Of a stretch of DNA of 64,000 bases, positions 1 to 64,000 are shown piece by piece. The notes below the pieces were generated by a model, which was given only the letters and a program-made list of their open reading frames with translations, did not search any database and was not told the DNA's origin. A program made the translations under genes and the position numbers. The DNA lies in contig OY282355.1 of assembly GCA_958295525.1 (NCBI GenBank), positions 1,613,504 through 1,677,503 of the forward strand, written 5' to 3'. The DNA is from an uncultured Dehalococcoidia bacterium. Lineage in GTDB: Bacteria; Chloroflexota; Dehalococcoidia; Lucifugimonadales; Australimonadaceae. How positions within the stretch are numbered: the first letter of the stretch is position 1; each line of letters starts with the position of its first letter.

Positions 1-460
1 ATTCCCGTATATCAGCGTCGGATAGAAACCTCAACGCAATCGCGTGGAGCGGATTGCTCCCCCACCAGTAACGGTGTTTGAGCAATCCCTTATACACGTT
101 TTCGTTGTTTCGGAGCAACGGGATTCTTTCACAATAGTCGGTCGAATCATCGACGGCGATGAGCCGGGGCAGCACGGCTTCAAACACTGCGTTGTCGCCC
201 TCGAGCCGCTTCGCTCCGCCCAGCACCGCCGCGACGCGCTGGCAGTACTCGAATTCACCGCTGATGCTCGCCACATACCCTAGGTCGCGTCGATCTGACT
301 CGACTTCCGCGATTATTCTCTCCAACGCTATGTCATAGGGAGTCCGGTTGCCCACGTAGTGCAGCGCGAAAAAGAACACGGAGCCAACGAGCAGGACGGC
401 GGCGTAAAGGAGCGATGACCTTATGACCGCGTGAAGACTCGCCCGAAGCGGCGGCGTCAT
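1..460 (-). CDS. Membrane protein, 3' part beyond window edge
   Basis: The frame is open from the ATG at 460 to the left edge, so only about the first 153 residues are visible. After a short basic N-terminus there is one hydrophobic segment (about residues 15-33), then a soluble part containing a NNENVYKG stretch and an aromatic HRYWWGSNPLHAIALRF stretch. The start overlaps the stop of the glycosyltransferase by 4 nt (ATGA), so the two are probably translationally coupled and may act together in envelope glycan assembly. I do not recognise the family. A multi-spanning glycosyltransferase-C-type protein is possible but cannot be tested without the missing C-terminus. Confidence 0.6.
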   Translation of the reverse strand, partial: MTPPLRASLHAVIRSSLLYAAVLLVGSVFFFALHYVGNRTPYDIALERIIAEVESDRRDLGYVASISGEFEYCQRVAAVLGGAKRLEGDNAVFEAVLPRLIAVDDSTDYCERIPLLRNNENVYKGLLKHRYWWGSNPLHAIALRFLSDADIRE

Positions 461-1626
461 TCCCTGGACTCCCCGCGCGCGCGAATGCTCAGCAGCGCCA
501 GCAGAAACCCCGAGAACATCAACTGCGCTCCGAGGACCACCGCGGTTACAGACGGGATGGCGACTCGCAGCCGCGCCTGAACGTCAACCGCTCCGGCTTC
601 CGCCAAGACAAAGAGACTCCAAACGCTGCCCGCGACTCCCGCGAGAGCCAGAGCAAGCCCCGCCAGCAGGCTGATTTCCAAAAAGTTGCCGTTGAGAAGG
701 CGTTCACGCAGATTCCCCATCGAGAGGCCGGCGCCCTCGCTGAAAACGCGCGCCAAGAGCGCGAACCCTGCCAGTTGCGCTCCGCTGACCAGAAAGGCGG
801 AGCCGAACAGCATCGTGTACACGCCGAACACCCCGCCCTCCTCCACTGGGTACGCGATAGGGACGGCCAGCGCCAGCGTTCCTAGCGCCATCGCCAAAAC
901 GCCCGGATAGAGAAACAGCCAGCGCGGCGACAGCATCAGCAGCAGGCGCAGGTGCCGCCAGCCGTCGCGCCAGACGCGCAGGTGCGACGAGCGCGCGGGG
1001 TCGAACGCGGGGCGTTGAAACACGGGCGCTTCGGCGAATCTCATCCCGCGGAGCCTCGCCTTGACGACCATCTCGCTGGCCATTTCCATTCCCGCCGACT
1101 GCAAGCCTAGAGCGCGCGCGCTGTCCGATCGGAACGCCCGCAGCCCGCTGTGGAAGTCGTGCACCGGCGATGGGAAGAGCAGTTTGCCCAAGCCCGACAG
1201 CATCGGGTTGCCGATGTAGCGCCGCAGCACGGACGAGTCCGGCCGTATGTTCCCGCCGTAACGGTTCCCGATCACGAAGTCGGCGCCCTCTTGCAACTTC
1301 TCCCAGAACGGCTCCAGCGCGTTGAGGTCGTACTCCCCGTCTCCGTCGCCGAGGATGATGAACTCCCCCTTCGCAGCCGCGATGCCGCCGATAATCGCGT
1401 TGCCGTAGCCTATCCTCGGCTCCTGCGCGACGCGCGCCCCCGCCTCCAGCGCCCGCTCCCGCGACCGGTCGGAACTGCCGTTGTCCACGACCACCACCTC
1501 GCCCGCAATCCCGTTCCGCCCCAGGAAATCAAAAGCCTCGCCTACGCAGCGGGCAATGCTGCCCTCCTCGTTGCGGCAGAGAATGAGGACCGTCAGGTCG
1601 GGCGGCGATTCGTCGGTTTGCTGCAT
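457..1626 (-). CDS. Family 2 glycosyltransferase with C-terminal membrane domain
   Basis: A 389-residue protein. The N-terminal GT-A domain has CRNEEGSI at residues 17-24, VVDNGSSDRS near 46-55 and a GDGDGEYD metal/nucleotide-binding motif near 93-100, as in DPM1/undecaprenyl-phosphate sugar transferases. About four hydrophobic helices follow residue 230. Known members move a sugar from a nucleotide donor to a polyprenyl phosphate at the cytoplasmic face of the membrane. Here the product likely feeds the coupled downstream membrane protein, whose start overlaps this stop. The gene is divergent from the Rieske-like gene. The sugar and acceptor cannot be told from sequence. Confidence 0.85.
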   Translation of the reverse strand: MQQTDESPPDLTVLILCRNEEGSIARCVGEAFDFLGRNGIAGEVVVVDNGSSDRSRERALEAGARVAQEPRIGYGNAIIGGIAAAKGEFIILGDGDGEYDLNALEPFWEKLQEGADFVIGNRYGGNIRPDSSVLRRYIGNPMLSGLGKLLFPSPVHDFHSGLRAFRSDSARALGLQSAGMEMASEMVVKARLRGMRFAEAPVFQRPAFDPARSSHLRVWRDGWRHLRLLLMLSPRWLFLYPGVLAMALGTLALAVPIAYPVEEGGVFGVYTMLFGSAFLVSGAQLAGFALLARVFSEGAGLSMGNLRERLLNGNFLEISLLAGLALALAGVAGSVWSLFVLAEAGAVDVQARLRVAIPSVTAVVLGAQLMFSGFLLALLSIRARGESRE

Positions 1627-1722
1627 GCGCGCTTCGCGGAACCAATCATAGAGCGGCGCAAGTCTACCATAGCGCGGTCCCTCCCACGCCCGCCGCCGCG
1701 CCTCCGCCGCCGGACGCTAGCC

Positions 1723-1731
1723 TGCTACAAT
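1723..1731 (+). promoter_or_regulatory. Extended -10 promoter of the Rieske-like gene
   Basis: TGC-TACAAT (TG at 1723-1724, hexamer 1726-1731) matches an extended -10 box. The ATG at 1744 lies only 12 nt past the hexamer and has no Shine-Dalgarno before it, so transcription would begin within a few bases of the start codon, giving a leaderless or nearly leaderless mRNA. No good -35 is visible, as expected for extended -10 promoters. Confidence 0.45.
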
Positions 1732-1743
1732 CGCCGGACGACA

Positions 1744-2991
1744 ATGGCGCTCTCCAAAGAAGACAACGAACTGCTGACCCGCGTCGGGCCGGACACGCCG
1801 ATGGGCGCGCTCTTCCGGCGCTTCTGGACGCCGCTCCTCCTCGCGGACGAGTTGCCGCATCCCGACGCGCCCCCTCTGCGCGTGAAGTCGCTCGGCGAAT
1901 TCTACGTCGCGTTCAGAGACACGCAGGGCAGGCTCGGCCTCCTCGACGCCCGCTGCCCCCACCGCGGCGCCGACCTCTCCTTCGGCGTCGTCGAGGAGGG
2001 CGGCATCCGCTGCGCCCGCTGCTTCTGGAAGTTCGACGTCGAGGGCAACATCCTCGATATGCCCCTGGAGCCGCCCGACAGCCCGCTCTGGACCGAGGCG
2101 AAAGCGACCCCGTTCCGCATCGCCGAATACGGCGGCCTCCTCTGGGGCTACTTCGGCCCGCAGGACGACCCGCCCGACCTGCCGGAATTCGAGTGGACGC
2201 GCGTCGAGCCGGAGCAGCGCTATCTCTCCCGCTTCCTTGTGGACTGCAACTATATGCAAGCCGTCGAAGGCGGGCTGGACGCATCCCGCGTCGCCGCGCT
2301 CGCGCAGGCGGGAGCCCTCGGGCCCGACGACCCCACGGGCGAGGAGGCCGCGCATACGGTGCATGCCCGCGAAACCGAGTACGGTCTCCTCGTCGGCACG
2401 GCGGTCGAGCCCGAATCCGGGCCGGCCGCCGTCAGCGCGACGCAATGGCTGATGCCCTTTTACACGACCGCGGCGTCAGGCAGGCGCGGCCTGTACGAAG
2501 CCGCCGCATGGACGCCCATAGACGACGAGCGCGCGATGGCGTTCGCCGTCACCTACGACCCTCGCAAGCCGCTCAGCAAGCGCCTGCTCCGCGAGATTCG
2601 GCAAGGCAAACGCCTGCATCCGAAACTCGCGGAAGGCTCCTACCGGCGCGAGCGCAACCGCGACAACGGCTACGTCCCCGAAGGCGGGGAGCGCCCGCCC
2701 GACTTCGCGTCGCGGTTCCAAACCGCGTTCGAGATGGCGATCGCGTGCCAGGAGAGCATGGGCGCCATCGTTGACCGCTCGAACGAAACGCTCGGGCCGA
2801 ACGACGGGGCGGTGGAGGGCGCGCGCCGCATCCTGATGCAGGCGGCGGTCGACCTGATGGAGGGAACGATTCCCGTGATCGTCCGCAAAGGCGAGGCGTA
2901 CCGCGTGCGCGCCTACGCGGGGCAAGTGGACGCGCCGGAGACGTTCGACGAAGACGCGAGCGTCATCCACGGCGTCGCCGCCGAGGTGTGA
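1744..2991 (+). CDS. Rieske-type oxygenase homologue lacking iron ligands
   Basis: A 415-residue protein with the fold of phthalate-dioxygenase-type oxygenase subunits: N-terminal Rieske domain (about 25-135), then a catalytic domain. The first ligand pair is intact (CPHRG, C71/H73). The second pair, normally CxxH-G-W, reads CARCFWKF, so the His at 93 is Cys. In the mononuclear iron site the usual D-x-x-H-x-x-x-L-H reads LDASRVAALAQ: Arg182 and Ala187 replace both His. The frame is intact with normal codon use, so this looks like a retained non-catalytic homologue. I chose the ATG at 1744 because homology starts there and an extended -10 sits just upstream; the longer frame to 1150 is antisense to the glycosyltransferase. 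Confidence 0.8.
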   Translation: MALSKEDNELLTRVGPDTPMGALFRRFWTPLLLADELPHPDAPPLRVKSLGEFYVAFRDTQGRLGLLDARCPHRGADLSFGVVEEGGIRCARCFWKFDVEGNILDMPLEPPDSPLWTEAKATPFRIAEYGGLLWGYFGPQDDPPDLPEFEWTRVEPEQRYLSRFLVDCNYMQAVEGGLDASRVAALAQAGALGPDDPTGEEAAHTVHARETEYGLLVGTAVEPESGPAAVSATQWLMPFYTTAASGRRGLYEAAAWTPIDDERAMAFAVTYDPRKPLSKRLLREIRQGKRLHPKLAEGSYRRERNRDNGYVPEGGERPPDFASRFQTAFEMAIACQESMGAIVDRSNETLGPNDGAVEGARRILMQAAVDLMEGTIPVIVRKGEAYRVRAYAGQVDAPETFDEDASVIHGVAAEV

Positions 2992-2996
2992 CGCGA

Positions 2997-3419
2997 ATGG
3001 CCGGCTACTCGGGGACGCCGCTCCCCCGCAAGTTGGGCATAGCGCCGGGGGCGACCCTCGCCGTCGAGGACGCGCCCCACGGATTCGGCGAAACGCTGGG
3101 CGAACTGCCCCCGGGCGTTCGCCGGGCGGAGCCGGGCGAGAGCGGATTGGACGTCCTCGTCGCGTTCCATACGCGCAGAGTCGCGCTCGAGGCGGCGTTC
3201 CCTGCCCAAGCGCGCCGCATCGCAGCCAACGGCGGCTATTGGATCGCGTGGCCAAAACGCTCATCCGGCGCCCCGACCGATCTCACGGAAGACGTCCTGC
3301 GCGAGGTCGGCCTGCCCTGCGGCCTCGTGGACAACAAAGTCTGCGCGATAGACGATACGTGGTCAGGTTTGCGGTTCGTCGTCCGCAAGGAGCGGCGGGC
3401 GGAATGGCCGCCCCGGTAG
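2997..3419 (+). CDS. DUF3052 domain protein
   Basis: A 140-residue protein starting MAGYSGTPLPRKLG, the usual opening of DUF3052 proteins, with a central WIAWPKRSSG stretch and a TEDVLREVGLP segment typical of the family. Its biochemical role is not established. It begins 5 nt after the stop of the Rieske-like gene and should be co-transcribed with it. A GTG at 2988 is an alternative in-frame start, but family proteins start at the ATG used here. A palindromic repeat follows at 3437-3461. Confidence 0.75.
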   Translation: MAGYSGTPLPRKLGIAPGATLAVEDAPHGFGETLGELPPGVRRAEPGESGLDVLVAFHTRRVALEAAFPAQARRIAANGGYWIAWPKRSSGAPTDLTEDVLREVGLPCGLVDNKVCAIDDTWSGLRFVVRKERRAEWPPR

Positions 3420-3436
3420 GCGGCGCGTCCGCTTGG

Positions 3437-3461
3437 CCGCCCGCCTGCGCGGGAATGACGG
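3437..3461. repeat. REP-like palindromic repeat
   Basis: A copy of the intergenic palindrome (CCGCCTGCGCGGGAATGACGG form) between the convergent DUF3052 gene and the small protein at 3467-3787. It belongs to the same family as copies near 13121, 19348, 21463, 29131, 42005-42124, 50136 and 60565. Confidence 0.6.
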
Positions 3462-3466
3462 CGCCT

Positions 3467-3787
3467 CTAGTTCTCCGATCCTGGCTCGCCCTCGTCGTCT
3501 TCGGCGAAGGAACTGTTGGAGAAGACGCCGACCTCGCGGCCCTGGTGGACGTGAACGATGAAGTCGTCCCGCTCGATGCCGATGGCGTCCAGCAGTTCGT
3601 CGTCGAGGTCGGCGATGAGGTCTTGGATTTCGTCCGGCGTGTAGCGCTCGGAGACGCAGAGGGTGGCGTGGACGATGCGCCCGTAGAAGTGCACGTCGAA
3701 GCGGCCTTGCGGCTGGGGCTGGTCGTCCTCGTAGAGGGTGTAGACCTCCGAGAAAGGCGTTCGGCACTCGCGTTCGAAACGGATCAT
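3467..3787 (-). CDS. Small conserved-looking acidic protein
   Basis: A 106-residue protein of unknown function. It begins MIRFERECRTPFSEVYTLYE, has a predicted beta-rich middle (GRFDVHFYGRIVHATLCVS), a helix with the run DLIADLDDELLDAI and an acidic tail. No catalytic motif is obvious. It lies 43 nt after proA on the same strand and may be co-transcribed with proBA, although nothing ties it to proline synthesis. The compositional pattern and position support a real gene. Confidence 0.6.
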   Translation of the reverse strand: MIRFERECRTPFSEVYTLYEDDQPQPQGRFDVHFYGRIVHATLCVSERYTPDEIQDLIADLDDELLDAIGIERDDFIVHVHQGREVGVFSNSSFAEDDEGEPGSEN

Positions 3788-3830
3788 CGTTGCTCTCCCC
3801 GCGCGGTTGGCGGCTGCGCGTCCGCTCCGC

Positions 3831-5111
3831 TTACGCGGGCGTTTGGCCGTCGCCGAGCGCGACCCACTTGTAACTGGTCAGTTCGCGGAGCCCCATCGGG
3901 CCGCGGGCGTGGAGTTTGTTCGTGCTGATGGCGACTTCCGCGCCGAGCCCCAGCCGTCCGCCGTCGTTGTAGCGCGTGCTGGCGTTCACGAGCACGACGG
4001 AAGCCTCCACCTCGTCGGTGAAGCGCGTCGCGGCGGAGTAGTCCTCGGTTACGATGGCCTCCGTATGGCCGGAGCCGTGCGCCTCAATGTGCTCCATCGC
4101 CTCGTCCAGCGAGTCCACCACTTTCACGGACATCGTGAGCGCGAGGAACTCCTGGCCGAAGTCGCCGGGGGCGGCGGCGTGGACGAGCGCCTCCGGCGCG
4201 GGGCCGATGAGCGAGAGGGCGCGCTGGTCGCAGCGCATCTCGACGCCCGCCGCCGCGAGGCGCGAGGCCGCGCCGGGCAGGAACGACGGCGCTGCGGCGG
4301 AGTGCACGAGCATCGTGTCGAGCGCGTTGCAAACGTCGGGGCGCTGCGTCTTGGCGTTGAAGACGATCTCCGACGCCATCTCCGCGTTCGCCGAGGCGTC
4401 CACGTAGATATGGACGACGCCGACGCCGCCCGTGATCGCGGGGACGGTCGCGTTGTCGCGCACGTAGCGGATGAGCGCCTCGCCGCCGCGAGGAATGAAC
4501 ATATCGAAATAGTCGTTGAGGCGGATCATCTGATCCACGACGGCGCGGTCCGTGTCCGTTACGAATTGGACGGCCTCGGGGGCGGCGTCCGCCTCCTCCA
4601 GCGCCTGCCGCATAAGCGCGACGATGGCGGCGTTGGAGTGCACGGCTTCCTTGCCGCCGCGCAGGACGACCGCGTTGCCCGATTTCAGGCAGAGCGCGGC
4701 GATGTCGGTCGTAACGTTCGGGCGGCTTTCGTAGACGCAGCCGATGACGCCGAGCGGAACGCGGCGGCGCTCGACCCGGACGCCGCTGGGGAGCGTCCGC
4801 GCGTCGAACCGTTCGCCGACGGGGTCGGGGAGCAGCGCGACGTTCCGCGCGTCGTTCGCCATAGCGCGCACGCGCTGCTCGTTAAGCAGCAGCCGCCCCA
4901 GCAGCGCCTCGCTCAGCCCGGCGTCGCGCCCCGCGTCCATATCGCGGGCGTTCGCCTCCAGCACGGCGGGCAGATTCGCCTCGAGCGCGTCGGCGACGGC
5001 GCGGAGCCCGGCGTTCTTCCGCTCCGCGGAAAGCGTCCGCAGTTCGCGCGACGCGGCGCGGGCGGCCTGCGCCTTCGTTATCAGTTCGGACGATGCGGTC
5101 GCGGTGGCCAT
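3831..5111 (-). CDS. proA: Gamma-glutamyl phosphate reductase
   Basis: A 426-residue protein of usual ProA length. It is an aldehyde-dehydrogenase-fold enzyme that reduces glutamyl-5-phosphate to glutamate semialdehyde with NADPH in proline synthesis. Visible family segments are GVIGCVYESRPNVT, CLKSGNAVVLRGGKEA, the catalytic-Cys region TQRPDVCNALDTMLVH and the late GLGAEVAISTNKLHARGPMGL. It starts 19 nt after the proB stop, so the pair forms the standard proBA operon. Confidence 0.96.
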   Translation of the reverse strand: MATATASSELITKAQAARAASRELRTLSAERKNAGLRAVADALEANLPAVLEANARDMDAGRDAGLSEALLGRLLLNEQRVRAMANDARNVALLPDPVGERFDARTLPSGVRVERRRVPLGVIGCVYESRPNVTTDIAALCLKSGNAVVLRGGKEAVHSNAAIVALMRQALEEADAAPEAVQFVTDTDRAVVDQMIRLNDYFDMFIPRGGEALIRYVRDNATVPAITGGVGVVHIYVDASANAEMASEIVFNAKTQRPDVCNALDTMLVHSAAAPSFLPGAASRLAAAGVEMRCDQRALSLIGPAPEALVHAAAPGDFGQEFLALTMSVKVVDSLDEAMEHIEAHGSGHTEAIVTEDYSAATRFTDEVEASVVLVNASTRYNDGGRLGLGAEVAISTNKLHARGPMGLRELTSYKWVALGDGQTPA

Positions 5112-5130
5112 TCGTTCGCTCCGTTTCCGT

Positions 5131-6333
5131 TCAGACTGCCGCGGCGAGGTTGTTTCGATGGACGGCCTCGTCGCCGTGATGATGCCCCAGCAACTCCTCG
5201 ATGCGCTCCGACCGCTCGCCCGCGATCTTCCGCAGTTCGGAGGAGTCGTAGTTCGCTATGCCGTAGGCGAGGCGCGCCCCGCTTTCGGAGACGACCTCCA
5301 CGACGTCGCCGCGCAGGAAGCGGCCGCGCACCTCGCGGACGCCGGCGGGCAGCAGGCTCCGGGCGTGCCCCGCGAGCGCGCGCTCCGCCCCGGCGTCCAC
5401 GACGAGCGCGGCGTCTTTCTTGGTCATTCCGCTCAGCAGCCAGCGTTTTCTGCTTTCGGCAGCCGACGCCGTCGGCGGAAAGTAGGTGCCGTCGCGCAGC
5501 GTTCCGCAGGCGGCCTCGCGGACAACGGACGAACTTTCGCCTCGCCCGAACATCACGGCGACGCCGATGGCAGCGGCCTGCCGCGCCGCGCGCAATTTCG
5601 AGGCCATCCCGCCTCTGCCGGGGCCGCCCTCGTGCCGCTCCGCCAGCGCCATCACGGAGTCGTCTATGCGCTCCACGCGCCGCACCGGCCTCGCGGAGGG
5701 GTCGCGGTTCGGGTCCGCCGTGAAGAGCCCGCCGGTGTCCGTGAGGATCAGCAGCAAATCGGCGTCCACCACGTTGGCCACCATTGCGGAGAGCGTGTCG
5801 TTGTCGCCGAAGCGCGCGCTCGTGATCTCCTGCGTGTCCACGACGTCGTTCTCGTTGACGACGGGGACGACGCCGCGCTCCATCAGCCCTTTGAGCGTGT
5901 TCCGCACGTTGAGGTAGCCGACGCGGTCTTCCACGTCGCGCGCCGTGAGGAGCGCCTGCGCGACGATGACGCCGCGCTCCGCGAAGAGTTCGCTGTAGGC
6001 GTGCATCAGGCGGCTCTGCCCAATGGCGGCGAGCATCTGGCTCGCCGGAACGCCCTTGCCTTTGGCGACGGCGGGCGCGGCCTCCCGTCCCGCGGCGATG
6101 GCGCCGGAGGTCACGAGCGCGACCTGCGCGCCCATCTCCGCGACGTCGGCGATCTGTCCCGCGAGCGAGGCCATCGCCCCGCGGTCGAGGCGCGCCGTCT
6201 TGCGCGTGAGGACGTTCGTCCCCGCCTTCACGACGACTCGCCGATAGCGCAGCGCGGCGCCGTTCCGCTCCGCCGCGCCGGAAGCGGCGTCGTTCCGCCG
6301 GGCGGCGCCGGGAGTTGCCGTCGGGAGAGCCAT
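5131..6333 (-). CDS. proB: Glutamate 5-kinase with PUA domain
   Basis: Phosphorylates glutamate with ATP, the first and feedback-inhibited step of proline synthesis. The amino-acid-kinase domain shows VVVKAGTNVLT, VALVTSGAIAAG, VVNENDVV and RGGMASKLRAA; a PUA domain follows in the last 90 residues, the full-length two-domain form. The frame is open to an ATG at 6399, but a TACAAT -10-like box overlaps that start (6398-6403). The ATG at 6333 has GAGG six bases upstream, so it is preferred (400 residues). Either start leaves an unusually Ala/Arg-rich N-terminal extension before the kinase core. Confidence 0.93.
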   Translation of the reverse strand: MALPTATPGAARRNDAASGAAERNGAALRYRRVVVKAGTNVLTRKTARLDRGAMASLAGQIADVAEMGAQVALVTSGAIAAGREAAPAVAKGKGVPASQMLAAIGQSRLMHAYSELFAERGVIVAQALLTARDVEDRVGYLNVRNTLKGLMERGVVPVVNENDVVDTQEITSARFGDNDTLSAMVANVVDADLLLILTDTGGLFTADPNRDPSARPVRRVERIDDSVMALAERHEGGPGRGGMASKLRAARQAAAIGVAVMFGRGESSSVVREAACGTLRDGTYFPPTASAAESRKRWLLSGMTKKDAALVVDAGAERALAGHARSLLPAGVREVRGRFLRGDVVEVVSESGARLAYGIANYDSSELRKIAGERSERIEELLGHHHGDEAVHRNNLAAAV

Positions 6334-6515
6334 GGAGCGCCTCGATGCCCGAGCGCGGGCTGCGCCGCCCGCGCCGTTGGACGCGGCGGCGCGCTCCATT
6401 GTACCGCATCCATTCGCGCGGCCTGAGGTCGCCGGGTCCAGCGCGCCGCTATGTTCAAGGCTTGTCGCGCGCGATGCTCCCCGGTTCGTTCTTAAGTTCG
6501 GGGCGCGGCTTCGGT

Positions 6516-7001
6516 CTATTTCGCCTTCACTACGAAGGTGCCGCCGATCTTGTCGTGCCAGCCCTGCCGGTGGTCGTCAACGAGGATGCGGAGAATGACG
6601 ATCAGCCCGACGAGTCCGCCCACGACACCGCCGATGGCGGCTCCCGCGTCGCCCAAGGGGCCAGTCAGCGCAAGCGCCAAGACAAACGCGACGATGGTGA
6701 CGCCCCAGCGGACGATGATCTCGCGGACGAGGACCGCCCCGACGCTTGCCTTGCCGCCGTCGGCGCCCACGACGCGCATCCCAAGCGCCATTTTGCCTAG
6801 CGTCGCGCCGAAGGCGACGGTGAGCACGACGAAATAGGCCAACCCAACGACGGCGTTGATAACGCCGTCCACCGTGGAGATGTCGTTCCCCAAGCTGAAG
6901 TCGAAGACTCCGACGGCGCTGAGGATGAACGAGATGATGAGGAGGACGATAATGTCTATCACCCACGCGAAGAATCGCGCCCAGCGGCTGGCGTAGTTCA
7001 T
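6516..7001 (-). CDS. RDD family membrane protein
   Basis: A 161-residue protein starting MNYASRWARFFAWVIDIIVL, the RDD opening (here R-W-x-R-F-F-A-W-x-I-D). There are three hydrophobic segments, with the conserved GKMALGMRVVGADGGKASVG loop before the last two. RDD proteins are small membrane proteins, some linked to ion exchange. The ATG at 7001 is favoured because AAGGAG lies 9 nt upstream; an in-frame start at 7043 would add 14 residues that do not look like the family. It follows proBA with a gap and faces the same way. Confidence 0.85.
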   Translation of the reverse strand: MNYASRWARFFAWVIDIIVLLIISFILSAVGVFDFSLGNDISTVDGVINAVVGLAYFVVLTVAFGATLGKMALGMRVVGADGGKASVGAVLVREIIVRWGVTIVAFVLALALTGPLGDAGAAIGGVVGGLVGLIVILRILVDDHRQGWHDKIGGTFVVKAK

Positions 7002-7107
7002 AGGTTGCGGCTCCTTACGGGTTAGAGGATGGGCGGCCATCATAGCAGGGCGGGCGAAGGAACGCTACCGCGCAAGAGCGCCGGTTTGGAGGGATGGCGT
7101 GGGGACG

Positions 7108-7296
7108 TTACGCCGCGCCGTTGGCGTCGTCGTCGCGGCGGGAGGGTGGCGGTTCCGTGAAGGGCTCCCCTTTCGACTGAGCGGCCATCATCCGCTCCAG
7201 CCAGGCGTCCCATTCGGCGCGCTCCCTGAGGCGGCCTTCGTTGAGAAGGCGCGTCTTGCGCTCGTCCAGTTTCCTGCCCAGCAGCGTTGAGAGCAT
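7108..7296 (-). pseudogene. Duplicated C-terminal fragment of the upstream membrane protein
   Basis: 62 codons from MLSTLLGRKLDERK to DDDANGAA, matching the C-terminus of the protein just upstream except for the missing 12-residue GR repeat and one Ala to Asp change near the end. It has a start codon (ATG 7296) but lacks the membrane segments of the parent, and no clear ribosome site precedes it. It is best read as a gene fragment produced by tandem duplication, though a short basic protein could still be made. Confidence 0.6.
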
Positions 7297-7529
7297 CGAG
7301 TCGCTACGCCGCGCCGTTGGCGTCGTCCGCGCGGCGGGAGGGCGGCGGTTCCGTGAAGGGCTCGCCTTTCGACTGAGCGGCCATCATCCGCTCCAGCCAG
7401 GCGTCCCATTCGGCGCGCTCCCTGAGGCGGCCTTCGTTGCGGCCCTCCATGCGACCTTCCGCGCGTCCTTCGTTGAGAAGGCGCGTCTTGCGCTCGTCCA
7501 GTTTCCTGCCCAGCAGCGTTGAGAGCATC
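7109..7529. repeat. Tandem duplication of a gene's 3' end
   Basis: The block 7305-7529 (3' part of the minus-strand frameshifted gene) is repeated at 7109-7297, nearly base for base, with seven bases between the copies. The downstream copy lacks an internal 36 bp coding 12 residues (AEGRMEGRNEGR), itself made of GR-rich short repeats, so one copy expanded or the other contracted. The unit includes the stop codon of the upstream copy. Confidence 0.9.
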
Positions 7530-7781
7530 ACAACCTCCGTTATGCACAGGGACAGCCCCGCCGAGGCCACTGCCGCGGACGCCTCGCCCGCATTGTACCA
7601 CCCCGCCGCCCGCTCCCGCGCCGAGAGCCTCGTGCCACGCGACGAACACGGAGCCCGCGCTCATCAGCAGCAGGAAGAAGGCGAAGTAGAGCCCTCGCCA
7701 GCGCTCGTTGACGCTCCAGATGGACTCTCTGCGCTCGGCGGTTCCGCCGGACTGCGGGGCGATGGCGTCGCTGGCCTGCAT
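7304..7781 (-). pseudogene. Membrane protein interrupted by a +1 frameshift
   Basis: The 5' part reads MQASDAIAPQ... with a hydrophobic helix (LYFAFFLLLMSAGSVFVAW). The reading then leaves frame in a C-run on the plus strand at 7601-7604. Removing one base joins it to WYNAGEASAAVASAGLSL...MLSTLLGRKLDERKTRLLNEG, giving a two-helix protein of about 158 residues with a charged, GR-repeat tail. The ATG at 7781 has GGGAG upstream. This is either a true one-base insertion or a homopolymer error. The family is not recognised. Confidence 0.6.
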
Positions 7782-7930
7782 TTCGGGACTCCCTGCGAGT
7801 TGTTGTCGGGCGGCGTCGGTGCCGCCTAAACGCAGTCTCCGCGACAAGGGGCGGACGGCGCAATGGGCTGCTGTCGCGCTGAGGGAGGCGGGCAGCAAAG
7901 TCCCGCGGTCAGGGCGCGTGGGCTAGGAAT

Positions 7931-7960
7931 CAAAAGAAAAGACGGGGCTCGCGCCCCGTC
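7931..7960 (-). terminator. Rho-independent terminator of the rRNA/tRNA transcript
   Basis: An 8-bp perfect stem (GACGGGGC/GCCCCGTC, 7941-7960) with a four-base loop is followed on the minus strand by TTTTCTTTTG (7931-7940). It lies about 50 nt past the initiator tRNA and should end the 23S-tRNA transcript. Confidence 0.85.
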
Positions 7961-8005
7961 CGTTTATTGGTTTGGTCGCCGCGCCCTAGCAAGGAGCAGG
8001 AGGGT

Positions 8006-8080
8006 TGGTAGCGGGGCCAGGACTCGAACCTGGGACCTTCGGGTTATGAGCCCGACGAGCTGCCACTGCTCCACCCCGCA
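8006..8080 (-). tRNA. Initiator tRNA-Met (CAU)
   Basis: The cloverleaf reads 5' GCGGGG with anticodon loop CTCATAA and a 3' CCA encoded at 8006-8008. Initiator hallmarks are visible: three consecutive G-C pairs at the bottom of the anticodon stem (GGG/CCC), A11-U24 in the D stem, and an unpaired 1-72 position. The mismatch here is U1-U72 rather than the usual C1-A72. It lies 151 nt downstream of 23S rRNA in the same transcript. Confidence 0.93.
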
Positions 8081-8104
8081 ACGTTATGGGCGCTTGCGCC
8101 GCTT

Positions 8105-8132
8105 GGGTTCCCGCTTGCGCGGGGCTGACGGC
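8105..8132. repeat. Degenerate REP-like element in the 23S-tRNA spacer
   Basis: TTCCCGCTTGCGCGGGGCTGACGG-like sequence, a diverged member of the intergenic palindrome family, lies between the 3' end of 23S rRNA and the initiator tRNA. No 5S rRNA is recognisable in this 151-nt spacer. Confidence 0.4.
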
Positions 8133-8231
8133 GGACTGCGCGCGCCGTAATCGCCTTCGCGGCGGGCGGGTTTGCGCGCTAATAAGGGAACTCGAGCGAG
8201 GGAGGGCAGGGTTAGGCGGGTTGCGGGTAGT

Positions 8232-11220
<2,989 letters not shown>

Positions 11221-11226
11221 TCACGC

Positions 11227-11251
11227 GGTTCGCCCGCAGGCGAACCTTTTT
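11227..11251. other. Leader hairpin upstream of 23S
   Basis: A perfect 8-bp stem (GGTTCGCC/GGCGAACC) with loop CGCA lies 6 nt before the 23S 5' end. On the plus strand it is followed by five T, so it could terminate antisense transcripts. On the minus strand it may be part of the pre-23S processing structure. Confidence 0.5.
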
Positions 11252-11369
11252 ACCTAACCTTGGCTCGTACTCGCTCGATATTCCCTTGTTAACGCGCAAA
11301 GGCGGCGACGCTTCCAAGCGACGCCCGCCGACCGCCCCTCGGCCACTTCCGGCCAAAGGCGATTTGAAG

Positions 11370-11399
11370 AGTATAGACACGCCCGCCCGCCGTTGTCAA
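11370..11399 (-). promoter_or_regulatory. Sigma-70-type promoter of 23S rRNA
   Basis: TTGACA (11394-11399) and TATACT (11370-11375) are separated by 18 nt, a near-consensus promoter pointing at the 23S gene about 150 nt away. The same hexamers with the same spacing drive the tRNA-Thr/tuf region at 30081-30110, which suggests a shared stable-RNA/translation promoter type. Confidence 0.85.
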
Positions 11400-11462
11400 G
11401 CGTTTGCGCCCAGCCAATTTTATGCAGGAGGCAGAGCGGGCGGCGCATCGTCGTCCCCCTTA

Positions 11463-11490
11463 TGTCCCGTCGTTCCCGCGCAGGCGCTGG
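11463..11490. repeat. REP-like half element abutting tRNA-Pro
   Basis: CCCGTCGTTCCCGCGCAGGCG-like sequence runs into the encoded CCA of tRNA-Pro (11488-11490). It is the left half of the intergenic palindrome family. Confidence 0.4.
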
Positions 11491-11562
11491 TCGAGGCGGC
11501 CAGGATCGAACTGGCGACCTCCTGCTCCCAAAGCAGGCGCGCTTCCGCTGCGCTACGCCCCG
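11488..11562 (-). tRNA. tRNA-Pro (UGG)
   Basis: The acceptor CGGGGCG pairs with CGCCTCG (one G-U). The anticodon arm is CCTGC-TTTGGGA-GCAGG, giving anticodon TGG, and CCA is encoded. It lies upstream of the 23S promoter on the same strand; whether it reads through into the rRNA cannot be told. Confidence 0.93.
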
Positions 11563-11714
11563 ACGCTTCCTCTAGTGTACCGCAGTAGCCCCGCACGAGG
11601 AATGGACAGGCGCGCACGCCAATCCGAAATGGGGGGGTTGACGCAATGGGGGTTGACGCGCCGGTTGACTTGCGCTATCGTTCGGAACATTAGTTCTGAA
11701 CCGGAGGCAACGCG

Positions 11715-13040
11715 ATGCTCATCAGGAACGCGCCCGACGTCTACGAGAAACTGCGCCATTTGGGAGGGATGGCCACCGACGACGTGCTCTCGCCCGCCGA
11801 ACGCTCGGACGGCGCGGCGCGGCCTTCCGACGGCTGGGAGCGCGTCGGGCCCCGCGGCGGCGTCACGCCCCACGCAGGCGTCTACCGCGCCGCGATGCCG
11901 AACGGCAAGCGCATCTCCCTCCTCCGCGTGATGTTCACCGACCACTGCATTATGGACTGCCATTACTGCCCGAACTCCCACTGGGTTCCGCGCAGGCGCT
12001 ACGGCTTCAAGGTGGACGAACTCGCCCGCCTCTTCGCCGAAATGCACGGCAGAGGAATGGTGGACGGCCTCTTCCTCAGTTCGGGGATATTCAAAGACCC
12101 GGACGCGACGCAAGAGCGTTTGGCCGACGTCGTCGAGGCCGTCCGCTCGCGCCACGGCTTCCGCGGCTACGTCCACCTCAAGGTGATGCCCGGCGTCGCG
12201 GACGATGCGCTCATCGAGCGGAGCCAGCGGCTCGGCGCGCGCCTCTCGATCAATATGGAGGCGCCTTCCGCCGAGCGCCTCCGCCGCCTCAGCGCGATGA
12301 AGGATTTCGACAATGGCATCCTCGCCCCGATGCGACGCATCAGCGGCCTGATGCAGGAGCGCTACGGCGGCGCGGTCGGCCAGGCCACCCAACTCGTCGT
12401 CGGCGCGGCGGACGAGTCCGACTGGGATATCCACTCCCGCGTCCGCAGCCTCTACGGCGACTTGGGCTTCAAGCGCGTCTACTACTCCGCGTTCCGTCCC
12501 GTGCGCCACACGCCGCTCGAAGAGCGGCCCGCGACGCCGCCGATCCGCGAGCATCGCCTCTACCAACTCGACTGGCTCTCCCGCATCTACGGCTACGAAG
12601 AGGATGAGTTGCGCCCCGCGTTCGACGACGGCGGCTTCCTGGAACTCCGCGCCGACCCGAAACTGATGATCGCCGTCGGCGCTTCGGAGCGTTTTCCGGT
12701 GGACGTGAACGCCGCGAGCGAGCGCGACCTGCTGCGCGTCCCGGGCGTCGGGCCGTTGGCCGCTCAGCGCATCGTCGGGCAGCGGCGGCGCCACTCCATC
12801 ACAATGCGGCAAGAGTTGCAGGCGATGGGCGTCGTGCTGAAGCGCGCCCTGCCCTTCCTGCGCTTCCCCGGCCACAAGCCCGCCGCCGCCAAGCAGAGCG
12901 AGATGCCGCTGTTCCGCGAGCGCCTCGCCGACGCGCCCGCGCCGCCTCCGCAAGAGACCGCAGCCCTCCACGCGGCGCACGCCGCCTCCGGCTGCGTCTC
13001 CTGCCCGCTCACGCCGACGAGTTGCGGCATGGCCGCGTGA
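11715..13040 (+). CDS. Radical SAM protein of the UDG-linked DNA repair type
   Basis: A 441-residue protein. The radical SAM 4Fe-4S motif is CIMDCHYC (Cys78, Cys82, Cys85). A C-terminal helix-hairpin-helix reads VNAASERDLLRVPGVGPLAAQRI, a DNA-binding element, and the tail carries three more Cys (CVSCPLTPTSC). This matches the putative DNA modification/repair radical SAM family usually paired with an atypical uracil-DNA-glycosylase-like partner. No partner is adjacent, but a UDG-superfamily gene lies 1.2 kb downstream on the other strand. The substrate is unknown. The ATG is preceded by GGAGG at about 9-nt spacing. Confidence 0.85.
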   Translation: MLIRNAPDVYEKLRHLGGMATDDVLSPAERSDGAARPSDGWERVGPRGGVTPHAGVYRAAMPNGKRISLLRVMFTDHCIMDCHYCPNSHWVPRRRYGFKVDELARLFAEMHGRGMVDGLFLSSGIFKDPDATQERLADVVEAVRSRHGFRGYVHLKVMPGVADDALIERSQRLGARLSINMEAPSAERLRRLSAMKDFDNGILAPMRRISGLMQERYGGAVGQATQLVVGAADESDWDIHSRVRSLYGDLGFKRVYYSAFRPVRHTPLEERPATPPIREHRLYQLDWLSRIYGYEEDELRPAFDDGGFLELRADPKLMIAVGASERFPVDVNAASERDLLRVPGVGPLAAQRIVGQRRRHSITMRQELQAMGVVLKRALPFLRFPGHKPAAAKQSEMPLFRERLADAPAPPPQETAALHAAHAASGCVSCPLTPTSCGMAA

Positions 13041-13120
13041 GTTCGTTGCGGCAGGAGCAATCGCCTCGTCCAATGACGATGCGCTGCGCGGGAGCATGGG
13101 GCAAGCGCTTTGCGCGCCGA

Positions 13121-13147
13121 CTGGATTCCCGCCTACGCGGGGGGACG
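13121..13147. repeat. REP-like palindromic repeat
   Basis: GGATTCCCGCCTACGCGGGG form of the family, in the 249-nt gap between the convergent radical SAM gene and rluD. The same gap also holds an 11-bp tandem repeat (GAGGGGCTAGT, near 13203-13223); I see no gene in it. Confidence 0.6.
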
Positions 13148-13289
13148 ATGCGCTGCGCGTCACGTCCAGGGGCGAGGTTCGGGACGCTCCTCGCGTTCTT
13201 TATGAGGGGCTAGTGAGGGGCTAGCAAACCCGCTGACGCTCCAAGGGTTCCAATAGGATTCAGTCCCCCAATTCACTGGCGTTCCGACG

Positions 13290-14228
13290 CTACCCGCCCC
13301 GCAGGGCGGCCAGCGCCGCCGCGAGGTCGTCGGGGAGCGGCGCCTCGAACGCGCGGCGCTCCGTTTCGGCGGGAGGCATCGCAATCTCCAGCCGCGCCGC
13401 GTGCAGGAAATGCCGCGCCGCGAGTCCCGAGCGTTTGCCGTAGACCGCGTCCCCAACGAGCGGATGCCCCAAGCGCGCGAAGTGCACCCGGATCTGATGC
13501 GTCCGCCCCGTAACCGGATGCGCTTCGGCGAGCGTGAACGCCCCAAACGGCCCGTCGAACCGCTCCAGCGTTCGGTAGCGCGTCAGCGCCGGCCGCCCGC
13601 CCTCGACCACCGCCATCCGCTTGCGCTCGACGGGGTGCCGCGCGATGGGCGCGTCAATCTCGCCCTCATCGCTTCGCATCAGCCCCGCCGCGAGCGCGAG
13701 GTACGTCTTGCTCACGCTGCGCTCCTTGAATTGGCGCGTGAGGCTCCGGTGCGCCGCGTCGGTCTTCGCCACGACGATCAGGCCGGACGTGTCCTTGTCC
13801 AGCCGGTGCACGATGCCGGGGCGCTCCACGCCCCCGATGCCGGGCAACTCCGGCGCGAGCACCAGCAGCGCGTTCACAAGCGTGCCGTCCGGATGGCCCG
13901 GGGACGGATGCGCCGTCAGCCCCGCCGGTTTGTCCACCACGATGATCTCTCCGTCCTCGTAGACGATTCCGACAGGGATGTCCTGAGGGACGAGGTCGAG
14001 CGGAACGGGAGGCGGAACGACGACCTCCACGACGTCGCCCGGGCGCAGCGCGGCGGACGGTTTGGCGGGGCGTCCGTTCACCGCGACGAATCCCTCGCGA
14101 GCGAGCGCGGCGGCCCGCGAGCGGCTCAGCGAGGGGTCACGCGACGCGGTGAACACGTCCGCCCGCGCCCCGGCGTCCGCCTCTTCCGCGACGTAGCGGG
14201 ATGCGGCGCTAGTCGGCGTATTCCTCAT
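13290..14228 (-). CDS. RluA/RluD-family pseudouridine synthase
   Basis: A 312-residue protein with an N-terminal S4-like domain (DPSLSRSRAAALAREG...VNGRPAKPS) and a catalytic domain with HRLDKDTSGL at residues 141-150 (catalytic Asp144), then GRTHQIRVH. Family enzymes convert uridine to pseudouridine in 23S rRNA. Its ATG (14228) overlaps the stop of the inserted UDG-like gene by 4 nt, and its first 20 bases are part of the 22-bp direct repeat shared with the end of lspA. Without the insertion, lspA and this gene would overlap by 20 nt, a common lspA-rluD arrangement. Confidence 0.93.
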   Translation of the reverse strand: MRNTPTSAASRYVAEEADAGARADVFTASRDPSLSRSRAAALAREGFVAVNGRPAKPSAALRPGDVVEVVVPPPVPLDLVPQDIPVGIVYEDGEIIVVDKPAGLTAHPSPGHPDGTLVNALLVLAPELPGIGGVERPGIVHRLDKDTSGLIVVAKTDAAHRSLTRQFKERSVSKTYLALAAGLMRSDEGEIDAPIARHPVERKRMAVVEGGRPALTRYRTLERFDGPFGAFTLAEAHPVTGRTHQIRVHFARLGHPLVGDAVYGKRSGLAARHFLHAARLEIAMPPAETERRAFEAPLPDDLAAALAALRGG

Positions 14229-14895
14229 CGATATAGTCGCCGAATGGCTTCTGAGAATTCAGTCTTCCCGCCGTAACTGGGGTGCCTGACCTTATCGTAG
14301 GTCCTATTCCCTCCCGCTTGCAGAACTGCTTTTTCGGCTTCGTTGCCGACCGCGACCAAGCATTGGGGATCAAGCGCATCAATCAATTTAGCGAGCAATT
14401 CGCATCCCGCTAGACGCTCTTGACGCCGGAGACTTCGATTTCTAGACGGGTTATCCGGCTGGTGGGGATGCAGCGGGAAGACGTTCCAGAGGAAGACTCC
14501 CTCATCAATACGGCGCAACTCTTCCCAGACGGCCTGCGCAGTGCGTTCTCTTATCTCTGGGCCGGTGGTTGGGCGTTCTATGTCAACGCCCCATCGCTCA
14601 CCGTGGGCTTGGAGAGCACAGTCGTCCGTGAATGCCAGTCCCGTTCGCCGAGCTCCCAAGCGTCCCGGGGCAAGCCCGACCCACAGGGAGTCCACTCCGC
14701 GCTCCTGAGCGCGGTCAATGATGGCCGCCAAGGCGGTGCGCCGCAGCGCGGGAGCGTCCTGCAGGTCGTAAACGGGGCAGACGTCGGCGTAGGGATTGAA
14801 GGCATCCTCGAATCGCAACTCGGCCAACCTTCCGACGAACTCTTCGGCGAACCCCATCGCTTTCTCCTCCTTGCTAGTCGGCGTATTCCTCATCG
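14209..14895. repeat. 22-bp direct repeat flanking an inserted gene
   Basis: Positions 14209-14230 and 14874-14895 are identical over 22 bp. The right copy is the natural 3' end of lspA with its stop; the left copy is the 5' end of the rluD-type gene. The 643 bp between them hold only a ribosome site and the UDG-like reading frame. This is the signature of an insertion with target duplication, or of an att-like site at a gene 3' end. Confidence 0.9.
14225..14857 (-). CDS. Uracil-DNA-glycosylase-like protein (inserted gene)
   Basis: A 210-residue protein of the UDG superfamily by pattern: an early WVGLAPGRLGARRTGLAFT segment resembling the GEAPG motif A, NVFPLHPHQ in the middle, and a late VGNEAEKAV...VRHPSYGGKTEF segment resembling the HPS motif B. 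Canonical catalytic residues are not certain and its substrate is unknown. The ATG at 14857 is preceded by AAGGAGGAG at good spacing. The stop TGA is supplied by the flanking 22-bp repeat and overlaps the next start. The gene interrupts the lspA-rluD pair. Confidence 0.75.
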   Translation of the reverse strand: MGFAEEFVGRLAELRFEDAFNPYADVCPVYDLQDAPALRRTALAAIIDRAQERGVDSLWVGLAPGRLGARRTGLAFTDDCALQAHGERWGVDIERPTTGPEIRERTAQAVWEELRRIDEGVFLWNVFPLHPHQPDNPSRNRSLRRQERLAGCELLAKLIDALDPQCLVAVGNEAEKAVLQAGGNRTYDKVRHPSYGGKTEFSEAIRRLYR

Positions 14896-15383
14896 CCGGG
14901 AACCGTCGTCGTTGCGAGGGCGGGGCGCCTCGGGCGGGCCAGCAGCACAAGCGCGGAGAAGATGGCGATGCCTGTAACGATGGAGGCGTCCGCGAGGTTG
15001 AAGATGTACCACGGCCCGATGTCTATGAAGTCGGTGACGTGCCCGAGCGTGATGCGGTCGGCGAGATTGCCGCACGCTCCGGCGAACATAAGCCCGAGGC
15101 TCGTCTGCGCCCATACCCCTCCGTTCGCTTGCGAGCGGTAGAACAGCAGCAGCACGCCGATTCCGACGATGGACGCCGCAGTCAGAACCAGATTTTGGCC
15201 GCCGAACAGCCCGAACGCGCTTCCGGTGTTCCAGACGTGCGTGAATCGGAAGAACCCCGTTTCCGGCCACGACTCGCCCCGCGCCAGCGTGAGCACGACC
15301 GCCAGTTTGGAAACTTGGTCGGCGGTGAACGCCAGCAGCGCCGCCAGAATCGCCACGCCGTGCCTGCCGAGGAACGCAACCAT
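14874..15383 (-). CDS. lspA: Lipoprotein signal peptidase II
   Basis: A 169-residue membrane protease with four hydrophobic helices that cleaves signal peptides of lipid-modified prolipoproteins. Family motifs are NTGSAFGLF (52-60), GNLADRITLGHVTDFIDIG (105-123) and FNLADASI (128-135), supplying the two catalytic Asp. Expected length for the family. It lies upstream of the inserted UDG-like gene and of rluD in one minus-strand run. Its last 22 bases are duplicated at 14209-14230. Confidence 0.95.
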   Translation of the reverse strand: MVAFLGRHGVAILAALLAFTADQVSKLAVVLTLARGESWPETGFFRFTHVWNTGSAFGLFGGQNLVLTAASIVGIGVLLLFYRSQANGGVWAQTSLGLMFAGACGNLADRITLGHVTDFIDIGPWYIFNLADASIVTGIAIFSALVLLARPRRPALATTTVPGDEEYAD

Positions 15384-15409
15384 CGCCGCTCCAGTCTATC
15401 AGCGCGCGC

Positions 15410-15418
15410 TGATAGAAT
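15410..15418 (+). promoter_or_regulatory. Extended -10 promoter before the threonine aldolase gene
   Basis: TGA-TAGAAT at 15410-15418 forms an extended -10 box 30 nt before the ATG at 15448, divergent from lspA. Confidence 0.45.
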
Positions 15419-15447
15419 CCCCCCATCCCAACGATAAGGACGAACCG

Positions 15448-16500
15448 ATGGCCAACGCCGCCGCGCCCCGCGTCATAGACCTCCGCAGCGACACGCTCAC
15501 CAAGCCAACCGAGGCGATGCGCCGCGCAATGGCGGAGGCGGAGGTGGGCGACGACGTCTACGGCGAAGACCCGACCGTCAACCGGCTGGAGGCCGAGGCC
15601 GCGCGGCTGATGGGCAAGGAGGCGGGACTCTTCGTAACGAGCGGGACGATGGGCAACTTCGTCTCCGCCCTCTCTTGGTGCAACCGCGGCGACGAACTTC
15701 TCTGCGGCGTGGACGCGCACCTTCTCGTCAACGAGATGGGCTCCATCGCGGCGTTCGGCGGCGTCCAGATGCGCGCCCTCCCCAACGACAAGCGCGGCCT
15801 GATGAACCCCGACGACGTCGAGATGGCCGTCCCTCCCGGTGGCTACTTTCCGCGCATGGCGTTGCTGACCATCGAGAACACGCACAACCGGGGCAACGGC
15901 GCGGCCTACACCGTCGAGCAGATGCGGCCTCTCGCGGAAGCCGCCCGCGCCCACGGCATGGCCGTTCACATAGACGGCGCGCGGATATGGAACGCATCCG
16001 TCGCGCTCGGCGTTCCGCCCTCAGAACTGGTATCCGTCGCCGACTCCGTGACCTTCTGCCTCTCGAAGGGGCTTTCGGCGCCCGTCGGCTCCGTCGTGAC
16101 CGGAAGCGCGGAGTTCATCTCGCGGGCGCGGCGCGTCCGCAAGATGGCGGGGGGCGGCCTGCGGCAGGCGGGCGTGCTCGCCGCCGCCGGGCTGGTCGCC
16201 CTCAACGCGATGGTCGACCGCCTCGCCGAAGACCACGCCAACGCCAAACGCCTCGCCGAGGGGCTCGCCGCCATACCAGGCTTCTCCGTGGACCCCGCGG
16301 CCATCGAGACCAACATCGTCTACGCCGAACTCGACGACGGCGACGGCCCCGGAACGGCGGTGCGTCTGCGCGAGCGCGGCGTCCTCTCCAACGGACGCTT
16401 CAACTGGGTGCGCTTCGTTCCGCACTACGGCGTCACCGCCGAGGACATAGACGAGGCGCTCGACGCCGTGGAGTCGGCGGCGCGGGCGGGCGGGCGATGA
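15448..16500 (+). CDS. ltaE: Low-specificity L-threonine aldolase
   Basis: A 350-residue PLP enzyme splitting L-threonine and allo-threonine into glycine and acetaldehyde. It opens VIDLRSDTLTKPTEAMRRAM, then GDDVYGEDPTVNRLE, the family signature; later segments are VHIDGARIWNA and the PLP-lysine region SVTFCLSKGLSAPVGS. The longer frame from 15169 is antisense to lspA and is rejected; the ATG at 15448 has GGA-rich sequence upstream. Its stop overlaps the start of the methyltransferase gene (ATGA). Confidence 0.94.
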   Translation: MANAAAPRVIDLRSDTLTKPTEAMRRAMAEAEVGDDVYGEDPTVNRLEAEAARLMGKEAGLFVTSGTMGNFVSALSWCNRGDELLCGVDAHLLVNEMGSIAAFGGVQMRALPNDKRGLMNPDDVEMAVPPGGYFPRMALLTIENTHNRGNGAAYTVEQMRPLAEAARAHGMAVHIDGARIWNASVALGVPPSELVSVADSVTFCLSKGLSAPVGSVVTGSAEFISRARRVRKMAGGGLRQAGVLAAAGLVALNAMVDRLAEDHANAKRLAEGLAAIPGFSVDPAAIETNIVYAELDDGDGPGTAVRLRERGVLSNGRFNWVRFVPHYGVTAEDIDEALDAVESAARAGGR

Positions 16501-18179
16501 CCGCGGCGAACACGCTCTACTACGGCGACTGCCTCGCCGTGATGGAGGAGATGGATGCCGAGTCCGTTGATCTGATCTACCTCGATCCGCCGTTCAACAG
16601 CAACGCCGACTATCACGCGATCTACAGGGACGAGACGGGCCGCCCGCTTCCCGATCAGGTTGAGGCGTTCGGCGATATGTGGTATCTGGACGCGGCGCGG
16701 GAGCGGGCGGTCTCCGGCCTTCCCGTAATGATGCGCCGCTACGGGCTGGACGACGGCGTCGCCGAACTTTGGCGGCTGTGGGCCAACGCCCTCCGCAAAC
16801 TCAACCCGTCGCTGCTCGCCTACCTCTCCTATATGACGGAGCGGCTCGTCGCTATGCGCCGCCTGCTCAAGCCCGATGGCAGCGTCTACCTGCACTGCGA
16901 CCCCACCGCGAGCCACTATCTCAAAATGGTGATGGACGCGGTCTTCGGCCACCAGAACTTCCGCAACGAAATCATTTGGCGCCGCACGGGGGCGCACGGA
17001 GGGGCGAAACGCTGGGGCCCCATCCACGACACGCTGCTGTTTTACACGAAGTCGGAGACTTACGAGTGGCAGCGCATCCATCAGGGATACGACGATTCCT
17101 ACGTCCGAAACTATTACCGATTCGAGGACAGGCGAGGGCGATTCCGGTACGTTACGCTTACCGGGCAGGGCGTCACTTCGGGAGACTCCGGACGCCCGTG
17201 GCGCGGGGTCGATCCTACCGGCAGCGGTAGGCACTGGGCCGTCCCGAGCGCGGCTCTGAGGAAAGCGTTTCCGAATCTCGACCTGCGCTCCCTCTCCACA
17301 CAGGAGAAACTTGACCTTCTCGATCAAGCGGGGCTCGTCTACTGGCCGCCGCATGGCTCAGTTCCTCAGCAGAAGCGGTATTTGGACGAGAGCCCGGGCG
17401 TTCCCCTGCAAGACATCATCTATGACATACGGCCTATCGGCGCGCATGCCAAGGAGCGTCTCGGTTACGCCACCCAGAAGCCCGTCGCGCTTCTGGAGCG
17501 CGTTATCAGCGCGTCCAGCAAGGAGGGCGACCTCGTGCTTGATCCTTTCTGCGGGTGCGCCACCACCATTGAGGCCGCGCACCGGCTGGGCCGCCGCTGG
17601 ATCGGCATAGACATCGCTATTCACGCCGTCAAGCGCGTCGCCCGCGTCCGCCTCGGCGACCGGCTGGGGCTGCGCGAGGGGATCGAGTACGACATCCAAG
17701 GGATGCCGCGCAACGTGGAAGGCGCCAAAGACCTCTGGCGGCGCGACCCCTACCACTTCCAGAAGTGGGCGGTCGAGCAGGTGGACGGCTTCGTAACGAC
17801 CCGCCGCGCGGCGGACGGCGGCGTGGACGGCCGCCTCTACTTCGCCCTGCCGGACGAGCCCGACCTCCAGAGCATGGTCATTCAGGTGGACGGCGGCGCG
17901 AACGTTCCCATCTCCAAACTGCGCGACCTTCACGGCGCGATGGAGGCGCAGCAGGCGCGGATGGCCGGGTTCATCGTCTTGGAGCCGCTCGGCGAGCGGA
18001 AGCGCCGCAACTTCGAGCAATATATGGCGCAGGCGGGCGACTTGGACGTTCTGGGAACGAAATACCCACGCATGCAGTTGCTGGACGTCGCCGAGATCAT
18101 CGCGGGCGCGGGCTTCCAAACGCCTACGCCTGTCGGGCGCGGCGTCCGCCAGCCCGTAATCCCGGGCATCGGCGGCTAG
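16497..18179 (+). CDS. DNA methyltransferase fused to a nuclease-like domain lacking its Lys
   Basis: A 560-residue protein. The methyltransferase half has DPPFNSN at residue 30 (catalytic motif IV) before DPFCGCATT near 348 (SAM motif I), the order of beta-class N4-cytosine/N6-adenine methylases. Residues about 415-535 resemble the Mrr-like restriction endonuclease domain found fused to these enzymes: RDPYHFQKWA, ADGGVDGRLYF, then IQVDGGANV. The last motif is normally V-K-G-G, and here the catalytic Lys is Asp (near 463). The nuclease is thus probably dead, leaving a solitary methylase. No separate restriction gene is nearby. The start overlaps the aldolase stop. Confidence 0.85.
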   Translation: MTAANTLYYGDCLAVMEEMDAESVDLIYLDPPFNSNADYHAIYRDETGRPLPDQVEAFGDMWYLDAARERAVSGLPVMMRRYGLDDGVAELWRLWANALRKLNPSLLAYLSYMTERLVAMRRLLKPDGSVYLHCDPTASHYLKMVMDAVFGHQNFRNEIIWRRTGAHGGAKRWGPIHDTLLFYTKSETYEWQRIHQGYDDSYVRNYYRFEDRRGRFRYVTLTGQGVTSGDSGRPWRGVDPTGSGRHWAVPSAALRKAFPNLDLRSLSTQEKLDLLDQAGLVYWPPHGSVPQQKRYLDESPGVPLQDIIYDIRPIGAHAKERLGYATQKPVALLERVISASSKEGDLVLDPFCGCATTIEAAHRLGRRWIGIDIAIHAVKRVARVRLGDRLGLREGIEYDIQGMPRNVEGAKDLWRRDPYHFQKWAVEQVDGFVTTRRAADGGVDGRLYFALPDEPDLQSMVIQVDGGANVPISKLRDLHGAMEAQQARMAGFIVLEPLGERKRRNFEQYMAQAGDLDVLGTKYPRMQLLDVAEIIAGAGFQTPTPVGRGVRQPVIPGIGG

Positions 18180-18240
18180 GGCGCTAGGTCGGCGCGTAGT
18201 ACACTAACGCCCCGCGCGAGAACGGACGAGGAGGCGCGAA

Positions 18241-19302
18241 ATGTCGGTCATAGACGCGGACACGCACATAGACGAACCCGAGGAAGCCTGGCAGTTTATG
18301 GAGGGCGAGGCGGCGCGCTTCCGCCCCGTGACGATCTCCCCGCCCGAGGGCGTCGTCCCCGGCGGAATGGACGCCTCGGCGAGCCGCTGGTGGCTCGTGG
18401 ACGGCAGGCTCCGGCAGCGGATGATCCGCGACGACGACCTCACCGGCACGACGCTCAACTCCCGCGAATTGCTCGACGTGGGCGAGCGTCTCCGCCATAT
18501 GGACGAGCGCGGCGTGGACATGCACGTCATCTACCCGACCTTCTTCCTCTCCTACGTCACCGGCAACCCCGCCGCCGAGCGCGCGCTCACGGAGAGTTGG
18601 GGGCGCTACGTCGCGGGCAAGTGCGCGGCCTCGAACGGCAGGCTGCGGTGGGTCGCGGTGCCGCCGCTGCTGGACATTGACGCATCCGTCGCGTATCTGC
18701 GCTGGGCGAAGGAGAACGGCGCGGTCGGCGTGTTCAAGCGCGGCTTGGAGCACGGCAGGCGGGTGAGCGATCCGTACTTTTTCCCCGTCTACGAGGAGGC
18801 GCAGGCGCTCGACCTGCCGATCTGCGTTCACACGGGCTCCGGCAACCCCACCGAGGCGCGGCTCGGCCACGGCGACGGGCTCGGCGGCGTGCCGATTATG
18901 GACGCCTTCCACGCGCTCGTGCTCTATCAGGTGCCGGACAAGTTCCCCAAACTGCGCTTCGGCTTCATCGAGGCGGGCTCCACGTGGATTCCCTACGTGC
19001 TCGACCGGCTCACCGCCGAGAAGCAGCGCCGCTCTTGGATTCGCTCCTTCGATATGGGCGCCGACCTCTTCCGAAACAACCGCTTCTTCGTCGCCGTGGA
19101 CGCCGTCGAGGACATCTCCTATGTCCTGCGCTTCGGCACGGAGGACAGCCTGATGATGGGCACGGACTACTCGCATTTCGACACGTCGGCTGAGCCGGAC
19201 GCGATAGACGCGGTGCGCCGCTGGGCTGCGGAGGGCCGCATCGAGGAGCGCGTCGCGCAGAAGATCTTGGAGGACAACCCGAAGGCGTTCTACGGGATTT
19301 AG
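18241..19302 (+). CDS. Amidohydrolase of the ACMSD/Amidohydro_2 family
   Basis: A 353-residue TIM-barrel metal enzyme. It opens VIDADTHIDEPEEAW, the D-x-D-x-H form common in this family; later segments are PICVHTGSG, FGFIEAGSTWIPYVLDRL and MMGTDYSHFDTS, supplying metal and catalytic residues. Members are decarboxylases or hydrolases on small carboxylic acids; the substrate is not predictable. GAGGAGG precedes the ATG at good spacing and a TACACT -10-like box lies at 18200-18205. A second member of this family is at 40814-41908. Confidence 0.88.
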   Translation: MSVIDADTHIDEPEEAWQFMEGEAARFRPVTISPPEGVVPGGMDASASRWWLVDGRLRQRMIRDDDLTGTTLNSRELLDVGERLRHMDERGVDMHVIYPTFFLSYVTGNPAAERALTESWGRYVAGKCAASNGRLRWVAVPPLLDIDASVAYLRWAKENGAVGVFKRGLEHGRRVSDPYFFPVYEEAQALDLPICVHTGSGNPTEARLGHGDGLGGVPIMDAFHALVLYQVPDKFPKLRFGFIEAGSTWIPYVLDRLTAEKQRRSWIRSFDMGADLFRNNRFFVAVDAVEDISYVLRFGTEDSLMMGTDYSHFDTSAEPDAIDAVRRWAAEGRIEERVAQKILEDNPKAFYGI

Positions 19303-19347
19303 GAGTGGGGGCAAGATTCCTGCGTGACGGGAACCTCGCCCCCCTTC

Positions 19348-19374
19348 CGTCATTCCCGCGCAGGCGGGAATCTC
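19348..19374. repeat. REP-like palindromic repeat
   Basis: A near-perfect copy (CCGTCATTCCCGCGCAGGCG followed by GGAATC) in the 195-nt gap between the amidohydrolase and alcohol dehydrogenase genes. The remaining gap holds GC-rich sequence and a TAGAAT -10-like box at 19455-19460 for the dehydrogenase. Confidence 0.65.
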
Positions 19375-19497
19375 ACCCCCGGACGGAGTGCCCCCCCAGA
19401 CGACGGAGCGCGCCCCTTGGCGGCGCGGCGGCGCATCGTCGTCCCGCGATGCGCTAGAATGCCGCCGACCGCCTGAGCGCGGAAGGAGGACGCCGCA

Positions 19498-20556
19498 ATG
19501 AAAGCCGCCGTGATGCAGGGGATCGACCAAGACCTCGCCATCGAGGAGTTCCGCTCGCCCGACGTTGGCGACGACGACGTGCTCCTGCAAGTGGCCGCCT
19601 GCGGCGTCTGCCACACCGACCTCAAGGTGCAGGACGGCTCCATTCCGACGAGTCTGCCCGCTGTGCTGGGGCACGAGGTCTCCGGCGTCGTCGCGGGCGC
19701 GGGCAAGAACCAGAGCGAGCATTTCAAGGACGGCGACCGCGTCACCGTGGGGATGCGCTTCCGCTGCGGAAGGTGCGAATTCTGCCTCACCGGCCTGCCG
19801 AACCTCTGCCAGCGAATGCCGCTCGGCTCCCCCTACGTCCGGCCCGACGGCGCGGAAGTCACCCGTTGGAACATCGGGGGCTTCACGCAGATGCTCTCCG
19901 TTCCCGCCTATATGGTCTTTCACCTGCCGGACGGCGTCGGGCTCGAAGAGTCCAGCATCGTGGGCTGCCGCGTGACCACCGCCTACAACGCGGTGAAGAA
20001 CGGCGCGCAACTCGCCCCCGGCGAGTCGGCTATGGTCGTCGGATGCGGCGGCGTCGGCCTGAACATCATCCAAATGCTGCGGCTGTTCGGCGCCTACCCC
20101 ATCGTCGCAGTGGACGTCGTGGGGAGCAAGTTGGAGGCCGCGATCTCCTACGGCGCGACCCACATCGTGAACGCATCGTCGGAAGACCCGGTCGAGGCGA
20201 CGATGGAGATCACGAAAGGCGGCGCGCGCAAGACGTTCGAGGCCATCGGCAACCCCGTGACCGCCGACCAAATCGTGCGGGCGACGCGCCCCACCGGCAC
20301 GGCAACCATCGTCGGCGCGATGCCCCCCGGCCCGATCACCATCAACGACTCGCGCTTCCCCTTCAAGGAAATCAAGGTCACGGGCGTGGCGATGCGCCGC
20401 ACCAGCGACGTCGCGGAAGTGCTCGACCTCGTGGCCCAGGGGCGCATCGAATTAGGCTCGTTCATCACCAAACGCTACGGGTTCGAGCAGATCAACGAGG
20501 CGATAGAGGACGTGCACCACGGCGACGTGCTGATGGGCATCACCCTCTGGAACTAG
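19498..20556 (+). CDS. Zinc-dependent alcohol dehydrogenase (MDR family)
   Basis: A 352-residue medium-chain dehydrogenase/reductase. Catalytic zinc ligands are in ACGVCHTDLK and LGHEVSGVV. The structural zinc lobe is present as CGRCEFCLTGLPNLC (C-x2-C-x2-C-x7-C). The cofactor site is MVVGCGGVGLNIIQMLRLFG with a following acidic residue (VAVDVVG), suggesting NAD(H). It oxidises an alcohol or reduces an aldehyde, substrate unknown. GGAAGGAGG lies just before the ATG. It is followed 83 nt later by the DUF427 gene. Confidence 0.9.
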   Translation: MKAAVMQGIDQDLAIEEFRSPDVGDDDVLLQVAACGVCHTDLKVQDGSIPTSLPAVLGHEVSGVVAGAGKNQSEHFKDGDRVTVGMRFRCGRCEFCLTGLPNLCQRMPLGSPYVRPDGAEVTRWNIGGFTQMLSVPAYMVFHLPDGVGLEESSIVGCRVTTAYNAVKNGAQLAPGESAMVVGCGGVGLNIIQMLRLFGAYPIVAVDVVGSKLEAAISYGATHIVNASSEDPVEATMEITKGGARKTFEAIGNPVTADQIVRATRPTGTATIVGAMPPGPITINDSRFPFKEIKVTGVAMRRTSDVAEVLDLVAQGRIELGSFITKRYGFEQINEAIEDVHHGDVLMGITLWN

Positions 20557-20639
20557 GCGGCGGCGGCGGCGCTCCCGCCCTCACGGGAGAACAACGGCAA
20601 GCAACGACTCGTCAGCGAGCGCGACGGAGGAGGACGGCT

Positions 20640-21437
20640 ATGACGCAAGCGTTTAGGGCGCAAGAGGCGGGCGCGGCGAACACGGCGCAGGAGCATCGGG
20701 CCTTCCTGCAGCCGACGCCGAAGCGCATCCGCGTGACCTTCGGCGGCGAAACCATCGCCGACACGACGAACGCGGTCATTATGCACGAGACCCGCCACCA
20801 GCCCGTCTACTACTTCCCCCTGAGCGACGTGCGCTGGGAGTTCCTGGAGGAGACTGCCCACTCCTCCCACTGACCGATCAAGGGAGACGCCCAGTACTGG
20901 AGCGTCAAGGTCGGCGAGCGGGTCGAGGAGAACGCGGTCTGGCGCTACCCGGAGCCGTTGGAGGGCGGCGTGGACGCGCGGGACTACGCCTCCTTCTACT
21001 GGGGCAAGATGGACGCCTGGTTCGAGGAGGAAGAGGAGGTTTTCTCCGGCCCGAAAGACCCCTACACGCGAGTGGACTGCCTCCAAAGTTCCCGCCACGT
21101 CCGCGTCGAAGTGAACGGCGTGACGGTCGCGGAGACGCGCCGCCCCGTGCTGCTGCTGGAGACGGGCCTGCCCCACCGCTACTACATTCCGAGCGCGGAC
21201 GTCCGCATGGACGCGCTCCGCCCAAGCGACCGCGTCGTCGGCTCGCCGTACAAAGGCGAGGCGCAATACCGCCACGTGGACGCGGGGGGCGAGACGTTCG
21301 AGAACATCGCGTGGACGTACCGCTATCCGTCGGCGGAGGCGGCCAAGATCGCCGGCTGCGTCTGCTTCCCGCAAGGCAAGGCCGACGTCTACGTCGACGG
21401 CGCGCTCGAGCCGAAGCCCGTCAGCCGCTGGGACTAG
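20640..21437 (+). CDS. Tandem DUF427 protein with an in-frame UGA codon
   Basis: Two DUF427 domains, each with the pattern RVTFGGETIADT...PVYYFPLSDVRWE. The frame is open from the ATG at 20640 (GGAGGAGG upstream) for 77 codons, meets TGA at 20871-20873, and continues without another stop for 187 codons. The TGA falls in HSSH-x-PIKGDAQYWSV, where family members have Cys (HCPYKG). So it is either a Cys-to-stop mutation, a sequence error, or a selenocysteine codon. A hairpin follows at a bacterial-SECIS-like distance. In the second domain the equivalent Cys is Ser (GSPYKGEAQY). DUF427 function is unknown. If UGA is read as stop, the remainder could start only from weak codons such as TTG 20958. 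Confidence 0.7.
20886..20906 (+). promoter_or_regulatory. Candidate bacterial SECIS hairpin
   Basis: A stem GACGC/GCGTC plus CCA/TGG with one bulged A encloses the loop GTAC (20894-20897). The loop starts 20 nt after the UGA and has G as its first base, both within the loose bacterial SECIS model (loop about 16-37 nt after UGA, G in the first two loop positions). In GC-rich coding sequence such hairpins also arise by chance. Confidence 0.35.
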
Positions 21438-21462
21438 CCGCGCCGTCCCCGCCCCGGTGCCA

Positions 21463-21490
21463 CGTCATTCCCGCGTAGGCGGGAATCCAG
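21463..21490. repeat. REP-like palindromic repeat
   Basis: A full copy of the family (CGTCATTCCCGCGTAGGCGG then GAATCCAG) in the 95-nt gap between the convergent DUF427 and DUF3782-like genes. Confidence 0.65.
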
Positions 21491-21532
21491 AAGGCGCGCA
21501 AGCGCCCCCACGGCGCATATATGGACGCCCTG

Positions 21533-22177
21533 TTAGTCCGCTTTCAGGGCGTGCGCGTCCATTTCGTGCCAGAAGATTTTGCCGGACTCGACCTCGCTCT
21601 TGACGCGGTTGTCGAGGCGCAGGCCAGCGACGACGGCTCGGGCGGGCTTGCCCGTGAACCGCGCCAGCATATTGGCGTTGCGGACGGCGCGGACGGCGTC
21701 GCGCTCGTTGACCGTGTAGGAGACTTCGACAGCGACGTAGCAGAGTTCGCCGTCGGCGTCGGCGGCTTCCATAATGACGTCGGCGCGCCGGAAACTGATC
21801 ATTTCGTTGCGCGGGATGTCCGAGACGTCTTGGAAACGCGACAGGTCGCCGATCTCCTGCCCGGCGAGCAAGCGCGTCAGCCTGAGCCCGACGCTCTCGG
21901 CGATGAGGTCCGCTTCCGCAACCGCGACGCTCTTGGCGTGCGCGCCTTTCAAGTTCCCGACGTCGTCGGTCAGCCGCTTGACGTCGGACTTCAACTCCCT
22001 AAAGTTGGTCTCCACCTTCTCGAACCGCCGGTTCGTGGCCTCGATGAACTCGGCCAGCCTCTGGGGCATTTCGATGAGTTCGCGCGTGAGCAGGCGCGAG
22101 CGCATGGCCTCGAGCCACTCGGGGCGCTCGTCGAGAATCCGGATCAGGTCTTCTATGGTGTCTATCGTGGTGGTCAT
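21533..22177 (-). CDS. DUF3782-like coiled-coil protein with PD-(D/E)xK-like end
   Basis: A 214-residue protein. The N-terminal half is helical and likely coiled coil (EATNRRFEKVETNFRELKSD). The C-terminal half has RADVIMEA...LCYVAVEVSYTVNERD, which resembles the beta-sheet core of PD-(D/E)xK nuclease-fold proteins of the DUF3782 type; the usual Lys after the acidic residue is not seen (VAVEVS), so activity is doubtful. Such proteins often occur as multicopy accessory genes. It stands alone, convergent to DUF427 and just downstream of the ABC exporter genes. Confidence 0.65.
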   Translation of the reverse strand: MTTTIDTIEDLIRILDERPEWLEAMRSRLLTRELIEMPQRLAEFIEATNRRFEKVETNFRELKSDVKRLTDDVGNLKGAHAKSVAVAEADLIAESVGLRLTRLLAGQEIGDLSRFQDVSDIPRNEMISFRRADVIMEAADADGELCYVAVEVSYTVNERDAVRAVRNANMLARFTGKPARAVVAGLRLDNRVKSEVESGKIFWHEMDAHALKAD

Positions 22178-22236
22178 AGCGGCGCTCCCAACGGCATTCT
22201 ACCACGCGGCGCCGCTCCGCCGCCCGCCGTCGGCGC

Positions 22237-24123
22237 TTACGCCTGCGCGAGCGCGGGCTCCGGCAACTCGTCGTCGAACTCGTTGGCCGGGGCGTATTCG
22301 CGTTTCGCGCCGGAGGCCGCGAGGCGCGCGTGCAATTCGTACTGCTTGGCGTACAGCCCGCCGAGCGCGACCAGTTCGTCGTGGTCGCCCGCCTCCACGA
22401 TGCGCCCCTGCTCCATCACGACGATTTTGTCGGCGTTGCGTATCGTGGAAAGCCGGTGCGCGATGACGATGGCGGTGCGCCCATAGAGCATCTTGCCGAT
22501 CGCCTGCTGGATGAGTTGCTCCGTGCGGGTGTCCACGCTCGCGGTCGCCTCGTCCAGCACGATGATGCGCGGGTCGGCGACGAGGGCGCGCGCGAAACTG
22601 ACTAGTTGCCGCTGGCCGAGGCTCATATTGCCGCCGCGCTCCTCCATCATCGTGTCGTAGCCGTCGGGGAGGCTGGTCACGTGGGCGTGCAGGTCGACGG
22701 CTTTCGCGGCGCCGCGCACTTGCTCGTCGCTCGCTTCGGGGTGGTTGTAGCGGATGTTGTCCGTTATCGTGCCGGAGAATTGGAACGGCTCTTGCAGCAC
22801 GATGCCCATCTGACGGGCGAGGGAAGCGCGGGTGACGGAGCGGACGTCGCGCCCGTCCACCGTGACGCGCCCGCCGGAGACGTCGTAGAAGCGCGAGACG
22901 AGCGCGGCCATCGTCGTTTTGCCCGCGCCGGTGCGCCCCACGAACGCGACCGTCGTTCCGGGCTCGATGTCGAGGCACACGTTCCGCAGCACAGGCTTGC
23001 CGGGCTCGTACTCGAACGAGACGTCCTCGTAGCGCACCGCTCCGGCGATAGGGGGCATCTCCTCGGCGTCGGGCGCGTCCACGAGGTCGGGCTGCGTGTC
23101 CAGCAGGTCGAATATCCGCGCCCCGGACGCCATCGCCCGTTGCAATTGCGTGAACTGCATCGTGAGGCTGCGGATCGGATCGAAGAACCGCTGAATGTAG
23201 AGGGTGAACTGGACGAGTTGCCCGCTCCCCAGCAGGCCGCCCAGCACGAGCCTTCCGCCGAAGACGATGGTCGCCGCGAGCCCGAACGACATAAACATTT
23301 CCACGACCGGCATCAGCGACGAGGAGAGTCGCTGCGCCCGCAGGTTCGTGTCGAGGTGTTTGTAGTTGAGATCGTCGAACTCCTCGAGGTTTTTCTTCTG
23401 CCGGTTCATGCTCTGCACGACGCGCACGCCGTCCAGATTTTCGGCGAGCGAGGCGTTCACGCGCGAGATGGCGACCCGCACGCGCAGGAACGCCGGGCGC
23501 GCGTGCTTCTGCCATACGTAGATGATGCCGATCAATACGGGGAGCGCGGCGAACGAGAGCGCGGACAGCCTCGCGTTGGTGACGAGCATAATTGCGATGA
23601 TGCCCGTCAGGCTCAGCAGGTCGGCGATGCTGAGCACGACGATGTCCAGGAACTCTTGCAACTGATAGACGTCGTTCTGCGCCCGCGACATTATGGAGCC
23701 GACTTTGTGGCGGTTGTGGAACGACATCGGAAGCCGCTGCAGATGCTGGAACAACTCGTTCCGCAGGTCGTAGATCACGCGCTGGCTCACCCGCGCCAGC
23801 AGCGCCTGATGGATGTAGTTGGCCGCGTAGTGCACGACGAGCACGCCGGCGAAGAGCATCGCGAGCGTGTTCAGGCCGGAGAGGTCGCCGTTGGAAATGT
23901 AGCGGTCTATCCCTACCGCGATGATGGCCGGTATCGCCACCGTCGCCATCGTGTAGACGAGCACCGCCGCGAGGCTGAGGAGCACGGCGCCCCGGTAAGG
24001 CCCCGCGTAGCGCAGCAGCCGCATAACGACGCGCTGATCGTAGAGCCGCGTTCCGTCCTCGTCTATGTCTCCGGAGCGGCCTCGCATCAGCCAGTTGCCG
24101 CCCCCGCCGCTGTTCATCATCAT
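22237..24123 (-). CDS. ABC exporter half-transporter, consensus ATPase subunit
   Basis: A 628-residue protein with six membrane helices (about 45-325) followed by an ATPase domain: Walker A GRTGAGKTT (396-404), Walker B IVLDEAT with catalytic Glu525, H-loop His556. The signature is MSLGQ (500-504), not LSGGQ. With its 4-nt-overlapping partner it forms the asymmetric pair known from heterodimeric exporters such as TM287/288: this subunit brings the catalytic Glu, the partner the canonical signature. The cargo may be lipid or drug; it is not predictable. Confidence 0.92.
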   Translation of the reverse strand: MMMNSGGGGNWLMRGRSGDIDEDGTRLYDQRVVMRLLRYAGPYRGAVLLSLAAVLVYTMATVAIPAIIAVGIDRYISNGDLSGLNTLAMLFAGVLVVHYAANYIHQALLARVSQRVIYDLRNELFQHLQRLPMSFHNRHKVGSIMSRAQNDVYQLQEFLDIVVLSIADLLSLTGIIAIMLVTNARLSALSFAALPVLIGIIYVWQKHARPAFLRVRVAISRVNASLAENLDGVRVVQSMNRQKKNLEEFDDLNYKHLDTNLRAQRLSSSLMPVVEMFMSFGLAATIVFGGRLVLGGLLGSGQLVQFTLYIQRFFDPIRSLTMQFTQLQRAMASGARIFDLLDTQPDLVDAPDAEEMPPIAGAVRYEDVSFEYEPGKPVLRNVCLDIEPGTTVAFVGRTGAGKTTMAALVSRFYDVSGGRVTVDGRDVRSVTRASLARQMGIVLQEPFQFSGTITDNIRYNHPEASDEQVRGAAKAVDLHAHVTSLPDGYDTMMEERGGNMSLGQRQLVSFARALVADPRIIVLDEATASVDTRTEQLIQQAIGKMLYGRTAIVIAHRLSTIRNADKIVVMEQGRIVEAGDHDELVALGGLYAKQYELHARLAASGAKREYAPANEFDDELPEPALAQA

Positions 24124-25913
24124 AGCGCGCCGCTCCGCAGCGGAACCGCCCGCGCGCGGACGGCGGCCGTTCCGTTGAGACTCGTGGCGTACTGCAACTC
24201 CGTTACGTGGGTGAACAGCCCGCCCGACGCGATCAACTCGTCGGGCGTTCCCATCTCGCCGATTTCGCCGTCTTGCATCACGACGACCAGCCCCGCGTGG
24301 CGAATGGACGACAGCCGGTGCGCGATGATGAACGTCGTCCTGCCGCGCACGACCTCCGCCATCGCGTCTTGAATGCGCGACTCCGTGCCCGCGTCCACGC
24401 TGGACGTCGAGTCGTCGAGCACGAGGATCGGCGGATCGAGCGCGAGCGTCCGGGCGATGGAGAGCCGCTGCCGCTGCCCGCCGGAGAGCGACACGCCCCG
24501 CTCGCCGATGACCGTCTCGTATCCGTCCGGCATGGCCTCAATCTCGTCGTGAATCTGCGCCGTTTTCGCCGCGGCGACGATTTCGTCCATAGACGCGCCT
24601 TCCCGTCCGTAGGCGATGTTCTCCGCCACCGTCGCGCTGAAGAGGAAGACGTCTTGCTGCACGACGCCGATGGCCGACCGCAGCGAGGGCAGCGTGAACT
24701 CGCGCACGTCCGCGCCGTCTATCGTGACGCGCCCGCCGTCGACGTCGTAGAAGCGCGCCAGCAGGCTCATCAGCGTCGTTTTGCCGGAGCCCGGCGCGCC
24801 CATCAGCGCGACCGCCTGGCCGGGCGCCGCTTCGAACGACACTTTCCGCACGGCGTCGCGTCCGCCGTAGCCGAACGAGACGTTCTCGAACCGCACGCGC
24901 CCGCGCACGTTCCGCAGCGGAACCGCCCCCGGCGACTCGCTCACCGGCGACTCCGCATCCAGCACGGCGAACAGCCGCTCGCCCGCCGACGCCGCCCGCG
25001 CGAACGTGTTGACGAGGAACCCCACCATGCGGATCGGCTGCACCAGCAGGCTGATGTACAGCAGGAACTCCGTCAGTTCCCCCGGCGTCATCCGCCCGTC
25101 GATCACCGCCCGCCCCCCGAACCACAGAATCACTCCCGACGACGCCCAGAAAATCATCTGCATCAGCGAGGTGTTGAACGATTGCGCCAGATTCACGCGG
25201 TAGGCGCGCTCGAACACCGTGCGGTTCTGCGCCTCGAACTTGGCTTCTTCGTGCGCCTCCGCCCCGAACGCCTTGACGACGCGCTGCCCCGACAGGTTCT
25301 CCTGCAGCACGGTCGTCAGTTTGCCCATTTCGATCTGCGTCTGCAGCCACATACGGCGCATCCGCCTGCTCGCCCACACCGCCCTCGCGCCGATCAGAGG
25401 CGCGAACAGCAGGCTGATGAACGCCAGCGGAACGTCGGTCAGCAGCATCATCGCGGCGGCGCCGAGCGTGAGAATCGTGATCTGCCCGGAGCGGATCAGC
25501 CCCATGCTCACGAACATCCGCATCATCTCCACGTCGATCGTGGCTTTCGACATCAGGTTGCCCGTGTGCTCGCGGTCGTGGAACGCGAAACTCAGCCGCT
25601 GGAGTTTGTCGTAGAGCAACCCGCGCACGCGGTAGGCGACGCGCTGCGACACGGCCTCCGCCATATACAGATTGACGTAGTTGAACACGCCTCGCGCCGC
25701 GACGACGCCGATGATCAGCAGCCCCAGCGTCAGGAGATAGCCCGTGTCCGCCTGCTCGGCGCCGGTCCCGAGCGCCGCGTCCACCGACCTCCCGATGATG
25801 CGGGGCACGGCCAGGAACAGCCCGGTCGCCGCGAAGAGCGACGCCCAGGCGACGGCGAGCCGCCACCGATCGAGGGCGGCCAACTTCGTTATTCGCCAGA
25901 GGATTCTTCGCAT
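24120..25913 (-). CDS. ABC exporter half-transporter, degenerate ATPase subunit
   Basis: A 597-residue protein with six membrane helices and an ATPase domain: Walker A GAPGSGKTT (372-380), canonical LSGGQ (476-480), H-loop His532. The Walker B ends LVLDDST, so the catalytic Glu is Asp501, making this the subunit with the degenerate site. It is first in the operon; its stop overlaps the partner's start by 4 nt, ensuring equal synthesis. Confidence 0.92.
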   Translation of the reverse strand: MRRILWRITKLAALDRWRLAVAWASLFAATGLFLAVPRIIGRSVDAALGTGAEQADTGYLLTLGLLIIGVVAARGVFNYVNLYMAEAVSQRVAYRVRGLLYDKLQRLSFAFHDREHTGNLMSKATIDVEMMRMFVSMGLIRSGQITILTLGAAAMMLLTDVPLAFISLLFAPLIGARAVWASRRMRRMWLQTQIEMGKLTTVLQENLSGQRVVKAFGAEAHEEAKFEAQNRTVFERAYRVNLAQSFNTSLMQMIFWASSGVILWFGGRAVIDGRMTPGELTEFLLYISLLVQPIRMVGFLVNTFARAASAGERLFAVLDAESPVSESPGAVPLRNVRGRVRFENVSFGYGGRDAVRKVSFEAAPGQAVALMGAPGSGKTTLMSLLARFYDVDGGRVTIDGADVREFTLPSLRSAIGVVQQDVFLFSATVAENIAYGREGASMDEIVAAAKTAQIHDEIEAMPDGYETVIGERGVSLSGGQRQRLSIARTLALDPPILVLDDSTSSVDAGTESRIQDAMAEVVRGRTTFIIAHRLSSIRHAGLVVVMQDGEIGEMGTPDELIASGGLFTHVTELQYATSLNGTAAVRARAVPLRSGAL

Positions 25914-25995
25914 CAGGGCGCGCTAACGGACATGCAAGGGAACATAATAGGGCAAGTATACGCCATCGGAGGGCGCGCCTCCCTCCCCCCAGCGG

Positions 25996-27651
25996 TCACA
26001 CTTCCATTGGGACGGTGAGGATCATTGGGCGGCGGCGGGTCTCTTTGTAAAGGAAGCGGCCCATCGCCTCGCGGACGCGGCCGCCTACGGAGTCTTCGTC
26101 GAGCGGGTCGAGGTTGGGCGCGCGGAGGGCTTCGGCGGCGACGGCGGCGGCGCGCTCCATCAGTTCCTCGCCCTCGCCCGGCGCGGCGAAGCCGCTGGAG
26201 ACGACCTCCGGCTCGCCGTAGACTTTGCCGGTGGCGCGGTCGACGGGAACGACGACGACGAGGAAGCCGTCGCGGGAGAGCATTCGGCGGTCGCGGAGAA
26301 CGGCGTCGCCCACGTCCCAGATGCGGAGGCCGTCGACGTAGACGTGGCCTGCGGGAACGCGGTCGGTCACGCGCGCGCCGCCGGCGTCTATTTCGAGGAC
26401 GTCGCCGTCTTCGAGAATGACGACGTTTTCGGGGGCGACGCCGGCGAGGCGGGCGAGGTTGGCGTGCGCGGCGAGCATGCGGTATTCGCCGTGCACGGGG
26501 ACGAAGTGCCGCGGCTGCATCAGGCGGAGCATCAGTTTGAGTTCCTCTTGGCTCGCGTGGCCGGGGACGTGGACGCCGGGGGCGGTGGCGCGGGTGAGCG
26601 CTTTGACGCCGCGCCGCGCGAGTTTGTCCACGACGGAGGAGATGACGGTTTCGTTGCCGGGAATGGCTGATGCGGAGAGGACGACGGTGTCGCTTTCCTG
26701 GAGGGCGATGTCGCGGTGGGCGTTGTTGGCGACGCGGGAGAGGACGGAGAGGGGCTCGCCTTGCGCGCCGGTGAGGACGATGACTTGCCGGTCGAGCGGA
26801 AGCGCGGCGAGGGCGCGCAGGTCAAGGAGCGCGCCGGAGGGCGCGTTCAGGTAGCCCTTCGCGGCGGCCATCTGCACGTTGTCGATCATAGAGCGTCCGG
26901 CGGGGGCGACCTTGCGCCCGTGCTTCACTGCGGCGTCGAGCGTTTGCTGAACGCGGGCGATGAGGGACGCGAAGGTGGCGATGAGCACGCGCCCCTCGGC
27001 GGCGCCGACGACGTGATCAAGCGCGGTGGAGACGACGCTCTCGGAGGGCGTGTAGCCCGGGTTTTCGGCGTAGGTGGAGTCGGAGAGAAGGAGCAGGACG
27101 CCCTCGGCGCCGAGTTGGGCGAGGCGCTGCAGGTCGGTGGGGCGTCCGTCCACGGGCGTGTGGTCTATCTTGAAGTCGCCGGTGTGGACGACGAGGCCGG
27201 CGGGGGTGCGGAGGGCGATGCCGCAAGCGTCGGGGATGCTGTGGCAGACGCGGAAGTATTCGGCTTCTATGCCGCCGAGCCGGATGACGCCGCCCGCGTC
27301 AATTTCGTTCAGTTCGCAGCCGGTGACGCGGCGCTGGCGCAGTTTGACGTCGATGAGGTCGCGCGCGAGGGGCGGCGCGTAGACGGGGACGCGAAGCCTT
27401 TGCAGCAGATGGGGGAGCGCGCCGGTGTGGTCTTCGTGGCCGTGCGTCACCAGAACGGCGCGGACGCGGTCGGCGTTGGCGAAGAGGTAGGAGGCGTCGG
27501 GGAGCACGAGGTCGACGCCGAGCATATCGGCTTTGGGGAACATCAGCCCGGCGTCTATGACGACGATGTCGTCTCCGCATTCGACGCAGAGCATATTCTT
27601 GCCGACCTCGCCGAGGCCGCCGAGAGGGATGACGCGGAGGGGAGGGGGCAT
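25996..27651 (-). CDS. rnj: Ribonuclease J
   Basis: A 551-residue metallo-beta-lactamase/beta-CASP nuclease with 5'-to-3' exo- and endonuclease activity in mRNA decay and rRNA maturation. Motifs: VLVTHGHEDHTGALP (zinc ligands at 70-75), GDFKIDHTPVDG, LLSDSTYAENPG and FVPVHGEYRMLAAHANLA. The length and C-terminal domain are typical. The start lies 1 nt after the stop of the UDG gene, so translation is coupled. Confidence 0.95.
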   Translation of the reverse strand: MPPPLRVIPLGGLGEVGKNMLCVECGDDIVVIDAGLMFPKADMLGVDLVLPDASYLFANADRVRAVLVTHGHEDHTGALPHLLQRLRVPVYAPPLARDLIDVKLRQRRVTGCELNEIDAGGVIRLGGIEAEYFRVCHSIPDACGIALRTPAGLVVHTGDFKIDHTPVDGRPTDLQRLAQLGAEGVLLLLSDSTYAENPGYTPSESVVSTALDHVVGAAEGRVLIATFASLIARVQQTLDAAVKHGRKVAPAGRSMIDNVQMAAAKGYLNAPSGALLDLRALAALPLDRQVIVLTGAQGEPLSVLSRVANNAHRDIALQESDTVVLSASAIPGNETVISSVVDKLARRGVKALTRATAPGVHVPGHASQEELKLMLRLMQPRHFVPVHGEYRMLAAHANLARLAGVAPENVVILEDGDVLEIDAGGARVTDRVPAGHVYVDGLRIWDVGDAVLRDRRMLSRDGFLVVVVPVDRATGKVYGEPEVVSSGFAAPGEGEELMERAAAVAAEALRAPNLDPLDEDSVGGRVREAMGRFLYKETRRRPMILTVPMEV

Positions 27652-27652
27652 G

Positions 27653-28273
27653 CTAGAACATGCTCGTCTGCTGGGAGCCTTCGTCTGCGGCGAGGGCCCA
27701 GGGAGCGCCGTCGCCGGGCGGGGGCGGGGGTTGGCGGAGGAGTTCGCCGAGTTTGGCGAAATCGGCTTCTATGACTGCCCGGAGCGCGCCGTTGTGGAGC
27801 GCGGCGGCGGGATGATAGAGGGGAAAGATGGTGACGCCGTCGAACACGCGGGGGCGGGCGCGGACTTTGCTGATGGAGTCGCGGGGGAACCAGCGGGCGA
27901 GCGCATGGCGTCCGAGCGGGACGATGACTTTCGGGCGAATGGCGGCTATCTGATCGTCGAGATAGTGGGCGCAGGCGCTGATCTCGCCCGGGAAGGGGTC
28001 GCGGTTGTTGGGAGGGCGGCACTTCACCATATTGGTGATGAAAACGTCCTCCCGCTCGAGGCCGATGGAGCGGAGCAGTTCGTCGAGGAACTGTCCGGCG
28101 GGACCGACGAACGGCCTACCCTGCCGGTCTTCGTTGAAGCCGGGGCCTTCGCCGATGAACATCAGCGCGGCTTGCGGGTCGCCCTCGCCGGGGACGGCGT
28201 TTTCGCGTCCGGCGTGGAGAGCGCACTCGGCGCAGGCGCGGATCCGCTGACGGAGTGTTTCGAGGTCGGCCAT
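27653..28273 (-). CDS. udg: Family 4 uracil-DNA glycosylase (4Fe-4S)
   Basis: A 206-residue protein that removes uracil from DNA. Four Cys for the iron-sulfur cluster are visible: CAEC near the N-terminus, NMVKCRPP and SACAHYL. Motif A is GEGPGFNEDRQGRPFVGPAG (family 4 usually has GEAPG, here Glu-Gly-Pro-Gly) and motif B is YHPAAAL. It sits between acpP and rnj on the minus strand. Confidence 0.93.
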   Translation of the reverse strand: MADLETLRQRIRACAECALHAGRENAVPGEGDPQAALMFIGEGPGFNEDRQGRPFVGPAGQFLDELLRSIGLEREDVFITNMVKCRPPNNRDPFPGEISACAHYLDDQIAAIRPKVIVPLGRHALARWFPRDSISKVRARPRVFDGVTIFPLYHPAAALHNGALRAVIEADFAKLGELLRQPPPPPGDGAPWALAADEGSQQTSMF

Positions 28274-28284
28274 GCCCCGTTCCG

Positions 28285-28542
28285 CTAGTCGAAGACGCCT
28301 TTGCCCTTGATGAAGTCGACCGCGTCCTGAATGGAGCGGATCCCCTCCGCCTCCTCGTCGGAGATCTTCAGCGGGGCGTCGGGGGTGGAGAACTCCTCCT
28401 CGAACGCCATGATCAACTCGACGAGGTCGAGGGAGTCGGCGTTGAGGTCGTCGACGAAAGACGCATCCATCGTGACTGCGGCCTCGTCGGCGCCGAGCCT
28501 GTCCACCACTACCTTCTGCACGCGGTCGTAAACGGTCGCCAT
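28285..28542 (-). CDS. acpP: Acyl carrier protein
   Basis: An 85-residue acidic helical protein. The phosphopantetheine serine lies in [20 protein letters not shown]. It carries acyl chains in fatty acid synthesis and works with FabD (54754-55668). The gene is between nusB and udg, away from the other fab genes. Confidence 0.96.
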
Positions 28543-28552
28543 ATCTTTGTCC

Positions 28553-29023
28553 TCAGCCGGAGTGTGTTGCGCTGCGGCGCCGGTCGTAGGAGGCGCCGAG
28601 CAAGCCGTTGACGAATCTCCCTGAACTCTCGCCGCCGAAGGCTTTGGCCAGTTCCACCGCCTCGTTGATCGCGGCGAGCGGAGGGGTGGGCGAGTCCTCC
28701 CGCAACTCGTAGAGGCCTAGCCGCAGAATGGCGCGGTCGATGGCGGCGAGTTGCCCGACGGGCCAGAGCGGAGCGTGGCGGCTAATGAAAGCGTCCAGTT
28801 CCTCCTGACAGGCGAGCACGCCCTGCACCCAGCCTTCCGCGAGGGCTCGCGCCTCTTCGGAGGGGCGTGTTTCCTCGGCGCGCGCATCCAGGGCGGCGCG
28901 CCACTCGTGGCCGGTGAGGTCGTGCTCGTAGAGCGTTTGGAGCGCGAGCACGCGCCCTTGCCGGGCGCGCTTGCTCCGGCGGCCTTTGCTTGCCGTTCGC
29001 GCGGCGGGAAGAGATTCGGTCAT
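28553..29023 (-). CDS. nusB: Transcription antitermination factor NusB
   Basis: A 156-residue all-helical protein with a basic N-terminus ([22 protein letters not shown]), then [15 protein letters not shown] and [26 protein letters not shown], the family's conserved C-terminal half. It binds boxA RNA with NusE for rRNA antitermination. First gene of the nusB-acpP-udg-rnj run; 10 nt to acpP. Confidence 0.95.
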
Positions 29024-29130
29024 CGGATGTTAACGAGGCGCCCCGATCCGGTTGTCGAAGCGCTAGCGGAGACTATCTTACGCCAATCGCGCCGGTTGCG
29101 TCTAGGTCTGGGAGAGCAAGGGGGGCGTTC

Positions 29131-29160
29131 CTATGCGGGCGCGGGAATGACGGGGCAGGG
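29131..29160. repeat. REP-like repeat, partial copy
   Basis: CTATGCGGGCGCGGGAATGA then CGGGGCAGGG: the right half of the family palindrome with a diverged left half. Confidence 0.4.
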
Positions 29161-29337
29161 CGGCGGAAGGCCGATTTCCGCGGAAGCGCTCCCGCCGACC
29201 GGCCACGCCTAGCGGAGCGCTTTGCGCTGGCTGCGCTGCGACGGGAACACCGGCGGCGCGACCTGCGTCCACGTCACTCCCAAGTATTCTGCTCGTCCCG
29301 ATGAAATCGCCTTGCCGGGCGGACGCCCGCCAGAATG

Positions 29338-29343
29338 TATAAT
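29338..29343 (+). promoter_or_regulatory. -10 box upstream of ogt
   Basis: A perfect TATAAT, directly preceded by TG, lies about 125 nt before the chosen ogt start. A TTGCCG 20 nt upstream is too far for an ideal -35. The leader between it and the GTG start has no clear structure. Confidence 0.4.
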
Positions 29344-29466
29344 CAAAATCTCGTCTGGGCGTTGCCTATGCATCCGGGTTTCGCGTTGCAGACGCATCCG
29401 GAATCTCTCATGCGGGACTTCGCCCGGGGCGGCGGGCTTGCGGGAATCAATAAAGGGGAGGGCGCG

Positions 29467-29976
29467 GTGACGCTGCGTTACGACGTGTTCGAGACGGATT
29501 GGGGGTGGGTAGGCGCGTGCGGCTCGGAGAAGGGCATTCGCTACGCGACGCTGCCGGAGCCGTCGCCCGAGCGCGCGCTCGACGACTTGGAGCGGGCGAT
29601 GCGCCGCCCATTGCCTGACCACGAGCCCGGGGCGTTCGACGCCTATCAGTCGAGACTCGCCGGATACTTGGGGAGCGGCGGCGCGGAGTGGGATATGCCG
29701 CTCGACTTGGACGGCGCGGCGCCGTTCTTCCGCCGCGCGTGGGACGCTTGCCGCTCGATACCGGCGGGCGAGACGCGCACCTACGAGTGGCTGGCGGCGT
29801 CGGCGGGCAACGTGAAGGCGGTGCGGGCCGCCGGCCAAGCGATGGCGCGCAACCGCATTCCCATCGTCATTCCGTGCCACCGCGTGATCGGCAAGGACGG
29901 CGGGCTGCACGGATTCGGCGGGCCGGGTCTTCCGATGAAAGAGCGTCTGCTGCATCTGGAATCGGCGCAGGCGTAG
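29467..29976 (+). CDS. ogt: Methylated-DNA-protein-cysteine methyltransferase
   Basis: A 169-residue suicide repair protein that moves the alkyl group from O6-alkylguanine to its own Cys in IPCHRVIG. Around it are GNVKAVRAAGQAMARNRIPIV and the DNA-binding GLHGFGGP...KERLLHLE. The GTG at 29467, preceded by GGGGAGG, gives the family's usual length; the frame is open to 29335 and ATGs at 29335, 29368 and 29410 are alternatives. Confidence 0.92.
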   Translation: MTLRYDVFETDWGWVGACGSEKGIRYATLPEPSPERALDDLERAMRRPLPDHEPGAFDAYQSRLAGYLGSGGAEWDMPLDLDGAAPFFRRAWDACRSIPAGETRTYEWLAASAGNVKAVRAAGQAMARNRIPIVIPCHRVIGKDGGLHGFGGPGLPMKERLLHLESAQA

Positions 29977-30080
29977 GCCGCTCCTCCCTGGCGCAGTTCT
30001 TGTAGAGGCCGCTAGGGCGGCGCATGGAGACGGCCTCCTAACCCCTCGCTGTCTCCTGCGCAGCGAATGAGCGCAACCCG

Positions 30081-30110
30081 TTGACACCGCGGCGGGGGTT
30101 CCTCTATACT
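30081..30110 (+). promoter_or_regulatory. Sigma-70-type promoter of the tRNA-tuf region
   Basis: TTGACA (30081-30086) and TATACT (30105-30110) are 18 nt apart, the same hexamers and spacing as the 23S promoter at 11370-11399. A GGCC-GATT-GGCC hairpin followed by six T (30124-30143) lies between it and the first tRNA and could attenuate transcription. Confidence 0.85.
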
Positions 30111-30168
30111 TATCCGTTGGGCGGGCCGATTGGCCGTCTTTTTTGATTGCGGGCGTATTGCCGTCCCA

Positions 30169-30243
30169 GCCCGAGTGGCGCAACGGCAGCGCAGCCGATT
30201 TGTAATCGGCAGGTTGTGGGTTCGACTCCCTCCTCGGGCTCCA
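30169..30243 (+). tRNA. tRNA-Thr (UGU)
   Basis: The acceptor GCCCGAG pairs with CTCGGGC. The anticodon arm is CCGAT-TTGTAAT-CGG, anticodon TGT; CCA is encoded at 30241-30243. First of three tRNAs before tuf. Confidence 0.94.
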
Positions 30244-30334
30244 GGGGCGCGCGGAGGATAACGGAAGGGCGTCGGTGCGCCCTATCCTGCGAAGGACATA
30301 GGCATACGAACGGAGCAGGCGCGGGCCTCGCCGT

Positions 30335-30421
30335 GGAGGGATGGGAGAGCGGCTAAATCCATCAGACTGTAAATCTGACGCCCTCAGGGCTACGCAGGTT
30401 CGAATCCTGCTCCCTCCACCA
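30335..30421 (+). tRNA. tRNA-Tyr (GUA)
   Basis: A class II tRNA with a long variable arm. Acceptor GGAGGGA/TCCCTCC, anticodon loop CTGTAAA (GTA), CCA encoded at 30419-30421. Confidence 0.94.
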
Positions 30422-30457
30422 CGCCGCGCATCCGAAAATTGAGAAACGAGCAGCCTC

Positions 30458-30533
30458 GCCCACATAGCTCAGGCGGTAGAGCACGTTCTTGGTAAGAACG
30501 AGGTCATCGGTTCAAGTCCGATTGTGGGCTCCA
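30458..30533 (+). tRNA. tRNA-Thr (GGU)
   Basis: Acceptor GCCCACA/TGTGGGC, anticodon arm CGTTC-TTGGTAA-GAACG (GGT), CCA encoded at 30531-30533. The Thr-Tyr-Thr-tuf order resembles the thrU-tyrU-glyT-thrT-tufB cluster of E. coli without tRNA-Gly. Confidence 0.94.
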
Positions 30534-30625
30534 TGCGGCGGGACGCCGCGGGAACGCCCCGGAGAGCCGGGGCCCGAAGCGCAAGCGCGAAACGGACAGA
30601 GAGACAACAGGAGGCAGAGGGTTAG

Positions 30626-31822
<1,197 letters not shown>

Positions 31823-31833
31823 GGAGCGGCCCT

Positions 31834-32004
31834 ATGGCCAAGAAGAAGGGCGACGTCCGCCAGTTGATCAACTTGGCCTGCACCGAGTGCAGGGAGCGGA
31901 CGTACCACACCCAGAAGAACCGGCGCAACGACCCGAACCGGATGGAGTTGAACAAATTCTGTCCGCGCTGCCGGGGGCGCCGGCTGCACCGCGAGGCGCG
32001 GTAG
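31834..32004 (+). CDS. rpmG: Ribosomal protein L33
   Basis: 56 residues: a basic N-terminus ([19 protein letters not shown]), then two CxxC pairs (CTEC and CPRC), the zinc-binding form of L33. AAGGAG before the ATG; 11 nt from tuf and 2 nt from secE, in the usual order. Too short for automatic gene length cut-offs, but clear by sequence and position. Confidence 0.94.
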
Positions 32005-32006
32005 GC

Positions 32007-32252
32007 ATGGCGCAGGCACGCGGACGCAATCCGCTGCGCGGCGTGATGGACGAGGGCGGCCAGGCGCGCCGCCGGGGCAGGTTCTCGTTCATCGGCGAGA
32101 TCTACGGCGAACTGACGAAGGTGACGTGGCCGTCCCGCGAAGAGGCGGCCCGCCTCACGCTGCTCGTCATCGGCGTGTCCGCCGTCGTCGGAGTCTTCCT
32201 GGGACTGTGGGACTTCGGCTTCAGCCAATTGGTGGAGCGCGCGTTCCTGTAG
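32007..32252 (+). CDS. secE: Preprotein translocase subunit SecE
   Basis: 81 residues with a charged N-terminus, then the family amphipathic motif GELTKVTWPSREEA and a single membrane helix (LTLLVIGVSAVVGVFLGLWD). It stabilises SecY in the translocon. The ATG at 32007 is 2 nt after rpmG. Confidence 0.93.
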   Translation: MAQARGRNPLRGVMDEGGQARRRGRFSFIGEIYGELTKVTWPSREEAARLTLLVIGVSAVVGVFLGLWDFGFSQLVERAFL

Positions 32253-32315
32253 GCGGGGTTCCCCCCTCCTGCGCCGCCGCGCGTTGTTTCGAGGAAAGGC
32301 GAGGCAGAGGCTCGA

Positions 32316-32885
32316 ATGACAGAGCAAGCCGTCATCACGGAGATCGAGGCGCGGTGGTACATCGTCCACACGTACTCGGGGCAGGAAGACCGTGTGAAGC
32401 GCAACCTCGAGCAGCGCGTGGACTCGCTCGACGTGAAGGACAAAATCTTCCGCGTCGTCGTGCCCACCGAGGAAGAGATCGAGATGAAGGAGGGGAAGCG
32501 CAAGTCCGTTCAGCGCAAGATATTCCCCGGCTACATCCTCGTTCTGATGCTGATGGACGACGCCAGTTGGTACGTCGTCCGCAACACCCCGGGCGTGACG
32601 GGCTTCGTCTCGTCCGAGGACGAGCGCGAACGGCGCCCCAAGCCCGTCCCGCTGGAGCAGCGGGAGGTCGACCGCATCCTCAGCCGGATGGACGCGCCCA
32701 CCCCGCGCGTCAAGGTCGGGCTCACTCCCGGCCAGATGGTGCGGATCACCGGCGGGCCGTTCGCCGAGTTTATGGGCGCCGTGGACGCCGTGGACGAAGA
32801 CAAGGGCAAAGTGCGCGTCCTCGTCTCGTTCTTCGGACGCGAGACGCCCGTCGAGTTGGATTTCTTGCAAGTGGAGAGGGCATAA
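32316..32885 (+). CDS. nusG: Transcription factor NusG
   Basis: 189 residues. N-terminal NGN domain ([40 protein letters not shown]) and C-terminal KOW domain ([18 protein letters not shown]). It binds RNA polymerase and modulates pausing and antitermination, and couples to NusB/NusE complexes. The stop is followed 1 nt later by the rplK GTG. Confidence 0.97.
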
Positions 32886-32886
32886 C

Positions 32887-33312
32887 GTGGCGAAGCGAGT
32901 CCGCGCCGTTCTGAAACTGCAGTTGCCCGCCGGCAGCGCGACCCCCGCGCCCCCGGTCGGCCCCGCGCTGGGTCAGCACGGCATCAACATCATGCAATTC
33001 GTGAAAGAGTACAACGCGCGAACCGCCAACCAGGCCGGCACCATCATTCCCGCCGAGATCACCGTCTTCGAAGACTCCTCCTTCACGTTCGTCACGAAGA
33101 CCCCTCCGGCCGCCGAACTCATCCGGAAGGCGATGGGCCTCGAGAAAGGCTCCGCCAATCCGCGCCACGAGAACGCCGGAACGATCTCGCGCGCCCTCCT
33201 CCGGGAGATCGCCGAAACCAAGCGGAAGGATCTGAACGCGTCCAGCGTGGACGCCGCCGTCAAGATCATCGAGGGCGCCGCCCGCAGCATGGGCGTCGCC
33301 GTGGGAGAATAG
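32887..33312 (+). CDS. rplK: Ribosomal protein L11
   Basis: 141 residues. [20 protein letters not shown], then [11 protein letters not shown], typical of L11, and a C-terminal rRNA-binding domain ([19 protein letters not shown]). It starts with GTG right after nusG; it is part of the GTPase-associated centre with L10 and L12. Confidence 0.97.
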
Positions 33313-33314
33313 CA

Positions 33315-34028
33315 ATGCCGAAGCACGGCAAACGCCACCGCGCCGCGGAGGAGGTCATTGACCGTGAGCGGCGCTACGAGCCTGCGGCCGCGCTCGGCCT
33401 CATCCGCCAAACCGCCGCGGCCAAGTTCGACGAGACGGTGGAGGTGCACTTCCGCACCAACGCCGACCCCCGCCACGCCGACCAGCAACTGCGGGGCGTC
33501 GCTTCCCTCCCGCACGGCACCGGGCGCCCCGTCCGCGTCGCCGTGTTCGTCTCCGGCGACCGCGCCCGCGCCGCGCAGGACGCAGGCGCCGAAGTCGTCG
33601 GCGCCGACGACCTCGTCGAGCGCATCGAGGGCGGCTTCCTCGGCTTCGACGTCGCCATCGCCACCCCGGATATGATGGGCAAAATCGGGCGGCTCGGCAG
33701 GATTCTCGGGCGCCGCGGGCTGATGCCCAACCCCCGAACCAACACCGTCGTCCAGCCGCAGGACATCCCCGACGCCGTCGCCGAGGCCAAGAAAGGCCGC
33801 GTGGAACTGCGGATGGACCGCACCGCCGTCATCCACTCTCCAGTGGGCAAGACCAGTTTCGGCGACGAGCAACTGCTCGCCAACGTCGCATCCGTCGTGG
33901 ACACGATCAACCGTCTGCGCCCCGCCGCCGTCAAAGGCCAGTTCGTCAAAACGGCGCATATGGCGACGACGATGGGCCCCAGCGTTCCGCTGGACGTCGG
34001 CGCGACGATGGCGATGAAAGTGGAGTAG
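33315..34028 (+). CDS. rplA: Ribosomal protein L1
   Basis: 237 residues; MPKHGKRHRAAEEVIDRERR, then FDETVEVHFRTNADPRHADQ (usually V-x-L-G-V-D; here diverged) and LGRRGLMPNPRTNTV. It forms the L1 stalk and in many bacteria represses rplKA translation. The start lies 2 nt after rplK. The L10 leader follows. Confidence 0.96.
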   Translation: MPKHGKRHRAAEEVIDRERRYEPAAALGLIRQTAAAKFDETVEVHFRTNADPRHADQQLRGVASLPHGTGRPVRVAVFVSGDRARAAQDAGAEVVGADDLVERIEGGFLGFDVAIATPDMMGKIGRLGRILGRRGLMPNPRTNTVVQPQDIPDAVAEAKKGRVELRMDRTAVIHSPVGKTSFGDEQLLANVASVVDTINRLRPAAVKGQFVKTAHMATTMGPSVPLDVGATMAMKVE

Positions 34029-34049
34029 ACTAAAGGCGTCCGCGAACAA

Positions 34050-34179
34050 CAACGCCGAAGACCGTGGGTCCCCGCCGCGCGCGGGGCTAAGCCGCAAGGG
34101 CCCGCCGAGGCGCGCCTGACCAGCCCCGTCCCCGATGGACGGGAGCGCAGGGGCCCGCGTCTTCGGATGCGGGTTTTTT
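34050..34179 (+). promoter_or_regulatory. L10(L12) leader
   Basis: A structured, GC-rich non-coding stretch between rplA and rplJ, in the position and with the content (CCGAGGCGCGCCTGACCAG-like core) of the ribosomal protein L10 leader, where the L10-L12 complex binds its own mRNA to repress rplJL. It ends in a terminator-like stem at 34154-34179, implying transcription control. Confidence 0.65.
34154..34179 (+). terminator. Attenuator in the rplJ leader
   Basis: An 8-bp stem CCCGCGTC/GATGCGGG closed by a TTCG tetraloop, followed by six T, ends 22 nt before the rplJ start. As a terminator ahead of rplJL it likely sets how many transcripts continue, tied to the L10 leader. Confidence 0.8.
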
Positions 34180-34200
34180 CATAGCAGCGAGGTGAGAGCA

Positions 34201-34725
34201 GTGCCAACCGAAGCGAAACGAGAGGCGGTGGCGGACCTGGCGGAGCGCCTGCGGAGGGCGTCCATCGTCATCGCCACCGACTTCTCCGGCCTCACGGTCA
34301 ACGAAATGACCGGACTCCGCCGCGTCTTGCGCGAGCAGGGCGTGGAGTACAAGGTCGTCAAGAACAGAATCGCCGCCATCGCCGCAGGCGCGTCCGGGAT
34401 CGAAGCCTTCCGCAGCGTCCTCGAAGGCTCCACCGGCGTCGTCATCGGCTACGGCGACCCGGTGACCGCGGCGAAAACGCTCACCGAGCACCTGCGCCAA
34501 GCCCGCGTCGACTTGCGCGTGCGGAAGGGCGTGATGGACGCCGCCCTCCTCACCGAAGCGCAGGTTGCGGCGCTCGCCGCCCTGCCCGGGAAAGACCAGT
34601 TGCTCGCGCAACTGCTTGGCCAGATGAACGCCCCCATCGCCGGGCTCGTCAACGTCCTGAGCGGAACGATGCGCGGGCTCGCCATCGTTCTGCAGCGCCG
34701 GGCCGAGCAACTGGGCGCCGCCTGA
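34201..34725 (+). CDS. rplJ: Ribosomal protein L10
   Basis: 174 residues. REAVADLAERLRRASIVIAT, TGLRRVLREQGVEYKVVKN and a C-terminal helix that binds L12 dimers. The GTG at 34201 has GAGG 8 nt upstream; an in-frame GTG at 34192 is possible, and an ATG at 34135 would lie before the attenuator and is rejected. Confidence 0.95.
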   Translation: MPTEAKREAVADLAERLRRASIVIATDFSGLTVNEMTGLRRVLREQGVEYKVVKNRIAAIAAGASGIEAFRSVLEGSTGVVIGYGDPVTAAKTLTEHLRQARVDLRVRKGVMDAALLTEAQVAALAALPGKDQLLAQLLGQMNAPIAGLVNVLSGTMRGLAIVLQRRAEQLGAA

Positions 34726-34789
34726 CGCGGCGCGCCGACCCGCAACGAACAAACGAACGCATCGAACGTAATCTAGGAGGAAGGAACCA

Positions 34790-35164
34790 ATGGCCACCAA
34801 GGAAGAGTTGATCGAGTCAATCAAGGCCCTCTCCGTGCTGGAGCTCTCCGAACTCGTGAAGGCGCTGGAGGAGGAGTTCGGCGTGAGCGCCGCCGCCCCC
34901 GTCGCGGTCGCCGCCGCCCCCGCCGCCGCCGAAGCCCCCGCCGAAGAGGAGCAGTACGAGTTCACCGTCACCATCCAGGACATCGGCGCGAACAAGATCA
35001 ACGTCATCAAGGTCGTCCGCGAACTCACCAGCCTCGGCTTGCGCGAAGCGAAAGACCTCGTGGAGAGCGCCCCCGTCGCCGTCCGCGAGAGCATCAGCAA
35101 GGACGAGGCCGAGGACACCAAGAAGAAACTCGAAGCCTCCGGCGCGACCGTCGCCATCTCCTAG
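34790..35164 (+). CDS. rplL: Ribosomal protein L7/L12
   Basis: 124 residues. N-terminal dimer domain, an Ala/Pro-rich hinge ([19 protein letters not shown]) and the factor-binding C-terminal domain ([20 protein letters not shown]). AGGAGG upstream. Normally rpoB would follow; here a large hairpin and a DinB-type gene follow instead. Confidence 0.97.
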
Positions 35165-35193
35165 CCTCCGCGCCGCCGCCGCAAATTCCCATA

Positions 35194-35242
35194 GCGTTGC
35201 GCGGGCGGAACGGAGCCGCCTCCGGTTCCGCCCGCGCAACGC
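35194..35242 (+). terminator. Large hairpin after rplL
   Basis: A perfect 18-bp stem (arms 35194-35211 and 35225-35242) with a further GGAG/CTCC inner stem. It has no T-run, so if it ends the operon it does so without a typical U-tract; it may instead protect the mRNA 3' end. Confidence 0.6.
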
Positions 35243-35318
35243 GGCTCCGCCCAACTACCCTCGCGTTTCGGAGGGAGCGTGTCCGGGCGGCGAGTCGCCG
35301 CAGCCGCAGGAGAATCGT

Positions 35319-35849
35319 ATGTCCGCCATAGGCCAAGTCCTCAAAGACGCGCTTGACAGGAACGAGCGCTATATGCTCGCCGCCGTCGAGGGTCTCTCGC
35401 CTGACGAGTTGCGCCGCCGCCCCGCCCCCGAGTCCAACCCTGTCGGCTGGCTAATGTGGCACCTCTCCCGCGTGCAGGACTTCGCCGTCAACTCCATCAC
35501 GCAAACCGAAACCATCTGGGTGCGCGAGGGCTGGCACGAGCGTTTCGGAATGGCGCCCGACCCTTCCTATCGCGGCAACGGCGACTCCAACGAGCAAGTT
35601 GACGCTTTCGTTCCCCCTGACGCCGAAACGCTGACCGCGTACTACAAAGCCGTCCGCGCCAACACCGACGCCTTCCTTGACGACCTCGCCGACGCCGACC
35701 TCGACCGCCTCGTGCCCCCGGTGCGCGGAACCGACCTCGTTCCCTTGCGCGAGCGGCTCCCCGGCCTCATCGTCGAGTCCGTTCACCACGGCGGACAGGT
35801 CGCCTACGCGCGCGGCGCGCTGCAAGGCCGGGGCTGGCTGGACGTCTAG
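35319..35849 (+). CDS. DinB-family protein
   Basis: 176 residues forming the four-helix DinB/YfiT-like fold: MWHLSRVQDFAVN supplies the first metal His and VESVHHGGQVAYARG the last, the family's characteristic triad with one His between (EGWHERFG). Members include thiol-dependent transferases and metal-dependent hydrolases; function here is unknown. It stands alone downstream of the ribosomal operon. Confidence 0.85.
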   Translation: MSAIGQVLKDALDRNERYMLAAVEGLSPDELRRRPAPESNPVGWLMWHLSRVQDFAVNSITQTETIWVREGWHERFGMAPDPSYRGNGDSNEQVDAFVPPDAETLTAYYKAVRANTDAFLDDLADADLDRLVPPVRGTDLVPLRERLPGLIVESVHHGGQVAYARGALQGRGWLDV

Positions 35850-35989
35850 CCCGGTTCTCCCGCGCCCGCCCGCAGACGATGCGCGGCAAGCGCTCAACCC
35901 CCAACGCCGTCGCCGATTACGTCGCGTGGCTGGACTCCGGCGAGGAGTTTTGATCATTTGATCAAGGGGCGCCGCTGAGGAAAGGCGAG

Positions 35990-37744
<1,755 letters not shown>

Positions 37745-37936
37745 AGCGTCTCTCGCGGAGGGTTGGATGGCGCAGGCGCAAGTGTAAGGAGGGAGGGGGC
37801 GCGTTGCAAGCGGGGCGGCGGAGCAGCGGAGCGGCGGAGCCTCCGACCCGCCGCTCTGTCCCACGCGGTCGGCGATAGTAATGCAAGGCTGTTAAGCAGC
37901 AGGGACAGGCGTTCCGCTCCGCCGTGATTCCGTACG

Positions 37937-38443
37937 CTATTGGGCGAAGCGCTGCACCAGTTCCTCGTCGGTGAGGCCCTGGCGGTTGAACCATGCGCGC
38001 TCGATGACGGCGGAGGCCTCGGCGACGTCCGTGAGCGTTCGGGCGGCGAAATCGCGCAGGGCTTGGGGCGACTCGTCCGCCGGGTCCGCGCTCTCGACGC
38101 GCTCGAGGAGGGCGTTGACGGCTTGGATGAACTGGAGCGGCGCGACCTGGTGAGCGTTGTCGCGGGCGCGCTCGATGCTCAGGCGAAGGGCGGAGTGGAT
38201 GGCGGGAAGGGGCGGCTCGCCGTCGGGGACGGAGACGCCCCACGCCTCGGCGGCGGCGCTCAGGGCTGGGCCGGCGGAGCCGACGCTTTCCGAGGCCGCG
38301 ATCGCGGCGCCGTCTATGGCGCGGACGATGCTCTCGGCGCGCTCGATCCACCGGCCTAGCCAGATGAGGTTGTAGACGCGGGAGTTCGTGAGCCACGTGC
38401 TCGCGTCGGGAGCGAGCGTTCGGGGGTCGGCGGTCGTCGTCAT
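37937..38443 (-). CDS. Short alpha-E domain protein
   Basis: 168 residues, shorter than the usual alpha-E proteins (about 300). The opening YNLIWLGRWIERAESIVRAID matches the family's Y-x-LGRY-x-ERAE motif, and it ends with a second helical half containing NRQGLTDEEL. It follows the transglutaminase and ATP-grasp genes on the same strand, the standard trio. It is thought to help the ATP-grasp enzyme; exact role unproven. Confidence 0.8.
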   Translation of the reverse strand: MTTTADPRTLAPDASTWLTNSRVYNLIWLGRWIERAESIVRAIDGAAIAASESVGSAGPALSAAAEAWGVSVPDGEPPLPAIHSALRLSIERARDNAHQVAPLQFIQAVNALLERVESADPADESPQALRDFAARTLTDVAEASAVIERAWFNRQGLTDEELVQRFAQ

Positions 38444-38499
38444 TGCGATGCTCCTTTGCCCTGCCGGGCAGGGCGGTGCGTGTCCGTTATGCGTCTTGC

Positions 38500-39366
38500 T
38501 TACGGGTCTTGGGCGATTTGGACGCTGCTACGCACCCAGACGAGTCCGCCCTGCCCGGAGGAGACGAACGAGCCGGTGACGGGGGGCACGTCGGTGTAGT
38601 CGCGGCCTATGGCGAAAGCGATGAGTTCGGCGGGTTCGGGGCGGGCGCGCTTGCGGGTGGGGTCTACGGCGAGCCATCCGGCGTCCGGGTGGTGGTATTC
38701 GATCCAGGCGTGGGTCTCGCCTTCTTGGGAGGCGAGCAGGCCGGAGACGTAGCGGACGGGGACGCCGAGGAAGCGGAGGACGCCGATGGCGGCGTGGGCG
38801 AAGTCCTGGCAGACGCCGTAGCCGAGCGCGACGGCTTGGTCGGCGGCGGTGTCCACCGACGTATGGCCGCGCTCGTAGACCATGCGGGCGTGGAGCCATT
38901 CGACGATGGCGTCGATGGTTTGCAGGAGGGAGTCCGCGCCGGCGGCGGCCTCTTGCGCGTAGGGAGCGAAGGCGGCGGGCTTGATCAGAGGCGTTTCGGC
39001 GAGGTAGCCGTCGCGGATTTGCAGACGCTCGCGGTAGACGCTCATCGGCATATCGGGCGCGTCGGGGCGCCGGAGGAGGACGTCGAGGGAGCCGGAGGAT
39101 TCGACGTCCATTTCGCGGTGGGTTTCGGTGACGGCGGAGCGGCGGGTGAGGTTGCCGAAGCGGTCTTTGTACTCGACATAGACGTCGCAGGGCGACACGG
39201 AGACGGCGTAGCGGACGTTGGACTGCGCGCCGCCTTCGCGGGCCGTGATGCGCAGGACGTTGTCGTTCTGGATCACGTCGTGGCTGTAGGCGTAGTGAGC
39301 CTGATAGCGATATGATGCTGTGGCGGTAGGGGCTACCCCGGCGATACGACCCATGTGGGTTTGCAC
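38500..39366 (-). CDS. Transglutaminase-like protease
   Basis: 288 residues. N-terminal beta domain (HYAYSHDVIQNDNVLRI), then a transglutaminase fold with the Cys-His-Asp triad in YGVCQDFAHA, GETHAWIEYH and VDPT. In this gene trio it is predicted to cut or rearrange the peptide bonds made by the ATP-grasp partner. It overlaps the ATP-grasp 3' end by about 34 nt; ATG 39354 is an alternative start. Confidence 0.88.
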   Translation of the reverse strand: MQTHMGRIAGVAPTATASYRYQAHYAYSHDVIQNDNVLRITAREGGAQSNVRYAVSVSPCDVYVEYKDRFGNLTRRSAVTETHREMDVESSGSLDVLLRRPDAPDMPMSVYRERLQIRDGYLAETPLIKPAAFAPYAQEAAAGADSLLQTIDAIVEWLHARMVYERGHTSVDTAADQAVALGYGVCQDFAHAAIGVLRFLGVPVRYVSGLLASQEGETHAWIEYHHPDAGWLAVDPTRKRARPEPAELIAFAIGRDYTDVPPVTGSFVSSGQGGLVWVRSSVQIAQDP

Positions 39367-40715
39367 AGGCCTCCGGCTGAGTTGTTGGTGATGCGGGCCT
39401 CGGACGGGGCGACGCGGGTGAGCCCGCCGACGGGCGTGACGACCTCGCCGCGGGCGTTTTGCAAGGAGAATACGCGCAGGTCAATGTGGCGCTCGGCGAA
39501 TCCGCCCGCCGCGCGGTCGAGGACGAGGTGCTTGGAGAAGTCGATCATCCGCTGGCCGATGTACTCCTCGGGGCGTTCGGTGAGGAGGCTGCGCATCTTG
39601 GCGAGTTCCGCCTCGCTGAGTTCGGGGCCGATGGCGACGCCGAATCCGCCGTAGCCGCCGCGCGATTTCACCACAAGTTCGTCTATGTGGTCTAGCACGT
39701 AGGCGCGCGAGTTCTCGTCAAGCAGGTTGTGGCTCTCCGGCTGCCGCAGGATGGGCTCTTCGCCGAGGTAACGGCGGATCATTTCGGGAACCCACATAAA
39801 GACGAGTTTGTCGTCCGCGGCGCCGGAGCCCATCGCGTTGGCGAGCGCGACGCGCCCTTCCTTGTACGCCTGCCGCAGCCCGGGGACGAACGTGTCCAAG
39901 TCTTCGACGCGCCGGTAGACGACGTCCACGGGCAGGTCGCCGTCAAGGGTTCGGGCGCGGATTCCGCCTGAGCCGTCCCGGTAAAGGTCTTGCCCCTCCA
40001 CAAGGGGGACGCCGAGCATTTCCGAAAGGTAGCGGTGCTCGAAGAACGCGGCGCCTTGCTTGCTGTCGGTCAGGATGACCGCCGCGCCGTCGGGGTTCAC
40101 GCGCAGCGACGCAAACAGATCGCGGAACGCCGGGGCGGGGTCGTAGGCGGCGACATCGTAGGCGGCGGCGAGTTCGGGGAACGCGCTCGCGGCGAGTTCG
40201 CAGGCTTTCATCTGATACGTGACGCCGGAGGGAATGCGGAGGTTGTCCTCCAGCACGACGAAATCGCCGTCGACGTCGCGCACCAGGTCAACGCCGTAGA
40301 AGTGGACGTAGACGTCTCCGCGCGGGCGGACTCCGACGGCCTCCGGTTGGAAGTACTGGCAGGTGTAGACGACCTCCGGGGGGACGATGCGCTGGTCGCC
40401 GCAGTAGAGGTCGATGAGGAAGAGGTTGAGGGCGCGCTGCCGCTGCCGCACGCCTTCCGCGATGCGCTCCCACTCAGCGGAGGAGATCAGGCGGGGCAGC
40501 AGGTCGACCGGCGTTGGGCGGAAGCGGAACGGGTCGAGCAGGAACGTGAAGGAGTCGTGGGCGGCCTGGCGTTGGGCGTCCGCCGTCCGTTCGGCGATTT
40601 CGGCGTAGCCTGCGCGCTCCATCCACTCGAACAGCGGCGCGTAGAGTTGGCGGGGGGTTCCGTCCTCCTCTTGGCATTCGTTGATGAAAGCGCTCTCGAG
40701 CGCGATAGCGGGCAT
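39333..40715 (-). CDS. Circularly permuted ATP-grasp ligase
   Basis: 460 residues of the CP-ATP-grasp type 2 family (COG2308). Visible: DVYVHFYGVDLVRDVDGDFV, ILTDSKQGAAFFEHRYLSEM, LVVLEDNLR-like acidic region and a late FAERHIDLRVFSL with NNSAGGLCKP. Predicted peptide or amide ligase acting with the transglutaminase and alpha-E proteins on an unknown peptide tag. First gene of the trio; AAAGGAA upstream of the ATG. Confidence 0.9.
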   Translation of the reverse strand: MPAIALESAFINECQEEDGTPRQLYAPLFEWMERAGYAEIAERTADAQRQAAHDSFTFLLDPFRFRPTPVDLLPRLISSAEWERIAEGVRQRQRALNLFLIDLYCGDQRIVPPEVVYTCQYFQPEAVGVRPRGDVYVHFYGVDLVRDVDGDFVVLEDNLRIPSGVTYQMKACELAASAFPELAAAYDVAAYDPAPAFRDLFASLRVNPDGAAVILTDSKQGAAFFEHRYLSEMLGVPLVEGQDLYRDGSGGIRARTLDGDLPVDVVYRRVEDLDTFVPGLRQAYKEGRVALANAMGSGAADDKLVFMWVPEMIRRYLGEEPILRQPESHNLLDENSRAYVLDHIDELVVKSRGGYGGFGVAIGPELSEAELAKMRSLLTERPEEYIGQRMIDFSKHLVLDRAAGGFAERHIDLRVFSLQNARGEVVTPVGGLTRVAPSEARITNNSAGGLCKPTWVVSPG

Positions 40716-40813
40716 ACGACGTTATGTTCCTTTCGTTGCGCGTGCGCGGCGCGGTTCGCCGAAATTATCGCGCGCGTCTGTTGCGGGAGCGTTACGGATG
40801 CGTGAACGGCGCG

Positions 40814-41908
40814 TTACGCCCGGGCTCCGGCAGGCTCGAGGGCGGCGGCGTCAGGAGCGGCCGCGCCTTGCAAATTGTAGAAGCGGAGGGCGTTTTCGCG
40901 GTAGATCTTCCGCAGGGCGCTTTCGGGAAGGTCGGCGCGGGCGAGCGCTTCGTCGAGTTCCTCGGCGACCGTCTCCTTCGTCTCGTGGGGGTAGTCGGTC
41001 GCGTAGATGACGGCGTCCTCGCCGAGGCGCTGCACGGCGTAGGGGAGGCCGGGGTCGGCGCCCTCGACGCTGACGAGAACGCGCCCGCTGGCCATCAGTT
41101 CCGGGGAGTCGGTCGGCCCGCGCCGCTTCTTTCCCGCCATTCTGTCCATCATATAGGGCAGCCAGACGGTGTTGGCCTCGAGGTAGGCGACGCGCAGGCT
41201 CGGGAATTCGTCGAACACGCCGTTGAGGAACATACTGGCGAGTTGGATCATCACGGCGACGGGGTGCTCGAGGATGTTGGCGTAGGCGACGCTCCGATTG
41301 AAGTCGAAGCCGAGCCCGAGCGAGGGCGCGCCGTGGACGGCGAGAGGAACGTCCAGCCGCTGCGCCTCGTCGTAAAGCGGCCAGAAGGATTCGTCGCCGA
41401 GGGGGCTCCGCACGCCCATATTGGCGCTGTTGGCGGGGAGCATTCCGGCGACCATGCCCAGTTCGCGGACGCTGCGGCGCAACTCGCGGACGGCGGCGTC
41501 CACATTCTGCAGAGGCAGCAGCGCGACTCCCGCGAGCCGGGCGTCCATTTGCCGGTAGGACGCGCTCAGCCAGTCGTTGTATCCCTTGCAGACGGCGACG
41601 GCCCACTCAGGGTCTTGGATCATGCCGACGCTGAGCCCGGCGGTGGGATAGAGGACGGCGTAGTCGAGGCCGACTTCGTCGAGGAGGCGGAGCCACGCGG
41701 AAGCGTCGATCAGTCCCTCGCGGCGCTTCTGCGCGCCTGCCGCCGCGCCGATCGCGCCGCGCTGGAAGCCGTCGAGCGTGGGGAAGAAGGGGTAGTTGAG
41801 CGTGATTTCGGAGTCGCCATAGGGCGAGTCGAGGAAGCGCCAGATGTCGGCGTCGCGCTCGCGGATGTGGCCGTCGCCGTCTATGGCCCGGAACGCGGCG
41901 CGGTTCAT
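40814..41908 (-). CDS. Amidohydrolase (Amidohydro_2 family)
   Basis: 364 residues. Opens RAIDGDGHIRERDADIWRF (D-x-D-x-H form of the metal site), later PLAVHGAPSLG, VAYLEANTVWLPYMMDRM and IYATDYPHETK. Same family as 18241-19302 but a distinct branch, with no close neighbour gene that would point to the substrate. The ATG at 41908 follows AGGAGG; a start at 41944 would add an unconserved lead. Confidence 0.87.
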   Translation of the reverse strand: MNRAAFRAIDGDGHIRERDADIWRFLDSPYGDSEITLNYPFFPTLDGFQRGAIGAAAGAQKRREGLIDASAWLRLLDEVGLDYAVLYPTAGLSVGMIQDPEWAVAVCKGYNDWLSASYRQMDARLAGVALLPLQNVDAAVRELRRSVRELGMVAGMLPANSANMGVRSPLGDESFWPLYDEAQRLDVPLAVHGAPSLGLGFDFNRSVAYANILEHPVAVMIQLASMFLNGVFDEFPSLRVAYLEANTVWLPYMMDRMAGKKRRGPTDSPELMASGRVLVSVEGADPGLPYAVQRLGEDAVIYATDYPHETKETVAEELDEALARADLPESALRKIYRENALRFYNLQGAAAPDAAALEPAGARA

Positions 41909-42004
41909 AGGCTCATCCTCCTCGGCTCGCTCGTTCGGTCGCACGAGGGAGTATAGCGCTTGGGGGGGAGGGGGTGCGGGCGCGGGAAGACAGGACAGGG
42001 GGCG

Positions 42005-42124
42005 AGATTCCCGCCTACGCGGGAACGACGGGGCAGGGGGGCGCTTGCGCGCCGACTGGATTCCCGCCTACGCGGGAATGACGGGACAAGAGGGCGAGGT
42101 TCCCGCCTACGCGGGAATGACGGG
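42005..42124. repeat. Cluster of three REP-like palindromes
   Basis: Three copies of ATTCCCGCCTACGCGGGAAT-type sequence followed by GACGG at about 42005-42031, 42058-42083 and 42099-42124, with a fourth degenerate tail (GGAATGATGGGAC). They fill the gap between the amidohydrolase and fic genes. Two spacers share a GGGGCA/GGGACA stretch. Too short and irregular for a CRISPR array. Confidence 0.8.
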
Positions 42125-42154
42125 GCAGAGGGAATGATGGGACATGGGAGCGGG

Positions 42155-43426
42155 TCAGCCGCGCCGGCGGGGAACGGGGCGGGCGGGCGCGGAGACGCGC
42201 GTATCTCCCTCGGGGCTTGCGAGGCGCCGCTCCAGCGCAGTGAAGGCTTCGATCAGTTCGGGCGCTTCGAAGGCGCGATTCCGCCGCCCCAAGTTTATTT
42301 GCGTCAGCGCTCCCGCCTCGACCAGCCGTTCGATGGCTTGACCGGCCGCTTGGAACGACCGGCCAAGCAAAACAGCCGCAGTGGACGCCGTGAGCACGGG
42401 CGCGGCGGGAAGCGCCTCTATGAGCAGGCGAACGGCGGAGTCGCGCCGGGGGTCGCCTGCCCGCGTGCGCCAAGACGCTTGCAAGGCGCGCACGCGCTCC
42501 TCGAACCGGACGGCGTCCTCGACCGCCCGACGGCACGCGACGGCGAAGAACGCTATCCACTGATTGACGCCGTCGCGGGCGGAGGCGGAGTCGGGGTCGC
42601 CGTCGTAGCGCGTCGCCGTCAGGCCGGCGACGTAGTCCTGCGGGCGGGCCGCGAGGATGAGCGATATGGGGGGCAAGACGTTGAGCGCGAAACCCCGCCG
42701 TCGCAAGACCAAGTGAATCAACGCCCGCCCCGCGCGTCCGTTGCCGTCCGCGAACGGATGAATCGTTTCGAATTGCGCGTGGGCGACCGCCGCCTGCGCC
42801 AGAGCCGGAAGAGCGTCGCCGTTGCAGAAGGCGATCAGGTCGTCGAGAAGACCTGCCACGGCCTCAGGCGGCGGGGGGACGAACGCCGCTGAGCAGGGGT
42901 TGTAGTTTCCGCCGCCGATCCAGTTCTGTTCGGTGCGGATGCGCCCGCCTTCCTTCTCGATGCGCGTTCCGGCCAGCAGCCGCCGATGCGTTTCCAAGAG
43001 CGTTTCGGCGGTGATGCGGCTCCCGCTCCAAGCGGAGTTCACGCCCCATATCATCGCGTCAATGTTGCCGAGAACCTCGATGGCCGTCACGTCGCGGGAT
43101 GTTTCCCCGAGTTGGCGCGCGGCGTCGGCGCGGAGCAGCCGCCGACCGCCTATCTCGAGCCCTTCGATTCGAGACGACGCGACGGACTCGGCGCGAAGCA
43201 GCAGGCGGGCGAGCGCGTCCGCGCCGCCCAGCGCCGACGCGGATGCGTCGAATCGCGTGAGCGCCGATTCCGCGTCGGCCACGTCAGCGGCGGCGGCGCC
43301 GTCGAGCAGGAACGGCCGGCCCGCCAACGGATCGGGATGGTAGACGGCGTAATCGCAAGGAAGACGGTCGCGCCGGGTGAGCCCGGCGAAGTCGCCCTCC
43401 CAGCGTCTTGTTTCGAAATACGCCAT
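42155..43426 (-). CDS. Fic-domain AMPylase with C-terminal winged helix
   Basis: 423 residues. The active-site loop is HPFADGNGRAGR (223-234), full consensus, so AMP transfer is likely. The N-terminal inhibitory motif SSRIEG (84-89) places it among self-inhibited class II Fic proteins. The C-terminal part (TASTAAVLLGRSFQAAGQAI...) is a winged-helix DNA-binding domain and could bind the CCTTGAATA repeats just upstream of its own start. ATG 43426 follows GGAGGG. The target is unknown. Confidence 0.9.
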   Translation of the reverse strand: MAYFETRRWEGDFAGLTRRDRLPCDYAVYHPDPLAGRPFLLDGAAAADVADAESALTRFDASASALGGADALARLLLRAESVASSRIEGLEIGGRRLLRADAARQLGETSRDVTAIEVLGNIDAMIWGVNSAWSGSRITAETLLETHRRLLAGTRIEKEGGRIRTEQNWIGGGNYNPCSAAFVPPPPEAVAGLLDDLIAFCNGDALPALAQAAVAHAQFETIHPFADGNGRAGRALIHLVLRRRGFALNVLPPISLILAARPQDYVAGLTATRYDGDPDSASARDGVNQWIAFFAVACRRAVEDAVRFEERVRALQASWRTRAGDPRRDSAVRLLIEALPAAPVLTASTAAVLLGRSFQAAGQAIERLVEAGALTQINLGRRNRAFEAPELIEAFTALERRLASPEGDTRVSAPARPVPRRRG

Positions 43427-43437
43427 ACGCGCCCTCC

Positions 43438-43487
43438 ATATTCAAGGATAGCGCACAACCTTGAATATGGCGATGGCTTATTCAAGG
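43438..43487. promoter_or_regulatory. Operator-like CCTTGAATA repeats upstream of fic
   Basis: Three copies of CCTTGAATA in alternating orientation: a perfect 10-bp inverted repeat (43438-43447 and 43459-43468) and a third arm at 43478-43487 (TTATTCAAGG). They begin 12 nt before the fic ATG, overlapping the ribosome site, the right place for autorepression by a DNA-binding Fic protein. Confidence 0.7.
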
Positions 43488-43512
43488 TTAGCGGCGGGGG
43501 ATGGGGAGCCCT

Positions 43513-45731
43513 CCGCATCACGCGCTGGGGATGGGCGTGTCGTAGTCGACGCCGCGCGAGCGCCGCCGGCGGCTTACGGGATGGGCGGCGGGGTTGGGGT
43601 TGCTACGGCGGAGGGCGCCGGCCCAGGAATTGCTATGGAGACATACGCCCACTCGGAAAACTCGGACTCATGGAGGTCCGCGCCTGTGTAGTAACGGTTC
43701 ACGAATCTGACGCGGTAGGAGTAGGAGTTTCCAGGAGCAAGCCCGTAGATGATAGTTTCCGACTCGCCGTACTGCACGGCGATGGGGTCCGGTTGAGCGT
43801 CGTCGGAAGGTCGCCCCATTCCTGTGTTGCGCTGTACCACTGCTGCAGTTCGGGGTCGGCGCCGCCTACGCCGTCACCAGCTTCCCACTGCAGAATCGCC
43901 ACGCCTCTGTCCTTGTAGTCGGGATGATTGGACGTTCCGACCGCGGCGGTCAGGTTGAGCACAGCGGGAACCCATGCCCTTGGGGCAGGGACGACGGGGA
44001 CGGGGCCTGCGGCGCGGATGCGGAGCATAAGGTTCTCGCCGCCGCGCCACGGAGGGTCCCGCGCCTCCCAAGTCAGCGCGCCTCTTTCGCCGTCCAACTT
44101 GGCGTCGGACGCGGAGAGCGTTCGCAGAATTGAGGCGTCGGGGAGAATGACGTCTACGTCGTATCCGATTAGCGCCGCAGGAGCGGACGCCTCCAGCGAT
44201 ATGAGTCCCGCCTCCCAGCCCATAGATTCTATGACGCCGGCTTCTCCGTTGATTGAAAACCCCGCAGGAGACAAGACGCCGGTTGCCGCGGAGGCTCCTA
44301 TGAATCCGTCCGACGCTACGGGGTCGAAGAACGCCTCGTGCAGCGTTCCCTGCGCCGATGGGACAACTTCCACTATCCACCCCGTGGTGAAAGGGGAGAG
44401 CGCGTAGCCGTTCACCGTGAAATCGCAAAGCGTCTCTTCATAACTTTGTGACCATGCGGAAAACCGGTATGTCCCGGCAGGTAGAGGCCGTGCAGCCGTA
44501 AGCGCCGCGTAGTACCCGTTGCCGGACGAATCGTCGTCGTCAACGATCTCAATCGTGAAATGACGATGGTCGGGGCCCTCGAGCCGGATGGTCTCGTAGC
44601 CGGCGCTGTAGTACTGCCGATCCTTGCGGATTCCCGCTCCCGCCGGCAACCCTGACGGCATTTGGTCTCCCCGCGCGTATGGGCTCGGTTTGTAGTCGGG
44701 CCCGTAGCGCGCCCGGTCCCTGCGTTCTGCCGCCTCGGCTCTAATCGTCCATTCGATGCAGTCCGTATAGCCGTCCACGCCCTCGCCCTTCTGCAATAGC
44801 GCGTCGAACGCCGCTATCCGCGAACGGAGGTCGGCGAGCGGCATAACGACCGGGGAGCTCCCTTCTCCCGGCGGGCCGGACTCCGAGTAGGATCGCGGCG
44901 CGCCTTCGTTCTGATCGGCGGAAAGCCAAGTCTCCGCCGTCACGGGAACCCAATGTCTGTCGTAAGAGTCTCCGCGGCTCAGCAACGAGGCCCCGGCCAC
45001 CCCGTCCTGACTGAGTTTGGGCAGAAAGAGCACGCCGTCCTTGCGCCTGGGGGCGCCTTCCTGCGTGTTCCACCAAGCCCAAGCCGCGTAGCGCGCCTGG
45101 CCGTCCGTCAAGTACTGGAGAGACCCGCCGCTCACGTCGTACCGGTTGCTAAGATTGTCCTCAATGAGAATCCGGTCGGGCCCGGAGCCCTTCAGATATT
45201 CGGTTACGCCGAACTGCAGTTGCAGCGTCGCCGCGCACCCCGGCATCAGTCGGCCAGTCGTCGTGCCCGACCGTTCCGCGTCCCACCGGTCGGGGCGCAC
45301 GCGCTTCGTCTTGACCGCCGCATCCATCGCCGAGCCGCGAACGATTGCTTGCGAATGGAAGAGCAGGCTTTCCAGCGAAGGCGGAATGGCGGGCGGCGGC
45401 GGAACCAGCGTCGGGAATGGGCGCGGCTTGGGAACAACCAGGTTGGGGTCAATCTCCGTATAACACTCTTCGAGCGGAGGCGGAGGAATCGCCGTCGGCG
45501 TTGGCGTCGGAGTAAGCGCAGGGGTGGGAGTAGACGTAGGCGCGGCCACGGATGCGGGAGCGGAAGTAGGAGTTGACGCGAGCGGCGACGGCGGCGCGGC
45601 AGGCTCCATTTGCGCGCATCCTGCGCTGGCCGCTAGCAGCCCGGACAGGAACAGCATCGCCCAGCGCGCGCCCGCCACGCGCCGCATCACGCGCTGGGGA
45701 TGGGCGTGTCGTAGTCGACGCCGCGCGAGCG
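43513..45731. repeat. 50-bp perfect direct repeat flanking a lipoprotein gene
   Basis: Positions 43513-43562 and 45682-45731 are identical over 50 bp. The right copy is the natural 3' end (last 14 codons and stop) of the 108-residue gene plus the start of the lipoprotein gene; the left copy lies past the lipoprotein 3' end and is not part of a gene. The arrangement parallels the 22-bp repeat at 14209-14895. Confidence 0.9.
43574..45687 (-). pseudogene. Lipoprotein with fibronectin-like end, frameshifted
   Basis: Starts MRRVAGARWAMLFLSG, then LLAASAGC, a lipobox, followed by a Pro/Thr-rich linker and a long extracellular part. At about 43800 the frame shifts: one frame ends at 43699, while the sequence IAVQYGESETIIYGLAPGNSYSYRVRF, clearly a fibronectin type III strand set, continues in another frame to 43574. 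Joined, it would be about 700 residues. The start shares one base with the upstream stop (TGATG). It is carried between the two 50-bp repeats, suggesting insertion. Function unknown; surface anchored. Confidence 0.7.
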
Positions 45732-46013
45732 GAACCAGATGTGGATGCCCGCCCAGAAGCGCTCCGGGTCCATCTCGATGATCTCGCCGGACTCCGCGCG
45801 CGCCATCACGAGCGCGCCCCACGGCTCGGGGCCGCGCCGCTCGCCCTCGATGGCATGGTCGCCGCGCCAGGAGCGCAGGCCGTCCATTCCGGTGAGGAAT
45901 TCGCGCAGGATTGCGGGCTCGGCGGTGATCGCCTCGCGCACGGCGCCGCTCTCGTCGAGCACGAGCACGACGTCGAATTCGCCGAAGGATCGCCATTCCG
46001 CAGTGAGGGGCAT
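45687..46013 (-). CDS. Small protein downstream of dioxygenase beta
   Basis: 108 residues, family not recognised: MPLTAEWRSFGEFDVVLVLDE, an internal HAIEGERRGPEPWGALVM and the end RSRGVDYDTPIPSA. It starts 9 nt after the beta-subunit stop and is likely co-transcribed with the dioxygenase. Its last 14 codons are duplicated at 43513-43562. Confidence 0.6.
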   Translation of the reverse strand: MPLTAEWRSFGEFDVVLVLDESGAVREAITAEPAILREFLTGMDGLRSWRGDHAIEGERRGPEPWGALVMARAESGEIIEMDPERFWAGIHIWFRSRGVDYDTPIPSA

Positions 46014-46022
46014 CGCGCGCGC

Positions 46023-46883
46023 CTAGAAAAACGTCGTGATGACTTTGGACAGCAGCACGTTTTGGTCGAGCAGGATGAGGCGGCGGGCGATCTTCCAGCC
46101 GGTCTCCGGGTCGCGGCGCAGGACGTCGTGGCGCGTTCCGACGAAGACGTTGACTTCGTCGTGGAGGCGGTTCGTCCACACGAAGAAGTTGCTGCGGACG
46201 GGCGCCTCGCCGTCCCGCTCCGCGCCGACCTGCACGTTGGCGATGATGTGGCGCACGCGAGAGAAAGGCTCCTCGGCCCAGTGGAGGCCGGTGTTGATCT
46301 GCCGGACGCGGCCGGCGAGCGTTCGCTTGCCCTCGTCGAACCAGGAGATTTCGGACGCGGCGCTGGTGTTCTCGCGGCGCTGCTCTCCGAACTTCACGTT
46401 GCGGCGCACGGGCATATGGTAGTGGACGTCGTCGGCGACGAGCGCGAGCCAGTCGTCGAACCGGCGGTCGTCGAGCAGTTCGGCCTCGCGGAGGAGGAAG
46501 CGCTCGATCTCGCGCTCGAAGAGGAGCCGCTCGAGCGTGAGTTCGTCGGTGGGAGCGATGACGACCGGCTGCGCGAGGCGGGCGTCGGCTGCGGGGGAGG
46601 CCGCCGCGCCGGGCCCGGCGGACGGCGCCGCGACGGACGACTCCTCAACGCCCACGACGTCGGTGGCGAACACCATCTCTTCGGTTCCGGCGAGCGACGG
46701 GGCGGCGGGCGATTCGATGAACTTCGCCCGCACCCATCCGCCGTCGCGGGGGTTGGCGACGACTTCCGCGACGGCTCCGTCGCGCAGTTTGATCCGCTGC
46801 CCCACCGGAAGGTTGGTGAGGATGACGGTGTTGTTGACGTTGATGAGGTCTTCGCCCTTCTGTCTGGCGTTGCCGGTGGTCAT
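46023..46883 (-). CDS. Ring-hydroxylating dioxygenase beta subunit with N-terminal extension
   Basis: 286 residues. The C-terminal 170 are the SnoaL/NTF2-like beta subunit (FLLREAELLDDRRFDDWLAL, HYHMPVRRN, RHIIANVQVG, RRLILLDQNVLLSK). The first ~105 carry an extra small domain (ILTNLPVGQRIKLRDGAVAE, WVRAKFIESP) and an Ala/Pro-rich linker, not part of the usual beta subunit. It pairs with the alpha subunit 0.7 kb upstream, with an unrelated membrane gene between. Confidence 0.88.
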   Translation of the reverse strand: MTTGNARQKGEDLINVNNTVILTNLPVGQRIKLRDGAVAEVVANPRDGGWVRAKFIESPAAPSLAGTEEMVFATDVVGVEESSVAAPSAGPGAAASPAADARLAQPVVIAPTDELTLERLLFEREIERFLLREAELLDDRRFDDWLALVADDVHYHMPVRRNVKFGEQRRENTSAASEISWFDEGKRTLAGRVRQINTGLHWAEEPFSRVRHIIANVQVGAERDGEAPVRSNFFVWTNRLHDEVNVFVGTRHDVLRRDPETGWKIARRLILLDQNVLLSKVITTFF

Positions 46884-46907
46884 AGCGCGCCGCTCCTCTC
46901 TGCGGGT

Positions 46908-47603
46908 CTAAGGCCTGATCTCGATGCTTCCGAAGGTGACGGAGCCGGTTATGATGAGCGTGGCGTTCGGGGCGGCGGGCGCCGACTGGGGGCGTTTGTC
47001 CGCGACCTCGCCGAACGTGGCGCCGGCGCGGAGGTCGACCGCCCAGTCCGCCGGGACGCGGATGACGACGCTGCCGAAGACCGCCGATACGTTGACCGTC
47101 GCCTCGCCGTTCGCTAGGCCGGCCTGCGTGAGGTCGGCTTGCGCCTGCCCGAACACGGCGTTGACGCGCCCGCCCGGGAAGTTTTGGTCTACGACGGACT
47201 GCGCCCGCTCGCCGAACGTCGCGTTGACGTCGAGGCCGTCGAGCCCGGCCGCCTCCATGGGCAGTTCCTTTCGCCGCGCCCGCCCTTTCGCCACGCCCAA
47301 GATGATGGACAAGCCGATGACGAGGATGGGAATCGGCCAGAGGAGACGCCACGGCACGTCCCAGATGTTGAGCGTGTCGAGAAGGAAGAGCGCGCCGAGG
47401 CTCAGCGTTCCCGCGCCCCGGAACCAACGCGAGCGGTTGGACAGCAAGTCCACGAGGCCGGCGACGATGAGGATGGCCGGCCACCACCTGCCGAACCCGA
47501 TGCTGAAGCCGGTGAAGTTCACCAGCAGGAACAACGCCCCCACGAAGATGAGGACGACGCCGAAACAGACGGCGGGGTTGTGCGCGGACGATTTCTTCTG
47601 CAA
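46908..47603 (-). CDS. LiaF-like membrane protein (DUF5668/LiaF C-terminal)
   Basis: 231 residues. About four N-terminal hydrophobic segments (VCFGVVLIFVGALFLLVNF, GRWWPAILIVAGLVDLL, LSLGALFLLDTLNI, LLWPIPILVIGLSIILG), then a beta-repeat domain (LDVNATFGERAQSV, VNAVFGQAQADL, VNVSAVFGSVVIRVP) like LiaF/DUF4097 sensors of envelope stress. The TTG start at 47603 follows GGAAGGAA. It sits between the dioxygenase alpha and beta genes, which is unusual. Confidence 0.75.
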   Translation of the reverse strand: MQKKSSAHNPAVCFGVVLIFVGALFLLVNFTGFSIGFGRWWPAILIVAGLVDLLSNRSRWFRGAGTLSLGALFLLDTLNIWDVPWRLLWPIPILVIGLSIILGVAKGRARRKELPMEAAGLDGLDVNATFGERAQSVVDQNFPGGRVNAVFGQAQADLTQAGLANGEATVNVSAVFGSVVIRVPADWAVDLRAGATFGEVADKRPQSAPAAPNATLIITGSVTFGSIEIRP

Positions 47604-47623
47604 CGGGGTTCCTTCCCTGCGCC

Positions 47624-49009
47624 TTAGCGCTCCGTGTTCTTCATGGGATGGACGGGGTAGATGTCGTCCCAGGAGCCGGCCTCCATAAACTCGACCCAGC
47701 GGCGGAGGCGGGAGCGCTGGTTCTCCTCGGCGATGCGGAAGTTGAACCTCATCCCCGGGAAGCGGTCGTCGGTGAACTCGTGATGCAGCCCCATTTGGAA
47801 GTTGTAGGGCAGGCGCTGCGCGATGGTTCCGAGGCTCGCGGGGAAGGCGTAGTTCCAGTTCTCCATATCGTCGGACTCGGTGAGGCCGGTGGGCCCGCCG
47901 TAGCGCATCATATAGCGGCGCTGCGCGTCCTTCACGACTTGCGGGGCTTTCCGGTCCACCGGGTACTGCCGCCACGACTCCGTGACGCCGACGCCGTGCG
48001 GGTGCCAGATGAGGATGCGGTGCGGCTGGATGTTGACGTTCGGCCAGACGAGCGCGGTGCCGCCGTTGCCCGCGTGCAGATGGGCGTCTTTGTAGCGCGC
48101 CTGCTTCTTCTCGCGCTGCTCGCGGTAGTAGGCGTCGACTTCCGGGGACTCCGTCTGCCACGTGTCCATATACTCCGGCGTCCCCGGCAGTTCGTACATA
48201 TAGTTGTGCCCGCCATGCCCGAGTTCCGGGATTGTCATTTCGTAGGACGTCGCGGGGAACGGCGCCTTGATTCCGCTGCGGCTGCCGCCTTGCAACTCGC
48301 CCTGCGGCCCGATGGCGGCGACATTCACGGAGCGGTGCGTCATCGCGCCGTGCGCGCTGTCGCCGTCGAACGAGAAGCCGGGGAACTTCCAATTCGTGGG
48401 AATGCGCCACTTGGTGGCGGGATTGAAGAGTTCGACGCCATTGTCCTCGCCGCCGGAACTCTCGAAGCACCACCGGATGGTGGGGGCGTAGACGCCGAGG
48501 TAGTCCTCGAACGGCGGGGCTTTCCTGTCCCACGTCGCCCAGAGCGACCCGTAGTAGTTGGCGAGTTGCGCGACCTCGTGCAGCCCCCACGCGCTCTTAT
48601 CGAGTTCCTCGCGGTACGCCTGCTTGTGATGGGGCACGCCGACGAGCCGCCCGTCGGTGTCGTAACTCCACCCGTGGAAAGGGCAGGTGAAGACGAGCGT
48701 GTTGCCGTCGTCGTAGCGGCACACCTTCATTCCGCGGTGGCGGCAGGTGTTCAGGAAGGCGTGAATCACGTTCTTCCTGTCCCGCGTCACGATGATCTCC
48801 TCCTCGCCCATTCTGGAGACGACGAAGTCTCCGGGGTTGGGAACCTGGCTCTCGTGGCCGAGGAAGAGCCAGGCGCGGGCGAAGATCTGCTCCAACTCCT
48901 GCTGGTGGATCGCCTCGTCGACGTAGATCTCCCGCGAGATGAGCCCCTGGTCGAGGTTCACCAGGCTCCGAAGCGACCTCTCTCCCCGTTCGCTGATGAC
49001 GGATACCAT
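47624..49009 (-). CDS. Rieske dioxygenase alpha subunit
   Basis: 461 residues. The Rieske site is intact: CRHRGMKVC and CPFHGWSYD. The mononuclear iron site reads NWKFPGFSFDGDSAHGAMTH with both His. A catalytic ring-hydroxylating oxygenase is thus likely, working with the beta subunit; no ferredoxin or reductase gene is next to it. Contrast with 1744-2991, which lacks these ligands. It starts divergent from folD. Confidence 0.93.
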   Translation of the reverse strand: MVSVISERGERSLRSLVNLDQGLISREIYVDEAIHQQELEQIFARAWLFLGHESQVPNPGDFVVSRMGEEEIIVTRDRKNVIHAFLNTCRHRGMKVCRYDDGNTLVFTCPFHGWSYDTDGRLVGVPHHKQAYREELDKSAWGLHEVAQLANYYGSLWATWDRKAPPFEDYLGVYAPTIRWCFESSGGEDNGVELFNPATKWRIPTNWKFPGFSFDGDSAHGAMTHRSVNVAAIGPQGELQGGSRSGIKAPFPATSYEMTIPELGHGGHNYMYELPGTPEYMDTWQTESPEVDAYYREQREKKQARYKDAHLHAGNGGTALVWPNVNIQPHRILIWHPHGVGVTESWRQYPVDRKAPQVVKDAQRRYMMRYGGPTGLTESDDMENWNYAFPASLGTIAQRLPYNFQMGLHHEFTDDRFPGMRFNFRIAEENQRSRLRRWVEFMEAGSWDDIYPVHPMKNTER

Positions 49010-49159
49010 TGGCGTTGCCTCCTGCGCTGCCGCGCCAGTCGGGGCAATGTTACACGCTATGGCGAATTGGCGTGGGGCAACCCTCTCCTGCGGCTTTGCC
49101 TCCTAGCGACCATTGCAAGCGGGCGGATTCGTCGGCGCAGGGCGGCGCGGCGCGGCTGG

Positions 49160-49165
49160 TATCAT
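49160..49165 (+). promoter_or_regulatory. Extended -10 promoter of folD
   Basis: TGG-TATCAT (TG at 49157-49158, hexamer 49160-49165) lies 30 nt before the folD GTG. Confidence 0.4.
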
Positions 49166-49195
49166 CGTGGGCAGACTATTGGCGGAGGGCGACGA

Positions 49196-50098
49196 GTGGC
49201 CGCGACCGTGCTGGATGGCAAACGAATGGCGGAGGAGATTCGGGCGGAGGTCGCGGACGGCGTCCGTGCGCTGCGCGAGCGCTCCGGCGTCACGCCGGGC
49301 CTCGCCGCCGTGCTCGTCGGCGACGACCCCGCGTCCGCCGTCTACGTCCGCAATAAGCGGCTCGCCTGCGACGAGGCGGGGATATTCAGCGAGACGTTCG
49401 CGCTGCCCCGCGAGACGCCGCAAGAGGAGTTGCTGCGCCTTTTGCGCAGCCTCAACGCCGACGCGCGCTTTCACGGCATCCTCGTGCAACTTCCGCTGCC
49501 CCCGCGCATCAGCGAGCGCGAGGCGATTCTCGCGCTAGACCCGGACAAGGACGTTGACGGCATGCATCCGATCAACGGCGGACGCCTGCTGGAGGGCAGC
49601 CCGCGCTTCCTCCCCGCGACGCCGGCGGGCGTGCAGCGGATGCTCGTCCGATCCGGCAACGACCCCGGCGGCAAGCGCGTGGTGATTCTGGGGCGCAGCA
49701 ACATCGTCGGCAAGCCGCTCGCCGTTCTGCTGATGCAAAAAGCGGCGGGGGCGAACGCAACGGTCACCGTTTGCCATACGGGAACGCCGGACGCGGGCGC
49801 GATCACGCGCCAGGCCGACATCGTGGTCGCGGCGATCGGCAAGCCGCGCGCGCTCACCGCCGATATGGTCGCGGACGGCGCGGTGGTGATCGACGTCGGC
49901 ATCAACCGCGTGGAGGACGCGAGCCGGAAGTCCGGCTACCGGCTCGTGGGCGACGTGGACTACGATGCGGTTGCGGAGAAGGCGTCGGCTATCTCCCCAA
50001 CGCCGGGCGGCGTCGGCCCGATGACGATAGCAATGCTGCTGACGAACACGCTGCGCGCCGCGCGTCTCGCGGCGGGCGAAGGAGAGGACGCGAACTAG
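49196..50098 (+). CDS. folD: Methylene-THF dehydrogenase/cyclohydrolase
   Basis: 300 residues. Interconverts methylene-, methenyl- and formyl-THF for one-carbon supply. YVRNKRLACDEAGI holds the catalytic Lys; FHGILVQLPLP, GRSNIVGKPLAVLLM and PTPGGVGPMTIAML are family signatures. The GTG at 49196, after GGCGGAGGG, gives the standard length; a much longer frame from 47648 is antisense to the dioxygenase. Confidence 0.95.
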   Translation: MAATVLDGKRMAEEIRAEVADGVRALRERSGVTPGLAAVLVGDDPASAVYVRNKRLACDEAGIFSETFALPRETPQEELLRLLRSLNADARFHGILVQLPLPPRISEREAILALDPDKDVDGMHPINGGRLLEGSPRFLPATPAGVQRMLVRSGNDPGGKRVVILGRSNIVGKPLAVLLMQKAAGANATVTVCHTGTPDAGAITRQADIVVAAIGKPRALTADMVADGAVVIDVGINRVEDASRKSGYRLVGDVDYDAVAEKASAISPTPGGVGPMTIAMLLTNTLRAARLAAGEGEDAN

Positions 50099-50135
50099 GG
50101 CGCTGCGCGCCCCGTCTCCAAAGCGCCCCCCTTGT

Positions 50136-50163
50136 CCGTCATTCCCGCGTAGGCGGGAATCCA
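50136..50163. repeat. REP-like palindromic repeat
   Basis: CCGTCATTCCCGCGTAGGCG then GGAATCC, between the convergent folD and CDP-alcohol transferase genes. Confidence 0.65.
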
Positions 50164-50179
50164 GTCGGCGCGCAGCCCC

Positions 50180-50779
50180 CTACGCGCCGCGCGCGGCGCG
50201 TAGGACGTGCCAGGCGCGCTGCGCCATCGTCAGCGCTCCCAGCGCCGTGATCGCGCCCAAGCCATAGAGCGGATAGCCCAGCAGCAGCGCGGCGCCCAGA
50301 ACGACCACCCGCTCCGGCCTGCCGAGAAATCCCACGTCGCTTTGCCCACCGAACAGCCCCTCGGCCCGCGCCCGCATATAACTCACCATCAACGACGCGA
50401 CCAGCGCGCCGAACGCGAGGTGCGCTCCGAGTTCGTGGCCGCCCCGCGCATAGAAGACCGCCAGCCCGAACAAGACCACGGCCTCGCCCAGCCGGTCCAT
50501 CACCGAGTCGAGGAACGCGCCGAACGCCGAGGCTTTGCCGGAGAGCCGCGCGACGGAGCCGTCCAGCATATCCATCGCGGCGCCTGCGAGCATAACCGCG
50601 CCTCCGGCGAAGATCCGCCCGTCGGCGAGCAGCCATGCCGCCGCCGCCGCGACGCCGAATCCCGCAAGCGTCAGAACGTTCGGATGGACGCGCAGCGCGA
50701 TGAGAACGCGGGCGATGGGATGCGCGACGAACCGCTCGGCCGCGCTCCGCAGCCGCAGCCGGGGGGCTTGCGCCTTCAT
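50180..50779 (-). CDS. CDP-alcohol phosphatidyltransferase
   Basis: 199 residues, about five membrane helices. The signature D-G-x2-A-R-x8-G-x3-D-x3-D is present as [20 protein letters not shown] with VMDR. It joins CDP-diacylglycerol to an alcohol. Behind ino1 and a PimA-like gene, the likely acceptor is inositol (or inositol phosphate), making phosphatidylinositol (phosphate). The ATG at 50779 overlaps the glycosyltransferase stop. Confidence 0.88.
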
Positions 50780-51963
50780 TGGGGCGCCTCTTGCTGCGCC
50801 CGCCGCCAAAGCAGCGCGCGGTAATGCTCCAGCACGCGCTCGGCCACGGTATCCCAGCGGTACTGCTCGGCGGTGATGCGCCCGCGCGCGCCCATCTCGC
50901 GCCGCAGGCCCGCGTCCGCGACGAGCCGCCCAAGCGCGTCCGCGAGGTCGGCTTCCCGTTTGGGCGGAACGAGCAGGCCCTCGACTCCGTGCGAGAGCAC
51001 CCGGCTGAATCCGTCTATGCGCGAGGCGGCGATCGCCTTCCCTGCGGCCATCGCCTCCAGCAGCACGATCCCGAAACTCTCGCGCCCCGTGTTCGGCGCG
51101 CAGTACACGTGCGCCGACTGGTAGTAGCGCGGAACGTCGTCCGCCGAAACCGACCCCGCGAACTCGACGTCCTGCAGGTTGCGCTCGCTCACGAGCGAGT
51201 GAATGTCCTCGCCCGGGTTGCCGCCCCCTACGACGATCAGGCGGATGTTGGGGTAGCGCCACTTCAGGCGGCTGTACGCCATCACGAGATACTTCAGCCC
51301 CTTCCGGCGCTCCATACGCCCCAGAAAGAGAATGTTGACCTTGCCATCCGCGTACCGCTCCAGCGGCTTCGCGCCGGCGAAACGCTCCACGTCCACCCCG
51401 TTCGGAATGATCTCGTAGGAGCCGGGATAGAACTTGCTGACGAAGTCCATCGCAGGCTTGGAGACGGCGATGCGCCCGTCGAGTTTGCGGAACCACCGGC
51501 GGCTCAGCCGCCCCCACGGACGGTAGAACCGCGAGCCCTTGAACGTGTGGAACGTGCCGACGTTGACCGCCTGCGAGTTGTGCAGAAACGCCAGCGGCAG
51601 CGCCGGCGTCATCGGCTCATGCAGGTGCACGATGTCGAATTGCTCCCGCCGCAGCAGTTGGCGCGCCCGCGGCTCCAGCCAAACGGAGAACGAGATGCGC
51701 GCCACCGCGCCGCCGCTCGGCACCGGCACCGGCCTGCCCATCGGAATGAAGCCGGGCTCGAGGACGCGCTCCCCTGCGTTGGCCAGCGGAGCGATGACCG
51801 TGACGCCGTGTCCCTTCGCCCGCAGTTCGCGCGCCAGGTTGGCGATATGGTCGTTCACGCCCCCAGGCGTGCCGTAGTCGTAGGGCGAGACGAGCGCGAC
51901 CTTCAGCGCCCTCCGGCCGTCGTTCCGCTGCGGCCTGCCGACCGTCGCCGATGCCTCGTTCAA
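50776..51963 (-). CDS. PimA-like GT4 glycosyltransferase
   Basis: 395 residues of GT-B fold. Begins [20 protein letters not shown] like PimA; the C-terminal donor domain has [28 protein letters not shown] and the [16 protein letters not shown] acidic motif. In actinobacteria such enzymes put mannose on phosphatidylinositol. Located between ino1 and the lipid transferase, with a 4-nt overlap on the latter. Sugar identity is inferred, not proven. Confidence 0.85.
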
Positions 51964-52012
51964 ATGTCCCGCCTGCCGCCAGACGACGCGTTCAAGGAGA
52001 AGGCGCGGCGCG

Positions 52013-53104
52013 CTAGTCCTCCGTCCCCTTCGGCGCGCCGTCCACGATGAACGACTCCACCAAGTCGCGGGCGTCGTCGTCGGAATGCTGACGCGCGGGC
52101 GACTTCATAAAGTACGCGCTCGGCCCTTCCAATTGCCCGCTGACCCCCCGGTCCAGGGCGATCTTCGCGCAGCGCACGGCGTCCACGACCACCCCCGCCG
52201 AATTCGGGCTGTCCCAGACTTCCAACTTCAACTCGAGGTTGAGCGGCACGTCTCCGAACGTCTGCCCCTCGATCCGGATGTGGCACCACTTCCGGTCCTC
52301 CAGCCAGGGCACGTAGTCGCTGGGGCCGACGTGGACGTTGTCGTCGCCCAAGTCGTAGGGCAGTTGCGAGGTGACCGCGTTCGTCTTGGACTCCTTCTTG
52401 GACTCCAGCCGCTCGCGCTCCAGCATATTCATAAAGTCGGTGTTGCCGCCGAAGTTCAACTGATAGGTGCGGAGCACCTTGACGCCCCGGTCGCGGAACA
52501 GGTTGGTCAGCACGCGGTGCGTGATCGTCGCGCCCACCTGCGACTTGATGTCGTCGCCCACGATGGGGACGCCCGCGTCCTGAAAGCGCTTCTGCCAGTA
52601 CGGCTCCCGCGCGATGAAGACGGGTATGCAGTTCACCACCCCGACCCGCGCCTGAAGCGCCTGCTCGATATACCACTTCGTCGCCTCTTCGGAGCCGACG
52701 GGCAGGTAGTTGATCAGCACGTCGACCTCGCGCTCCCTGAGGATGTTCACGATGTCGGCGGTCGGCCCGTCGGCCTTCTTGACGACGCCGGAGAGGTACT
52801 TGCCGATGCCGTCGTGGGTCATGCCGCGCTCGACCTTGACTCCCGTTTTCGGCACGTCGGCGAACTTCACGGTGTTGTTGCGCCCCGCGAAAATCGCCTC
52901 CGAGAGGTCTTTCCCGACCTTCGTCCTGTCCACGTCGAACGCGGCCACCACGTCAATGTCGCCGATGTGATAGCCGCCCATCTCCGGGTGCATCAAACCG
53001 GGGACGAACTCATCCGTGGGGGCTTCCCGGTACTTCTGAAGCCCCTGCACGAACGAGGAGGCGCAGTTGCCTACCCCAACGACCGCAACGTTGATCTTGC
53101 CCAT
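52013..53104 (-). CDS. ino1: Inositol-1-phosphate synthase
   Basis: 363 residues. NAD-dependent conversion of glucose-6-phosphate to inositol-1-phosphate. NAD motif [51 protein letters not shown] and [12 protein letters not shown] match the actinobacterial/archaeal type. First of the ino1-GT4-CDP-alcohol transferase run. The start directly follows the coiled-coil gene (shared base). Confidence 0.94.
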
Positions 53105-53793
53105 CAGCCTCCTCTGGACCCGCTGACCGCGCTCCCGCTTCCGCGCTCGAGCGCCTCCACGCGCTTGCGGAGCGCGTCAATCTGCTCCTGCTCCGTGTCG
53201 AGCCGCGCGACCAGCGCCTTGATGTCGGCGATCTCCTTGTCGCGGAGGTCGTTGATCTGCTCCTGCTCGTTGTCGAGCCGCGCGACCAGCGCCTTGATGT
53301 CGTCGATCTCCTTTTTGCGGAGCGCGTCAATCTGCTCCTGCTCGTCGTCGAGCCGGGTGATCACCGCGTCGATGTCGTCGTGCTCCTTGTCGCGGAGGTC
53401 GTTGATCTGCTCTTGCTCGTCGTCGAGCCGGGCGACCAGAGCCTTGACGTCGGCGATTTCCTTATCGCGGAGTGCGTTGATCTGCTCCTGCTCGTCGTCG
53501 AGCCGCGCGATCACCGCCGCGATGTCCTCGTGCTCTTGGTCGCGGAGTTCGTTGATCTGCTCCTGCTCGTCGTCGAGCCGCGCCATCACCGCCGCGATGT
53601 CCTCGTGCTCCTTATCGCGGAGGGCGTTGATCTGCTCCTGCTCGTCCTGGACCTGCGCGACAAGCCCCTCGATGTTCGTCTGGTTCGTGTTCGCCGTGTT
53701 GCGGTAGTTGACGGTCATCGTCAGCGCGACGAGCGCCAAAATCAGAGCGACGGCGCCGAGCGTCGCGACGACGATTGTCTGCTTGTTCATCAT
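53104..53793 (-). CDS. Membrane-anchored coiled-coil repeat protein
   Basis: 229 residues. An N-terminal membrane helix ([20 protein letters not shown]) is followed by about seven near-identical 25-residue repeats starting DEQEQIN, encoded by 75-bp tandem repeats (about 53170-53690), then a short Ser/Gly tail. A 25-residue period equals 7+7+11, as expected for a mixed heptad/hendecad coiled coil, so a long extracytoplasmic rod is likely. Its stop shares a base with the ino1 start. Function unknown. Confidence 0.75.
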
Positions 53794-53907
53794 TCCTCCC
53801 TATCCCTCGGTTGTTTCCTGCGAGTCCGCTGAGCCGCCCAACGGGCGAAGGACCGCAAGCATCATACGCCCCCGCCGCCGGACGCGCAACCCGCAGCCGT
53901 TCCGCTG

Positions 53908-53916
53908 TGCTATACT
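53908..53916 (+). promoter_or_regulatory. Extended -10 promoter of yceD-rpmF-fabD
   Basis: TGC-TATACT (hexamer 53911-53916) lies 55 nt before the yceD ATG, divergent from the coiled-coil gene. Confidence 0.6.
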
Positions 53917-53970
53917 GCGCTTGCGCGCGGCGCGGTCTAGAAGATCGTGGGCGCGCGGAAGGATTCGGCG

Positions 53971-54498
53971 ATGGGACTGCAGTTGCAAGTGAACGTCGCG
54001 CAACTGCTCAAGGAGCGCGTCGGCGCGGCCCGAATGTTCGAGGTCGACGGCCCCGAACTGGAAACGGACGACGGGCCTCCGGCCTACGTTCGCGCGGCGC
54101 TGCGGCTCACGCGGACGGACCAGGGCGTTTGGGCGTCCGGCCCTGTCTCCTACGCCGAGGAGCGCGTTTGCAGCCGGTGCCTGGCGCCGTTCGCGTCGCG
54201 GGCGGAGGCGCAGGTGGACGACGTGTTCCTCCCCAGCGTGGACGTTTCGACCGGCGCCAAACTCCGCTATGCGCACGATGAGGACGCCGACGCGAACAGC
54301 ATAGACGAGCGGCACGTGCTCGACCTGAGCGACGCGCTGCGGCAGTACAGGCTGGCGGCCACCGAACTGGCCCCCGTCTGCAAAGAGGATTGCAAAGGAA
54401 TCTGCCCGGAGTGCGGCGCCGACCTGAACGAGAGCGAATGCTCCTGCGAGCGCTATCTCGATCAGCGATGGTCCGCCCTGCGGGAGTTGACCGCATAG
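53971..54498 (+). CDS. yceD: YceD family protein (DUF177)
   Basis: 175 residues. Family core with CSRCLAPF and late CKEDCKGICPECGADLN Cys pairs, and an acidic middle. YceD proteins are linked to 23S rRNA accumulation and almost always precede rpmF, as here. The ATG at 53971 follows GGAAGGA. Confidence 0.92.
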   Translation: MGLQLQVNVAQLLKERVGAARMFEVDGPELETDDGPPAYVRAALRLTRTDQGVWASGPVSYAEERVCSRCLAPFASRAEAQVDDVFLPSVDVSTGAKLRYAHDEDADANSIDERHVLDLSDALRQYRLAATELAPVCKEDCKGICPECGADLNESECSCERYLDQRWSALRELTA

Positions 54499-54549
54499 GA
54501 GGCTTGCGCGCCGCGCAAGAACGAGAGAGAACGAGGGAGAGAGGAACAA

Positions 54550-54741
54550 ATGCCCCCGCTGCCAAAGAGAAAACGCTCCAAGTCCCGCGTCGGCACGCAT
54601 CGCGCCCACCAGCACAGGACGCTCGCTCCTTTGGTCGAGTGCCCGCGCTGCCGCCAGGCGATGAAGCCTCATCACGCCTGCGCGTCTTGCGGCTTTTACC
54701 GCGGACGCGACGCGCTCCGGATGGACAGCGACCTCTCCTAG
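54550..54741 (+). CDS. rpmF: Ribosomal protein L32
   Basis: 63 residues. PLPKRKRSKSRVGTHRAHQ opening and zinc-binding pairs CPRC and CASC. Preceded by GAGAGAGG. Standard yceD-rpmF order. Confidence 0.95.
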   Translation: MPPLPKRKRSKSRVGTHRAHQHRTLAPLVECPRCRQAMKPHHACASCGFYRGRDALRMDSDLS

Positions 54742-54753
54742 CCTCGCCTGCCG

Positions 54754-55668
54754 ATGACCACCGCCTTCCTCTTCCCCGGGCAGGGAGCGCAAGCCGTTGG
54801 AATGGGCGCGGACGCCTACGCGGGCTTCGCCGCCGCCCGCGCCGTCTTCGACGAAGCCGACGCCGCGCTCGGCATGCCGCTGACGCGCCTCATTCTGGAG
54901 GGCCCCGCCGTCGAACTGACGCGGACGGAGAACGCGCAGCCCGCCATCCTCTGCGTCAGCGTCGCGCTGCTCCGCGCCGCCGAAGAGCGGCTCGGGCCCG
55001 CCGCGCCCGCCCCGGCGTTCGCCGCCGGGCACAGCGTCGGCGAATACGCCGCCCTCGTCGCCGCAGGAGCCCTCTCCCTCGCCGACGGAGTTCGCCTTGC
55101 GCGGACGCGCGGCGAACTGATGCAGGCGGCCTGCGACGAGACCCCTAGCGGCATGGCCGCCCTTATCGGTCTGACGCTCGAGCCGGCGCTCCGCGCTTGC
55201 GAGGGAACCGGCGCGCAAGTGGCGAACGTCAACTCCGCCGAGCAGATCGTCATCGGCGGCCCGAACGCCGCCCTCGAGCAGGCGGTCGCCAACGCAAAAG
55301 CGGCCGGGGCGCGCCGCGCCATTCCCCTCGACGTCGCCGGCGCGTTTCACACCGAGGCGATGCGTCCGGCGCAGGCGGGCCTGGAGCGCGCACTCTCCGG
55401 CGCCGCGCTCGCACGCCCCTCGGCTCCCGTCGTCGCCAACACGACCGCGCTCCCCATTGACGAGCCGGAGGCGCTGCGCGAGGAACTCGCCGCCCAACTC
55501 TGCGGCTGCGTCCACTGGAGCCGCTCCGTCGAATATATGGCGTCGGCGGGCGTCGCGCGCTTCGTCGAGTTCGGCCCCGGCAAAACGCTCGCCGGGCTCG
55601 TCAAGCGCATCGTTCCCGGCGCGTCTGCGCTGGCGGTGCCCGACCTAGACGCAATCGGCGCGCTATGA
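54754..55668 (+). CDS. fabD: Malonyl-CoA:ACP transacylase
   Basis: 304 residues. FLFPGQGAQAVGMG at the N-terminus, the nucleophile in GHSVGEYAAL (Ser94), Arg in RGELMQ and His in GAFHTEAM. It loads malonyl groups on the acyl carrier protein for fatty acid synthesis. It starts 12 nt after rpmF. The 129-nt gap after it holds only degenerate REP-like sequence. Confidence 0.96.
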   Translation: MTTAFLFPGQGAQAVGMGADAYAGFAAARAVFDEADAALGMPLTRLILEGPAVELTRTENAQPAILCVSVALLRAAEERLGPAAPAPAFAAGHSVGEYAALVAAGALSLADGVRLARTRGELMQAACDETPSGMAALIGLTLEPALRACEGTGAQVANVNSAEQIVIGGPNAALEQAVANAKAAGARRAIPLDVAGAFHTEAMRPAQAGLERALSGAALARPSAPVVANTTALPIDEPEALREELAAQLCGCVHWSRSVEYMASAGVARFVEFGPGKTLAGLVKRIVPGASALAVPDLDAIGAL

Positions 55669-55797
55669 GATAGCGGCGGCCGCGCTGATCGGGCTTCATA
55701 CCCGCCGCCGGGCACTGCGCGCTGCGCATCGTCGTCCCCGCCCCTGCCCGTCATTCTCGGCGAATCCGGTGAACCTACTGGGAGCACTTTCGGCGCG

Positions 55798-57276
55798 CTA
55801 GCGCTGGCGATGCGCCGAGCAGGGCGATTGCCAAACCGATCCCGAGCGGCGGAGCAGGCGGTCGGCACTGAGCGGGCCCCAGGAGCGCCGGGGGTACGTC
55901 TCGATCTCGACGTCGGCGTGAGCGTCCCAGTAGCGGAGAAGCGGGTCGACGATATTCCACGCCTCTTCTATCTGGTCGGCGCGGAGGAAGAGGCTGGCGT
56001 CGCCCTCCAACCCGTCCTCGATGAGGCGCTCGTAGGCTTCGGGCAGCGCGTCCTCTTCGCTCAGTTTGCGGTAGTGGAACTCCATATCCACCACCTGCGT
56101 GATGAATCCCGCGTCCACCGCTTTGGTGTCGAACTGGAGATGGACGCCCTCGCCGGGCTGGACGCAGATGGAGAGGACGTTGGGGGCGATGCCGCTTCCT
56201 CCGAGCCGGCGGAACATCGAGAGCGGCGGGCTCTTGAACTGAACGACGACTTCCGAGACTTTGTCGGCCATCGCCTTGCCGGAGCGCAGGTAGAAGGGGA
56301 CGCCGTGCCAGCGCCAGTTGTCGACGTAGAGGCGCAGGGCGGCGTAGGTGGGCGCGCGGGAGCCGGGCGCGACGCCGGGGTGGTCTCGGTAGCCCTCGTA
56401 CTGCGCGCGCACGGCGTTGCGGCTGAACTCGCTTGGCGACCAGCGGCGGACGGCGCGCAGCATATCGCTCTTGCGGTCGCGCAGCGAGTGCGCCGTGAGC
56501 GACTCCGGCGGCTCCATCCCCGCGAGGCACATCAACTGCATCAGGTGGTTCTGGATCATATCCCGCACGACGCCCGACGAGTCGTAGTAGCCGGCGCGGT
56601 TCTCGACGTCGACGGATTCGGCGACGGTGATCTGCACATTGTCCACGTAGTTGCGGTTCCAGATCGGCTCGAAGATTGCGTTGGCGAACCGCAGCACGAG
56701 AATGTTCTGGACGGTCTCTTTGCCCAGGTAGTGGTCTATGCGGAATATCCGGTCTTCCTGGAAGGCGCCCTGCAGCGTCCGGTTGAGGTTGCGCGCCGAC
56801 TCCTCGTCCTGACCGAAGGGTTTCTCGATGATCACTCTGCGCCAGTGGCCGTTCTCTTCGCCGCACAGGCCGGCGTTCCGCAGGCCCTGCGCTGCGACGC
56901 CGTGCAAGCGGGGCGCGATGGAGAAGTAGAAGAGGCGGTTCGCGCCCTGCGACCCCTCCAATTCCGCCAGCAAACGCCCGAGTTCCTCGAACGCGGCGGG
57001 GTCGGCCAGATCGCCGTGGACGAAATGGAGAGAGGCGGCGAACCGCTCCCATTCCTCCGTCGTAAGGGCTAGCCCGCCGAGTTCGCGGGCGCCGTTGAGC
57101 ATCAGGGCGCGGTAGGCGCGGTCGTCGTAGTCGGCGCGCGCGAAACTGACGATATTGACGTTGTCCCCCAGCCGCCCCTTGCGGCGCAGGTTGCAGAGCG
57201 CAGGAATCAGTTTGCGCTGGGCGAGGTCGCCCGTTCCGCCGAAGATGACGATGCTCGTTCGCGCCGCGCGGGCCAT
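55798..57276 (-). CDS. zwf: Glucose-6-phosphate 1-dehydrogenase
   Basis: 492 residues. NADP site [20 protein letters not shown] and active-site [14 protein letters not shown]. Oxidises glucose-6-phosphate in the pentose phosphate pathway, drawing on the same pool as Pgi and Ino1 nearby. Family length is normal; the extreme C-terminus ([11 protein letters not shown]) is atypical. Confidence 0.96.
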
Positions 57277-57337
57277 TTTCGCTCCTGTCTCACGCTCGCG
57301 CCGTCACGCGCCGCGACGCTTTGATCCGCGTCTTCAT

Positions 57338-57745
57338 TCACGCTTCCTCGCGCAACGCTTTCAATCGCCGCATCACCATGAAGGGATTGCCTTCGACATC
57401 GAGCACCCGGCCCTCAAGGCGCGGCAGCAACGGGGCGACGTAATTCTTGCCCGCCAGCAGAATGATACGCTCCGCGCCCTCGATAAGCGGCTCCATCCGC
57501 CGCCAAACACGAGCCGCCCACTGTTCGCGCTCATCCGCCGTGAACGCGGCGATTGGGCAATCATAAGGGCGGATCACTTGGTCCGGATGCAGGACGCCGT
57601 GCTTCGCCGACAAGATATACCAACGGTCCGCAACGCGAGAGGCGTACTCCCGATTGGCTCTGAAGAAAGACCCAATGTACAGCATGGACGCCGTCATTGG
57701 GCGCGCCGCTTTCTTGACGCCGCAGGCAACGAAGCAAACGGTCAT
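57338..57745 (-). CDS. DUF6884-like protein
   Basis: 135 residues. MTVCFVACGVKKAARPMTAS, LYIGSFFRANREYASRVADR, WYILSAKHGVLHPDQVIRPY match the small DUF6884-type family (C-x-x-x-K near the start, S-A-K-H-G-L/V-L). Its function is not known; relatives often ride on mobile or phage DNA. The gene separates pgi from zwf. The ATG at 57745 follows GGAGAG. Confidence 0.7.
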   Translation of the reverse strand: MTVCFVACGVKKAARPMTASMLYIGSFFRANREYASRVADRWYILSAKHGVLHPDQVIRPYDCPIAAFTADEREQWAARVWRRMEPLIEGAERIILLAGKNYVAPLLPRLEGRVLDVEGNPFMVMRRLKALREEA

Positions 57746-57810
57746 TCGCCGCTCTCCATCACCGGCAAAGGTGGAGTCTCCAGTAGGTTCCTGCTTCCGC
57801 AACGGAACGC

Positions 57811-59442
57811 TCACAGGCTCCCCAGCAACCGCAGAATCGCCGCCTCGGGGTCGCCTTCCAGCCGCGCGCGGGCGACGCGACGGCCGGCCGCCTTGAGCGC
57901 TTCGTAGTCGCCAATGGCCTGGGCTTCGGCGAGCGCGCCGAACCCGAACGGCTCCCCGGGTATGGGGAGATCGCGCCCGGCGCCGTCGACCAGTTGCAGG
58001 AACAGGCCGTTGTTCGCGCCGCCTTTGTGGAGTTGGCCGGTGGAGTGGAGAAAGCGGGGGCCGTAGCCCAGCGTGACGGCTATCCGATGCCGCCGCATCA
58101 CGTGCTTGCGGAGCGTGTCCACGGCGCGGGTGACGCCCTCCGTCTCTTCCGCGTAGGCCATCACGGCGAGATAGTCGCCGCCGGACGCCTCCGCAATCAG
58201 GTCGGCGGCGGAGCCGCTCTCCGCAGCGGGAAGCGCGCCCTCGTTCACGTAGGTCTGCAGCATCCGGCTGGTCGCGTCTTTCGCTTGCTGAACGTTTGGC
58301 TGATCGAAGGGATGAACGCCCAGGGTATGGCCGGCGACGGCGGTCGCCATTTCCCAGCGGAAGAACTCCGCGCCGACGTCGTATTCGTCGTCCAAGTCGA
58401 GCGTGATGACCGGATGCCCGGCGCCGCGCAGCCGCTCCAGCGCGACGTCTTCGGCGGCGTTCTCCGCGTCGGCGAGCCGGACGTGAACGAACGCCCGGTC
58501 GTCGCCGTAGGCGTCCGGATCGAGCAGCGGCTCTCCGACGACGGGGACGACGCCCTTGCCGTCCTTTCCCAGGCTCTCGGCGATCAACTGCTCCGCCCAG
58601 AGGCCGAAACTTGCGATAGGGGGCGAGGCGGCGATAGTGAGTTTGTCGCGCCCCGCGAGGGCGAGCGCGCCGATGGCCGCGCCGAGCCACGCGCCCGGAT
58701 TCTTCCGCGCTCCGACGCCGGCCTCGCAGCGCGCGGCCATTTGGTTCATCCGGTCGAGCAGTTTGGCGCAGTCCATTCCGCAGAGCGAGGCGGGCACGAG
58801 GCCGAAGAGCGACCCGACGGAGTAGCGTCCGCCGATGTCCGCGGGATTCTCGAAGACGCGGCGGAATCCCTGCGATGCGCCGAGCGCGGCAAGCGACGTT
58901 CCGGGGTCGGTGATGGCGACGAAATGACGTCCGGCGCGCTCCTCGCCGACCGCGTTCTCCACGAGGGCGCGGAAATGCTTGTAGAAAGAGTTGGGCTCGA
59001 TGGTGCCGCCGGACTTGGACGAGACGACGAAAAGCGTTCGGGCCGGGTCCAGCGCGCGGGTGACGGACGCGACGCGGGCGGGAACCGTGGAGTCGAGGAC
59101 GGTGAGCGAGGGGTAGCCGGGCGCGCTGCCGATGCACTGCCGGAGCGCCTCCGGGCCGAGGCTGCTGCCCCCCATTCCGAGGAGCGCGACGTCGGTGAAG
59201 CCTTCCCTGCGCGCCTCGTTGGCGAACTTCCGCAGGTCGCCCAAGCGCTCCGTCATATCGCGGGAGACCGTGAGCCAGCCGAGCCGGTCGGCGATCTCCG
59301 CGGGGTCGTCGCGCCAGACGGTGTGGTCTCTGTCCCAGATGCGCGCCATCACGTTGCCGCGCGCGAGTTGGGTCAGCGCGGCGCTCACGTTCTTGGCGCT
59401 CGCCCCGAACAAGGAGTTGGATTCCTGCGTCTGCGTCGTCAT
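57811..59442 (-). CDS. pgi: Glucose-6-phosphate isomerase
   Basis: 543 residues. SIS-type fold with LLGMGGSSLGPEALR, FVVSSKSGGTIEPNSFYKHF and late GYGPRFLHSTGQLHKGG, as in the isomerase part of transaldolase/isomerase fusions. Interconverts glucose-6- and fructose-6-phosphate; zwf lies downstream on the same strand with the DUF6884 gene between. Confidence 0.93.
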   Translation of the reverse strand: MTTQTQESNSLFGASAKNVSAALTQLARGNVMARIWDRDHTVWRDDPAEIADRLGWLTVSRDMTERLGDLRKFANEARREGFTDVALLGMGGSSLGPEALRQCIGSAPGYPSLTVLDSTVPARVASVTRALDPARTLFVVSSKSGGTIEPNSFYKHFRALVENAVGEERAGRHFVAITDPGTSLAALGASQGFRRVFENPADIGGRYSVGSLFGLVPASLCGMDCAKLLDRMNQMAARCEAGVGARKNPGAWLGAAIGALALAGRDKLTIAASPPIASFGLWAEQLIAESLGKDGKGVVPVVGEPLLDPDAYGDDRAFVHVRLADAENAAEDVALERLRGAGHPVITLDLDDEYDVGAEFFRWEMATAVAGHTLGVHPFDQPNVQQAKDATSRMLQTYVNEGALPAAESGSAADLIAEASGGDYLAVMAYAEETEGVTRAVDTLRKHVMRRHRIAVTLGYGPRFLHSTGQLHKGGANNGLFLQLVDGAGRDLPIPGEPFGFGALAEAQAIGDYEALKAAGRRVARARLEGDPEAAILRLLGSL

Positions 59443-59494
59443 CGCCGCGCCATTATACCGCTAGGGGCTGCGCCGCATGGGAACGGGGGCGAGG

Positions 59495-59503
59495 TGATAG
59501 GAT
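59495..59503 (+). promoter_or_regulatory. Extended -10 promoter, leaderless start
   Basis: TGA-TAGGAT ends 7 nt before the ATG at 59511, so the transcript of the flavin monooxygenase would start at or next to the start codon. No Shine-Dalgarno is possible. Confidence 0.5.
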
Positions 59504-59510
59504 GCGGCCT

Positions 59511-60515
59511 ATGAAGTTCGGGCTCTCTCTATCCGGCCTGTTGCAGGACACTGGCGGCGGCGATATGACGCGGCGGTTCGCCGACGTGCTCCATCTCGTG
59601 CGCGTCGGGCGCGAGTTGGGGTTCGAGTACGTCTACGCCGGGCAGCACTACCTCTCGCATCCGTATCAGATGATGCAGCCGCTCATCGCGCTCGCCCGAA
59701 TCAGCGCGGAGGCGGAAGGGATGGACGTGCTCTCGACCGTCCTCGTTCCCTTGCAGAACCCCGTGCAGATGGCGGAGGACGTCGCCACGCTGGACGTGGT
59801 CACGAACGGGCGCGTGATCATCAACGCCGCGCTGGGCTACCGCGACGAAGAATATGAGGCGTTCGGCGTCACGCGCGGCGACCGCATCGCGCGGATGTTC
59901 GAAAACCTCCGCTTGGCGCGGTTGCTGTGGGAAGGCGGAGAGGTTACGTTCGCGGGGCGCTTCACGCAGGTTACGGGCGCGCATATCGGCGCGCTGCCCG
60001 TGCAGCGGCCCCATCCGCGCGTCTGGATCGCCGCCAACGGCGACGGCATGGTTCGGCGCATCGCTAGGACGGGCGAGACGTGGTATCTCAATCCGCACGC
60101 TCCATACGAGACGCTGGCGCGGCAGGTCGCCCTCTATAAAGAGGTTCGCGCCGAGCATAACCATCCGCCGCCGGACGCGCTTCCGATGTCGCGCGAGACG
60201 TTCGTCGCGGAGACGCGGGAGCAGGCGATAGCGACGGCGCGCCCGTTCTTGGAAGGCAAGTACAAGACCTACGCGGCTTGGGGGCAGGACAAGGCGCTGC
60301 CGGGCGAGGAGGACTTCACGGCGCCGTTCGAGGAACTCGCTGCGGGGCGTTTCATCGTGGGCAGCCCGGACGATGTGACCGCCGACCTGCGGCGTTTCGC
60401 CGAAATCGGCGTCACGCACGCATCGCTGCGATTCGGATGGCCCGGCACGCCGCGCGAAGTCGTGGAGGGGGCGATGCGGCTCGCGGCGCGGGAGGTTCTG
60501 CCCGCGCTGCGCTAA
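59511..60515 (+). CDS. LLM-class flavin-dependent monooxygenase
   Basis: 334 residues of the bacterial-luciferase-like TIM barrel. LGFEYVYAGQHYLSHPYQ, LATLDVVTNGRVI-type segment (DVATLDVVTNGRVIINAALG) and RPHPRVWIAANGDG match F420/FMN-dependent monooxygenases; substrate unknown. ATG 59511 is favoured over 59502 because the -10 box would leave no room for the longer form. Confidence 0.9.
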   Translation: MKFGLSLSGLLQDTGGGDMTRRFADVLHLVRVGRELGFEYVYAGQHYLSHPYQMMQPLIALARISAEAEGMDVLSTVLVPLQNPVQMAEDVATLDVVTNGRVIINAALGYRDEEYEAFGVTRGDRIARMFENLRLARLLWEGGEVTFAGRFTQVTGAHIGALPVQRPHPRVWIAANGDGMVRRIARTGETWYLNPHAPYETLARQVALYKEVRAEHNHPPPDALPMSRETFVAETREQAIATARPFLEGKYKTYAAWGQDKALPGEEDFTAPFEELAAGRFIVGSPDDVTADLRRFAEIGVTHASLRFGWPGTPREVVEGAMRLAAREVLPALR

Positions 60516-60564
60516 TCGGCGCCCCACGCCGCCGGACTCGGAAGGGCGGCCTTGCATTGCCGTT

Positions 60565-60617
60565 GTTCTCGCCTGCGCGGGAATGACGAGACGATAGGGG
60601 ACGCGGGAATGACGGGG
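60565..60617. repeat. REP-like repeats, one full and one half copy
   Basis: TTCTCGCCTGCGCGGGAATG then a half copy (ACGCGGGAATGACGGGG) between the convergent monooxygenase and acyltransferase genes. Confidence 0.55.
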
Positions 60618-60630
60618 CAAGGGGGCGGCG

Positions 60631-62430
60631 TTATTCCGCCGCGGCGGGCGCGGTTCGCTGGGGGCGGGTTCGCTTGCCGTTGAGGAGCGTTCCGACGGGG
60701 GTGTAGCGCACGCCGTATTGATAGACGAGCAGCAGCGCGGCGGTCGCCGCAGCGCAGACGATTGCGAATTTCAGAACGGCGGGGAGCGCCCATCCGGCGA
60801 CGGCGTATTGCAGGAGAATGATCAGCGGCAAGTGCGTCACGTAGAGCCAGTAGGCCGAATCCGAGACGTACCGCACGGCGCGGCTCCCCTCGCGCAGCAG
60901 GGCGCGGAACAGCCCCATCAGCCCGAGCGTCATCAGCCACGGGTACGCGGTTTGGACGAGCACGGCCAGCGGCCGGTTCACGCCTGCGCCGGAATCGTCC
61001 GCCCCGTAGGTGAAGATCACGCCGGGGAGGAAGAGCAGCAGCCCGAGCGCGAGCATCCAGGGCCAGCCGCGCGCGATGCGCTCGCCGCCCTCGTTGCGGC
61101 CAAAGTAGAGCGCGCCGAAGCCGAAGAATATGGCGTAGTACAGCAGGATGTGGGGCGGCGGAATCAGCCCCGTCGCGGTGTCCGGCCCGAAATCCGGCAC
61201 GATTCCCTCGACGCCCATTAGCCATTGCGCCGCCGCCGTCAGCGGCAACGCCCACGCGAGCAGCCACGGGGAGGCGACGAGGCGCGCGGGCAGCGGCGGC
61301 CACCGCAACCGGAACTTGTCCCATAGCGCCGCCAGCGCCGCGAACAGCGCGACGAGCCACACGAGGAACCAGAGGAACCACAGGTGGTGGAACAGCGGCG
61401 TGTGCATCAGGTTGAACGGCTCCTCGCCGCCGCCAAGCGTGAGCGCGTCCGAATAGACGAATTCCCAATACCACGGCGCGACGAAGTTGTAGTCGTCGCC
61501 CTCCGCGCCGGTTCCTTGCGCGGCCTCGCCTTCCGTCTTCGCGCCAAGCGAGCCCGCCGCTCCGCTCTCGCCGCCGCGCTCCGCGATCAGGGCGGCGGCC
61601 TCGGCGCGTCCGCGCCGGGTCTCGTCCTCGTCATACGTCAACTGCAGCAAGCCGGCGATGTAGGCCGTGACCTCAGGGCCGGCCTTCGCGGAGTCGAGCG
61701 GCGTCTCCCCGTTGGCGTTGCGCGCGTTCGGGTCGGCTCCCGCGCTCAGGAGGACGGCGACCGCGTTCGCGCGGCCCATAAACGCCGCGCTGTGCAGCGC
61801 CGTGGAGCCGTCGCGGTTCCGCCCCTCGATTTTCGCGCCGCGCCGCAGGAGGGCGTCCGCCGCCTCGGTCCGCCCCTCCAGCGCCGCCCACGCCAGGGGC
61901 GTCACGCCGAACGTGGGGTCGGGGGCGTTCGGGTCGGCTCCCGCCGTCAGGGTCGCGTCCAGCATCGCCGGATCGCCCGTCGCCGCAGCGAGCCAAACGT
62001 TCCATTCAGCGGTTTGGGATGCGCGGGGGTCTTCGGCGGGGGCTTCTCCGAACGCCGCCGAGGCGTTGGCCGCCGGGTCGGACACCGCGTCAATGACGAC
62101 GTTCATCGCGGGGATGACGGTGAAGGCAGCGATCAGCAGGGGCAGGAGCACGCGCATAGACCGCTGCCGGAGCACGGGGCCCAACCCGCGCTGTTTCCAC
62201 AGCATCGCCGTGAAGAAGCCGCTCATTAGAAAGAACAACTGCATACGGAAGCCGTGGATAAACGAGACGAGCAGCCCGAACAGGTCGCCGGACTGTTGGG
62301 AATCCTCGACCGGCCATACGCCGGGGATAAACGAGAGTGCGCCGTGGAGCGCTATGCCGAGCAGCATTGCGAACGCCCGCAGCGCGTCGAGATCGTGCCG
62401 ACGCTCAATTGCGGGGGGCGGGCCGGTCAA
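60631..62430 (-). CDS. Acyltransferase 3 family protein with inserted ankyrin repeats
   Basis: 599 residues. Begins RRHDLDALRAFAMLLGIALH, the acyltransferase-3/OpgC opening; about ten membrane helices follow in total. Between helices near residues 125 and 330 a soluble insert carries three to four ankyrin repeats (GVTPLAWAALEGRTEAADAL, GSTALHSAAFMGRANAVAVL, GETPLDSAKAG) and an acidic linker. Such enzymes acylate surface sugars; the ankyrin insert suggests regulation by, or docking to, a partner. Conserved late WFLWFLVW and FFGFGALYFGRNEGG regions present. Confidence 0.85.
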   Translation of the reverse strand: MTGPPPAIERRHDLDALRAFAMLLGIALHGALSFIPGVWPVEDSQQSGDLFGLLVSFIHGFRMQLFFLMSGFFTAMLWKQRGLGPVLRQRSMRVLLPLLIAAFTVIPAMNVVIDAVSDPAANASAAFGEAPAEDPRASQTAEWNVWLAAATGDPAMLDATLTAGADPNAPDPTFGVTPLAWAALEGRTEAADALLRRGAKIEGRNRDGSTALHSAAFMGRANAVAVLLSAGADPNARNANGETPLDSAKAGPEVTAYIAGLLQLTYDEDETRRGRAEAAALIAERGGESGAAGSLGAKTEGEAAQGTGAEGDDYNFVAPWYWEFVYSDALTLGGGEEPFNLMHTPLFHHLWFLWFLVWLVALFAALAALWDKFRLRWPPLPARLVASPWLLAWALPLTAAAQWLMGVEGIVPDFGPDTATGLIPPPHILLYYAIFFGFGALYFGRNEGGERIARGWPWMLALGLLLFLPGVIFTYGADDSGAGVNRPLAVLVQTAYPWLMTLGLMGLFRALLREGSRAVRYVSDSAYWLYVTHLPLIILLQYAVAGWALPAVLKFAIVCAAATAALLLVYQYGVRYTPVGTLLNGKRTRPQRTAPAAAE

Positions 62431-62457
62431 CGCTTCCCTGTCGGCGGGCGTCCGCCG

Positions 62458-64000
62458 TCAATCGAGCGACCAGACGCGGAGACCTTCGTACCGGGTCGCG
62501 GATCCTTCCCGCTGATTGCCCATATAACTGCCGGTTCCGAGCCAGATCTCGCCGTTCGCCGGGCCTTCGTTGAGGTCGAGTTCGGCGACGAACGCGCCGT
62601 TGACGTAGAGCGCGCCCGCTCCCCCGGCCGCGAGGATCAGCAGCGTGTTGCGCCCGCCCGCTCCGAGGCGCAAGGACGCATGCCCATCGCGCCTCTCGTC
62701 GGACGCCTCGCCGCCTCCGTCGCGGCGGACGTGCTCCCACATCCCCATATTGCTGAGCAGGACCGAGTGGAAGACGTTGCTCCGGTCGGGGTCGCTTCTG
62801 AAGCCGATGCTGTAGTCCCAGCCTCCGGCGTCGTCGGGGTCGTAGGGGTTGGAGAACGTCGCTTCCGCGATGAAGTCGCGCCCTGACGCGCCAGTCCGCT
62901 GCAGGGCGGTGTACGGAGTGTCGGCGTGGGCGATTTGGCCGGACGCGGCGACGCTGCCTAGTGGGCGAATCTCTTGGACGGCGAATCCGCTATATTCGGG
63001 CTGCCGTGGCGCGAGGGCGGGGTCGTCCGGGAAGTAGCGCGTCGCGACGGCGACGTCGCCTCTCGCGTTCCCCGGACTCAGATCGAGCGACGCGGTCAGT
63101 TGGCCGTTGACGAAGAGCCAGCCGCGGTCGCCGAACGCGATGACGCGGAGGTCGTTGGCCTCGCCTCCGCCGGAGCGGAGCGCGGGGGCGGGCCCGGTGG
63201 CGAGCGTCCGCGTGCCGATTCCCTCGGTCAGAACGTGGAACCAATCACCGTCGCTCGTGACGATGACGCCTTGGAACCCGCCGAGCCCCGCGCTGCGGAT
63301 AAGCAGGCCGTGATTCCATATCCCATCCGTTGGGGGGAACGGGTTTCGCAGCGTCGCGACCGCGCTGAAGTCGGCGAGGTCTACGTCCGCGCTGAACGTT
63401 CCGAATTGGCCCTCGCCGTTTCCCCTGACGGACGGCGAGGGCAACTCCGTAGGGGTGGGAGTTTGCTGGGGGGGCTGGGAGAAGCCGCCGGACAGCAGCG
63501 TGGGGAGCGCATTGGAGACGGTTTGGGAGCACACGGCGAAGCCCGCGCCCTCGACGCGCTCGCCGCGCTCTCCCTCTCTGACGACGTAGGTGTTGACTCC
63601 GGCGACTTTGCCGTCCAGCGATACGAGGGGCCCTCCGCTGTTGCCGCTGTTCATCGGCGCGTCGGTTCGCAGAATCCACCGGCGGTTTTGCTCGTCGTAG
63701 TCCTTGCCGGAGACGATGCCGCGCGTGATCACGGGCTGGTCTTCGTCCATTGGGTAGCCTATGGTGAAGACGTCCTCGCCTTGTTCCGGGTGCGAAGCGC
63801 GGAACTCGGCGGCTTGGAAGTCGGATGAGCAGCAGACGGACAGCACGGCGATGTCTTGGGATTTGTCGTAGCCGCGCAGCGTCGCCTCGTAGACGGCGCC
63901 GTCGGTGACGCGGACGCGGATGTTGCCTTTCGCGCCCATGACGACATGGTAGTTGGTCACGACGACGGCGTCGCGGCCGGGGTTGACTCGCGCGATGACG
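62458..64000 (-). CDS. Trypsin-like serine protease with two lectin-like domains, 5' end missing
   Basis: The frame stays open to the right edge, so the N-terminus lies outside. A DegP-like S1C protease core: VTNYHVV (catalytic His), QDIAVLSV (Asp), SGNSGGPLVS (Ser). A Pro/Thr linker is followed by two related beta-rich domains of about 150-170 residues each (LFVNGQLTASLDLS and LYVNGAFVAELDLN), similar to LamG/concanavalin-type folds and probably a duplication. Probably secreted or surface-bound. Confidence 0.85.
   Translation of the reverse strand, partial: VIARVNPGRDAVVVTNYHVVMGAKGNIRVRVTDGAVYEATLRGYDKSQDIAVLSVCCSSDFQAAEFRASHPEQGEDVFTIGYPMDEDQPVITRGIVSGKDYDEQNRRWILRTDAPMNSGNSGGPLVSLDGKVAGVNTYVVREGERGERVEGAGFAVCSQTVSNALPTLLSGGFSQPPQQTPTPTELPSPSVRGNGEGQFGTFSADVDLADFSAVATLRNPFPPTDGIWNHGLLIRSAGLGGFQGVIVTSDGDWFHVLTEGIGTRTLATGPAPALRSGGGEANDLRVIAFGDRGWLFVNGQLTASLDLSPGNARGDVAVATRYFPDDPALAPRQPEYSGFAVQEIRPLGSVAASGQIAHADTPYTALQRTGASGRDFIAEATFSNPYDPDDAGGWDYSIGFRSDPDRSNVFHSVLLSNMGMWEHVRRDGGGEASDERRDGHASLRLGAGGRNTLLILAAGGAGALYVNGAFVAELDLNEGPANGEIWLGTGSYMGNQREGSATRYEGLRVWSLD

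Follow-up and report, generated by a model that had tools for sequence, protein, structure and literature searches.

How single genes without mobility functions of their own enter a chromosome cleanly is a standing question. Integrase elements classically restore the 3′ ends of genes. A further route, homology-facilitated illegitimate recombination (HFIR), combines homology on one side of the incoming DNA with an illegitimate joint on the other, the joint commonly showing microhomology of a few bases. In Escherichia coli, linear molecules with one homologous end gave recombinants most of which duplicated part of the homologous lacZ segment, according to the sections of that work cited here (PMC3240628). 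Those sections give 109 to 950 bp for the sequenced duplications and ascribe them to a single crossover of a circular molecule (PMC3240628). HFIR has been proposed, in the passages used here, as the origin of many small variable segments (PMC2884548) and, by the authors of the study, for the effector-immunity displacement arrays of the Vibrio T6SS (PMC5361080). Here, we describe a gene that appears to have been captured behind lspA in a Dehalococcoidia genome, in a stretch of 64,000 nucleotides (the window).

Results

A single gene lies between two copies of the lspA tail

A repeat search of the window located an exact direct repeat of 23 bp, GCTAGTCGGCGTATTCCTCATCG, at positions 14208-14230 and 14873-14895, 665 bp apart from start to start. 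An earlier note on this DNA had described the repeat as 22 bp long; its existence stands, while the exact search gives the longer size. The features of the locus are as follows:

14874-15383, minus strand: lspA (signal peptidase II), the resident gene with the duplicated tail (Pfam Peptidase_A8, 3.5e-32)
14873-14895, minus strand: repeat copy 1, the lspA 3′ end through TAG plus one base (from the sequence)
14858-14872, minus strand: ribosome-binding region of the inserted gene, AAGGAGGAGAAAGCG (from the sequence)
14225-14857, minus strand: inserted gene of 210 aa, predicted UDG superfamily (Pfam UDG)
14208-14230, minus strand: repeat copy 2, which gives the UDG stop codon and the rluD start codon (from the sequence)
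13290-14228, minus strand: rluD-type pseudouridine synthase (Pfam S4 and PseudoU_synth_2)

The right copy of the repeat is the end of lspA. The left copy holds the last UDG codon, the UDG stop (TGA), and the rluD start in an ATGA overlap, the same roles that the note had assigned to the two copies. The first rluD codons are thus the duplicated lspA tail in another reading frame. Between the copies, the UDG gene with its ribosome site is the sole convincing gene, and neither the reading frames of the insert nor their Pfam matches revealed an integrase or transposase. Gene layout and comparison with relatives showed that both lspA and rluD remained intact. On all three of these points, our results agree with the note.

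Exact copies of the 23-mer occur only at these two places in the whole 2.51-Mb single-contig genome, and a version with three mismatches at one further place. A back-of-envelope estimate puts the chance of an exact repeat of this length, within 2 kb and in 64 kb, below 1e-4. The remaining long repeats of the window are internal protein repeats, paralogues, or REP-like sequences, with the exception of a 50-bp case at 43513-45731. REP-like palindromes around ATTCCCGCCTACGCGGGAATGACG are abundant (window positions 42006-42124 and also loci L104 and L115).

Relatives carry the empty site

We compared the locus among the six genomes of the genus, comprising this genome (G000) and its congeners G001 to G005, and among more distant relatives. 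We matched lspA in 56 of the 59 genomes searched and UDG in 2 of the 59, and wherever both lspA and rluD could be paired, it lay between them in G000 and G005 only. Across 250 genomes of the order, UDG gave matches at 1e-10 in four, with only the G005 copy at the lspA/rluD place. This copy, 56% identical, directly adjoins lspA. The search for empty sites that the note had proposed was successful: congeners G001 to G004 have no UDG, leaving empty lspA/rluD sites in four of the five congeners.

The seven loci from other genera of the family all have the rluD start inside the lspA tail. In six of them, the rluD ATG is placed exactly 20 nt before the lspA end, and the seventh has its only ATG at -56. 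Taking one repeat copy as ancestral yields the same 20-nt lspA/rluD overlap, as the note had predicted for removal of the insert with one copy. Thus, the reconstructed ancestor is the real ancestral state, and our data support the insertion of a single gene into this overlap with both neighbours intact.

The inserted gene is foreign and has plasmid-borne relatives

The insert matched the Pfam UDG profile PF03167 (E 4.5e-10; 40.2 bits against a curated cut-off of 24.3). A search of the PDB with its structure model, whose mean pLDDT was only 66, was headed by SMUG1 chains (E 3.3e-6, probability 1.00), with family 4 UDGs lower down. By profile and predicted fold, the protein would thus belong to the UDG superfamily, with SMUG1 and family 4 UDGs as the nearest folds. 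It resembles the superfamily in both respects but differs in matching none of the NCBIfam or PADLOC models. PADLOC assigned it to no family, and PHROGs to only a weak, chance-level one.

The UDG gene is foreign by codon composition. Its GC3 is 0.64 in G000 and 0.71 in G005, compared to 0.84-0.96 in neighbouring genes; for the immediate neighbours of the insert, the range is 0.84-0.92. The value in G000 is lower than in all 821 called genes compared, a rank that is approximate, as the home-made dicodon caller used for the gene calls favours high-GC3 genes and missed UDG itself. The best explanation is that UDG, an accessory gene, arrived by horizontal transfer and was captured immediately downstream of lspA.

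Among the matches listed, the closest homologues outside the genus are plasmid-borne, reach at best about 48-50% identity, and often adjoin MazG-type genes; plasmid relatives are about 41-50% identical over nearly the full length (best 20 of 45 records). We inspected 11 plasmid regions, 2 of which are unannotated. The gene directly upstream of UDG encodes a MazG-type nucleotide pyrophosphohydrolase in 6 of these 11, and TIR-domain genes occur nearby in 5. The MazG_C domain was confirmed in plasmid loci L036 and L086. The MazG-UDG pair also occurs in G553, a genome from the Chloroflexota but not from this class, and the six genus genomes have no MazG-type partner. In the plasmid and G553 proteins, the C terminus extends into a tail, often ending in a QLxLF-like motif, which may be a clamp-binding motif. 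This tail is missing in G000 and G005, whose proteins stop at RRLYR or just beyond it.

The UDG gene stands directly behind a MazG_C-type pyrophosphohydrolase gene in plasmid loci L036, L038, L039, L081, L084, and L086 and in G553 (L051/L101). These pairs are often found near TIR, SIR2, C1-protease/ImmA, or dCTP deaminase genes, and the neighbourhood may be an undescribed nucleotide/DNA-surveillance or defence module. A lone UDG relative in genome G691 (L100, 6687-8097) lies in a housekeeping context, directly behind an operon resembling succinate dehydrogenase/heterodisulfide reductase, and has no flanking repeat.

Tail duplications recur behind unrelated resident genes

The scan for isolated repeats found a second case in the window, a 50-bp direct repeat with 100% identity (43513-43562 and 45682-45731) around a single lipoprotein-like gene:

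45687-46013, minus strand: resident gene of 108 aa (orthologue comparison)
45682-45731, minus strand: repeat copy 1, the last 45 nt of the 108-aa gene through TGA plus 5 nt (repeat scan)
43699-45687, minus strand: inserted lipoprotein-like gene, 662 aa as an open frame, with its start codon inside repeat copy 1
43513-43562, minus strand: repeat copy 2 (repeat scan)

The lipoprotein-like gene has a patchy distribution, with 18 of 247 genomes of the order carrying it. In the stretch read, it does not follow the orthologues of the 108-aa gene in G002, G004, and G005. Near its 3′ end, the lipoprotein-like frame seems shifted, with a plausible continuation in another frame.

We extended the footprint scan to 1.264 Mb of the G000 genome, window included. 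The scan listed 31 rows; after removal of rows labelled as paralogues, of everything from L187, which holds a repetitive Ig-like protein, and of the nested rows in a single cluster, 20 isolated duplications were left, including L109 and L141, which look like tandem paralogues. The tail of the fructose-bisphosphate aldolase (FBA) gene is repeated over 98 bp (90%) with a 61-aa gene between the copies, and that of a fused type I methylase/specificity gene over 33 bp (94%) with a 229-aa gene on the other strand. The tail of an MFS gene (40 bp, 82%) flanks a family 2 glycosyltransferase, and the ftsH tail (64 bp, 77%) flanks a Panacea-domain antitoxin and a small gene. A second MFS gene has a 54-bp tail repeat (93%), and a 39-bp repeat (95%) just after dinB encloses a HicB-type gene. 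The FBA and ftsH sites are empty in G004.

The position of these repeats relative to stop codons was far from random. Measured from the stop codon of the gene upstream, seven of the 20 repeat ends lie within 12 nt (0.41 expected) and five within 5 nt (0.18 expected); when positions were drawn at random and uniformly along each stretch, none of 5000 trials reached either count. The lspA repeat ends at +1 from the lspA stop. The weakest among the seven are L179, with 75% identity, and L183, with a spacing of 4.8 kb. Two related cases do not end at a stop, namely L144 (+35) and L113 (wholly after the stop). Duplication of the gene-start type was seen once among the 20, at lspA/rluD itself, and the inverted-repeat control gave 2 rows in the same 1.264 Mb. 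GC3 was lower in eight insert genes, taken from five stop-type loci and two looser ones, than in eight resident genes (Mann-Whitney p 0.0015).

A 400-kb portion of G047, from another family of the order, had five duplications, two of them of the stop type (p 0.003). One footprint there surrounds a Phd/PIN toxin-antitoxin pair behind hsdM, and two repeats fall short of the stop codon, by 4 and 11 nt. The 400 kb of G004 contained one isolated duplication and no stop-type footprint; thus, the process is uneven.

Several other repeated arrangements were seen. In G047 (L214, 2291-4917; L216, 13485-16993), type I restriction genes have duplicated parts that enclose a Phd/PIN pair and nucleotidyltransferase/HEPN-like small genes. 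L131 (15519-17612) holds a tandem array of related antitoxin and PIN-like toxin pairs with a common upstream element, TAGACTTAGCTAAGGCTA, repeated. A gene family beginning MTQAAASTTATRRS lies inside direct repeats twice (L185, 1125-2069; L112, 6814-10201; 39 bp at 100% and 73 bp at 89%) and is a possible multi-copy inserted gene. In L143 (6660-13683), a large membrane protein gene is tandemly duplicated, with a shortened phage-capsid-like frame between the copies.

A proposed model of one-sided homologous recombination

With somewhat less than even confidence, we favour one-sided homologous recombination with illegitimate joining of the far end as the best explanation of the UDG capture. On the incoming DNA, the UDG gene would have stood behind the tail of an lspA orthologue. 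The donor lspA part would have paired with resident lspA, and the far end of UDG would have been joined illegitimately a few bases before the rluD start, giving the order lspA, UDG, native lspA tail, rluD. The start of the repeat would then mark the joint, which could fall anywhere in the resident tail, and its end the limit of donor homology at the stop codon. The rluD gene would stay whole only if the joint fell upstream of its ATG, so the visible repeat would be the 20-nt overlap plus 3 bp. After capture, the ATGA overlap would couple UDG translation to rluD, in place of the old lspA/rluD overlap.

Ku is encoded in all six genus genomes and an ATP-dependent ligase gene adjoins it in G000; thus, candidate machinery for the illegitimate joint would be at hand. 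The insert contains no integrase or transposase, and the duplication ends, as judged indirectly, where the donor's homology to the resident gene would end. At the joint, UDG and the target, judged against G005, have 2 bp (CG) in common, and the UDG gene is cut at its 3′ end relative to its plasmid homologues. A donor-type lspA-UDG adjacency exists in G005. For the lipoprotein case, the three comparable orthologous loci all have no such adjacency. The last 47 alignment columns of G000 lspA score 0.80 to G005 and 0.71-0.76 to the others, unlike the rest of the gene; the difference is slight and carries no significance value, and no conclusion was rested on it.

Some observations argue against this model. 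A donor-type adjacency was found for UDG only, and a donor with the order lspA-UDG-rluD would normally recombine on both sides, leaving no repeat. At 23-50 bp, the repeats are short, and a very close donor would be needed for the copies to be identical. L144 and L113 do not end at the stop, no footprint was found in the 400 kb of G004, and G000 and G005 have the insertion site in common without being sisters.

Alternative explanations

The repeat might have arisen without any insertion, by chance or through convergent coding constraint, the latter named by the earlier note as a possible refutation. We consider this practically negligible: the copies are identical at 23 of 23 positions in two different frames, they are the only exact ones in the genome, and empty sites in relatives rule it out. 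The note itself had suggested a single-gene mobile unit. In that reading, a small site-specific element of the integrase type would use the resident gene 3′ end as its attachment core, with the enzyme supplied in trans. The repeats do end at stop codons and each insert carries one or two genes; yet each insert has a different resident gene and would need its own attachment site and enzyme every time. Insertion sequences and MITEs are recognized by terminal inverted repeats and multiple copies, and the insert has neither, G000 containing no second UDG copy. An integrase island would show an integrase within the element or a shared attachment sequence, whereas here the 23-bp repeat is unique to its site. 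The search for flanking repeats at UDG genes elsewhere, which the note had called for, gave none longer than 13 bp at ten other UDG loci, including G005, and no UDG relatives were found in the phage records and viral contigs searched. The footprint, moreover, surrounds unrelated genes. A mobile unit of this kind is therefore improbable. An insertion disrupting lspA or rluD would probably be lost; this, together with a repeat that stops at the end of the resident gene, would account for the seemingly precise landing. Our data do not support mobility of UDG by itself, and we regard it as one of a class of captured genes with duplications of the resident tail.

The main rival to one-sided homology is a staggered break, in which offset nicks would leave long overhangs, foreign DNA would be captured, and joining of the Ku/LigD type would fill both sides. 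This would give target duplications of any length, with selection keeping events that left the flanking genes intact. It accommodates the presence of Ku in every genus genome, with a neighbouring ligase in G000, the variation of repeat length from 23 to 98 bp, and the need of both lspA and rluD for a duplication of at least 20 nt. Nevertheless, we regard it as rather unlikely. Target-site duplication predicts ends scattered past the stop as well as gene-start repeats, and it leaves unexplained both the excess of repeats ending within 5 nt of the stop and the missing gene-start repeats. Selection for an intact tail also predicts no repeats ending before the stop, as the two in G047 do. Because the ends are seen at the stop, tail homology on one side fits better.

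Age of the UDG capture

A four-gene tree placed G000 outside G001-G005 (100/98 with protein, 100/100 with DNA); thus, G000 and G005 are not sisters. As they have the site in common, the insertion may be older than the perfect identity of the repeat suggests. The gene may have been inserted once, before the genus diversified, and then passed on vertically, with losses in G001-G004 and retention in G000 and G005. Such a history is compatible with any of the insertion mechanisms above, and we give it just under an even chance. The 23/23 identity would then be old sequence held by coding constraint in two frames. In both genomes, UDG occupies the same place with the same start, MG[FL]AE[ED]FV, and the same end, RRLYR, and the UDG tree joined the two (93/87) outside the plasmid clade. 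The rluD heads of G005 (LRNTASI, p 0.003) and G002 (MRNPASA, p 0.013) resemble the duplicated head MRNTPTS when compared to 5101 random starts. Against this history, UDG is highly diverged: the G000 and G005 proteins are 56% identical, compared to 76-87% for neighbouring genes, and fourfold sites differ at 0.64 (59 sites), compared to 0.39-0.46, although low-GC genes may evolve fast here. Both repeat copies would, in addition, have had to remain unchanged along the entire G000 branch.

Discussion

The recurrence of the footprint around unrelated captured genes points to a general way of adding single genes and not to a new mobile element. We tentatively propose, while holding it to be the less probable outcome, that accessory genes in these Chloroflexota are repeatedly added one at a time, directly behind the stops of resident genes, by a route that uses no integrase and leaves a copy of the tail. 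The route may be a coupled homologous and end-joining repair, with RecA-type pairing on one side and Ku-ligase joining on the other. If true, single-gene gain in these genomes would have a main source that has gone unrecognised. Tail duplications bounded by stop codons can be searched for and counted in any set of genomes, and they set homology-anchored capture apart from the action of integrases and from target-site duplication. Each gives the orientation of a capture and may also give its date. The lspA/rluD case illustrates that an insertion can cross an overlapping, probably essential gene pair without damage.

We found no description of a stop-codon-bounded tail-duplication footprint in the open-licence literature searched. 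What is new is this natural, repeated footprint; the type of reaction is not. Genomic islands of tyrosine integrases likewise insert at gene 3′ ends, duplicate the tail, and leave the gene intact; here, instead, there is no integrase, one or two genes are inserted, and the resident gene differs each time. In the Vibrio T6SS arrays, as presented in the parts of that study cited here, a new module likewise lies behind the conserved part of a gene, with the old 3′ part shifted downstream (PMC5361080). The displaced part there is the immunity gene of one type of locus (PMC5361080), whereas in the present cases the resident genes are unrelated and leave no more than a remnant of their tails. Closest is HFIR, which, in the sections cited, shares the homology anchor on one side, the illegitimate joint on the other, and the lack of an integrase, and is described from experiments or as replacements and deletions (PMC3240628, PMC2884548). 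In contrast, the trace reported here is a 23-98 bp copy of a gene tail, bounded by the stop codon and repeated within one natural genome.

Follow-up and report, generated by a model that had tools for sequence, protein, structure and literature searches.

A tandem DUF427 gene of an uncultured Dehalococcoidia bacterium, with UGA in place of a conserved cysteine, probably encodes a selenoprotein

What does the in-frame UGA in a tandem DUF427 gene of an uncultured Dehalococcoidia bacterium stand for? Our analysis of the window, by which we mean the whole stretch of 64,000 nucleotides, and of the homologues of this gene indicates that the product is very probably a two-domain DUF427 selenoprotein in which UGA78 is decoded as selenocysteine (Sec). 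Demonstrated at the level of sequence are the UGA and its conservation, its Cys counterparts, the sel genes, and selection on both protein and RNA. The candidate selenoprotein of the original prediction is thereby strongly supported, by the machinery, by UGA in 30 genomes, by the Cys counterparts, by selection and by the hairpin. Very probably it belongs to a new selenoprotein family of a well-known kind, absent from the published lists that we checked. The features concerned are as follows.

19498..20556, + strand: zinc-dependent alcohol dehydrogenase (MDR) gene directly 5' of the predicted Sec gene; a neighbour without a role in the Sec mechanism
20626..20633, + strand: Shine-Dalgarno-like GGAGGAGG, 6 nt 5' of the ATG
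20640..21437, + strand: tandem DUF427 gene, 266 codons including the internal UGA and the terminal TAG; predicted full-length product of 265 aa with Sec78
20727..21002, + strand: DUF427 domain 1 (Pfam; AlphaFold2 model pLDDT 91), which carries the predicted Sec78
20871..20873, + strand: UGA codon 78, predicted Sec codon, aligned with the Cys of the C-P-x-K-G motif
20874..20914, + strand: span of the outer helix of the predicted SECIS, in which 20874-20879 pairs with 20909-20914; from the single-sequence MFE fold of the window, absent from some orthologues
20886..20906, + strand: SECIS-like apical hairpin of bacterial type; loop GUAC at 20894-20897, stem 20886-20893/20898-20906 interrupted by a single bulged base
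21099..21371, + strand: DUF427 domain 2, with Ser at the equivalent of the Cys (SPYKG)

The frame 20640-21437 on the + strand starts with ATG, ends with TAG and holds, as predicted, a single internal stop, the TGA at codon 78 (20871-20873). That it stays open past this codon with full DUF427 sequence is borne out by Pfam, which finds two DUF427 domains ahead of the TAG: PF04248 (DUF427, named NTP_transf_9) is matched twice by the read-through product, at 216.7 bits against a gathering score of 22.1 (2.6e-65), and is its sole Pfam match at E <= 0.001, with no match to the MsrB profile. Matches to Leucyl-tRNA synthetase at E about 0.001 were set aside as weak and partial; a 38% match to a phage record was also noted. 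The motif in the window gene reads S-H-*-P-I-K-G, compared with H-C-P-x-K-G in homologues, most of which also keep the Cys of domain 2 that is Ser here. An AGGAGG-like sequence precedes the ATG in several UGA orthologues as well. The same genome has a second tandem DUF427 gene (G000 C1:1225559-1226272; L013, L014), without internal stop, in which the CPxKG Cys is lost in domain 1 and kept in domain 2 (SRCAYKG), the opposite of what the window gene shows.

The UGA is shared widely among homologues. A search of 395 relatives gave 37 genomes with a match at E <= 1e-20, and TGA in the same column, as the sole stop in the match, was present in 18 two-domain genes including that of the window (14 of the window clade and four of family f28). 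Because two single-domain DUF427 genes of family f47 (L135 and L136, in genomes G255 and G313) carry TGA in the Cys column too, the predicted Sec form is not confined to tandem proteins. A scan of reference genomes added two UGA genes, both from Nitrospinota, and when 193 relatives of one of these Nitrospinota genomes were searched, the count for that phylum rose to ten genomes, all with TGA, for a total of 30 genomes (20 SAR202-type Dehalococcoidia and 10 Nitrospinota). The original prediction had placed the UGA where DUF427 proteins have a conserved Cys, and Cys indeed occupies the column in 69 aligned homologous loci, a few of them second copies within one genome; the remaining loci have Ser, Asp, Ala or a gap, and none of the aligned loci has TAA or TAG there. 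Codon 78 of close homologues, a check proposed at the outset, is thus not Cys alone: the UGA is retained in orthologues, and those of the window's own clade are 53-77% identical to its product over the full length. One contig labelled Rhodospirillaceae, L059 (PBOV01000133.1), is 94-100% identical to the SAR202 contig L058 in all shared ORFs and is probably mis-binned.

Is the host equipped to read UGA as Sec? The original prediction had noted that selA, selB, selD and selC are lacking in the window, which is correct for the window and does not hold for the genome, a single contig of 2.51 Mb in which tRNA-Sec, selA (499 bits), selB (341 bits) and selD (370 bits) were all found when the proposed genome-wide search was run. 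The tRNA-Sec(UCA) scores 71.8 bits and is called SeC(tca) by ARAGORN, the next-best matches being ordinary tRNA-Ser genes. The host selD (G000 C1:230609-231529, L022) has an in-frame TGA of its own at the catalytic position of the active site (TLASCAG*AGKF), by which the selenophosphate synthetase is itself a predicted selenoprotein; this internal control argues that UGA is used for Sec in the host genome. Since TGA also terminates selB, selD and the window ORFs 24120-25913 and 25996-27651 in the ordinary way, the codon has not been reassigned. Across genomes, a test of 22 of the 30 UGA genomes (all but eight from Nitrospinota) put selA above the cut-off in every one, the host and 21/21 others, as against 11/16 homologue-bearing non-UGA genomes; all five genomes that lack selA are non-UGA (p about 0.01, hypergeometric formula, by hand). 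Near the tRNA-Sec, at L009:1610-7283, lie two ORFs of about 820 residues each, side by side and nearly identical, membrane-protein-like and with a capsid-like ORF fragment between them, which suggests a recent tandem duplication.

Downstream of the UGA, the hairpin at 20886-20906 was recovered in the window's own fold as originally described, its loop GUAC (20894-20897) lying 20 nt past the UGA with G first, and this fold is more stable than about 98% of synonymous recodings. The published bSECIS model sets a loop of 3-9 nt, G in the first two loop positions, a spacing of 16-37 nt, a stem of at least 4 bp and an MFE <= -7.5 (PMC13188914). The fit to a loose bacterial SECIS model that had been claimed for the window stands if one bulge is permitted, and only then; it is weak evidence when taken alone, because in a strict bulge-free scan not only 23 of 28 UGA loci but also 43 of 66 Cys loci (about 65%) pass. 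Rfam has no matching family within the gene at 20640-21437. More telling is the comparison with synonymous recodings that keep the protein, in which the mean z of hairpin stability is -1.89 for UGA genes (18 loci) and -0.39 for Cys genes (66 loci), with a Mann-Whitney p of 8e-8 that is uncorrected for kinship among sequences that are not independent. Selection for stability is therefore seen in the UGA genes but not in their Cys counterparts, which answers the proposed check on hairpin conservation. Among 13 UGA orthologues, moreover, synonymous identity is 0.72 at codons 79-91 and 0.52 elsewhere (p = 0.001), with a peak of 0.78 at codons 84-91, within the hairpin.

The form of the hairpin differs between groups. 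In the window clade, it spans 21 nt from 13 nt past the UGA (GACGCYC-AGUAYUG-GAGCGUC); one of its seven pairs is compensatory, C-G being replaced by U-A in three orthologues, five are invariant, and the remaining one is C-A in four sequences, that of the window among them. The window's own fold has a bulged A instead and presents the GUAC loop. The f28 hairpin (GGCCAG-GUA-CUGGUC) has a register different from that of the window clade, and the main conserved hairpin of Nitrospinota (GCGUCC-UAYU-GGACGC) has a register of its own and lacks the usual loop G.

Selection on the protein extends beyond the UGA. Between the window gene and L026, dN/dS values are 0.20/0.53 before the UGA, 0.10/0.51 just after it and 0.12/0.71 in the second domain, and in comparisons with congeners dN stays far lower than dS before and after the codon alike. 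Purifying selection past the UGA implies that the region after it is translated.

Could the TGA nonetheless be something other than a Sec codon? A pseudogene made by nonsense mutation, or a sequencing or assembly error over a true Cys codon, would give the same picture in any one genome by a single base change, and both had been raised in the original prediction. However, the same UGA recurs in 30 independently assembled genomes, at the identities given above within the window's own clade and again in a second phylum. Since orthologues from independent assemblies share it, a read error is ruled out and a recent nonsense mutation excluded; a simple nonsense mutation of any age is made very unlikely by this spread and by the purifying selection downstream, UAA and UAG never taking the place of UGA in the column. 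We consider the chance that either accounts for the gene to be negligible. Two separate products, namely a short domain-1 fragment ending at UGA78 and a domain 2 made by reinitiation, might be imagined from the open frame past the UGA and its possible internal starts (TTG at 20958), but the P-I-K-G-D-A-Q-Y-W segment right after the UGA would then go untranslated although it is among the most conserved, with dN below that upstream. The UGA, furthermore, sits in mid-domain on the Cys column, and its preference over UAA and UAG would lack an explanation, making this arrangement very improbable.

Decoding of the UGA as Trp, Cys or Gly, through a changed code or near-cognate readthrough and without Sec, draws on the context of the codon, as UGAC is leaky as a stop in enterobacteria. 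Yet UGA terminates other genes of the same genome, that genome has a genuine tRNA-Sec together with sel genes, and a reassigned codon would have no need of a selected hairpin; we regard such decoding as extremely improbable. Decoding as Sec is thus the reading that we prefer, and we infer that Sec is actually inserted at codon 78. In the mechanism that we propose, SelA would make Sec on tRNA-Sec(UCA) from selenophosphate supplied by SelD, and SelB, bound to the hairpin just 3' of the codon, would bring the Sec-tRNA to the ribosome and decode UGA78 as Sec, so that translation would continue past it to the 265-aa product. Sec78 would stand in for the conserved Cys in the hairpin turn that domain 1 forms at C-P-x-K-G, as the probable reactive residue of an enzyme acting by redox or nucleophilic chemistry. 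As the equivalent Cys of domain 2 has been lost, it is domain 1 that would hold the active selenol, presumably the single reactive one of the protein.

How often Sec and Cys have been exchanged can be judged from a tree of 79 DUF427 proteins. The window clade of 14 is entirely of the Sec type (support 100/99). The tree prefers five Sec/Cys changes, of which at least two are forced by well-supported branches, and the Nitrospinota Sec proteins are placed among alphaproteobacterial Cys proteins, apart from Dehalococcoidia. Repeated exchange between Sec and Cys, in whichever direction, is the best-supported account of these sequences.

What kind of enzyme might this be? In the AlphaFold2 model (pLDDT 91), Sec78 lies at the end of the strand 69-78, before the turn into the strand 82-91. 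In structure comparison, the model aligns with 3DJM, a DUF427 protein (Foldseek E 3e-9; VIA Z 18.4), with weaker matches to Mis18/yippee (Z 8.3-9.2) and, at about Z 6, to the C-terminal domain of RIG-I; MsrB is not among the structural matches listed, a listing that is no evidence of its absence. The matches agree with the published grouping of DUF427 with MsrB and Gfa in the beta-tent fold, DUF427 being without a zinc site (PMC4287342). A Sec-dependent redox or nucleophilic enzyme of the beta-tent fold would agree with these features, and redox chemistry is likely for the DUF427 Sec protein, whatever its substrate. We know of no DUF427 protein whose function has been established.

The alcohol dehydrogenase (ADH) gene at 19498-20556 is possibly co-transcribed with the predicted Sec gene. 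It lies directly 5' of it in five species of the genus (the window and four others), 88-90% identical, and its nearest NCBIfam models, all below cut-off, include NDMA-dependent ADH, mycothiol-dependent formaldehyde DH and class III ADH. One might picture the Sec domain and this zinc ADH acting together on thiol-aldehyde adducts, in analogy to Gfa and class III ADH, rather than the Sec protein being a peroxide or disulfide reductase; the conserved adjacency, the formaldehyde DH and class III models and the beta-tent fold that Gfa, MsrB and DUF427 have in common (PMC4287342) would fit such a partnership. However, gene neighbourhoods across clades reveal no deep functional linkage, the ADH being absent beside the Sec gene in most other UGA clades, MDR dehydrogenases are common, and DUF427 lacks a zinc site (PMC4287342), so that we deem the idea unlikely. 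Zinc ADH genes 35-38% identical to that of the window also lie divergently beside Cys-type DUF427 genes in L044, L045 and L048, from which a wider ADH-DUF427 link is possible. Further upstream, the long ORF at window 15675-18179 is similar in its later part to a site-specific DNA methyltransferase (DPPFNS motif).

Eukaryotic MsrB1 uses Sec. Among known systems, the DUF427 protein compares as follows. With 3DJM from Rhodobacter sphaeroides (DUF427, PF04248), the window gene product shares its family by profile, fold and sequence match, and the Cys of CPLKG in 3DJM aligns with the Cys/Sec column; 3DJM and most DUF427 members have Cys, whereas the window gene has a predicted Sec and two tandem domains. 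With MsrB/selenoprotein R, Mis18/yippee, the RIG-I CTD, Mss4 and Gfa it has the beta-tent fold in common; unlike MsrB, it has no detectable MsrB sequence match, and DUF427 has no zinc site (PMC4287342). The in-frame UGA at a conserved Cys, the Cys homologues, the downstream hairpin and SelA/SelB/SelD/tRNA-Sec are all shared with known bacterial selenoproteins (PMC13188914). The 2026 inventory, with its 119 prokaryotic selenoprotein families and subfamilies (PMC13188914), lists neither DUF427 nor PF04248, and the family is not among the new ones of deep-Sep; for GOS_A-C, no domain match is described. NCBIfam release 20 contains no DUF427 model, and in the open-licence literature we found no paper on DUF427 as a selenoprotein, a report elsewhere being possible. 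We lean towards a broader view of DUF427 as a new selenoenzyme class of the beta-tent fold, distinct from MsrB, in which Cys gave way to Sec at least twice independently (in Dehalococcoidia and in Nitrospinota) with hairpins in three registers, and in which the Sec site would be the active centre of the whole family.

Our analysis thus adds a predicted selenoprotein family in SAR202-type Dehalococcoidia and Nitrospinota, on whose selenoproteins we found little literature. Automatic annotation will probably cut the DUF427 UGA genes short, or in two, at the UGA. A structure has been solved for DUF427, a family of unknown function that occurs in bacteria and fungi. As Sec marks reactive residues, codon 78 shows where the active site of DUF427 is likely to lie, and with that site located the function of the family would become testable.
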